This document shows, in pieces, positions 1 to 37,565 of a stretch of DNA of 37,565 nucleotides. The DNA is from an uncultured Eubacteriales bacterium. Its GTDB lineage: Bacteria > Bacillota > Clostridia > Peptostreptococcales > Anaerovoracaceae. Under the pieces are notes generated by a model. The model was not told where the DNA came from. It did not search any database and saw only the letters and a list, made by a program, of their open reading frames with translations. Numbering within the stretch: the stretch's first letter is position 1; every line of letters starts with the position of its first letter. The position numbers and the translations under genes were made by a program. The stretch covers positions 1 to 37,565 of the forward strand of contig CACYHR010000033.1 in assembly GCA_902774265.1 (NCBI GenBank), written 5' to 3'.

Positions 1-150
1 GGAGCTGAAGCTCCCGGTGTCTGTAAATGCTTCCTCCGGATCATACGGCGTTGCCGTAAGGTCGGAAGCATTGATCTCCGGAGGCTGAGCTCCTCCGATC
101 AGTACGGCGTCGCTCGCTCCAATCAAGCGAGCTTGTTGGAGCTTTGCTCC
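1..150. repeat. cluster of short hairpins and an imperfect direct repeat
   Basis: Perfect inverted repeats seen here are GGAGCT/AGCTCC (1-6 with 9-14), AATGCTTCC/GGAAGCATT (26-34 with 64-72), TACGGC/GCCGTA (44-49 with 53-58), CCTCCGGA/TCCGGAGG (33-40 with 77-84), GGAGG/CCTCC (80-84 with 92-96), GCTCGCT/AGCGAGC (around 112-132) and GGAGC/GCTCC (around 138-150). Some compete for the same bases. On the minus strand ACGCCGTA-TGATC-GGAGGA occurs twice, imperfectly, within about 50 bp. None has a U-tail, so this is not an obvious terminator. Confidence 0.5.
2..88 (+). CDS. possible 3' end of an upstream gene (partial, uncertain)
   Basis: One plus-strand frame is open from base 2 and ends at a TGA at 86-88, coding about 28 residues that alternate hydrophobic and polar positions and end in ...LISGG. 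It could be the C-terminus of a gene whose body lies left of the window, with the symporter at 175 as the next gene of the same operon, since no promoter is visible between them. The minus strand of the same stretch is also open, with protein-like composition, and the DNA is full of inverted repeats, so the coding direction cannot be settled here. I do not recognise a family. Confidence 0.25.
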   Translation, partial: ELKLPVSVNASSGSYGVAVRSEALISGG

Positions 151-174
151 TGGTTGAAAAAAGGATGGAGTATT

Positions 175-1608
175 GTGACTGAAATGAATAATTATGAAAA
201 AGATATCAAAAATAGATCAGCTACAGAACAGAAGCTCGGATGGGGCGAACGGCTGGGATACGGAACCGGAAATATTGGAGTAGGTATCATCAGGACGATC
301 ATAGGCACATATTTTCTTGTGTATATGACAAACACGGCTCTGCTTAATGTAGCGATTATATCTGTCATCATTGCGGTATCGAGGGTGTTTGACGGCATAT
401 CGGACCTTATTATAGGAAACATAATCGATAATACTGAGTCGAAGATGGGAAAAGCAAGAGTATGGCTGGCGCGCATGTGTCTGCCGCTTTTCGTATCTGT
501 TTTACTCATGTTCTGGGTACCGCCGCAGTTCCCGGAGGCAGTGAAATACATATATGTATTTCTGATATATAATATTGTGAATACCGTATTATTCACTTTC
601 GTGATGCTTTCGCAATATTCACTTTTATCCCTGATTACCTCAGATAAAGAGGAACACGGGCTGCTGGGTATCATCTCAAGTATATTATTACAAGTCGGAT
701 CGCTTGCATGCGGAACTCTTTTCGTGAAGGTGCTTTCGGCTTTTGCTGATAGCACGGGCAACCAGAATACGCAAAAGGGTTTTACTGCTGCCTGCATTAT
801 CTTCTGTTCAATTTCTGTTCTGGCGATCTTTACCTCTGTATTTACAACAAAAGAGAGGGTAAGGGGGGATGTCAGGTCAGAAAAAAGACCGAAAGCAAGC
901 GTTGCCGGTTTTATGACAGCATTTAAGATAATGCTGTCTGAGAGAAGCTGGATCGTGGTTACTGTCACAACCACTCTCTGCGTGCTGGTGACAGAGATGA
1001 TGACGCAGAGCGGAGTATATTATTCTATGTATGTCCTTCACGATATGGATAATATAAGCTGGATCATAGCCACCATACTTGTTCCGTCGGTTATTATCCA
1101 GTTTGCTATGCCGTCGCTGTTTAAAAAAATAAGCAAGAAGACATTTTATGTCGGCGGTAACCTGCTGGTTTCTGCCGCTACACTGGGCTTTGCTCTTGTG
1201 AGTCCGTCAGTGCCGGGAATGGTAGGATTCAGCATCCTCAAAGGAGTCGGCACGGGAATGTTGACCGGTATACTCCCGGGACTGATTGCAGATTTGGTAG
1301 GTGAAACAAGCAGGAAAAGAGGACGTTTCATGCCGGGCGCAGGCTTTGCAGTTTTTTCCACATCAAATAAACTCGGCTCGGGCCTGGGCGGAGTGATATT
1401 CGGCTTCATCCTTTCCGCTGCGGGATTCAACGGAGCTCTTGATGCTCAGAATATCGCTCAGCCGGCCGCGGTTCCGGTTGCTGTGACCTGGACCTTCCTG
1501 TGGCTGCCGATGATCTTTACCGCTGTAAGCGCAGTGATCTTCTATCTGTTCTTTGATACGGACAAAAACACGGGCGGAGAAGAAAGCGGACAAAGCGATA
1601 TTAAGTAA
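175..1608 (+). CDS. GPH-family sugar:cation symporter (MFS_2, MelB-like)
   Basis: A 477-residue polytopic membrane protein of the glycoside-pentoside-hexuronide:cation symporter family, expected to bring a sugar or glycoside into the cell with Na+ or H+. The N-terminal GWGERLGYGTGN signature and the helix II pattern D73-x3-D77 followed by a GN.IDNTESKMGKAR loop correspond to the cation-site aspartates and loop of MelB. About twelve hydrophobic segments are visible. I chose the GTG at 175 because AAGGATGGAG (161-170) precedes it at normal spacing. The longer reading from TTG 133 would begin inside a hairpin region and add residues atypical for the family. The adenylating enzyme follows 33 bp downstream, so the two are probably cotranscribed. 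The substrate cannot be read from the sequence, and no catabolic glycosidase lies in the window. Confidence 0.88.
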   Translation: MTEMNNYEKDIKNRSATEQKLGWGERLGYGTGNIGVGIIRTIIGTYFLVYMTNTALLNVAIISVIIAVSRVFDGISDLIIGNIIDNTESKMGKARVWLARMCLPLFVSVLLMFWVPPQFPEAVKYIYVFLIYNIVNTVLFTFVMLSQYSLLSLITSDKEEHGLLGIISSILLQVGSLACGTLFVKVLSAFADSTGNQNTQKGFTAACIIFCSISVLAIFTSVFTTKERVRGDVRSEKRPKASVAGFMTAFKIMLSERSWIVVTVTTTLCVLVTEMMTQSGVYYSMYVLHDMDNISWIIATILVPSVIIQFAMPSLFKKISKKTFYVGGNLLVSAATLGFALVSPSVPGMVGFSILKGVGTGMLTGILPGLIADLVGETSRKRGRFMPGAGFAVFSTSNKLGSGLGGVIFGFILSAAGFNGALDAQNIAQPAAVPVAVTWTFLWLPMIFTAVSAVIFYLFFDTDKNTGGEESGQSDIK

Positions 1609-1641
1609 GAAAGCAGAGTAATGAAAAGGGGGCAAGAAATC

Positions 1642-3678
1642 ATGGGTATGGAAAAAGACTGCTGTTTATTGGATTATATGTTTGAAGATATCTTTACAGG
1701 AATGGGCTGCGATATGCTGCCGTGTATTTTCGATCCCTGCGATGAGTCCGAAGATGAAGATGATATCGTTCCGGACAGGTTTCCCGATGAGATCACGGAC
1801 CGCATAAGAAGCGGAGAGATAACAGCCCAGAAGAGCTGGAAATACATAAAAGAGCTGAATTCATTCAGTGAAGAAAGACTTGACAAAACAGCGCTGACGG
1901 ACTGCCGCAGAGATTATACGTATCGGCAGCTGTTCAGGAAGTGGGAGCGGTACGCAGCGGTATTCTCGGCTGTCGGCATCACCGGAAGCAGACATTCCAG
2001 AGTTGCTATGATCGGGACTCCTGCCACCGAAGTCATATCGGCTTTTTACGGGCTGAATATGACAGGGACATCGGTATCCATCGTACCGACCTCTGACTAT
2101 CATTTCACAGACCGCTGGAAGAAGCTGGTCGAAAAGGAAGGCATCACAGACATATTTCTCAATGATATTGTTGCCGATCCTGAAATGGTCAGGGGTCTAC
2201 TGGATGAAAAAGAAAATATGGGGATCAGGAATATCATAGTGATTCATATCCCTTTGTCTGTTGGAGACATGTGCAGTCCGGATGAGAAGGCGAGACACCG
2301 GAAAAATATCGCCGCGCTGAAAAAGATCGATGGTGTGCTCTTCATGAAGGACCTGCTTGAAGAATACCGTGATCATCCTGTCGAATATGCTGAGACGGAG
2401 TGCGACGAAGCGGCTGTGATAATCCACACATCGGGAACGGTCAATGGTATACATAAGCCAGTTCCTCTATCGGATACAGCTCTCAACGAATCAGTTGACA
2501 GACTGATTCGTGATGAAAGATTTGCATATCTCAACGGTAGAGCAGTATCATGTCTGAATATTGAGATACAGAGTTCATATTTCTTTATTGACGGCATGCA
2601 TCTGCCGCTGGCATTCGGAGGAAGGACTGTACTGATCTCTACAGGGGCCAGGGGTATGGTAGTCTTCAACACTATATCGGAGTACAAAGTCAACGTAATG
2701 TTCGTGTCAGCTATAGAACTCGAACTACTGCTCAAGCTGCCGATCACTCCTGATTTTTCACACCTGGAGTTCATCTTCTTCGGAGGAAGCTATTGCTCGG
2801 TAGATAACAGGAGGCGATATAATAAGTTTTTGAAAAAATGTGGTTCAAAGGCAAAACTGACCGTCGGATACGGCATGTCGGAGGCAGGAGCTGCATGCAT
2901 CCTTTCTACGCAGGGCAGAAAGGATGATGCCATGGGATATCCTCTGTCAGGCGTAAAAGTTAAGATATATGACGAGGATGAAGATAAGTATTATGATATA
3001 GAAGACGGACCGGCGTCCGGTTTGATGTATATTTCATCAAAATCTCTTTCGGGCGGCCGCATCGATGACAGGGTGTTCTTTGAGCTCACGGATATCGATG
3101 GTGTAAAATACCTGAATACCAACGATCGGGCCAGAGTGAATGAAGACGGAAGTCTGACCTATATCGGCAGGGTCAACAAGTATTTTATCAATCATGAAGG
3201 TATACGTTTCAATGCCGGTCTTATAGAAACCGCTGTTTCGGCTGAACCGGGCATAGAGACATGCGGACTGGTACCTGAATATAACAAGTTTATACACGAT
3301 TCCTTTCCGGTGCTTTATGTAAAAGCGACGAAGGAGGAAGGCAGTTCCCGCAAAACAGTCAGAAGAGCTCTGAAGAATGTATTTATCAGAGACGGCAAGG
3401 CTGCCGAGACCAATCTCCCGGGACAGTGTGTGCTGACTGACAACATACCGTTCAATGACGGAGGCAAGGTCGATGTATACAGGATATTAAATGAGGGCGT
3501 AAAAGGCAGACGTTACAGTATCGTGCCGGAGAAGGAAGACGGAGAACTGAAAGATATCAGGCTCGTTCCTGTAGAAAAAATACAATTTTTCGTGAAGATG
3601 GGACTCCCGGAGGAGATCGAGGATGAGATGAGAGAAACCGGCAAAGCATACGGCAAAAACGCTATAAATCAGAGGTAG
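1642..3678 (+). CDS. ANL-superfamily adenylate-forming enzyme (AMP-binding protein)
   Basis: A 678-residue protein of the acyl-CoA synthetase/NRPS adenylation superfamily, which activates a carboxylic acid with ATP to an acyl-adenylate. Motifs in order: a phosphate-binding loop HTSGT at 262-266 (the usual following TGxPK is altered), A5-like GYGMSE at 409-414, A7-like N494-D495 followed by DGSLTYIGR, and the C-terminal A10-like GGKVDVYRI with K609 as the likely catalytic lysine. The first ~40 residues form an unusual Cys- and Asp/Glu-rich leader, and about 50 residues follow K609. Start ATG 1642 is preferred over ATG 1621 because AAAAGGGGG (1624-1632) sits 9 nt upstream, while 1621 lacks a Shine-Dalgarno. 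It follows the symporter closely. No acyl carrier or thioesterase gene is nearby, so the acid substrate is unknown. Confidence 0.8.
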   Translation: MGMEKDCCLLDYMFEDIFTGMGCDMLPCIFDPCDESEDEDDIVPDRFPDEITDRIRSGEITAQKSWKYIKELNSFSEERLDKTALTDCRRDYTYRQLFRKWERYAAVFSAVGITGSRHSRVAMIGTPATEVISAFYGLNMTGTSVSIVPTSDYHFTDRWKKLVEKEGITDIFLNDIVADPEMVRGLLDEKENMGIRNIIVIHIPLSVGDMCSPDEKARHRKNIAALKKIDGVLFMKDLLEEYRDHPVEYAETECDEAAVIIHTSGTVNGIHKPVPLSDTALNESVDRLIRDERFAYLNGRAVSCLNIEIQSSYFFIDGMHLPLAFGGRTVLISTGARGMVVFNTISEYKVNVMFVSAIELELLLKLPITPDFSHLEFIFFGGSYCSVDNRRRYNKFLKKCGSKAKLTVGYGMSEAGAACILSTQGRKDDAMGYPLSGVKVKIYDEDEDKYYDIEDGPASGLMYISSKSLSGGRIDDRVFFELTDIDGVKYLNTNDRARVNEDGSLTYIGRVNKYFINHEGIRFNAGLIETAVSAEPGIETCGLVPEYNKFIHDSFPVLYVKATKEEGSSRKTVRRALKNVFIRDGKAAETNLPGQCVLTDNIPFNDGGKVDVYRILNEGVKGRRYSIVPEKEDGELKDIRLVPVEKIQFFVKMGLPEEIEDEMRETGKAYGKNAINQR

Positions 3679-3712
3679 GTCTCTCGATTCGGTATCTACG
3701 CGAAAACACACA

Positions 3713-3743
3713 GTGCCCCGGAGCTTTTCCGGAGCACTTTTTT
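3713..3743 (+). terminator. rho-independent terminator after the ANL gene
   Basis: A hairpin GTGC-C-CCGGA / TCCGG-A-GCAC with one internal mismatch and a five-base loop is followed directly by six T residues. It closes the symporter-ANL operon 34 bp after the stop codon. Confidence 0.85.
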
Positions 3744-3816
3744 CGGTTATGTTCATCATGACGCTGCGGAGCAGGAAATTACAGATTCAAGCCCATGATA
3801 ATAAGCGAATATTGAG

Positions 3817-3846
3817 AAAGATCGGGTAACCGGTCTTTTTGTTTTT
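3817..3846 (+). terminator. second rho-independent terminator-like hairpin
   Basis: AAAGATCGG - GTAA - CCGGTCTTT (one G-T wobble, four-base loop) followed by TTGTTTTT. It lies about 75 bp after the first terminator and just before the promoter candidate of the next gene. It may be a backup terminator or the end of a small transcript in the 3744-3816 gap. Confidence 0.6.
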
Positions 3847-3870
3847 GTGCCTAATATTTTGTGTTATACT
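3842..3870 (+). promoter_or_regulatory. probable sigma-70 promoter for the first SDF symporter
   Basis: A -10 box TATACT (3865-3870) lies 17 bp after a weak -35-like TTTTTG (3842-3847), about 70 bp before the start codon. The -35 overlaps the T-tract of the preceding hairpin, so the assignment rests mostly on the -10. Confidence 0.5.
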
Positions 3871-3941
3871 TGTAATTAAGTTGAATTGAATGGTATATGA
3901 AGCATTTAAATTGTCGATAGAATAATTGTGCAGGGGTAATT

Positions 3942-5546
3942 ATGGATGTTACGAATATACACAGTCAGGAGAATAAATTCGAGCTCAGAGCGGATGAGAT
4001 AGACCGTATAACAGAGGAACTCGCGGAGCTGTTATCGACGCAGCCGATAGACCGTAAAGACGCTCTGCGTCTTAAGTTCATTCTGGAAGAGGTTATGCTC
4101 AAATACAGAGATTACTGTCCGGAGGGAACTGTAGCATCTCTGCGTTTTTCACGCGCCCTGGGTAAGTTCAGGGTATCTTTTAAGGTTGAGGGAGAGAGCA
4201 TGGATCCTTTCGCGGCGACTGATGATTCTGTAACTTCTGTCATGGGATCTCTGCTGGCGAATTCCGATACGCTTAACAGGGCCTGGAAATACCGCAGCGG
4301 CGCCAATCTGGTGACATTTACCCTGATGAAAGTAAGGAAGCTGAGTCAGATCGTTACGATACTCATCGGCCTTTTGTCAGGGATGGCAGCAGGTTTCCTT
4401 ATACGCACTCTGATGCCGGGTGTGGCCGATGATGTCGCAACAAGGATCATCGCGCCTCTTACAAACGCCTTTGTAGGTCTGCTGTGCGTCATGGCGACAC
4501 TCATGTGTTTTGCGGCTATCGCCCTTGGCATCGTACGGCTGGGCGATGTTTCGACCTTCAGTACAGTAGGAAAGAAGATGATACATTCTTTTCTTACCGT
4601 AGCTTTCTTCCTGACTATGATCTGTACCGTATTCATGCTGCCGGGGATAAACTTCGGACGTTCGGCTAATATGTCGATCAATTTCTTTGACTTCTTTGAT
4701 ATACTGATCAGCTTTGTGCCTAATAACATCCTGTCACCTATACTGGAGTTCAATTCCGTACACATCATCATCATCGGAATAATGTTCGGTGTGGCTATGC
4801 TGCATATGGGACAGAAGGCGGACAGTCTGACAGAGATTTTTGATGAGCTCAATATCGTGGCCATACTTTCGAATTCCTATCTGAACCGCTTCATACCCGC
4901 TTATGTCGGATTGATGATATGCGGACAAATCATTACCGGATCCTATGCCGTTCTTTCAGGTTATCTGAAGCTGCTGATTATGGTGGTCATAGCCGATTTC
5001 GTGACACTCTTTGCCTATACAGCTTTTGTATGCATCCGCCTCAGGGTAGGGGTGCGGACTTATGTTCATAAAATGCTGCCGTCATTTCTGATTTCGCTGT
5101 CGAGTGCCAGTGTCGGCGCGGTATTCATGCCGGCAATTGATGCTCTGATAGGACCGCTCGGAGTTGATACGGATTTTGCGCCGCTGGCCTATAATCTCGG
5201 GAGTATACTTTTCCGCCCGGGTTACTGTATAGTCTTTACGGCCTGCAGCCTTTTCACAGCGAGTATGTACGGTATAGAGGTCACATGGTCATGGGTAGCG
5301 GCGGCTTTTCTGCTTTCATTTATCCTCTCGGTGGCTACGCCGCCGGTGATGGGCGGAACGACAGTCTGCTTCTCGATACTGTTTTCACAGCTGGGATTGA
5401 ATAACCAGGCGCTGGCCATTATCATTTCGATCAATGCAGTCTTCGAGTTCATGACAGTTGCCGTTAATAATTACTGTCTGCAGAGTCAGATCGTCCTGCT
5501 GGGGAAATCCATCGGAGGTCTTGATCTTGAAACACTCAGGAATTGA
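3942..5546 (+). CDS. SDF-family (dicarboxylate/amino acid:cation) symporter with N-terminal GHKL-like domain, copy 1
   Basis: A 534-residue protein in two parts. Residues ~1-130 are soluble. They carry RLKFILEEVMLKYRD, then KFRVSFKVEGESMDPF, then YRSGANLVTFTL, a spacing that resembles the N-box, G1 box and last strand of RsbW/SpoIIAB-type GHKL ATPases, but without the ATP-binding Asn and Asp. Residues ~135-534 are an SDF transporter with re-entrant-loop features: SLSSAS, the TPPVMGG loop, and NAVFEF...VNN in the last core helix. By my alignment to GltPh, the arginine that binds a side-chain carboxylate is replaced and Asp394 is Glu502, so the substrate may not be a dicarboxylic amino acid. 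Predicted role: cation-coupled uptake with a cytoplasmic regulatory domain. A paralogue of the same build lies at 11449. The start ATG is fixed by GGGG at 3933-3936. Confidence 0.8.
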   Translation: MDVTNIHSQENKFELRADEIDRITEELAELLSTQPIDRKDALRLKFILEEVMLKYRDYCPEGTVASLRFSRALGKFRVSFKVEGESMDPFAATDDSVTSVMGSLLANSDTLNRAWKYRSGANLVTFTLMKVRKLSQIVTILIGLLSGMAAGFLIRTLMPGVADDVATRIIAPLTNAFVGLLCVMATLMCFAAIALGIVRLGDVSTFSTVGKKMIHSFLTVAFFLTMICTVFMLPGINFGRSANMSINFFDFFDILISFVPNNILSPILEFNSVHIIIIGIMFGVAMLHMGQKADSLTEIFDELNIVAILSNSYLNRFIPAYVGLMICGQIITGSYAVLSGYLKLLIMVVIADFVTLFAYTAFVCIRLRVGVRTYVHKMLPSFLISLSSASVGAVFMPAIDALIGPLGVDTDFAPLAYNLGSILFRPGYCIVFTACSLFTASMYGIEVTWSWVAAAFLLSFILSVATPPVMGGTTVCFSILFSQLGLNNQALAIIISINAVFEFMTVAVNNYCLQSQIVLLGKSIGGLDLETLRN

Positions 5547-5659
5547 TGTTGAGCGTACGATATTTCGTGGTGGAACTGATACGCTGATATATGTTAAAAT
5601 AGGGTTTGCATGAACTGGGTGCCTTTCAGTTATTGTAAATCAGAAGGAGATTAACGAAG

Positions 5660-6823
5660 ATGAGAGAAAAACTTAGAGAAAAGAGCTGGTACGCTAACGC
5701 GGTTTCTCTATGTATCGCAGTAGTTCTTTATGTAATACTTACGCATCTCGGAGTGATTGATGCGTATATGGGTAAATTTACCGGTTATTTCAATACGGTA
5801 ATAATCGGCCTGATTCTTGCATATCTTATGAATCCTCTTGCTAAGTTCTATCAGAACAAGGTGCTGAGTCATGCAGGAAAGCTGGGAAAAAGCTGGGCAG
5901 CTGCCGCTTTTCTCGCAATCATAACGACGCTGCTCTTCCTGTTATTCATGCTGGAAACTATCATTCCGCAGCTGATCGACAGTATAAGCACATTTGTAGG
6001 TAACATAGATTCCTATGTAGCTTCACTGGATGCATATCTCGCTAAAACGGGAATTTCGTTATTGTTCGGAGGTGCGAGGCTGACAGAGCAGCTGGCTGGT
6101 TTAAATCTGAAGATAGGAGCATATATTGCTTCTAATGCGGATGTTATACTCAATGTATCGGCAGCAGCCGGAAAGGCTCTTTTCCAGTTAGTCATAGCTT
6201 TCATACTGTCGGTCTATGTGCTGTTGGCAAAGTTTTCACTCAAGAAGGGTACCAAGCGCTTTATGAGGGCTGTTATTCCTGAGAAGCAATACGGAAGCAT
6301 CATGAGCTATCTGAGACGCTGTGACGGCATACTTGTCGACTACATCGTATTCTCGCTGATCGATTCACTTATCATCGGCGGTTTATGCGCGATCTTCATG
6401 ACTGTCGCAGGCATGCAGTATGTGGGAATGGTATCGCTGCTTGTCGGTGTGACTAATCTCATACCGAATTTCGGACCGCTTATCGGCGGAGCAATCGGAG
6501 CCTTTATTCTGCTTCTGGTTCATCCTGTCGATGCACTCATTTTCATACCGTTCGTACTGGTGCTGCAGTTCTTCGACGGATATATCCTCAAACCGAGGCT
6601 GTTCGGAAACAAGCTGGGTGTATCAGGACTGCTCATCCTCGCATCCGTACTCGTATGCGGCAATATCTGGGGAATCACGGGAATCCTGCTTGCTATTCCT
6701 ATCGCTGCTATCCTGGACTTTACAGTCAGAGATGTCATCCTTCCTACGCTTGAAAAACGCCGCGGGATCGTACCGGAGGATGCTGAAGCGAAGGACGCTG
6801 CCGAAGCGGAGAAAGATGAATAA
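5660..6823 (+). CDS. AI-2E family transporter (permease), copy 1
   Basis: A 387-residue polytopic protein of the AI-2E/YdiK/TqsA/PerM family. N-terminal hydrophobic segments are followed by a longer soluble-like middle region (about 100-170), and the C-terminal half carries the family signature GVTNLIPNFGPLIGG. The tail after the last helix is charged and rich in Ala and Glu. Members have been linked to autoinducer-2 export or Na+(Li+)/H+ antiport, so a quorum-sensing role should not be assumed. The start ATG follows AAGGAG (5644-5649). The 113-bp upstream gap has a possible -10 TAAAAT (5595-5600) without a clear -35. A second, divergent member is encoded at 23462. Confidence 0.87.
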   Translation: MREKLREKSWYANAVSLCIAVVLYVILTHLGVIDAYMGKFTGYFNTVIIGLILAYLMNPLAKFYQNKVLSHAGKLGKSWAAAAFLAIITTLLFLLFMLETIIPQLIDSISTFVGNIDSYVASLDAYLAKTGISLLFGGARLTEQLAGLNLKIGAYIASNADVILNVSAAAGKALFQLVIAFILSVYVLLAKFSLKKGTKRFMRAVIPEKQYGSIMSYLRRCDGILVDYIVFSLIDSLIIGGLCAIFMTVAGMQYVGMVSLLVGVTNLIPNFGPLIGGAIGAFILLLVHPVDALIFIPFVLVLQFFDGYILKPRLFGNKLGVSGLLILASVLVCGNIWGITGILLAIPIAAILDFTVRDVILPTLEKRRGIVPEDAEAKDAAEAEKDE

Positions 6824-6850
6824 AATCTATTTACTGAATTACAAATGACA

Positions 6851-6924
6851 GGACCGCTCGCCGGTCCGGGATACTAATTTTGAAACTCTCAGACGCAGGA
6901 CTTCAAAATCTTGCGTCTGATTTT
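6851..6924 (+). promoter_or_regulatory. two leader hairpins before the ParE-like gene
   Basis: The first hairpin is GGACCG / CGGTCC (6851-6856 with 6862-6867). The second is a perfect 9-bp stem TCAGACGCA / TGCGTCTGA (6889-6897 with 6912-6920) followed by TTTT. The second could terminate transcripts of the AI-2E gene or attenuate entry into the topoisomerase genes. The ribosome binding site AGGAGG lies 31 bp beyond it. The T-run is short and the loop is 14 nt, so efficiency is uncertain. Confidence 0.45.
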
Positions 6925-6960
6925 CGCTTAAATTACCAGTGTTATTTTTCAGGAGGAACT

Positions 6961-8940
6961 GTGGCAAGAAAACAGAAATACGATAATACCAGCATTACAT
7001 CACTTAAAGGCGCTGACCGTGTCAGAAAAAGACCGGGAGTGATATTCGGATCTGATGATATAGAAGGATGCGCTCACGGTTTTTTTGAGATACTTTCGAA
7101 TTCAACGGATGAGGCGAAGACCGGTCACGGGTCAAAAATCGAAGTGATCCGTTTTAGTGACCACTCCATAAGGGTCACTGATCACGGCCGCGGCATCCCG
7201 ATGGACTGGAACGCAAACGAGAAAAAGTATAACTGGCATCTCGTTTTTAATGAGCTTTACAGCGGCGGTAAATACGACAATTCAAATTATGATTACTCGC
7301 TCGGCCTCAACGGCCTCGGTGCTGCTGCTACTCAGTACGCTTCTGCCTGGTTTGATGTTACATCAGTCCGTGACGGTTACGAGTACTACATGCACTTTGA
7401 AAAAGGCAAGCCGAAGGGAAAGCTCAGGAAGACCGAAACAGACAGCCGTATGACGGGAACTGTCCAGACCTGGCTTCCGGATGATGAGGTTTTTACGGAT
7501 ATAGATATTCCGCTCAAAGTATTCCGCGATATTCTCAAACAGCAGGCCATAGTCAACGCCGGTATCACATATACTCTGTATGATGAAGCTTCAGATGAGA
7601 CCTTTGAGTATCTTTACCCGCAGGGAATCAAAGGATATGTAGAGGAGATAGCAAACGAAGAATCTCTGACTGCTCCTTATCTTTTTTCCGGCGAGGGAAA
7701 GGGAAGAGACAGGGCGGACAAAGAGCCCTATTCGGTAAAAGCAGATATAGCTTTCTGTTTCAGTAACAAAGCGCAGCTGCTGCGCTACTTCCATAATTCT
7801 TCATACCTTGAACACGGAGGCTCTCCGGATAAGGCCGTGAAGCAGGCCATGACAGCAGCATTCGACAAAGAGATAAAGGCGCGCGGCAAATACACGGCAA
7901 AGGAAGCAAAGATAACATTCGGCGATATACAGGACAGCCTTGTACTTGTTATCAACTCTTTTTCGACTCAGACGTCATATGAAAACCAGACAAAAAAGGC
8001 CATAAACAACAAATACATACAGGAGTTTCTTTCGGATCTTATCAAGAGCAATATGCAGGTCTGGTTTATAGAGCATAAACCGGAGGCGGATAAGGTCATA
8101 GAGCAGGTCCTTATTAATAAGCGCAGCAGAGAGCAGTCTGAGACGCAGCGGATCACTGTAAAGAAAAAACTGATGGAAAAGGTCGATGTGACCAATAAAG
8201 TCAAAAAGTTCGTAGACTGCAGGAGCAAGGATACGGATAAGAGAGAACTCTTTATCTGTGAGGGAGACAGTGCGCTCGGAAGTCTGCTTACAGCAAGGAA
8301 TCCGGAATATCAGGCGCTCATGCCTATAAGGGGCAAGATACTGAATATACAGAAGGCTTCGCTGCAGAGCGTTTTCGGATCGGATATAATCATGGATCTT
8401 ATCCGTGTGATAGGCTGCGGAATAGAAGTGAGAGGGAAGAAGCTGCCGAGGGATATCCCGCGCTTTGATGAGAGCAGACTCAAGTTCAGCAAGATCATAA
8501 TCACTGCAGATATGGATGTGGACGGACAGCATATCATCTGCCTCGTCACGACGATGATCCACAAGCTCTGTCCTCAGCTGATAGAAAAAGGTTATCTTTA
8601 CTATGCGATGACGCCTCTGTTCGAGATAACTGACAGGACGGGCAGGAAGCCTGAGACTCTCTATGCATTCAGCGATGAGGAACGCGATCAGATAATAAAG
8701 GGCAAAGATCCTAAGAAGATTACTATACAGCGCAGTAAGGGACTCGGTGAGAATGACGCAGAGATGATGGCTCGCTTCATAACACCGGGAACGAGGAGGT
8801 TCATCAGGATCACCGCAGATGACGCTGATGAGATAGGAAAATGGTTCGATCTCTTCATGGGAAATGACGTTGCCCCGCGTAAAAAGTATATCGAAGACCA
8901 CTTCGAGGATGTGGATCTTGCGTCAATGGATCTGAGTTAG
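6961..8940 (+). CDS. ParE/GyrB-like type IIA topoisomerase subunit B
   Basis: A 659-residue ATPase subunit of a type IIA topoisomerase, acting with the A-subunit homologue immediately downstream. The N-terminal GHKL ATPase region begins with KYDNTSITSLKGADRVRKRP and has EILSNSTDE (N-box), DHGRGIPM (G1) and LNGLGAAAT (lid glycines). The TOPRIM metal-binding residues are E434-G-D-S and D517-x-D519-x-D521-G. RSKGLGE follows in the C-terminal part. Several usually invariant positions differ (MPIRGKILNIQKA, ADMDVDGQH), so it is a divergent member and not the standard GyrB. GTG 6961 is the start because AGGAGG (6951-6956) precedes it, although the 4-nt spacing is short. The open frame upstream to 6880 runs through a hairpin. 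Confidence 0.87.
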   Translation: MARKQKYDNTSITSLKGADRVRKRPGVIFGSDDIEGCAHGFFEILSNSTDEAKTGHGSKIEVIRFSDHSIRVTDHGRGIPMDWNANEKKYNWHLVFNELYSGGKYDNSNYDYSLGLNGLGAAATQYASAWFDVTSVRDGYEYYMHFEKGKPKGKLRKTETDSRMTGTVQTWLPDDEVFTDIDIPLKVFRDILKQQAIVNAGITYTLYDEASDETFEYLYPQGIKGYVEEIANEESLTAPYLFSGEGKGRDRADKEPYSVKADIAFCFSNKAQLLRYFHNSSYLEHGGSPDKAVKQAMTAAFDKEIKARGKYTAKEAKITFGDIQDSLVLVINSFSTQTSYENQTKKAINNKYIQEFLSDLIKSNMQVWFIEHKPEADKVIEQVLINKRSREQSETQRITVKKKLMEKVDVTNKVKKFVDCRSKDTDKRELFICEGDSALGSLLTARNPEYQALMPIRGKILNIQKASLQSVFGSDIIMDLIRVIGCGIEVRGKKLPRDIPRFDESRLKFSKIIITADMDVDGQHIICLVTTMIHKLCPQLIEKGYLYYAMTPLFEITDRTGRKPETLYAFSDEERDQIIKGKDPKKITIQRSKGLGENDAEMMARFITPGTRRFIRITADDADEIGKWFDLFMGNDVAPRKKYIEDHFEDVDLASMDLS

Positions 8941-9019
8941 AACAAAAACTGCGCAGAGCCGCATCAATTCAAAAATACACGACCGCATTTCGAACATAAG
9001 TAAAGAAAAAATTTACAGA

Positions 9020-11218
9020 ATGCCTAAGAAAAAAGATACAGAAACAAAACAGATAAAAGAAATAATACAGGATATGCCTGCAGCCGATGTGCTGAAAAAC
9101 AATTTTATGCCGTATGCGACCAGCGTTATAGTATCGCGTGCGCTTCCTGAGATAGACGGTCTCAAGCCGTCGCACAGAAAGATCCTTTATACGATGTATG
9201 AAATGGGTCTTCTTACAGGCGTCAGGACGAAGTCGGCAAATGTGGCTGCAAGGACGATGCTTCTCAATCCCCACGGGGATGCATCAAACTACGAGGCGTC
9301 CGTTCGAATGACACAGAATAACGAATCGCTGCTGACACCTCTGATAGACGGCAAGGGAAATTTCGGCAAACACTACAGCCGTGATACGGCATTCGCGGCA
9401 TCGCGTTATACGGAGATGAAGCTCATGCCGGTCGCGTCGGAATTTTTCAGCTCGATAAAGAAGGATACTATCGACTTTGTGGATAATTATGATTCCACCA
9501 GAAAAGAACCGGTCCTTTTGCCTGTTACCTTTCCGAACATACTCGCAAACCCGACAGAGGGTATAGCTGTAGGAATGGCATCGAGCATTCCGAGCTTCAA
9601 TCTGGCGGAGCTTTGTGATGCGACCATTGCCCGCATACAGCATCCCAAAAAGGACCTGAGAGAAGTCATGCCGGGACCGGATTTTACGACCGGAGCAATG
9701 CTGCTTAGAAGCGATGAGGAAACAGATACGATTTACAGGACGGGCAGGGGTTCGGTCACACTCAGATCAAAATATACGGTCGATGAAAAAAAGAGGATCA
9801 TCGAGGTAAATGAGATACCGTATTCAACGACTGCGGAGGCGATAATAGACGGGATCGTTTCGCTTATCAAAGCAGGCAAGGTGACCGAGATATCCGATAT
9901 CAGAAACGAGATAGGACTGCACGGCTTCCGTATCGCCATAGACTATAAGCGGGGCGTCGATCCGGAGAAGCTGATGCTCAAGCTTTTCCGCATGAGCAAG
10001 CTGCAGGATACGTACTCATGTAATATGACGGTGCTCATAAACGGAAGACCTGAGACTCTGGGTGTTTATGGTATACTTGATGAGTGGATCAAATGGAGGC
10101 GAAGCTGCGTTATCCGTGAGCTCCGCTTCGATCATGCGAAGAAATCGGCCGAGCTGCACCTGCTTGAAGGTCTTGCGAAGGTGCTTCTCGATATAGATAA
10201 GGCCATCAGGATCATACGAAATACCGAAGCGGATGCCGATGTTATCCCTAATCTGATGAAGGGCTTTGATATATCCGAGGATCAGGCGGCATTTGTGGCC
10301 GAAATAAAACTCAGGAATCTCAACAAAGACTATATACTGAATAAGACAAAGAGCATCAGTCAGCTCAGAGAGGAAATAGCGGAAATCGAAAACAAGCTGA
10401 ATTCTGATGCTGAGATAGATAAGCTGATAATTGCACGGCTGCGCGAGGTTAAGAAAAAATACGGCATGCCGCGCCGGACGGAGATAATCACTGAATATGA
10501 AGAACTGTCTGCGGCTGCTGCAGAGGAAAAACCTGATTATCCTGTCAAGGTATATGTGACAGCAGAAGGATATGTCAAAAAGCTGGCTCTCACATCTCTC
10601 AGAAATGATCCGGAAGTCAGATTCAAGGATGGAGATGAGGTGATTGCTGTTTATGACAGCATGAACTCGAAGGAACTGATAGTATTCACGGACAGGCAGG
10701 CTGTGTATAAAGTCCAGCTGTCGGAACTTAAGGACTCCAAGCCGTCTGATGTGGCAGATTATATAAATAATCTATGTGAATTCGAAGAGGGAGAGTGCAT
10801 ACTGCATGTATGCACATCTGATGCAGGTAAATACGTGCTTATAGGATTTGCCAACGGAAAGGTAGCAAAGTTCCCGCTCAGTGCGTACGAGACCAAGCAG
10901 AACAGGAAGAAGCTGCTCAATGCATACGGCGGGATCGCAGATCCTCTGAAGATTTATATCATTGACGGGGATGAGGATTTCGCTATGCAGGGAAGTACCG
11001 GCAAGCTGCTTGTATTCAGCAGTGAAAAGATCCCGGTCAAGACTACCAAGTCCACACAGGGTGTGCAGGTCCTGAGGCTGACAAAGGGGGCGACGGCAGT
11101 TTCATTCGGAAAGATCGGGGAATACCATCTCGATCAGCCGGAGGATCATCGTTCCGCAAACATCCCTGCAGCAGGAAAGCCGAGAAAGACCGAGCAGCTC
11201 AGCCTGCTTGATATGTAA
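9020..11218 (+). CDS. ParC/GyrA-like type IIA topoisomerase subunit A
   Basis: A 732-residue DNA breakage-reunion subunit partnering the preceding gene. The winged-helix/tower region holds the catalytic tyrosine Y130 in AASRYTEMKL, followed by NILANPTEGIAVGMA. At the quinolone-resistance positions the sequence is PHGDASNYEASVR: Ala88 replaces the usual Ser83 (E. coli GyrA numbering) and Glu92 replaces Asp87. A coiled-coil segment (about 400-490) precedes a shortened C-terminal beta-pinwheel (about 510-710) with no QRRGGKG GyrA-box, which suggests a decatenating, ParC-like enzyme rather than a supercoiling gyrase. It starts 79 bp after subunit B. No clear Shine-Dalgarno precedes ATG 9020, only an A-rich stretch. 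Confidence 0.87.
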   Translation: MPKKKDTETKQIKEIIQDMPAADVLKNNFMPYATSVIVSRALPEIDGLKPSHRKILYTMYEMGLLTGVRTKSANVAARTMLLNPHGDASNYEASVRMTQNNESLLTPLIDGKGNFGKHYSRDTAFAASRYTEMKLMPVASEFFSSIKKDTIDFVDNYDSTRKEPVLLPVTFPNILANPTEGIAVGMASSIPSFNLAELCDATIARIQHPKKDLREVMPGPDFTTGAMLLRSDEETDTIYRTGRGSVTLRSKYTVDEKKRIIEVNEIPYSTTAEAIIDGIVSLIKAGKVTEISDIRNEIGLHGFRIAIDYKRGVDPEKLMLKLFRMSKLQDTYSCNMTVLINGRPETLGVYGILDEWIKWRRSCVIRELRFDHAKKSAELHLLEGLAKVLLDIDKAIRIIRNTEADADVIPNLMKGFDISEDQAAFVAEIKLRNLNKDYILNKTKSISQLREEIAEIENKLNSDAEIDKLIIARLREVKKKYGMPRRTEIITEYEELSAAAAEEKPDYPVKVYVTAEGYVKKLALTSLRNDPEVRFKDGDEVIAVYDSMNSKELIVFTDRQAVYKVQLSELKDSKPSDVADYINNLCEFEEGECILHVCTSDAGKYVLIGFANGKVAKFPLSAYETKQNRKKLLNAYGGIADPLKIYIIDGDEDFAMQGSTGKLLVFSSEKIPVKTTKSTQGVQVLRLTKGATAVSFGKIGEYHLDQPEDHRSANIPAAGKPRKTEQLSLLDM

Positions 11219-11448
11219 TAAGCGGCAGAGACAACATATCCCCGTAACTCTCGGAACAGAGGATCCGGGGCTAACTGCCTTGTCCACAGGACGGGATTCT
11301 GAAAAGCTAAAATACAACGCTGGATAAAGGAATGAAGAATAATAAGAGAAAGATGAATAAAAAAAATCTGATTATACTGATTCGTATAGTTTAAGAACGG
11401 ACATTAATTTGAAAAGGAGAAAAAGGGTGGGATACCGGAGGATAGTTG
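11219..11448 (+). promoter_or_regulatory. intergenic leader with hairpin and weak promoter
   Basis: A nested inverted repeat CCCCG..CTCT..AGAG..CGGGG occupies about 11241-11271, followed by GTCC-ACA-GGAC, with no T-run. Further on, TATACT (11373-11378) could be a -10, but there is no matching -35 at 16-18 bp. The strong GGAGG at 11437-11441 fixes the next start. I see no gene here. Confidence 0.35.
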
Positions 11449-13020
11449 ATGAAATACAAATTTAATGAGATCAATATAGATGCGGCCTGCGCAGAGACAG
11501 ATGCATTTCTCGAAAGAAAAAAGACGGTATCCAAAGAACGGATACGCACAAAGTTCTCGATGGAGGAGATCCTGCTCCATTATATGAGCATATTCGGAAA
11601 TGATGCGGAATTCGCTGTGGATTACAGCGGCGGATTATCTAAAAACAAGGTCAGGCTGACTGTGCCCGGCGAGTCATGCGATCCGTTCAGCAAGACCGGT
11701 ACCGAATCAGATGAAGATATGTTTATGGCGAACATGCTTACCAGGATGGGGCAGCTGCCTAAATGGAAGTATGCGCGCGGCGTAAACACGATAATGTTCA
11801 CCCTGCCCAAAAAGACCGTGCCTGACTGGGGAAAGCTGCTGATTGCTATAGTATCAGCTGTAGTCCTGGGATTGGCGATCAGGATACTGCCTCCGGATGT
11901 TTCGGTGGTGATTCAGCAGGGCATAGTAGCGCCGCTTCTGACGACATTCCTCGGATTTCTCAATGCGGTCGCCGGCCCTATGATATTCCTTTCGGTAGTC
12001 TGGGGTATATACAGCATAGGAGATGCATCTACCTTCAGCGAGGTGGGCAGACATATATGTTTCAGATATCTTTTGTATCTTTGCGTCATGACAGTGCTGA
12101 TAGTTCTTATCAGTCTGCCGTTCTTCAGTCTCAAAACGGGCTATACGGAAAACGGCAATCAGTTCTCTGCTCTGTATCAGATGGTGCTGGATATCATACC
12201 GGACAATCTGTTTACACCATTCTCGCGGGGCAATACTCTGCAAATACTGTTTGTCGGCATCATCGTCGGCATAACGATGCTGTTAGTCGGCAAGGATACA
12301 CAGTCTGTTGCGGAACTGGCGGAACAGCTGGGATTCATAGTTGACGGCATCATGAGCTTTATAAGCAAGCTCGTTCCCGTGTTCGTATTCGGAAGCCTTT
12401 TCAATATAATCGCATCAAGTGAGATCGCTTCACTCGCGGCAGGCGGGAAATTCTTTGCCGGAGCGTTTGCCGGATGCATACTGCTGATGTTTTTCCACAG
12501 TCTTGTGACCTGCGTCAGGATGCGCATATCACCGTTTGATCTGTGGAAAAGAACACTGTCAACATTCGTCATTGCGATATCGACGGCATCATCCTCGGCT
12601 GCGTTTGCCGACAATATAAAGACATGTACGGAAAAGCTGGGAGTCAGCCATAAACTTGCTAATTTCGGTGTGCCGTTCGGGCAGATACTGTATAAGCCGG
12701 GTGTTTCGGTGCTATTCTGGTTCGCTGCGGTAAGCGTGGCCGAAAGCAGCGGCATAGAAGTATCTATGGTATGGTATATCACGGCTGTTGCGATATGCAT
12801 CATTTTATCCGCAGCAGCTCCGCCGGTACCGGGAGGCATGACAGCAAGCTTTACGATACTTTTCACACAGCTTGCGCTGCCGGTATCCGACCTTGCAGTA
12901 GTACTGTCTCTTACTTCCATACTGGATTTTGTGGTAACAGCCACTAATATTTACACCGGACAGTGCGTTCTGGCGCTCACATCGAGGAGCATTGAGAAAT
13001 CTTCTGCGAAAGCGGTTTGA
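11449..13020 (+). CDS. SDF-family symporter with N-terminal GHKL-like domain, copy 2
   Basis: A 523-residue paralogue of the protein at 3942, with the same two-part build. The soluble N-terminus (about 1-125) has SMEEILLHYM, NKVRLTVPGESCDPF and YARGVNTIMFTL, matching the copy-1 pattern including the shared GES.DPF. The ATP-binding Asn and Asp of true GHKL enzymes are again absent. The membrane part (about 130-523) has STASSSAAF, a PPVPGG re-entrant loop and SILDFVVTATN with D493 at the GltPh Asp394 position and Val in place of the substrate-binding Arg. Start ATG 11449 has GGAGG 7 nt upstream. The earlier in-frame TTG at 11446 is less likely. The pair flanks the AI-2E and topoisomerase genes, which suggests an old duplication with divergence in substrate. 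Confidence 0.8.
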   Translation: MKYKFNEINIDAACAETDAFLERKKTVSKERIRTKFSMEEILLHYMSIFGNDAEFAVDYSGGLSKNKVRLTVPGESCDPFSKTGTESDEDMFMANMLTRMGQLPKWKYARGVNTIMFTLPKKTVPDWGKLLIAIVSAVVLGLAIRILPPDVSVVIQQGIVAPLLTTFLGFLNAVAGPMIFLSVVWGIYSIGDASTFSEVGRHICFRYLLYLCVMTVLIVLISLPFFSLKTGYTENGNQFSALYQMVLDIIPDNLFTPFSRGNTLQILFVGIIVGITMLLVGKDTQSVAELAEQLGFIVDGIMSFISKLVPVFVFGSLFNIIASSEIASLAAGGKFFAGAFAGCILLMFFHSLVTCVRMRISPFDLWKRTLSTFVIAISTASSSAAFADNIKTCTEKLGVSHKLANFGVPFGQILYKPGVSVLFWFAAVSVAESSGIEVSMVWYITAVAICIILSAAAPPVPGGMTASFTILFTQLALPVSDLAVVLSLTSILDFVVTATNIYTGQCVLALTSRSIEKSSAKAV

Positions 13021-13038
13021 TATAGTAAGTCTGCAGCT

Positions 13039-13168
13039 GTGACAGGGCGTGACAGCCTGTCACGGCTTTTGGCTTGTGCCAATCTGTGCATCTGTGCCGG
13101 ACTTTGACAATTTGCGATAGAAAATGACAGCTTGAGACAGCGAGCGAGCACTGTCTCAAAAAGGACAG
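13039..13168 (+). promoter_or_regulatory. GACAG-rich inverted-repeat leader of the MscS-type gene
   Basis: GTGACAG occurs at 13039-13045 and 13049-13055. Either copy can pair with CCTGTCAC (13056-13063), giving alternative stems (CGTGACA-GCC-TGTCACG is one). A further perfect 9-bp stem TTGAGACAG / CTGTCTCAA (13132-13140 with 13151-13159) ends 1 nt before the AAGGA ribosome binding site at 13161. Additional GACAG copies lie near 13127 and 13163. The first stem may terminate the upstream gene (weak GCTTTT tail). The second may gate translation. Confidence 0.5.
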
Positions 13169-13170
13169 CG

Positions 13171-15915
13171 ATGGGCGAAAAGAAAAAGAAGAAAAAGAAA
13201 AAAAGCATAGCGACGAAAACACTTATCTATCTGATCATTGCCACAGCGGTTGCTGCGGTTCTGATCATGTTTTCGTATGGGAAGATACAGTTCAGATCTC
13301 TTTCGCGTGAGAGTGTCAGCCTGCTTGGCAGCTTTGAAGAAACATATAAATTCATGAAGGACAAGGAGTCCGACACATCAAAACAGGTGGAGAATGATAT
13401 CTGTGTATCTGCAAGACTTACTGCATCCGCTGTCAGAACGGGCGGGGATGATATAAGACCTTGCAGATATCATAAAGGATGGATCATAAGGAAAAACAGC
13501 AATGATATCGAATTCCCGGATGATTATTCCGCTGACATCACTCTTAAAGCTTCCGATATTCCGGATGAGTATTCAACGAATGTGAAGGACGGTACTGAGG
13601 TATCCTGTGCAAGGATACGCAGGAATTATTATTATATCGAATTCAGGGCTGCATCCGAAGAGAAAGAAATAATCGATGAGGGAGTCAATTATCAGAAAGC
13701 TATCGATAATTATGCTGCGGCTACAGGCTATGACTATCTGAGTTTTGCCTCTGAAAAGGACGGTGATTATTCTGTTACTGCCGCAACAGGTAAATTCGCC
13801 GCATGCGGCAGAGCGTCCGAAGCCGGACTAAGTGAATTTATCAGCACCCTCGGCATTGCCGGATCGTCCGGAGGAGAGACAGCTTCCGGCGAAAACGCTG
13901 ACAGCGGAGCAGAAAATGTCTCCGCAAAAATGATAAGGATCAAAGGAAAGAATTACATCGTTTTCGGTACGAAAACATTCGATATAAAATATGTACCGGA
14001 TGCTGCTGCTGTGATGCTTGTACCGCTAAGCAGCATCCTGATGCGTGCACTGGTCTTCACTCTGATATTGATATTTCTGATGATGATAATGTGCATACCT
14101 ATGGGAGTATGGCTGATATCGATATTCCGGAGATATTCATGCGGTTATCTCAGCGATGAACAGCTTAACGCATACAGCTATGAAATGATAAAGAAAAAAG
14201 TGATCATCATCATTGCGATGTGCGTGATCGCAGCATACGGCGGATCATTTTTTCTTATGTCCCTGGACAGCATTTTTGTTCAGACAGCACGCGCCGATTC
14301 TACTCTTAAAGAGTATTTCAAGAGGATAGACGATGATGAGGAAAGAACAGAGATACAGTGGGAAAGCAGTCAGGAGCGTTACATAGAAAACGCAAAGAGA
14401 CTGGCTGCAATCATAGACAATCACAGGGATCTTCAGAATGAGAAATGGCTCAGTGAGGCATCAGGGATAATTGATGCCGATTACATAATGTTATTTGATG
14501 AAAACGGTGATGAGATAATCTCCGACTCACAATACAGACGCATTTCACTCAAAAATCGCAGTAATCCGGACATGGCGGATTTCAGCCGTCTCCTGAATGG
14601 CGTCGAAAGCATATCCCATGCCGGAGTGGAAGACGAGATCACGGGACTGACCCGTGACTATCATGGCATCTGTCTCAAATATCTCACTCGCGGCGATACG
14701 TACGGAGCCTTGCTTATTGCTGTAGATCCGAACGAACACAGATGGGTGCGCTTCAATAATGAAGACTATGTTGCATCAACTATGGCGCCGGAAAACGGGT
14801 TTATCATAGGCATAAATCCTAAAACGGGTGCAGTGGATTCTGCCAGCACCAAGGCGCTGTCAGACAAAAAACTGAAAAAAACCGAGAGAGATGATTCTTA
14901 CCTCGGCATCATCACAATAGACCGCATGCCGTACTATGCTGTTTCTGAAGCGCATGGGAATAAGTACTATTACTACGGCATTGACGAAAATTATATGATG
15001 AACTATGTTCTGGTATTCGCGCTGTGCTACGCTCTGATGGTTTTTATTGTCATTAGTCTGATGTGCAGGAATCTGCTCAACAGAAGTCCGTATAAGACTG
15101 ATAAAGAGGAGATAATCAACAGCTATACCAGAAAAAAGCTCGACAGTTTATCATCCTTCATACAGAAAGCAACCGAAAAAAACAACGAACTTCTCAGACT
15201 CAATAATGATAAGGTCAATGTTGAAATGACAAAGGACTATTATTACCGCACTGTCACTCCGGGGCGAGAGGCTCTGTCCGCATTTGAGATACTTCTCTCT
15301 GTATTCACTCTGTGCATCGGTTTAGCAGTTATCATCGGGAATAACATTCCGGGCAGAAATCATACTGTAATTGATTATCTGATTGCCGGAAAATGGACGC
15401 ACGGATTCAATCTTTTCTCGTTTGCGGTGATTTTTTTCCTCTTTTGCATACTGGTTGTGATAATAGCAGCTCTTAAGGCGATATCGGCTTTGCTGGATTC
15501 CATACTGAGCAAAAGAGGACGGACGATCAGCTCCCTGACCATGAACATAATGTTGTACGTCGTGGTGATCGCGTTCATCTTCATTTCTCTTGGATGTCTG
15601 GGAGTGAATGCAAAAGCTCTGTTCGCATCTGCCGGACTCGTCGGACTGGCCGTCAGTATGGGATTCAAAGATATCATCTCGGATATACTGGCAGGCATAA
15701 TGATAATCACAGGCCGGACTTTCGAGGTCGGAGATTATATCGAGATAAGAGATGCAAGTTCGGGAACTGTAAAGAGGATGGGACTCAGAAAAACTGAGCT
15801 GGTCTCGGATAACGGAAAGTCATTTTATATACGCAACAGCCAGATCAGCAAGGTCACGAATCACTCGCGCAGTTCGGACAAACCGGCTGCGAATAAACCG
15901 ACTGCGGGTAAGTGA
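13171..15915 (+). CDS. large MscS-family mechanosensitive channel with extracytoplasmic sensor-like regions
   Basis: A 914-residue membrane protein. After a lysine-rich start and a first membrane helix (about 14-34) comes an extracytoplasmic region to about 290, a hydrophobic pair, then a second extracytoplasmic region (about 372-608). In the latter, ADYIMLFDENGDEIISDSQYR and a later YGALLIAVDP resemble Cache sensor domains. A charged segment and further membrane helices lead to the MscS pore and beta domain (about 790-914), with GLVGLAVSMGFKDIISD and EVGDYI at 852-857. The protein ends soon after the beta domain, so the C-terminal alpha/beta vestibule of E. coli MscS is missing. Expected role: release of solutes on membrane tension, possibly tuned by a ligand. 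ATG 13171 is chosen because AAGGA (13161-13165) precedes it and the longer TTG-13132 frame lies in a hairpin. Confidence 0.78.
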   Translation: MGEKKKKKKKKSIATKTLIYLIIATAVAAVLIMFSYGKIQFRSLSRESVSLLGSFEETYKFMKDKESDTSKQVENDICVSARLTASAVRTGGDDIRPCRYHKGWIIRKNSNDIEFPDDYSADITLKASDIPDEYSTNVKDGTEVSCARIRRNYYYIEFRAASEEKEIIDEGVNYQKAIDNYAAATGYDYLSFASEKDGDYSVTAATGKFAACGRASEAGLSEFISTLGIAGSSGGETASGENADSGAENVSAKMIRIKGKNYIVFGTKTFDIKYVPDAAAVMLVPLSSILMRALVFTLILIFLMMIMCIPMGVWLISIFRRYSCGYLSDEQLNAYSYEMIKKKVIIIIAMCVIAAYGGSFFLMSLDSIFVQTARADSTLKEYFKRIDDDEERTEIQWESSQERYIENAKRLAAIIDNHRDLQNEKWLSEASGIIDADYIMLFDENGDEIISDSQYRRISLKNRSNPDMADFSRLLNGVESISHAGVEDEITGLTRDYHGICLKYLTRGDTYGALLIAVDPNEHRWVRFNNEDYVASTMAPENGFIIGINPKTGAVDSASTKALSDKKLKKTERDDSYLGIITIDRMPYYAVSEAHGNKYYYYGIDENYMMNYVLVFALCYALMVFIVISLMCRNLLNRSPYKTDKEEIINSYTRKKLDSLSSFIQKATEKNNELLRLNNDKVNVEMTKDYYYRTVTPGREALSAFEILLSVFTLCIGLAVIIGNNIPGRNHTVIDYLIAGKWTHGFNLFSFAVIFFLFCILVVIIAALKAISALLDSILSKRGRTISSLTMNIMLYVVVIAFIFISLGCLGVNAKALFASAGLVGLAVSMGFKDIISDILAGIMIITGRTFEVGDYIEIRDASSGTVKRMGLRKTELVSDNGKSFYIRNSQISKVTNHSRSSDKPAANKPTAGK

Positions 15916-15927
15916 GATGAATGAAAA

Positions 15928-15956
15928 GTGAAAAAACCTGTATTATGTGATAAAAT
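15928..15956 (+). promoter_or_regulatory. probable promoter for cardiolipin synthase
   Basis: GTGAAA (15928-15933) and TAAAAT (15951-15956) are separated by 17 bp, in the 115-bp gap before the cls start. The match to consensus is moderate. Confidence 0.45.
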
Positions 15957-16030
15957 AGCCATGATTATAGATGAATTCATGGACAGATCATGCCGGTAAG
16001 TGACCGGGGAAAGACTAAAAGGAGCGTTGT

Positions 16031-17614
16031 ATGGATAGGGAAGAAAGAGTTGTGAGTCTTGCGAAGCCTGTTAAGAAGGGGCTGGGAAAGCTGTTGTTCA
16101 GCAGATTTTTTATTATCGCGCTTCTGCTGATACTGCAGGTCGCGCTTATGGTACTGGTGTACGTGTATTTTACCGAAAAGCTGCCGATACTGCTGCATGT
16201 ACAGTGGATATTCACTTTTGTAATGATTTTGTTCCTCTTTAACAGCAGTATGGATTCATCCGCAAAGCTGACGTGGATGCTGGTTATTTCCATTCTTCCG
16301 ATACCGGGAGCTTTTATGCTGCTGTGGACCCAGTCGAATTTCGGGCACAAGTATACTACCAGACTCATTTCAGAACAGATCAATAATACTAAGGAAATTC
16401 TCGAACAGCCTGAGAATGTCGTCAAAGAGATAGAGCATGACGGTTCCGGTACGGATGATCTGAGCAAGTACCTGAATAATACAGGCTGCTTCCCGGTATA
16501 TGACAAAACCGAAGTCACTTATTTCCCGCTTGGCGAAGATAAGTTCAGGGCTATGCTAGAAGAGCTCGAAAAGGCCGAGAAATACATATTCATGGAATAC
16601 TTTATAGTCGAAGAGGGCTATATGTGGGGACGCATTCTCGATGTGCTGATACGCAAGGCACAGGAGGGCGTTGAAGTACGCATGATGTACGACGGCATGT
16701 GTGAGATGTCCACACTTCCGGTCAATTATTACAGGCTACTTGAAGCTAAGGGTATAAAGGCCAGAGCATTTGCACCGATACAGGCATTCGTGTCTTCACA
16801 TTACAATTATCGCGATCACCGCAAGATCCTGGTAATTGACGGCAAAGTCGCATTCAACGGCGGCGTCAATCTCGCTGATGAATACATCAACCGCATAGAG
16901 AGATTCGGTCACTGGAAGGATACAGCAGTCATGATGAAGGGTCCTGCAGCAAGGAGCTTTGCGCTGATGTTCCTGCAGATGTGGAATATCAGAGATGAAG
17001 ACGGGGATAAAATCGGGGATTATGAGAAATGGCTTTCCCTGCCTGTATATGAATCCGGTAATGCTTCCGGATATGTAATGCCGTACTGCGACGAGCCTCT
17101 TGACGAATACAAGGCAGGCGAAGCGGTTTACATGGATATTCTTTACCGCGCTACTGATTATGTGCATATTATGTCGCCTTATCTTATTCTGGACGGCGAG
17201 CTTGAAACAGCTCTCTGCTTTGCCGCACAGCGCGGAGTCGATGTGAAACTCATACTTCCGGGCATTCCTGATAAGAAACTTGCATACTCGCTTGCCAAGA
17301 CGCATTACATGAAGCTGACCGATGCCGGTGTAAAGGTATATGAATATACACCGGGATTCGTACACGCAAAGGTCTTTGTCAGCGATGATACAAAGGCGGT
17401 TGTCGGTACTATCAACCTCGATTACAGGAGCCTGTATCACCATTTCGAGTGCGCTACATATATGTACAAAACAGACTGTATCGCTGATATCGAAAAGGAT
17501 TTCCTGGATACTCTGGCAAAATGCAGAGTCGTGACTGCAGAGACCATAAAGAACGAGAAGTTCTCATACAAGCTTATGGGCGGACTTGCAAAGATGATCG
17601 CGCCTCTGATGTGA
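16031..17614 (+). CDS. cls: cardiolipin synthase, phospholipase D type
   Basis: A 527-residue membrane-bound enzyme that joins two phosphatidylglycerols to give cardiolipin and glycerol. Two or three N-terminal membrane helices (about 17-110) precede two HKD phosphodiesterase motifs. The first has H263, K265 and D270 (HRKILVID, followed by NGGVNLADEY). The second has H445, K447 and D452 (HAKVFVSD, followed by GTINLDYRSL). Both catalytic motifs are complete, and the length fits the bacterial PLD-type ClsA group (about 480-510 residues) with a short extension. The start has GGAG (16021-16024) 6 nt upstream. The MATE gene begins almost at once after the stop, so the two are probably cotranscribed. 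Its position after a tension-sensitive channel gene fits an envelope theme, but linkage alone does not prove it. Confidence 0.93.
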   Translation: MDREERVVSLAKPVKKGLGKLLFSRFFIIALLLILQVALMVLVYVYFTEKLPILLHVQWIFTFVMILFLFNSSMDSSAKLTWMLVISILPIPGAFMLLWTQSNFGHKYTTRLISEQINNTKEILEQPENVVKEIEHDGSGTDDLSKYLNNTGCFPVYDKTEVTYFPLGEDKFRAMLEELEKAEKYIFMEYFIVEEGYMWGRILDVLIRKAQEGVEVRMMYDGMCEMSTLPVNYYRLLEAKGIKARAFAPIQAFVSSHYNYRDHRKILVIDGKVAFNGGVNLADEYINRIERFGHWKDTAVMMKGPAARSFALMFLQMWNIRDEDGDKIGDYEKWLSLPVYESGNASGYVMPYCDEPLDEYKAGEAVYMDILYRATDYVHIMSPYLILDGELETALCFAAQRGVDVKLILPGIPDKKLAYSLAKTHYMKLTDAGVKVYEYTPGFVHAKVFVSDDTKAVVGTINLDYRSLYHHFECATYMYKTDCIADIEKDFLDTLAKCRVVTAETIKNEKFSYKLMGGLAKMIAPLM

Positions 17615-17643
17615 TATCGCGTGCGCAGATGTATTTCGCATTT

Positions 17644-19125
17644 ATGATTTCTCATTTCGGAGGAGGTATTATCATTTCAGGCAGTAATAATAACAAAAAT
17701 AATATAATAAGCGGCGCCGACGGCGACAATAACAATCACAACAGCGCCGGCAAAAGCGCTGACAGCAGTACCGCTGTCAGGAGCGGTGATGTCACCGACA
17801 GACAGATAATAAAGGATATAGTAAAGATAGGCGTCCCATCTTTCTTCGAGACGCTGTTTACTACTGTTTCAAATATCATAGATTCGAAGATGGTTTCGGC
17901 GATGGGCGTAACTGCGATTTCTGCAGTTTCGGTTACCGCGCCGCCGAGGCTTTTTATTCTCAGCGTTTTCATTGCGATGAATACCGTTATCACGAGCCTT
18001 GTTGCAAAGTGCGTGGGAGAAAACGACAGAGAGACGGCCAACCGCCATTTCGACTCGATAATCAAGATAGTTATCGTGCTGAGCATTATTTTTTCCATAA
18101 TCTCAGTCGCACTGGCGCGTCCGATCATGTTTATTTGTTCGCATCAGATGGATACGCTGGACGCCTCGGTAACATATTTCAGGATAGTGATGGCCGCCCT
18201 TACATTCAACACTGTCTATATGACGATCAATGCAGCTCTCAGAGGCTGCGGCCACACAGGTCTGACTTTCACATCCAATGTCATATTCTGCTTCGTAAAT
18301 ATATTTTTCAATTACCTTCTCATCGAGGGGCATATGGGATTCCCGGCGCTCGGCATCGCAGGAGCAGCGATCGCGACAGCAGCCGGCTGGGCAGCAGCAT
18401 TCGTGTTTATGGTCATTATGGGATGCAAAAAGGATCTGTTTGTAAATATCCCGTACTGCATCAGCCGCAAGTATAAGATCTCCCGCGAAGGTACAGAGGA
18501 GATCAGGACGATGTCGCGCAGCACTATTACTGACGGCCTGGCAACGAGGGTAAGTATCCTTATCATCGGATCCATCGTCGCGAGGATAGGATCATACCAG
18601 ATGGCGGTTTATTCGGTAGGTACACATCTGATGAGCGTCAATCAGGCACTGGGGACAGGTCTCATGACGTCGGGAGTCGTACTGATCGGGAGATGTTTCG
18701 GTGCGAAGGACAAGGCGCTGCTGAACAGATATAAAAAACAGATCATCAGACTGAGTTATTTTACTGCAGTACCGCTCGGCCTTGCAATAATACTCGGAGG
18801 CAGATGGTTCTACGGGTTCTTCAGCAGTGATCCCGAATTCATCCATATGGGCGCGGTTTCATGTATATTTATCGGTGTGATCACACTGAGCCAGACCCTC
18901 AAATTCTCATATACAGGCTGTCTGCAGGGAGTCGGAGCCATGAAGGAGGTAATGAGAGCAAGTATTATCTCCTTTGCAGGTGTAAATCTCGGAGTTCTGG
19001 CGCTGACGGTTTTCGTGCTTGATATGGGTATCTGGGGCGCATGGACCGGATCGCTTGCATCACAGACATTCCAGGCATTCATGCTGTGGAGATATACGAA
19101 GAAGCTTGACGCATTTAAGGAATAA
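17644..19125 (+). CDS. MATE family multidrug/cation exporter
   Basis: A 12-helix exporter of the MATE family (NorM/DinF type), which uses a Na+ or H+ gradient to expel drugs or metabolites. IIKDIVKIGVPSFFETLFT with IDSKMVSAMG in the first helix pair, and the internal repeat starting near SRSTITDGLATRVSI, are typical. The start is uncertain. ATG 17644 (and 17632) lack a ribosome binding site, whereas a strong GGAGGAGG at 17659-17666 lies inside the reading frame and would best serve an ATT codon at 17674. With either start the protein opens with about 40-50 low-complexity residues rich in Asn, Ser, Asp and Gly. It lies 29 bp after cls (by the ATG 17644 start) and 35 bp before the CARF-HEPN candidate. 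Confidence 0.88.
   Translation: MISHFGGGIIISGSNNNKNNIISGADGDNNNHNSAGKSADSSTAVRSGDVTDRQIIKDIVKIGVPSFFETLFTTVSNIIDSKMVSAMGVTAISAVSVTAPPRLFILSVFIAMNTVITSLVAKCVGENDRETANRHFDSIIKIVIVLSIIFSIISVALARPIMFICSHQMDTLDASVTYFRIVMAALTFNTVYMTINAALRGCGHTGLTFTSNVIFCFVNIFFNYLLIEGHMGFPALGIAGAAIATAAGWAAAFVFMVIMGCKKDLFVNIPYCISRKYKISREGTEEIRTMSRSTITDGLATRVSILIIGSIVARIGSYQMAVYSVGTHLMSVNQALGTGLMTSGVVLIGRCFGAKDKALLNRYKKQIIRLSYFTAVPLGLAIILGGRWFYGFFSSDPEFIHMGAVSCIFIGVITLSQTLKFSYTGCLQGVGAMKEVMRASIISFAGVNLGVLALTVFVLDMGIWGAWTGSLASQTFQAFMLWRYTKKLDAFKE
17659..17676 (+). promoter_or_regulatory. strong Shine-Dalgarno inside the annotated MATE frame, facing an ATT codon
   Basis: GGAGGAGG is followed by TATTATC and then ATT at 17674-17676 in the MATE frame, giving 7 nt from GGAGG. 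No ATG, GTG or TTG lies at suitable spacing. The same eight bases encode Gly-Gly-Gly if translation begins at 17644, so they could also be coincidence. Confidence 0.4.
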
Positions 19126-19160
19126 AGAAGATATAGATATTGTACGAGGGTAAACAAAAA

Positions 19161-21053
19161 ATGAAACAAAGTGTAATAGTCACATCACTGAACACCGCAG
19201 TCGAAAGGAACAGGCTGAGTTATTATCATTTCAGCGACGGAATTAATAATTTATACTGCGACGCTCTGTCGGCTGCTGAGGCGGGCACCAAATATCTGCT
19301 ATCAAAATACAGGATAGACAGCATATTGAGCTTTGGCAGCGAATCGGCATTCAATTCCGCTGATGATACCGGGATCATGAAGCTGAGAGACGGCAAGGCT
19401 TTTTATGCTACGGATAACTGTGATCTTTCGAAATACAGCCTGTACAGATACAGACTTGCGGAATATCTTGATGAGATAGACGCTGAACTGCAGGATGACA
19501 GGGAACTGCTCGATGAAGAGGTATGCAAGAAAGCGGAAAAGTTCATCAGGAATTATTTCAATGAAAAAGTAAGCGCCGGCGGATCTCACAAATTCAACAG
19601 ATTTTTTGACAGGCTCTCAAATGATAAAGAACTCCGGATGGATTTTGAGAATGAGCTCATTAAAGCTTCTTCGGCTATGGGAGCAGATCCGGACAGTCTG
19701 CTGAGATGGTCCAAAAACTATCTGTACAGCGAATTAAGAGACGCCAACAAACTGCATCTGCCCGAAAGCAACGAGAATGTGACGATATCTTTTATTTCCT
19801 CGGGACCTGATGATGACAGCGGCAAATCCTTCACTGATCTGCTGATCGCAAATATTGACAAGATTTACGGCATTTCCGAGGAGCAAAATGTCGAAGTCGA
19901 TGTTTATCTGTGCATGCAGAATGATAATGCCAAAGACTCTTTTGTTTTCAGCAGCCTTATGGAAGCTGTCAGGTCCATGCCTGATTCCCAGGTCAATATC
20001 GTAAAGATAATCATGGCGGATGCGCCATCAGAAAGGCTGTCATGCTCGATCTCAGATGATACTGAGAAGCTGGGAGTGTACGAGCTGATGTCCGCAACGA
20101 GGGCATTCCTCAAATACGGCAAAACAGACATGCTGATGGATTTCAGACGATCATCCGGAATAAAAAACGAAAAAATTGACCATATGCTGTATGCTATGAG
20201 AAATATCGATACCGGCATTTCTCTCTGCGATATTTCCGACATAGAACGCGGCATCGAGAGTCTGAGAGATTTCTTCGCAGATGGATGCTACATCGAAGGA
20301 GACAGTTTCACGGAGAAGTATTTCAACGTGATCGCAAAGGGCATCATGCACGACTACGGGACACTGATCAGCGGCGAGAGCGTAGAATTTATAGATCTGG
20401 TAAAATGGGCATACCGCAAAGGCTTCTGGCAGCAGACACTGACCCTGATCGAATCGAGAGCGCCGCGGGATTTCGTCGAGAAGGGCATATATTATTACTG
20501 CGATTCGCCTGAAAGCAAAGAAGATACAGTAAAGAAATTAGGTAAGATCTACTATGATCTCAAGCCTTTTGAAAAATATAAGCTCGAGGATGTGGAACAT
20601 TATTTTGTCAAGTTCTACAACAGATGGAAAGCGCCGCATCCCAAGGATAACAGAGAATTCCAGCTCGAGTACGCAAAGTTAAGAGTAAAGGAGCTTGATG
20701 AAGAAGATCCTTCAATCATCAGAGCGTATACTTTGTGCCCTGACAGGAATGCACTTGAGGAGCTGCTCTTTGCATATTACTATCTCGGTGATGTACGAAA
20801 TGCCACAAACCATGCTCAGGACGAGTTCAGCGGATTCGCTTCGATCATGGATGAATCGGATGTAAGCGAGAGGATGACATTGATCAGCCAGGCTGTGGAA
20901 TACTTCATCCACTCTTATGAGGTGGTGACAGAACTGCTCGCGAGCAGAGATAAGAAGGATGATGATACTGAAGTCATTCTGATCAAGTCATCGGAGATTG
21001 CGGACTACGCCAATGTGTTAAGAAAGGCATCCCGCGATGAACACAGGAAATAA
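19161..21053 (+). CDS. orphan CARF-HEPN-like ribonuclease (Csm6/Csx1/TM1812-type candidate)
   Basis: A 630-residue soluble protein. It opens with a Rossmann-like strand (KQSVIVTSLNTA) and has a second block around 250-330 (VDVYLCMQ at about 246-253, DSFVFSSLMEAV, ELMSATRAFLKYGKTDM). I recall this layout in TM1812/Csx-type CARF proteins, whose usual D-x-GG-x-R-like motif is here a divergent MQNDNAKDSF. FWQQTLTLIESRAP follows near 430. In the C-terminal helical part, R546-NATN-H551 matches the Rx4-6H active site of HEPN ribonucleases, with the favoured polar residue after Arg. Known relatives bind cyclic oligoadenylate and cleave RNA during type III CRISPR immunity. No cas gene or array is present here. 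ATG 19161 follows GAGGG (19146-19150). The TTG at 19140 is less likely. It is probably cotranscribed with the MATE gene. The family call is by eye. Confidence 0.55.
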   Translation: MKQSVIVTSLNTAVERNRLSYYHFSDGINNLYCDALSAAEAGTKYLLSKYRIDSILSFGSESAFNSADDTGIMKLRDGKAFYATDNCDLSKYSLYRYRLAEYLDEIDAELQDDRELLDEEVCKKAEKFIRNYFNEKVSAGGSHKFNRFFDRLSNDKELRMDFENELIKASSAMGADPDSLLRWSKNYLYSELRDANKLHLPESNENVTISFISSGPDDDSGKSFTDLLIANIDKIYGISEEQNVEVDVYLCMQNDNAKDSFVFSSLMEAVRSMPDSQVNIVKIIMADAPSERLSCSISDDTEKLGVYELMSATRAFLKYGKTDMLMDFRRSSGIKNEKIDHMLYAMRNIDTGISLCDISDIERGIESLRDFFADGCYIEGDSFTEKYFNVIAKGIMHDYGTLISGESVEFIDLVKWAYRKGFWQQTLTLIESRAPRDFVEKGIYYYCDSPESKEDTVKKLGKIYYDLKPFEKYKLEDVEHYFVKFYNRWKAPHPKDNREFQLEYAKLRVKELDEEDPSIIRAYTLCPDRNALEELLFAYYYLGDVRNATNHAQDEFSGFASIMDESDVSERMTLISQAVEYFIHSYEVVTELLASRDKKDDDTEVILIKSSEIADYANVLRKASRDEHRK

Positions 21054-21085
21054 GCCCGGATGAGAAATAAGTCCGGTTGAAGTCA

Positions 21086-21121
21086 AAAAGGATTCCGTTA
21101 GATTTTGCGGGATCTTTTTTT
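21086..21121 (+). terminator. rho-independent terminator after the CARF-HEPN candidate
   Basis: AAAGGATTCCG pairs with CGGGATCTTTT (two G-T wobbles, loop about 10 nt) and the 3' arm runs into seven T residues. It ends the cls-MATE-CARF/HEPN transcription unit 33 bp after the stop codon. Confidence 0.82.
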
Positions 21122-21149
21122 GGTGCCGATTTTTGATGCCGATACTTGA

Positions 21150-21229
21150 GGACGGAAGTCAGGGCGGAACGCAGTGATGAAACTTCCGTCCAAAATGCAA
21201 AAAACATGCCTTCGGGACGGAAGCCTGCA
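21150..21229 (+). repeat. interspersed inverted-repeat element, copy 1
   Basis: Three related arms are present: GGACGGAAGT (21150-21159), its perfect complement ACTTCCGTCC (21182-21191), and GGACGGAAG again (21215-21223). The middle arm can pair with either outer arm, giving two mutually exclusive stems. The 22-nt linker between arms 2 and 3 matches that of copy 2 (29132-29206) at about 14 of 22 positions, and the arms match at nearly every position. Confidence 0.65.
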
Positions 21230-21364
21230 AGCGCATCAGGCAAGAAAAGTGGCTGCCGAACTAATTTGTGCGACAGCCTTTCGATATTACAGATCAACGT
21301 TGTCCGGCACATTGTCCGGTGCCGGCGAATTACGCATTATACGTTTTTTCAGTGCCGGCGAATA

Positions 21365-22570
21365 TTACAGCTCCACTTTGTCCAGTGCCTGAGCGAGGTC
21401 GCTGATTATATCCTCAGGATCCTCAAGGCCGACCGAGAGTCTGACAAGACCTCCCGGGATTCCGGCTTCAAGGAGTTCCTCATCATTGTAGGTTGAGTGT
21501 GTCATCGATGCAGGATGCTCGATCAGAGTCTCAGGAGAACCAAGCGAAACGGCAAGCGCCGCTATTTTTACGCTGTCAGCAACAACAGCTGCGTTTTTGC
21601 GGCCGCCTTTGACGATAAAGCTGATCATCGCTCCGAACGAACTCATTTGTTTCTCAGCTATGTCATGACCCGGATGATCCGCGAGACCCGGGAAATATAC
21701 AGTCTCTATCTTTTCATGAGAATTAAGGAATTCTGCAACTTTCATTGCATTGCTGCAGTGGCGGTCCATCCTGACTGCAAGAGTTTTGAGACCTCTCATA
21801 AGCAGATATGATTCATTTGGAGCCAGCACTGCACCTGTCATTACCTTGATGCCGACAAGAAGGATATTACCGATAGTTTCAGCATCGCTGATGATGGCGC
21901 CTGCAAGAAGATCACCGTGACCATTAAGGTACTTTGTTGCGGAGTGGACAACTATATCAGCGCCCAGCTCAAGCGGCCTCTGTATGTAAGGTGTGCAGAA
22001 GGTGTTGTCGCAAATGACCTTGATCTCAGGGTTGAATGAATGGGCGATCTCAGCCGTTTTAGCGATATCCGTGATCTTGAGAGTCGGGTTCGCCGGCGTT
22101 TCAAGATAAACGATTCTCGTTTTTTCATTCAGGGCATTGCGAAGAGCCTCTTCGTCGGTCATATCAATGAAATGGACTTTTACACCGAATCTGCTGATGT
22201 GGTGCGTTAAGAATTCAAATGTACAGCCGTAAAGAGTTTTGTCTGCGATGATCTCCTCACCGGCGGAAATATATGTCCATATTGTAGCCGTTATCGCACC
22301 CATACCGGAAGATGCAACGATCGCAGCCTCTCCGCCTTCGAGTTTTGCGAGAGTCTGTTCAAGCTCATTTGTAGTCGGATTTCCGACACGTGTATAAATA
22401 TAACCAGGCTCTTCGAGCGCGAAACGAGCCGCTCCCTGTTCCGTGGAATCAAATACGAATGTTGAAGTATTATAAATCGGTGTGACATGTGCACCGTACT
22501 GATCCTTTAATCTGCTGCCGTGCAGTAATTCTGTGGTGAATCTGTCCATCTTTTTTGCATTGTCTGACAT
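21365..22570 (-). CDS. megL: methionine gamma-lyase (PLP-dependent Cys/Met metabolism enzyme)
   Basis: A 401-residue PLP enzyme of the Cys/Met metabolism family. It is expected to cleave L-methionine to methanethiol, 2-oxobutyrate and ammonia, which can feed an anaerobe's fermentation. K213 in HSATKYLNGHGD is the PLP-binding lysine. SSGMGAI and YGCTFEF lie near the cofactor, and C116 corresponds to the cysteine characteristic of methionine gamma-lyases, which is absent from most cystathionine lyases and synthases. The C-terminus MTHSTY..EE.....GGLVRLSVGLED is typical. The start at 22570 has AGGAG 8 nt upstream. The longer frame to 22627 has no ribosome binding site. It is transcribed alone, convergent with the cls unit. 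Cystathionine gamma-lyase or O-acetylhomoserine sulfhydrylase activity is the alternative. Confidence 0.88.
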   Translation of the reverse strand: MSDNAKKMDRFTTELLHGSRLKDQYGAHVTPIYNTSTFVFDSTEQGAARFALEEPGYIYTRVGNPTTNELEQTLAKLEGGEAAIVASSGMGAITATIWTYISAGEEIIADKTLYGCTFEFLTHHISRFGVKVHFIDMTDEEALRNALNEKTRIVYLETPANPTLKITDIAKTAEIAHSFNPEIKVICDNTFCTPYIQRPLELGADIVVHSATKYLNGHGDLLAGAIISDAETIGNILLVGIKVMTGAVLAPNESYLLMRGLKTLAVRMDRHCSNAMKVAEFLNSHEKIETVYFPGLADHPGHDIAEKQMSSFGAMISFIVKGGRKNAAVVADSVKIAALAVSLGSPETLIEHPASMTHSTYNDEELLEAGIPGGLVRLSVGLEDPEDIISDLAQALDKVEL

Positions 22571-22893
22571 TGTGCAATCTCCTTTTGATTTATGTGTATA
22601 TCTGTATGAAATATACTTTTGTTCCATATCTCTGGAAATTTTAGAAGGATATTCTCATTTTGTCAATCGAAAAGTATGTGCGGGAAGTATGCTTCGGTAT
22701 GCCTTTTTCTCGATTTATGCCGGAATGCACATACTCAGTATAGTGGTCTGCCGAAACAACAAAAACAGTCTTCAGGCCGACGAGGTATGGCGAAGTCGGT
22801 TGCCGTTTTCTCTGATTGTTCTCCGATTCAACGTTTTACACATTCTAAGTGTCGGGAATTTGTGTTAATATAATTACCATAGGAGAGAGCGCG
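22571..22893. other. 323-bp divergent intergenic region
   Basis: The region contains the megL leader and promoter on the minus strand. For the plus strand, TATAAT (22869-22874) may be the -10 of the acetyltransferase gene, but its -35 region is weak. The rest (about 22680-22840) has a short direct repeat GTATGC-TTCG-GTATGC and no credible gene. Open frames here lack a ribosome binding site. Confidence 0.5.
22638..22666 (-). promoter_or_regulatory. near-consensus sigma-70 promoter for megL
   Basis: On the minus strand TTGACA (22666-22661) is followed after exactly 17 bp by TAAAAT (22643-22638), about 68 bp before the megL start. It is one of the two best promoters in the window. Confidence 0.85.
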
Positions 22894-23454
22894 ATGTTTG
22901 AGACTGAACGATTGATTCTGCGCCGCTGGGAAGAGAGTGATGCAGAAGATATGTATAAGTATGCCAGTGATCCGGATATCGGTCCGGCCGCAGGCTGGCC
23001 TGCCCATCACAGCGTCGAAGAGAGCCGTGACATAATAAAAAATGTATTTAACGGCAGGGAGGCTTATGCTGTGTGTCTGAAAAAGGACGGCAGGGCTGTC
23101 GGGGCAATTGAGCTGAAGCTGAACGGACATACTTCTTTGACTGACCGGGATGATGAGTGCGAACTGGGATACTGGATAGGCAAGCCGTTCTGGGGGCAGG
23201 GGCTGATTCCTGAAGCTGTGAACGAAATGCTTCGACATGCTTTTGAGGACTGTGGTATGCGCAAGGTCTGGATCGGATACTATGAAGGCAATACGAAATC
23301 TAAGCGTGTACAGGAGAAATGCGGTTTCAGATACAGGTATACAAACGAGAATGCGGATGTACCGCTGTTGCAGGAAAAGCGGACAGAGCATATTAGTGTC
23401 ATGACTAAAGAGGAATATTATGGAATGATTTCCCGCGAGGCCGGGACAAGGTGA
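22894..23454 (+). CDS. GNAT family N-acetyltransferase (RimJ/RimL-like)
   Basis: A 186-residue acetyltransferase that transfers acetyl from acetyl-CoA to an amine, most similar in layout to the RimJ/RimL ribosomal-protein and small-molecule acetyltransferases. It begins with FETERLILRRWEESDAEDMY. It has the acetyl-CoA-binding region ELGYWIGKPFWGQGLIPEA, in which GQGL is the short form of the Q/RxxGxG/A motif, then NTKSKRVQEKCGFR near the end. ATG 22894 has GGAG 8 nt upstream, and the frame upstream to 22849 is not supported. The stop is 7 bp before the next gene, whose ribosome binding site overlaps this gene's end, so the two are translationally close. The acceptor substrate cannot be inferred. 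Confidence 0.85.
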   Translation: MFETERLILRRWEESDAEDMYKYASDPDIGPAAGWPAHHSVEESRDIIKNVFNGREAYAVCLKKDGRAVGAIELKLNGHTSLTDRDDECELGYWIGKPFWGQGLIPEAVNEMLRHAFEDCGMRKVWIGYYEGNTKSKRVQEKCGFRYRYTNENADVPLLQEKRTEHISVMTKEEYYGMISREAGTR

Positions 23455-23461
23455 TTAAAGA

Positions 23462-24643
23462 ATGAAAAAACTTAAAGAATTGTACAACAGGGAATACGCG
23501 TTAAAAACGTTTTATGTGGTGTCGGCAGCGATGCTGATATTTCTGCTGGGATGGTTTGTTTATTACCTCTTCGGACAGATTGGAGGGGCATATGGCTTCA
23601 TCATGGCTGTGCTCAAACCCCTGATACTGGGACTGGTGATAACATATCTGCTGAGCCCGCTTGTAAAGAAATTCATGGAGAAGCCTTTCGGATCTTTGAA
23701 GAAACCGGCGCTTAGAAAAATCGCAGCGGTGATATTGACTTTTGTTCTGGTTATTGCGGGCTGGTGTCTGGTTCTCGGAATCTTAGGTTTTACAGTGACA
23801 AGGAGCCTGTCGGCATTCAGCTTTGCCGATATAAAAGAATATGTCATGCTTATGGCTAATCAGTTCTCAAAATTCTGGACGACTATCGAAAAACAGCTGG
23901 CAAGCATGAATATCAGTCTGGGCAGCGTAGGGGATATGATAGGCAGGATATTCTACGGATTAAAGAACGGTGCGACTACTCTGCTGTTTGCCACGATTTT
24001 TTCCATATACTTTCTGCTTGATGATTCTATACGTAGATACTGGAAGAGCACTCTTGAAGTCTTTACAAGCGAGAGTACAAGAGCAAAGATGAGTGCTTTT
24101 GCTGCGGATGCAGACAGAGTCTTTTCCGGATATATCAGAGGACAAACTCTTGACGCGCTGATAGTTGCGATAATGTCATCAGTCGCTCTTATGATCGCAG
24201 GTGTCCCATACGCAATTGTAATAGGGATATTGACAGGCGTCGGAAATCTTGTGCCTTATGTCGGACCTGTTGTGGGATTCGGTTCGCTCATATTTGTATG
24301 CCTGGCTGAGGGTTCCGTGAAAATTCTTATAATCGGAGGCATAATTCTGGCATTAGTTATGCTGATAGACTCGAATATTATCAATCCGAGAATGATATCC
24401 AGTAATGTGGAAGTTCATCCGGTGCTGGTTATAGTAGCTTTGATCGCCGGCGGCAGAGTCGGCGGAGTCGTCGGTATGCTCGTGGCTGTACCGGTTGCAG
24501 CTCTGCTCAAGCTGCAGTTCGAGAAATATGTTGATAAGAAAAGGAGAAAGAGAGCTGAGGCAGAAGCCATGACCGAAAATGGGGTTGATACCGGAACCGA
24601 AACCGGGTCTGAAACCTTGACAGGAACATCGGCTGGTGCATAG
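23462..24643 (+). CDS. AI-2E family transporter (permease), copy 2
   Basis: A 393-residue polytopic protein of the same family as the one at 5660, but clearly divergent. The central motif is GVGNLVPYVGPVVGFGS, and IDSNIINPRMIS with a final hydrophobic pair follows. The N-terminus (KKLKELYNREYALKTF) is basic and cytoplasmic. The C-terminus ends with a charged stretch (KKRRKRAEAEAM) and a short Thr/Glu/Gly tail with repeated TGT/TGS units. The start uses AAGGTGAT within the last codons of the acetyltransferase, so the two genes form an operon. The function could be export of a small signal or ion antiport. The next unit starts 216 bp on, and no clear terminator was found between them. Confidence 0.87.
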   Translation: MKKLKELYNREYALKTFYVVSAAMLIFLLGWFVYYLFGQIGGAYGFIMAVLKPLILGLVITYLLSPLVKKFMEKPFGSLKKPALRKIAAVILTFVLVIAGWCLVLGILGFTVTRSLSAFSFADIKEYVMLMANQFSKFWTTIEKQLASMNISLGSVGDMIGRIFYGLKNGATTLLFATIFSIYFLLDDSIRRYWKSTLEVFTSESTRAKMSAFAADADRVFSGYIRGQTLDALIVAIMSSVALMIAGVPYAIVIGILTGVGNLVPYVGPVVGFGSLIFVCLAEGSVKILIIGGIILALVMLIDSNIINPRMISSNVEVHPVLVIVALIAGGRVGGVVGMLVAVPVAALLKLQFEKYVDKKRRKRAEAEAMTENGVDTGTETGSETLTGTSAGA

Positions 24644-24699
24644 GCAAAACCCGCATTTCCAAGCTGTGTCATTCCCGGACTGCAAATACAAAACAGGGA

Positions 24700-24729
24700 T
24701 TGTTAATAATCATATCTATTTGATATACT
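24700..24729 (+). promoter_or_regulatory. probable promoter (extended -10) for the nucleosidase gene
   Basis: TTGTTA (24700-24705), an 18-bp spacer, and TATACT (24724-24729) preceded by TG at the extended -10 position. The leader is about 120 nt and holds a hairpin GATTCA / TGAATC (24820-24825 with 24833-24838) just before the TTGGAGG ribosome binding site. Confidence 0.6.
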
Positions 24730-24859
24730 TACTTTATAGTTATTAAAGTTAATGCTGATAAACAGTTGGAAGTTGTTTAATAAATAATCGTTAGATATTC
24801 AGTTACCATTGCATGACGTGATTCAGACGGAGTGAATCTTCGGATTGGAGGCATATCAT

Positions 24860-25639
24860 ATGATAGATAAAGAATATAAGACTGATGTGGCACTGATGAC
24901 TGCAACTAATACAGAGTACAAGTCATTAATGTTTTTTCACGATTGGGAGCACTTTCAGTTAGATGGTGATGAACAGCTTTATGACAGGACAACTTTTGAA
25001 CGTGACGGGAATACATTCTCGATTGTACATGCCAAACAGGCGGAGATGGGAATGACCGCAGCTGCATCTACAGCAATGAAGCTGATTTATGAGTTCAGAC
25101 CGCGCTACATTATAATGGTCGGTATAGCTGCAGGAGTAGCTCAGGAGGGAGTTGCCGAACAGATGTATGGTGATGTGGTTGTACCGGATGTAGTATGGAA
25201 TTATGCAGCCGGTAAATTTGTAAGTCCTGATAATGCAGATATCGCATATGGGGAAGTGGGATTTCTGCCTCGTTCTACATTTGCTTCAGTTCCTGAGGAT
25301 TTAGTCAAAATTGTTGAGGTTGCTGCGAAAAGTCCTGAAAATCAATGTCATGTACATATAGGACCGATGGCATGCGGAAGCTCTGTTGTAGCTAATCCTA
25401 AAATTCTGGAGATGCAGATTCATTCCCAGCTGGATACAACAGCCGGACTCGATATGGAATCATATGCTGTAGTCTATGCCGCATTGCATGCTACGACTCC
25501 TCGTCCTTCACCGCTGATAGTCAAGAGTGTGTGTGATTTTGCCAACAGCCAGAAATCAGATGATTTCCAGAGATTTGCAGCATACACGGCATGCGACTTC
25601 GCAAAATTCCTCTACGAAAAATATCTGCCGTTTGATTGA
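24860..25639 (+). CDS. nucleoside phosphorylase/nucleosidase superfamily protein (MTAN-like)
   Basis: A 259-residue cytoplasmic protein of the PNP_UDP_1 fold, which cleaves the N-glycosidic bond of a nucleoside or nucleotide. GIAAGV and YGDVVVPDVVWNYAAGK form the base and ribose site region. LDMESYAV contains E200, matching the MTAN glutamate that contacts the ribose, and CDFANSQ contains D226, matching the catalytic aspartate. Both key acids are therefore present. It is not a canonical MTAN: the central segment differs and resembles stand-alone or effector-type PNP domains. ATG 24860 has GGAGG 8 nt upstream. The gene has its own promoter and a strong terminator, and by eye is richer in A/T-ending codons than its neighbours, which hints at separate acquisition. 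The substrate (MTA/SAH, purine nucleoside or nucleotide) is unknown. Confidence 0.78.
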   Translation: MIDKEYKTDVALMTATNTEYKSLMFFHDWEHFQLDGDEQLYDRTTFERDGNTFSIVHAKQAEMGMTAAASTAMKLIYEFRPRYIIMVGIAAGVAQEGVAEQMYGDVVVPDVVWNYAAGKFVSPDNADIAYGEVGFLPRSTFASVPEDLVKIVEVAAKSPENQCHVHIGPMACGSSVVANPKILEMQIHSQLDTTAGLDMESYAVVYAALHATTPRPSPLIVKSVCDFANSQKSDDFQRFAAYTACDFAKFLYEKYLPFD

Positions 25640-25694
25640 CGGGAAATGTTGACGGAAAAAATAATGTTTTCATTTCTGCTTATAAAAGCAATAT

Positions 25695-25744
25695 AAAATG
25701 ATCAATATCAAAGCTTGATTAATTAGCTTGATAATGATCATTTT
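25695..25744. terminator. long bidirectional-type terminator hairpin
   Basis: AAAATGATCA pairs perfectly with TGATCATTTT (25695-25704 with 25735-25744). The stem continues inward through TATC-A-AAGCT / AGCTTGATA with one bulged A and a loop of about 9 nt. A- and T-runs flank it on both sides. Confidence 0.8.
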
Positions 25745-25946
25745 CTATTGTTTCTATTTGATACATGTTCTCGCAGAAATGATAACGCGTATTGCGCTGT
25801 GTGTCGAACAATCGGTGAATGAAATCCTGCAATTTTTCCACTTTTGTCAAAAATACACAGAAGTACATGCATGCACGGTCGGCCCAAAAGGCGGTTTGAT
25901 GGATTTTGCCGGCTCCGGCTGAAACTTTCTGCTGAAAGTACGATAT

Positions 25947-25975
25947 TTTGTGTTGAACCAGGAATCTGTTATAAT
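25947..25975 (+). promoter_or_regulatory. probable promoter (perfect extended -10) for the TetM-NYN gene
   Basis: TATAAT (25970-25975) is preceded by TGT, giving an extended -10. The -35 equivalent TTTGTG at 17 bp is weak, which is common with extended -10 promoters. Confidence 0.6.
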
Positions 25976-26066
25976 CTGAAACGGAAATATGAAATGAACT
26001 GCCGCCGGGATTCTGCCGGACTGCAGTTTGTTGTGATGTAACGGCTGAGACCCGAAAACAGGAATA

Positions 26067-29000
26067 ATGAGTGCAAATAAGAGGATTATACTGGGAATAC
26101 TGGCACACGTGGATGCAGGCAAGACGACTCTTTCCGAAGCGGTGCTGTATCGCACGGGTGAGATACGGAAACCGGGACGGGTAGATCACGGGGATACGCT
26201 GCTTGATGATGATTCCATCGAGAGAAACAGGGGAATCACTATTTTTTCAAGGCAGGCGGGGTTCAGTATCGGTGAAACGGCTGATGTTACACTGATCGAT
26301 ACACCGGGACATGTTGATTTTGCGGCAGAAACGGAAAGATCTCTGTCTGTGATCGACTATGCTCTTCTGGTTGTGAGCGGATCGGAAGGCGTGCAGGCTC
26401 ACACCAGGACGCTGTATAGTATGCTGCAGGAAAGAAAGATACCGGTTTTCATATTTGTCAATAAGATGGATATCGCCGTCAGGGCAAAAGAGGATATTGT
26501 TGCTGAGCTGGCGGAAGAACTCGGCGCCGGAGCTGTGGATTTCAGCGGCGCCGGAATATCAGGGCATGCAGTGAATGATGCATTAAATGAATTCTCCGAT
26601 GAGTTTATTGACGGGGTGACCTTGCATTCATCTGCTCTTGCTGAGAAAGTTCTTGAAGATGAGCCGCTTAATGATGAGGATATTGCCCGGGCTGTTTCCA
26701 GGCGGGAGATTGTGCCGTGTATGTTTGGCTCTGCACTTAAAATGCAGGGAATCGATGAATTGCTCGAAGTGATAGGAAGATTTACTGTGCAGCCTGAATA
26801 TGGGAGCGAGTTCGGTGCAAGGGTGTACAAGGTCGTCAATGCGGAAGACGGAGAAAGATTATGCTTTATAAAGGTGACCGGCGGGGAACTCAGAGTCAGA
26901 GAAAAAATCGGCGGCTGTCACGCGGAGAAGGGTGAAAACATAATTGAAGCGGGAACGGCCGGTGCAGATAGCAGCGGAAAGTCCGGAGATCCCGGCAGAG
27001 CTGGAGGTACGGGAAGATCAGCAGGTTATGACGGTCCGGACAGACCGGGGGACTCTGGAAGTCTGGAAGGCAGCATAAAGGAATTTGACTGGGAAGACAA
27101 GGTCAATCAGATAAGAATATACTCAGGCAGCAGGTTTCGGACGGCCGAGTCGGCGCCGGCCGGCACGGCTGTGGCCGTGACGGGGCTCTCGCGAGCCATG
27201 CCGGGTGACGGCATCGGCGCCGAACTCCCGCTTGCCGGCCGCAGCATCAGACCTTTTATGGTTTATACGGTAACAGGACCGGAAGGAAGGGATCCTTATC
27301 TTGTGATGAAGGATCTGGAAAAACTGGCTCAGGAAGATCCGGCTCTCAGCATCAGGTGGCGAGCCGACACATCGGAAATAGAAATAAGACTGATGGGTCA
27401 GGTTCAGCTTGAGGTACTGCAGGCTATAATAAAAGAAAGATTCGGATATGATGTTTCCTTCGGACAGGGCAGCGTGCTTTATCTTGAGACGATAGACGGA
27501 GTGTACGAAGGAGTAGGTCATTTTGAACCTCTCCGCCACTATGCAGAGGTACATCTAATTATAGAGCCGGGCGAAAGAGGCAGCGGAGTGGTTATCACCA
27601 GCGTGACCCCTGAGGATGAGCTGGCCAGAAACTGGCAGAGGCTGATAATGACCCACCTTGAGGAGAAGGAGCATGCCGGTGTTCTGACGGGTTCGCCACT
27701 TACCGATGTCAGGATCAGTCTGGCCGCCGGAAGAGCGCATCCAAAGCATACAAACGGGGGAGATTTCCGCGAAGCAACATACAGAGCTATCCGAAATGCC
27801 CTTATGCAGGCAAGACGCGACGGCAGGGCTGTTCTGCTCGAACCCTGGACTGATTATGATATCCGGCTTCCTGCCGGAAGCGTGGGCCGCGCTATGACAG
27901 ATATCAAACAGATGGGCGGCACTCAGGATGAGCTGGAACAGACAGCTGATTCTGCAAGAATAAGAGGGCGTGTTCCGGCTTCGGAAATAGCTAATTATCA
28001 GCAGGTGCTGGCAGGATATACTTCAGGTGAAGGCAGGCTTTCGTGTTCGCCTGCAGGATATGAGCCATGCCATGATGCTGAAGCTGTAATTGAAAGGATT
28101 GATTATGATCCTGAACATGATGTGGATGATCCGGCCGACTCGGTATTCGTAAACCACAGCGGCAGCGATATCGTCAAATGGGATGAGGTGCCTCAGCATA
28201 TGCACATTGCAAGTGTGCTTTTAAGGCGGCAAAGCGACATAAGCGGACGGGATGGCGGAATGTACGGATATACGAGTTTGGATGATTCCGGCGCATACGG
28301 TGCTTCACTGAATAATGCTTTTGCCGGTGACGCAAAGGAACGGGAAAAAAGGAGGATAGCCGCGGAAAAAGAACTGAGACGTATCTTCGAACGAACCTAT
28401 GGTCCGGTCAAAGAAGCACGCCACAGGGACGCGCGCGAATCCGATTTCCGCAAAAAAAAGCCTGAACTTTCTGAAGAGGAGGCTGCATGGAATGCAGCCC
28501 GCAATGAGGAAATCAGGGCAAAGCACATGCAAAGCGGAGGTACGGGCAAGACGGCATCATCGGCCTCATCAATTAAACCAAGCGCGAACACAAAAGGCCA
28601 TCCAGCTTCATCCGCTTCATCAGGAACTGCGGCCCGGAATGGCAGCCGCAATGCCACAAGCCGGAATGAAGCGGAGATTCCGCTGATACTAATCGACGGA
28701 TATAATCTGATTTTTGCCGATCAATATCTGACAGAACTTGCGGACAGGGATGTCGGTTCGGCGAGAGACCAGCTGCTCGAAAGACTTTGCAATTATGCAG
28801 CATACACTGGCTGCGAGATGACGGTTGTATTCGATGCATATAAGGTACCGCAGGGAACGGGTTCGGAAGAGAATTTCCACGGAGTGAAGGTGATATACAC
28901 AGCCGAAAACGAGCCGGCCGATATAAGAATGGGTCTGATCACGGGCTCATTAAAGAAAAAGGAATTCTATGTGGTTTCTTCGGACAGTCTCGTGCAGCAG

Positions 29001-29093
29001 GATGCGTGGGGCCACGGGGCTCTCAGGATATCATCGCATGAATTCATGCATCTGCTCGCAGACACCGAGCAGGAAATCCGAAGCCGCCTTTGA
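26067..29093 (+). CDS. TetM/EF-G-like translational GTPase fused to a YacP/Rae1-type NYN nuclease domain
   Basis: A 1008-residue fusion. Residues ~5-720 are a ribosomal-protection-type GTPase with intact AHVDAGKTT (13-21), RGITIF (55-60), DTPGH (78-82) and NKMD (132-135), followed by EF-G-like domains II-V. A Gly/Ser/Asp-rich insertion lies near 295-335. A charged helical linker and a Ser/Ala/Lys low-complexity stretch (about 740-870) lead to a NYN/PIN-like domain at 872-1008. It has D877-G-Y-N, D923 in VVFDA, D952 in ENEPADIRM and D973 in SSDS, closely following B. subtilis YacP (Rae1), an A-site mRNA endonuclease. It should bind ribosomes, remodel the A site by GTP hydrolysis, and perhaps cut mRNA there. 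Tetracycline protection is possible but not implied. AGGA lies only 3 nt before ATG. It is a single-gene unit with its own promoter. Confidence 0.85.
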   Translation: MSANKRIILGILAHVDAGKTTLSEAVLYRTGEIRKPGRVDHGDTLLDDDSIERNRGITIFSRQAGFSIGETADVTLIDTPGHVDFAAETERSLSVIDYALLVVSGSEGVQAHTRTLYSMLQERKIPVFIFVNKMDIAVRAKEDIVAELAEELGAGAVDFSGAGISGHAVNDALNEFSDEFIDGVTLHSSALAEKVLEDEPLNDEDIARAVSRREIVPCMFGSALKMQGIDELLEVIGRFTVQPEYGSEFGARVYKVVNAEDGERLCFIKVTGGELRVREKIGGCHAEKGENIIEAGTAGADSSGKSGDPGRAGGTGRSAGYDGPDRPGDSGSLEGSIKEFDWEDKVNQIRIYSGSRFRTAESAPAGTAVAVTGLSRAMPGDGIGAELPLAGRSIRPFMVYTVTGPEGRDPYLVMKDLEKLAQEDPALSIRWRADTSEIEIRLMGQVQLEVLQAIIKERFGYDVSFGQGSVLYLETIDGVYEGVGHFEPLRHYAEVHLIIEPGERGSGVVITSVTPEDELARNWQRLIMTHLEEKEHAGVLTGSPLTDVRISLAAGRAHPKHTNGGDFREATYRAIRNALMQARRDGRAVLLEPWTDYDIRLPAGSVGRAMTDIKQMGGTQDELEQTADSARIRGRVPASEIANYQQVLAGYTSGEGRLSCSPAGYEPCHDAEAVIERIDYDPEHDVDDPADSVFVNHSGSDIVKWDEVPQHMHIASVLLRRQSDISGRDGGMYGYTSLDDSGAYGASLNNAFAGDAKEREKRRIAAEKELRRIFERTYGPVKEARHRDARESDFRKKKPELSEEEAAWNAARNEEIRAKHMQSGGTGKTASSASSIKPSANTKGHPASSASSGTAARNGSRNATSRNEAEIPLILIDGYNLIFADQYLTELADRDVGSARDQLLERLCNYAAYTGCEMTVVFDAYKVPQGTGSEENFHGVKVIYTAENEPADIRMGLITGSLKKKEFYVVSSDSLVQQDAWGHGALRISSHEFMHLLADTEQEIRSRL

Positions 29094-29131
29094 ATTACAA
29101 TTCAGCCCTCGCTCACGACACGTTGGCCGCG

Positions 29132-29206
29132 CGGAAGTTCAGTGTAAACTATGCGGCAACTTCCGTCCTAAACGTCAAAAACAGGTCCACGGGACGGAAG
29201 TCCGCA
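29132..29206 (+). repeat. interspersed inverted-repeat element, copy 2
   Basis: CGGAAGTT (29132-29139) pairs with AACTTCCG (29158-29165). The overlapping arm ACTTCCGTCC (29159-29168) also pairs with GGACGGAAGT (29192-29201). The order and spacing of arms match copy 1 at 21150-21229. It lies in the 147-bp gap after the TetM-NYN gene and ends about 35 bp before the first YhgE start, so here it forms part of an mRNA leader or spacer. Confidence 0.65.
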
Positions 29207-29240
29207 AAATAAATAATAAAAAACAGGAGAGTTAAAAAAA

Positions 29241-31310
29241 TTGAAGACGATACTGAGCATCTTCAAGAATGATGTATTGTCCATAGGACGGCGCTTTTTT
29301 GCGCTGGCTATTATGCTGGCACTGTGTGTGCTGCCGGCTCTTTATGCCTGGGTCAATATTTATGCCAACAGCAATCCGTACACCAATACAGGCAACATCA
29401 GGATCGCAGCGGCTTCCAGAGACGAGGGGATAGTTCTCGACGACGGCAGCAGGGTGAATATGACTGATGAGGTGTTTGAGGACCTTAAGGCGAACGAAAA
29501 GATCGGATGGCAGTTTCCGGATACTCCGGAGGAGGCCATTGAGGGCGTAAGATCGGGTAAGTATTACGGTGCCGTCATTTTTGAAGACAATTTTACATAT
29601 GACATGTATCACATCGACCATGCCATAAGCGACAGCAAAGCGCCGATGACTTTCTACGAAAACACCAAACGCAACGCGGTCGCAGCCAAGATCACGGAAA
29701 CAGCTGTTTCTACGCTCAAGGAAAATATTACGACTGAATATCTCGAAAATGTTTTCGGGGTAGTTTTTGATGATGCGAACAGCACGGCGGACCGGATCGA
29801 TGAGATACGCGATGCAAACACCATTGAGGAGCAGCTGCAGGGACTGCGGGATACTCTCGATGCGTATGACCGGGCTATCAGCTCGTTCAATTCAAACAGC
29901 GATAGTACCAGAAGCGGCATCAGGAAGGCGGAAACCAGGCTGGCTCAGGCAAGGACTCAGGGAAGGGCTTCGGTCAAAAATGCGAAGAGAGATCTGGCCA
30001 GGGCGCAGAAGACGGTCAGTGAACTCAGAACTGCAATTCATTCAAGGACGGATAAGCTCAAGAAAGAACTCAAAGAGCTAAGCAGTCTAATAGACCGGAT
30101 CAAGTCGAATCCTCTCGATAAGGCTCTCCGCAAGGATGCCGTAAAGCATGCCAATTCCATACTGAATATACTTGAAGAACTGCGTTCGCTGATCCCGGAC
30201 GACAGCAAACTTGCTGTGGCCGGAGCTGCTGCTGACACTATCGATAACATGATAGACAGCATCAAAAATATCAGGGATATCATAGAGACTTCCGGCGATA
30301 CGAATGCTGCTCAGCTGTTGCTTGATAAAATGAATGAATTTGAGCACAGCACGCTGGTGACCGGACTCGATGCGATGCTTGACACGATGGACAGGGTCAT
30401 AAAGCAGATGTCCCCGCTCGTGGCAAGTGTTTCGGAGGCGCTGGATGATGTGGATCCGGTGCTCGATTCCGCCGACAAGACCGTTGCGAACCTCGACGGT
30501 TCGATGGATACTCTGCAGAAACAGCTTCGCACGGCCTCGGACAAACTCGGAGATGTCATTAAAGAACTGAAAAACGCGGGCGACGATGAAAAGATACAGA
30601 TGGTGATCGATCTCCTGAACGGGGATCCTGAACTGTACAGCAAATTTTTCTCGGCTCTTGTGGATGTGCAGGTCGAAGAGGTCTGGCATATCGCTTCTTA
30701 CGGAGCGGCGATGACACCTTTCTATTCAGTGCTGGCTCTCTGGGTCGGCGGGGTAATGCTCGTTTCTCTGCTGAAAACACATGTCGACCGTAAAAAATTC
30801 CCGGGAGCGACAGATACGCAGTGCTATTTCGGAAGATTTCTGTTGTTCTGCTTAGTCGGCCAGCTGCAGGCGGCCGTGATCGTGCTGGGCGATATTTATC
30901 TGCTTGACTGTGCGCCTGTGCACCCGGTCATGATGTGGCTTGCCGCGGCGGTCGCAAGCTTTGTATTTGTACTGCTTATTTACTCGCTGACGCTGTCGTT
31001 CGGCGATATAGGCAAAGCGGTGGTCGTAGTTGTAATGGTGCTTCAGATCTCCGGCTCGAGCGGTTCGTATCCTATCGAGATCCTGCCTGAGATCTACGGC
31101 AAGATATATAGATTTTTCCCGTTCCCTTACGCGATTAACGCGATCCGGGAGGGGCTCTGCGGGATGTATAAAAACGACATTTTCATTTATCTGGCTCAGC
31201 TCATGCTGTTTGCCGTGCTTGCTCTTGCCATCGGCCTGTTCATACGCAAACCTTTCATGGGCATAAATGATTTTGTGTCGGAAAAGATAGAAGAATCGGA
31301 GGTGCTGTAG
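29241..31310 (+). CDS. YhgE/Pip family membrane protein, first of pair
   Basis: A 689-residue protein of the YhgE/Pip family (phage infection protein homologues, ABC-2-like membrane domain). One N-terminal membrane helix (about 19-40, ending LYAWVNIYANSNPY) is followed by a large extracytoplasmic region rich in coiled-coil and Asp/Ser/Lys. About six membrane helices (about 495-680) follow, with a conserved GSSGSYPIEILP-like turn and FPYAINAIREGLCGMY. L. lactis Pip is a phage receptor, and other YhgE proteins act with envelope assembly or type VII-like secretion. The role here is unknown. It starts at TTG, since no other start lies near the GGAG at 29226-29229 (11-nt spacing). The stop is directly followed by the ATG of the next gene, so the operon is tight. 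Confidence 0.88.
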   Translation: MKTILSIFKNDVLSIGRRFFALAIMLALCVLPALYAWVNIYANSNPYTNTGNIRIAAASRDEGIVLDDGSRVNMTDEVFEDLKANEKIGWQFPDTPEEAIEGVRSGKYYGAVIFEDNFTYDMYHIDHAISDSKAPMTFYENTKRNAVAAKITETAVSTLKENITTEYLENVFGVVFDDANSTADRIDEIRDANTIEEQLQGLRDTLDAYDRAISSFNSNSDSTRSGIRKAETRLAQARTQGRASVKNAKRDLARAQKTVSELRTAIHSRTDKLKKELKELSSLIDRIKSNPLDKALRKDAVKHANSILNILEELRSLIPDDSKLAVAGAAADTIDNMIDSIKNIRDIIETSGDTNAAQLLLDKMNEFEHSTLVTGLDAMLDTMDRVIKQMSPLVASVSEALDDVDPVLDSADKTVANLDGSMDTLQKQLRTASDKLGDVIKELKNAGDDEKIQMVIDLLNGDPELYSKFFSALVDVQVEEVWHIASYGAAMTPFYSVLALWVGGVMLVSLLKTHVDRKKFPGATDTQCYFGRFLLFCLVGQLQAAVIVLGDIYLLDCAPVHPVMMWLAAAVASFVFVLLIYSLTLSFGDIGKAVVVVVMVLQISGSSGSYPIEILPEIYGKIYRFFPFPYAINAIREGLCGMYKNDIFIYLAQLMLFAVLALAIGLFIRKPFMGINDFVSEKIEESEVL

Positions 31311-31997
31311 ATGTCAGGGAAGAGTGAAGACAGGCAGCGCTATGAATCTCTGTACGAAGAAATGCTGCTTCGTTCCATGGAAATACATGAAAACAATAAG
31401 AAACGCCTTCGCGCGGGGCTTATAACGCTTGCAGTCGTGCCTGTGGTGCTGGTCGCGGTGCGGGCGCTCACAGACAGCGACAAGGTGGTATTTCTGCTGC
31501 TGTGGATAATCTTTATGTTTGCGATCTGCTCGTATCTCATAGGTGTCGAATATCTGGATGATTCCATCAGAAAAACGCTCGAAGAGGTGACGCGGGAGGA
31601 GGTCGAGTTTGATGATTTGTATCTCAGACCGGACCAGATGCAGGAGAGACTGCACGAAAAAGCGAAGGAAAGGCAGGAACTGCTGCAGGAGCATTTCGAG
31701 GAAAAACAGGAATTGCTGCAGAATAAGATAGAAGCGCGGCAGGAACGTTTTGCGAAAAGGCGTGAAAAGCGGCAGGAGTTTATCGCGGAATTGCGCAAGC
31801 GCCGGGCGGCAAAGGCTGAGGAAACTGCGGTAGATGACGCGGGAAACACCGGCAATCCAGAAGATAATACAGTCGAAATAGACGCTGGCAACGCATCCGG
31901 CGCCACAGCAACAAACACAGAAGCTGGCAGCGCGGCCGCAAACTACGTTAGCAAACATGCTAAAAGAGAAGATCCGGAAAGCGGGGCAGAGTCATGA
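31311..31997 (+). CDS. two-helix membrane protein with cytoplasmic coiled coil, between the YhgE genes
   Basis: A 228-residue protein I cannot assign to a named family. After a short charged N-terminus there are two adjacent membrane helices (about 33-54 and 59-80), then a long Glu/Lys/Arg/Gln-rich stretch (about 85-170) with repeated QELLQ/EHFEEKQ units that should form a coiled coil, then a low-complexity Ala/Thr/Asn/Gly tail. Its ATG follows the first YhgE stop with no gap (GGAGGT at 31299-31304), and its stop overlaps the start of the second YhgE (ATGA at 31994-31997). Such coupling suggests equal expression and a physical role with the two YhgE proteins, perhaps as a linker or regulator of a heteromeric complex. 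That function is inference from context only. Confidence 0.82.
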   Translation: MSGKSEDRQRYESLYEEMLLRSMEIHENNKKRLRAGLITLAVVPVVLVAVRALTDSDKVVFLLLWIIFMFAICSYLIGVEYLDDSIRKTLEEVTREEVEFDDLYLRPDQMQERLHEKAKERQELLQEHFEEKQELLQNKIEARQERFAKRREKRQEFIAELRKRRAAKAEETAVDDAGNTGNPEDNTVEIDAGNASGATATNTEAGSAAANYVSKHAKREDPESGAES

Positions 31998-34141
31998 AGA
32001 ATATCATCAACATTATCAAACATGACGCCCGCAAGGCGACCGGAAGCGTGGTGGCAATAATTATAATTATGGGACTATGTATAGTTCCATGTCTTTACGC
32101 GTGGTTCAATATAATGTCAAACTGGGCGCCTTATGATGCAGAAGCAACCGGCCGCATCAAGGTCGCGGTTTCAAGTGCGGACGAGGGTGCGGATATGTTC
32201 GGGATCGAACTCAATGTCGGAGAAAAGATTATCGACGCTCTCAAAGCAAACGACATGATCGGCTGGACATTTACCGAATCGGGCGATGAGGCTGTAGAGG
32301 GAGTACGCTCCGGAGATTATTACGCGGCACTTATAATTCCTGAAGGATTCAGCCGCGATGTAATGAGCTTTCTGGACGGCGATCTTACAAATCCGAAAAT
32401 AATCTACTACGAAAACGAAAAGAAAAACGCCATCGCGCCTAAGATCACCGGCAAAGCCAAGACCGCTCTGCAGGAACAGGTCAACGCCACTTTTGTGGAA
32501 ACGCTTGCTCAGTACACGACAGAAGCGGCTTCTGCGTTAGAGGCAAGCGGAAAGGATCCGCGCGAGATGATGAGGGATGTCGGAGATAAGATCGAGACCA
32601 TGCGCGACAGACTTGACGGTATAATTGTCGTGGTAAACTCCGCCGGAAGTCTGTCTGATTCTGCTCAGCAGCTGCTGGCGACTTCGGACACCCTTATTGA
32701 CAGCACTCAGGACGCCCTTAAACAGGAAAAGAAAATACTTGATTCGATCGATGAAGGCATAGATAAGGGCAATGAGGAATATGAAAAGCAGCAGACAAAG
32801 GCCGAAAAAGCAGCAAAGGAAATTGAAAAATCCATGCGAGCTCTGGCCAAAGATGCGCTCAAGATACTCGACAATAAGATAGCTTTCAAAGTGTTTGTTA
32901 CCAAGGATCTACGGGACAAACAAAAAGAAGTATCAAAGCTGCAGAAGACTGCAAAATCATTTGCAGATGTATTCGGTAAACTCGGTTTCTCCTCGCTGTC
33001 TTCGCAGTTCAAAGAGCTGGCGAAAGGACTTGATGATATATATGACGATCTTGAAAATATGAAGACTGTCGATGCCGACGACCGTGACGAGAGAAAGAAA
33101 GCCGTTTCTGCGCTGAGCGATGATATTTCTGCGGTGCTTGATATTCTGGAGGGCATCGATGAATCGCTCGAATCCGATGTCGACGCCAAATACAGCAAGG
33201 CGGTCGGTGATACAAGATCCGCGATCAGCAGCGTCAGGTCGCTTCTGAACACTACGAGCGGAGACCTCGGAAGTGTAAGCAATCTGCTCGGCGGGTACAC
33301 GGATTCGCTTGACGAGCTCGAAAACAGTCTGGACAAGACGAACATGACAGTCAGGTCGCTGCAGGAGGGAATGGATACTGTGGCCGGCATAGTTTATAAT
33401 GCCGCGGGCGACAGACTTATGAACGGACTTGCCGATCTGCTGACAGGCAGCGGCAGTTCGGTCGCGGAGTTCCTGGCCGAGCCGGTGAAAATGGATACGG
33501 AAGTTATTTATCCGGTCCGCGAATACGGATCGGCAATGGCGCCTTTCTATACCGTTCTGGCGCAGTGGGTCGGAGCTATACTGACTGCAGTTCTTATCAA
33601 GGTCAAAGTCAGGAAAAGGGATGATCTCGTAGACCCGAAACTGCATGAGAGATTTTTCGGACGCTTCGGACTGTATATGTTCGTGGGACTGGCTCAGGCC
33701 CTGATCGTATCATTCGGAGATCTGTGGTATATCGGGATACAGTGCGAGGCACCGATTAAATTTATTCTGGCTGCGTGCGTAAACGGCGTCGCATTTATGA
33801 TGTTCAATTATGTACTCGTCTTCGCTCTCGACAACATCGGACTCGGAGCCGCGGTAATCGTTCTGGTGCTGCAGGTTGCGGGATCCGGCGGAACCTATCC
33901 GGTCGAGGTCCTGCCGACTATATTCAAGGTCATGTATCCGTTCATGCCTTTCAAATATTCAATGGATGCTATGCGTGAATGCGTCTGCGGAATGTATGGA
34001 AACACATACTGGGAATGCATAGGAATGCTGATACTGATGACGGCTGTTGCGGTCGTTTTCGGACTCGTCATGTACAGACCTATGCGCGGAATGAACCGTT
34101 TGATAGCGGAAAGCAAGGAAAAGAGCGAGATAATGCTGTAA
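31994..34141 (+). CDS. YhgE/Pip family membrane protein, second of pair
   Basis: A 715-residue YhgE/Pip protein with the same plan as the first: an N-terminal membrane helix ending LYAWFNIMSNWAPY, an extracytoplasmic coiled-coil region (about 190-470), and C-terminal membrane helices (about 510-705) with GSGGTYPVEVLP and FKYSMDAMRECVCGMY. The two share these landmarks but differ over most of the middle, so they are old paralogues and not a recent duplication. The start overlaps the stop of the coiled-coil gene by four bases. The operon appears to end here. No obvious U-tailed terminator follows before the EAL gene's promoter. The likely arrangement is a hetero-oligomeric envelope complex with the first YhgE. 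Confidence 0.88.
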   Translation: MKNIINIIKHDARKATGSVVAIIIIMGLCIVPCLYAWFNIMSNWAPYDAEATGRIKVAVSSADEGADMFGIELNVGEKIIDALKANDMIGWTFTESGDEAVEGVRSGDYYAALIIPEGFSRDVMSFLDGDLTNPKIIYYENEKKNAIAPKITGKAKTALQEQVNATFVETLAQYTTEAASALEASGKDPREMMRDVGDKIETMRDRLDGIIVVVNSAGSLSDSAQQLLATSDTLIDSTQDALKQEKKILDSIDEGIDKGNEEYEKQQTKAEKAAKEIEKSMRALAKDALKILDNKIAFKVFVTKDLRDKQKEVSKLQKTAKSFADVFGKLGFSSLSSQFKELAKGLDDIYDDLENMKTVDADDRDERKKAVSALSDDISAVLDILEGIDESLESDVDAKYSKAVGDTRSAISSVRSLLNTTSGDLGSVSNLLGGYTDSLDELENSLDKTNMTVRSLQEGMDTVAGIVYNAAGDRLMNGLADLLTGSGSSVAEFLAEPVKMDTEVIYPVREYGSAMAPFYTVLAQWVGAILTAVLIKVKVRKRDDLVDPKLHERFFGRFGLYMFVGLAQALIVSFGDLWYIGIQCEAPIKFILAACVNGVAFMMFNYVLVFALDNIGLGAAVIVLVLQVAGSGGTYPVEVLPTIFKVMYPFMPFKYSMDAMRECVCGMYGNTYWECIGMLILMTAVAVVFGLVMYRPMRGMNRLIAESKEKSEIML

Positions 34142-34239
34142 AACGTCGAATTGCGGTACGGTTGGGCCGGATCGTTCGGATTATTGAATGTTTTTATGGC
34201 CGGGGCTTTGTTTATAAGTGTATATTCGGCGCATATTCG

Positions 34240-34268
34240 TTGAAAATACACGGATATGAATATATAAT
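34240..34268 (+). promoter_or_regulatory. near-consensus sigma-70 promoter for the EAL gene
   Basis: TTGAAA (34240-34245), a 17-bp spacer, and perfect TATAAT (34263-34268). The start codon lies about 80 bp downstream with GGGAG (34337-34341) as ribosome binding site. Confidence 0.85.
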
Positions 34269-34348
34269 ATACAAGTGTTTGCAGGCATTTGACTATGCGC
34301 TAAAGAATCTTTACTGTAATTTGCTGTGAGCTTATCGGGAGACTCACT

Positions 34349-37252
34349 ATGGATAAACTGGACATTCTTAAAATCCTTGACAGCAATGAGAATACTTCTC
34401 TGTCGATTGCAGAAATGCTGAGACGGACGACCTATGATGAGCTTATCGAGATAGATGCAGGCAATCATTTGTTCCGCTTTATAGATCATATTCAGGGCAA
34501 ATACAGAGGGATCACTACTGAAGGCAGCCTCGAACGCTTTATTGAATACTCTGCAGATCATTTTATTCATCCCGAAGACCGGGAGCGTTACCTTGATACA
34601 TACGGCGATATAGACAGGCTCAGAAAAAGACTTTGTGAATCAGGCGGGGCTTTCGCCGTGAACATACGCGAAAAGGCTGTAGACGGGAGCTGGGTGTCGA
34701 CAAGACAGCTGGTGGTCAGCGGGGAGGTCATGGATCTTCCGTCCGATCTCATATACTGCTTCGTCTATGACGTAAGGGACAGGAGGCATCGCGGAACAAA
34801 CAGCGGCGTCGGTACACATACCAATTATATCGGGCGCAAACTGATGCCGGATGAGATCACCGGACTGCTCGTCGGTTTTGATTTCTTCAGCTCGATACAG
34901 AATATGCTCCAGGAAATGGACAGCAGCTGGTGCGTCATAGATGTGTTTATCGAAAATTTCAAGCTTATGCTGGACTGGTACGGTCTCGAGCAGGGCAGAT
35001 ATATACTTTCCCAGATAGGGGAGCTGATGGCAAGGACGGCAGCATCCGAAGGCGGATATGCAGGCTACATGGGACGTGAGAGCTTTTGCCTCGTGCTGCA
35101 TTACGATCAGCAAAAGATCGAAGACCTGTACGACAGCATACGCAGGATCGTTTCTTCGGTAAGCATGATGGACGGATTCCGGCCAGTTATGGGTATAGCC
35201 ATGATAGACGGAAGCCTGAACTATCTGCAGGAATACTATAACAGAGCCGATCTGACTTCGGCGGAAATAACAGATGAAGGCATTCGCAGGATACGTATTT
35301 ATGACACGAACCTGCACAAACAGAACGCTTACGAATATGATATCGCGTACCAGTTCCGTGAAGCCATGGAAGCCGGCAATATTTCATTCTGGCTGCAGCC
35401 GCAGATTAGAGTATCTAACGGCAAACTCGTCGGTGCCGAGGCGCTGGCCAGATGGATCAAGGAAGACGGAGATATGATATCGCCGGCGGTATTCGTTCCG
35501 GTGCTCGAAAAATACAAACTTGTCACTGAGCTGGATAAGTTCATATGGGAATCCGTATGCAAGTGGCTCAGCGGATGGAAAGCAAAAGGGCACAAGTCCG
35601 TGCCTGTATCGATAAATGTTTCGCAGCTCGATGCGACGGCGCTCAATCTGCCGGAATACATAGCAAAGCTGCTGGCAAAATACAGCCTGACGCCTTCGGA
35701 TATAAAGATCGAATTTACCGAGACAACCTTCGCAGAGGATATCGAGTCGATACATGAAGCGATACGAAAGCTGCGTGATATGGGCTTCCGCGTGATGATG
35801 GATGATTTCGGCAGCGGATATTCATCTCTCAATATGCTGAGAAAGTTCAGTGTAGATGTGATCAAGCTCGATGCGGGTTTCCTGTCGGTCGACAAGGAAG
35901 AAAGGGATAAGGGTATCAGCATACTCGAATCCGTAATGAACATGACGACCAGAATGGCAACGCCAATTATTGCCGAGGGTGTCGAGGACAAGCAGCAGAT
36001 GATATTTCTGCGGGAATACGGATGCCGCTACATGCAGGGATTCTATTTCTACAAACCGATGCCTGTATCCGAGTTCGAGGAGCTGATCGCTGACGAGAGT
36101 GTGATCGAAACCAAGGTTCTCAGATTCAAGGCGAACCAGCAGATCAGAGCAAGAGAGCTGTTTGACGAGAACATATACAGCGATTCGATGCTTAACAGCA
36201 TACTCGGCCCGGTAGCTTTCTACAGGTGGAAGGGCGACAATGTTGATATAATCAGATATAACGAGCAGTTCTACGAGATGGTGGGGATAGAGCTCGAACA
36301 GATGGAGGAAAGAAGCCTGGGGATACAGGAATATCTCTATCCGCCTGACAGGGAAAAGTTCATTGAACTGCTGCGGCGGGCCTCCGAAAACTATGTTGTC
36401 GGGGCGAGAGATGTCATAAGGGTGTACAAACCAAACGGCCTTCTGATGTGGCTCATGGTCATGGTGTTCTATCTCAGCGAGGATGAGGACGGCAAGCTGT
36501 TCTATGCATCGACCAGCGATATAACTGATCTGCAGCTTGTGAACAGCGGACTGCCGGGCGGATATATACGCTGTGCAGCGGATGATGACTATGAGTTCCT
36601 TCATATCAGCAATAATATGATGGAACTTGTCGGATATGATTCCGAAGAAATAAAAGAACTATTTGACAACAAGCTGTCAAATATGATACACACTGATGAT
36701 ATAGAGACTGTTCGCAGAGAATCGGAAGATATCAAGGCAGGAAAGCCAGGCGTAGTGATAACGCCGTACAGGATCAAGCGAAAACGCGGTGACTACATAT
36801 ACGTGGCGGAGCAGAGTATACTGAGTGATAAGTTCGGTGCTCTCTGCTGGCAGAGTATGCTGATCGATGTCACTGATGTCATGAAGCTGCGAAACCAGAT
36901 GTATCTGCTGACAGAGGCATACAAGAGCACAGTATTATTCCTGCACAGGGAGAACGGTAATCTGGTATACGATGTAGTCGTAAACGGCCTTGAAAAAATA
37001 CTGGGAATGGATTCCGCCGAGCTGGAAACCTACCTGAATGACGGAGTGTTCTGCCATTATATCAGGGAATATAATAATGACATTCCTCATAATGAATATA
37101 CTGAGAGATTCGTCGGGCAGTTAACGGCAAATCAGAAGATAATCAATGTCGACCTGCCGGGAGACAGACATCTGAAGCTTCTGGCCCGTGCCGACAGAGT
37201 CGAAGACGAAAAAAGCGAGACTGAGTACATACTGAACCTCAGTCTGGCGTAG
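34349..37252 (+). CDS. c-di-GMP phosphodiesterase (EAL) with PAS-like and degenerate GGDEF regions
   Basis: A 967-residue cytoplasmic protein with no membrane helix. Order: an N-terminal PAS-like region (about 30-150); a GGDEF-fold region (about 175-330) in which the signature is M241-GRESF, so cyclase activity is lost; an EAL domain (about 335-590) with E364-A-L, SINVSQ, IEFTET, D485-D486-FG, VIKLD, AEGVED and MQGFYFYKP all intact; then two PAS-like regions (about 615-730 and 735-850) and a ~115-residue tail. It should hydrolyse c-di-GMP to pGpG, under control of signals sensed by the PAS parts, affecting motility, adhesion or envelope traits. Output domains usually lie at the C-terminus, so sensors after the EAL are less common. 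It has its own strong promoter. Confidence 0.9.
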   Translation: MDKLDILKILDSNENTSLSIAEMLRRTTYDELIEIDAGNHLFRFIDHIQGKYRGITTEGSLERFIEYSADHFIHPEDRERYLDTYGDIDRLRKRLCESGGAFAVNIREKAVDGSWVSTRQLVVSGEVMDLPSDLIYCFVYDVRDRRHRGTNSGVGTHTNYIGRKLMPDEITGLLVGFDFFSSIQNMLQEMDSSWCVIDVFIENFKLMLDWYGLEQGRYILSQIGELMARTAASEGGYAGYMGRESFCLVLHYDQQKIEDLYDSIRRIVSSVSMMDGFRPVMGIAMIDGSLNYLQEYYNRADLTSAEITDEGIRRIRIYDTNLHKQNAYEYDIAYQFREAMEAGNISFWLQPQIRVSNGKLVGAEALARWIKEDGDMISPAVFVPVLEKYKLVTELDKFIWESVCKWLSGWKAKGHKSVPVSINVSQLDATALNLPEYIAKLLAKYSLTPSDIKIEFTETTFAEDIESIHEAIRKLRDMGFRVMMDDFGSGYSSLNMLRKFSVDVIKLDAGFLSVDKEERDKGISILESVMNMTTRMATPIIAEGVEDKQQMIFLREYGCRYMQGFYFYKPMPVSEFEELIADESVIETKVLRFKANQQIRARELFDENIYSDSMLNSILGPVAFYRWKGDNVDIIRYNEQFYEMVGIELEQMEERSLGIQEYLYPPDREKFIELLRRASENYVVGARDVIRVYKPNGLLMWLMVMVFYLSEDEDGKLFYASTSDITDLQLVNSGLPGGYIRCAADDDYEFLHISNNMMELVGYDSEEIKELFDNKLSNMIHTDDIETVRRESEDIKAGKPGVVITPYRIKRKRGDYIYVAEQSILSDKFGALCWQSMLIDVTDVMKLRNQMYLLTEAYKSTVLFLHRENGNLVYDVVVNGLEKILGMDSAELETYLNDGVFCHYIREYNNDIPHNEYTERFVGQLTANQKIINVDLPGDRHLKLLARADRVEDEKSETEYILNLSLA

Positions 37253-37266
37253 GAACCTTAGTTTAG

Positions 37267-37565
<299 letters not shown>

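What the first reader, a model, noticed from the sequence alone, without database searches (positions are those of the whole stretch)
19161..21053. Orphan CARF-HEPN-like ribonuclease with no CRISPR system nearby
The C-terminal helical part carries R546-NATN-H551, a good HEPN Rx4H active site. The N-terminal Rossmann-like start and the block VYLCMQ...DSFVFSSLMEAV...ATRAFLKYGKTDM recall TM1812/Csx-type CARF sensors. In known systems (Csm6, Csx1) cyclic oligoadenylates from Cas10 activate the RNase. Here no cas gene or array is within the window, and the gene seems cotranscribed with cardiolipin synthase and a MATE exporter. It could answer a different nucleotide signal, serve a distant type III locus, or form a stand-alone abortive-infection module. 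The usual CARF sequence motif is degenerate, so the ligand may have changed.
Basis: partly seen in the sequence, partly recalled or inferred. Interest (0 to 1): 0.82.

Follow-up and report, generated by a model that had tools for sequence, protein, structure and literature searches.

The report
Stand-alone CARF-HEPN ribonuclease with MATE transporter
This gene encodes a CRISPR-type sensor-ribonuclease (like Csm6/Csx1) in a bacterium whose genome shows no CRISPR signalling enzyme, and in a good share of relatives it sits next to one of two distant kinds of MATE membrane exporter, which suggests an unreported two-gene sensor, RNase and pump module.

Summary
Window 19161-21053 encodes a 630-aa CARF-HEPN protein: a confident model (pLDDT 86.6) matches Csx1/Csm6 over its length, PADLOC CARF2--CARF_HEPN models hit 60 of 60 relatives scanned, and RNxxxH (R546, H551) occurs in 81 of 81 loci. 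It looks like an orphan: no convincing Cas10, SMODS or mCpol match in its own 90.8% complete genome, and clear Cas10 in only 2 of 61 distinct carrier genomes.

A MATE gene abuts the CARF-HEPN gene in 25 of 81 loci: 21 upstream and co-directional, 3 downstream, 1 divergent. These MATEs fall into two clades about 17% identical to each other; all 12 sampled rows of clade A are CARF-adjacent, and 11 of 18 of clade B. The window has partner B while its nearest relatives have A. In 393 order genomes, strong matches to the two clades number 10; 9 lie in the 14 CARF-positive genomes and 8 abut CARF (6 of the 10 are rows of the search profiles).

Best mechanism (inferred): CARF binds a nucleotide-like ligand that the MATE keeps low; when it accumulates, the HEPN RNase fires. 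Stand-alone CARF nucleases are in print; my searches found no MATE pairing.

The parts
19161..21053 (+). CARF-HEPN protein, 630 aa
   Evidence: PADLOC CARF2--CARF_HEPN E=2.4e-25; AlphaFold2 pLDDT 86.6, pTM 0.72; Foldseek and VIA-align matches to Csx1-Crn2, Csm6, Csx1
19161..20069 (+). N-terminal CARF-like Rossmann domain (residues 1 to about 303; a helical insert at about 75-190)
19905..19922 (+). residues 249-254 YLCMQN, degenerate CARF ligand-strand motif
   Evidence: column counts and row list
20070..20972 (+). helical linker and HEPN region (residues 304-604)
20796..20813 (+). HEPN RNxxxH motif, R546-H551
   Evidence: invariant 60 of 60; motif in 81 of 81 loci
17644..19125 (+). MATE transporter, the recurrent partner (clade B); start not settled, frame open from 17521; 35 nt between its stop and ATG 19161
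   Evidence: Pfam MatE E=1.8e-40, two stretches; TIGR00797 E=4.5e-55; clade B in the MATE tree; adjacency survey
19146..19150 (+). GAGGG, likely ribosome-binding site of the CARF-HEPN gene
   Evidence: sequence; inference
21085..21121 (+). probable intrinsic terminator after the gene (hairpin ending in T7)
   Evidence: fold of 21050-21130: -25.3 kcal/mol, z -2.63, 1 of 200 shuffles as low; not listed by the consensus scan
16031..17614 (+). cardiolipin synthase, upstream, same strand; probably an incidental neighbour
   Evidence: TIGR04265 E=6.1e-94; not among the recurrent neighbour clusters

Best explanation
A Cas10-independent CARF-HEPN effector RNase works together with a dedicated MATE exporter. 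Shown by computation: the CARF-HEPN fold and conserved RNase motif; no recognised Cas10, SMODS or mCpol in the own genome; recurrent, mostly operon-like pairing with two distant MATE clades whose strong matches in the order were rarely found away from CARF. Inferred: the CARF domain binds a small nucleotide-like ligand (a cyclic or linear oligonucleotide, or a nucleoside-type compound). The MATE exports that ligand or keeps it below threshold, doing by efflux what a ring nuclease does by cleavage. When the ligand rises (phage attack, stress or a foreign compound), CARF activates the HEPN RNase and the cell stops growing or dies.
Against: 56 of 81 loci have no adjacent MATE, including a 29-row clade with none, so the pump is not always required next door; 6 of those 56 hold under 1 kb upstream. 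In clade B the CARF-MATE correlation is weak (11 pairs, rho 0.24, 701 of 9999). G447 has a clade-B-like MATE, in a short frame, without CARF. Nothing shows what the MATE moves, whether the RNase is active, or what the ligand is. MATEs are common in these genomes (509 MatE domain matches in 20 genomes). Foldseek TM-scores to Csx1/Csm6 are low (query-normalised 0.20-0.40 for the first 14 rows), so domain placement differs or is uncertain. Records of the other 24 pairs are titled MAG or uncultured; the two named Oribacterium isolates (L081, L100) have no adjacent MATE.
Confidence: 0.35

Rival explanations
1. The MATE is itself an effector or target rather than a ligand sink: CARF-HEPN and MATE are two arms of one defence unit, the membrane arm disturbing ion gradients, as the membrane effectors CorA and Cam1 are reported or thought to do in type III systems.
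For: Membrane effectors accompany type III nucleotide signalling (PMC11229360, passages). Overlapping genes: 4-nt overlaps in L029, L034, L036.
Against: MATEs are secondary transporters, and no further domain passed its Pfam cut-off in the 4 partner MATEs scanned. Two distant MATE clades serve, which suits ordinary efflux better than a specialised pore.
Confidence: 0.15
2. The unit is a drug or toxin efflux operon: the MATE exports a natural antibiotic of the rumen/gut, and the CARF-HEPN RNase tunes MATE or stress transcripts in response to that compound. It has no defence role.
For: MATEs are classic drug pumps (general knowledge). Window neighbours are housekeeping, transport and signalling genes, not a defence island. 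No phage, plasmid or viral-contig copy was found.
Against: The PADLOC models matched include Csx1 models labelled type III signalling. The distribution is patchy: 17 of 47 in the genus (fragments counted), 14 of 393 in the order, as for defence genes.
Confidence: 0.2
3. An ordinary orphaned type III effector: it answers cyclic oligoadenylate from a Cas10 in the missing 9% of the genome or acquired now and then, and the MATE is a linked passenger.
For: Own genome is 90.8% complete. Two carrier genomes do have Cas10 and two more have doubtful Cas10-palm proteins. The fold is that of cA4- and cA6-binding proteins.
Against: Clear Cas10 in only 2 of 61 distinct carrier genomes. D at position 251 is lost in the window. 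MATE clades found mostly beside CARF do not look like passengers.
Confidence: 0.15
4. MATE adjacency is only shared ancestry of a few genome neighbourhoods, with no functional link.
For: Many loci lack the MATE. Clade A pairs show parallel descent.
Against: Both gene orders and a divergent pair occur, two distant MATE clades are used, and 12 changes are needed on the tree. MATE is the largest recurrent neighbour cluster (28 loci within six genes; next 12, 6, 5).
Confidence: 0.12

Closest known systems
Csx1-Crn2 of Marinitoga (PDB 8y6z, 8y7f, 8y7g)
   Different: It is a type III CRISPR protein fused to a ring nuclease; ours is 630 aa, aligns to residues 2-443 of it, has no Cas10 found in its genome, and shares about 12% identity
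Csm6 (PDB 5fsh, 6tug, 8pe3) and Csx1 (4eog, 6qzt)
   Different: cyclic-oligoadenylate effectors of type III loci; no useful sequence match to any PDB chain
Stand-alone CARF-nuclease genes (noted in PMC3710099; PADLOC 'CARF2--CARF_HEPN' models)
   Same: CARF-HEPN outside CRISPR loci; all 60 scanned relatives match these models
   Different: no MATE partner in the passages or search listings I saw
RtcR CARF (PMC7790460, abstract)
   Different: a transcription activator; no HEPN RNase is mentioned in the abstract
CorA / Cam1 / Csx23 membrane effectors of type III CRISPR (PMC11229360, passages)
   Same: a membrane protein in a nucleotide-signalling defence unit
   Different: these sense the signal themselves and belong to type III loci; MATE is a secondary transporter

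Membership tests
CARF-HEPN ribonucleases (Csx1/Csm6-like) | CARF Rossmann sensor domain | tested here: met
CARF-HEPN ribonucleases (Csx1/Csm6-like) | C-terminal HEPN domain with Rx4-6H | tested here: met
CARF-HEPN ribonucleases (Csx1/Csm6-like) | dimer with composite RNase site | not tested
   no complex prediction on hand
CARF-HEPN ribonucleases (Csx1/Csm6-like) | activation by a cyclic oligoadenylate | not testable with these tools
   needs biochemistry; the canonical motif (DxTHG, recalled) reads CMQN here
Type III CRISPR-Cas ancillary effector | Cas10 in the locus or genome | tested here: not met
   own genome: no Csm1 over cut-off, one sub-threshold match to model positions 3-86, no palm match; genome 90.8% complete; clear Cas10 in 2 of 61 distinct carriers
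CBASS effector | CD-NTase gene adjacent (SMODS model) | tested here: not met
   none in own genome; 4 of 61 carrier genomes have a SMODS match anywhere
mCpol-type CARF system | minimal CRISPR polymerase gene | tested here: inconclusive
   0 of 61, but no control genome passed the cut-off either
MATE transporter (partner gene) | two MatE repeats | tested here: met
   PF01554 E=1.8e-40, two stretches; L034, L101, L053 likewise
MATE transporter (partner gene) | cation-coupled export | not testable with these tools
   substrate unknown

The most novel reading that the evidence does not exclude
A new Cas10-free signalling module in gut and rumen bacteria: a CARF-HEPN suicide RNase whose ligand is kept in check by a dedicated MATE pump, so that efflux takes the place of the ring nuclease as off-switch, and anything that blocks efflux or raises the ligand sets off RNA decay.
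Probability: 0.3. Interest if true: 0.88.

Novelty: new variant of a known kind. Interest (0 to 1): 0.64.

Why it matters
CARF-HEPN RNases are known chiefly as type III CRISPR effectors activated by Cas10-made cyclic oligoadenylates. A family that lives almost without Cas10, with a conserved active site and a recurrent transporter partner, asks what ligand it reads. The MATE gives a handle: find its substrate and the ligand may follow. If efflux sets the threshold of a toxic RNase, that would be a new way of controlling nucleotide-type immunity, and would link multidrug pumps to immune signalling in bacteria.

Tried and rejected
Pfam and NCBIfam gave no family for the protein: the only Pfam row up to E 1 was Cellulose_synt, E 0.13, taken as chance. 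PDB by sequence: one row, the same cellulose synthase stretch at E 1.2, with the single protein, none with the profile. A single-protein scan of genome contigs found no relative; the alignment scan did, keeping the best 80 of 101.

Cas10 palm model PF22335 rings on diguanylate cyclases (E. coli control). In one search, 14 matches in 10 of 67 genomes passed the cut-off; 10 were fetched and all 10 scanned with Pfam: 2 are Cas10 (G533 Csm1, G540 Cmr2; NCBIfam), 6 carry GGDEF domains, 2 (L117 in G494, L122 in G521) match only the palm and stay doubtful. The 4 others (G540:C36, G534:C21, G533:C116, G521:C103) were not fetched; weaker rows were not followed. Csm1 sub-threshold matches (4 of 21 genomes, own included) cover only model positions 3-107, the HD end (HD reading recalled).

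First neighbour calling missed the MATE in L040 and L041 because spurious ORFs hid it; tblastn corrected 23 to 25. The Fisher test and the cluster count used the first labels; adding L040 and L041 leaves the cluster count at 15 because both share a cluster with a counted locus. Tree changes: one search gave 14 with first labels; one search gave 11 with 7 loci left out, two of which (L037, L038) do hold more than 1 kb upstream without a MATE; with all 78 rows counted it is 12, the figure I use.

Rows left out: A2 has 60 rows (window + 59 of 80 loci); 21 were dropped as truncated, split, near-duplicate, already in A1, or without a called ORF. The CARF tree has 78 rows: the partial L064 was dropped for length, and L078 and L083 had no called ORF. 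The MATE tree has 23 of the 25 adjacent MATEs (L102 and L103 are fragments). Its 40 background loci were picked from the best-scoring rows of a capped list, not at random, and two of them (L160, L161) turned out to be adjacent MATEs again. The Mantel tests used 10 and 11 pairs, near-duplicates and fragments left out. One search covered 67 genomes by handle, 61 distinct by my matching of contig lengths (6 reached twice); searches used those 61. A few carriers (G252, G276) hold only pieces of the gene. Reverse searches used E limits I chose and scored at most 4 candidates a genome; 6 of the 10 matches are rows of the search profiles (G228, G267, G281; G000, G216, G481), 4 are not (G279, G175, G278, G447). 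MATE counts per genome are domain matches, roughly two per gene.

Full report

ORPHAN STATUS. Csm1 (TIGR02578): none over cut-off in 21 genomes carrying the gene or pieces of it, own genome included; 4 genomes have sub-threshold matches that touch only the first 107 model positions. Cas10 palm (PF22335): the own genome has no match. Among 67 genomes reached by handle (61 distinct) only G533 and G540 hold a clear Cas10, on contigs other than the CARF gene's; two more proteins are doubtful; the six other fetched matches are GGDEF proteins; four further matches over cut-off were not fetched. SMODS: 4 of 61, own none. mCpol: 0 of 61, with a weak control. No relative was found in phage, plasmid or viral-contig collections. 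The gene is patchy: 17 of 47 genomes in the genus (some only fragments), 7 of 247 in the family by BLAST, 14 of 393 in the order by profile. Titles of relatives name mostly Clostridia of rumen and gut, with a few Erysipelotrichaceae, Atopobiaceae and Spirochaetota. That spread suggests horizontal transfer (inference).

THE PARTNER. I called neighbours in the window and 80 loci (79 of the 81 gave a CARF ORF). One neighbour cluster stands out: MATE transporters, in 28 loci within six genes, the next clusters being 12, 6 and 5. By tblastn a MATE gene abuts the CARF-HEPN gene in 25 of 81 loci: 21 upstream on the same strand, 3 downstream (L053, L067, L107), 1 divergent (L105). All but one (L108, 198 nt) lie within 100 nt, and L029, L034 and L036 overlap by 4 nt. 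A further genome, G175, has it divergent. In the first gene-level count MATE fills 23 of 146 adjacent slots and 9 of 740 farther ones (p 1.6e-12, though loci are not independent); 15 of 38 clusters at 60% identity have it. MATEs are frequent in these genomes (509 domain matches in 20 genomes; my rough estimate is 0.5% of genes), far below what is seen next to this gene.

TWO MATE CLADES. I fetched 40 other MATE loci from the same genomes (picked from the best-scoring rows) and built a tree of 72 MATE rows. The CARF-adjacent ones form two separate clades. Clade A: 12 rows, all CARF-adjacent, support 100. Clade B: 18 rows, 11 adjacent. Of the other 7, two are second copies of adjacent rows (L160 = L106, L161 = L104), four lie 2.4-4.4 kb from CARF (L031, L032, L033 and its second copy L125), and L124 is on another contig of a CARF-positive genome. 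A and B share about 17% identity. Searching 393 order genomes with profiles of A and B gave 4 and 6 strong matches; all 4 A matches abut a CARF gene, and of the 6 B matches 4 abut it (G175 divergent, about 370 nt apart), one is in a CARF-positive genome elsewhere, and one (G447, a short frame) has no CARF. Six of these ten are rows of the profiles, so they match by construction; what counts is that only one strong match lies in a CARF-negative genome. On the CARF tree the states MATE and none need 12 changes, and A, B, none 13. The window carries B while its closest relatives L029 and L041 (about 57-59% identity) carry A, and the next, L031 and L032, have a B-type MATE three genes away: the partner was exchanged for a distant member of the same superfamily, in one direction or the other. 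I read this as selection for having a MATE there at all. Within clade A the two genes' identities correlate (rho 0.66, 6 of 9999); within B only weakly (0.24, 701 of 9999).

WHAT SPEAKS AGAINST. 56 of 81 loci have no adjacent MATE, and a 29-row clade has none; 6 of the 56 hold under 1 kb upstream. In that clade L070, L074 and L075 have instead an upstream membrane-looking protein with a carboxylesterase domain. The other 24 pairs are in records titled MAG or uncultured. No tool here shows activity, ligand or transport.

MECHANISM. Step 1 (shown by fold and motif): a CARF sensor on a HEPN RNase. Step 2 (by homology): ligand binding by CARF switches the RNase on, as in Csm6/Csx1. Step 3 (inferred from absent synthases): the ligand is not, or not usually, Cas10-made cyclic oligoadenylate. 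A CARF that reads tRNA ends is known (RtcR; PMC7790460, abstract). Step 4 (inferred from the operon-like pairs): the MATE lowers the ligand by export. Precedent: an EmrB-family multidrug pump lowers c-di-AMP by active export in Lactococcus (PMC6108528, abstract). Step 5 (inferred): ligand accumulation triggers RNA decay and dormancy.

LITERATURE. Stand-alone CARF-nuclease genes are already mentioned in PMC3710099 (passages). PMC4012209 (passages and section 5) and PMC12669027 (passages) treat CARF families; PMC11229360 (passages) treats type III effectors, including membrane ones. No paper on a CARF-MATE pair showed in the listings. The 2020 CARF classification is not held, so I cannot exclude that it lists such neighbours.

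VERDICT. A new variant of a known kind: an orphan CARF-HEPN RNase family with a recurrent, exchangeable MATE partner. The pairing is well supported (about 0.85 by my judgement that it is functional); the efflux-control mechanism is a hypothesis (0.35).

Noticed in passing
L074:8002-9972, L070:7926-9980, L075:154-2265 (all -1), L092 (+1): A second recurrent partner: a 650-700-aa protein with a carboxylesterase domain (Pfam on L070, L074, L075) and a membrane-looking N-terminus (read from sequence only) directly next to the CARF-HEPN gene in a clade that lacks the MATE.
   Followed up: partly
L117 (G494) and L122 (G521): Proteins matching only the Cas10 second palm domain (PF22335, E 2.3e-7 and 1.3e-5, the second just under the Pfam cut-off), no GGDEF and no NCBIfam match: possible divergent Cas10-like polymerases. 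An ORF downstream in L117 looks RAMP-like (recalled; no NCBIfam match).
   Followed up: partly
G252:C4, G276:C6, G272:C66 and C140, G261:C13, G270:C64: Fragmentary or weak partial CARF-HEPN matches, possibly decaying copies in relatives.
   Followed up: no
L029 and L039 (genome G281): One genome carries two CARF-HEPN copies, one with a clade-A MATE upstream, the other without and with a YitT-like membrane gene (name recalled) downstream.
   Followed up: no
L043, L047, L097, L067 (cluster 8): Proteins of one cluster lie within three genes of CARF-HEPN in 4 loci; the one in L047 is a 117-aa STAS-domain protein (Pfam E 5.5e-16), two genes upstream.
   Followed up: partly
window 26067-29093: A 1008-aa protein joins a translation-factor GTPase (GTP_EFTU, EFG_III, EFG_IV, EFG_C) with a C-terminal YacP-like NYN domain, an unusual fusion to my knowledge.
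   Followed up: no
window 17644-17790: The MATE gene here has an Asn-rich low-complexity N-terminal stretch ahead of the transporter domain, and its start codon is unclear.
   Followed up: no
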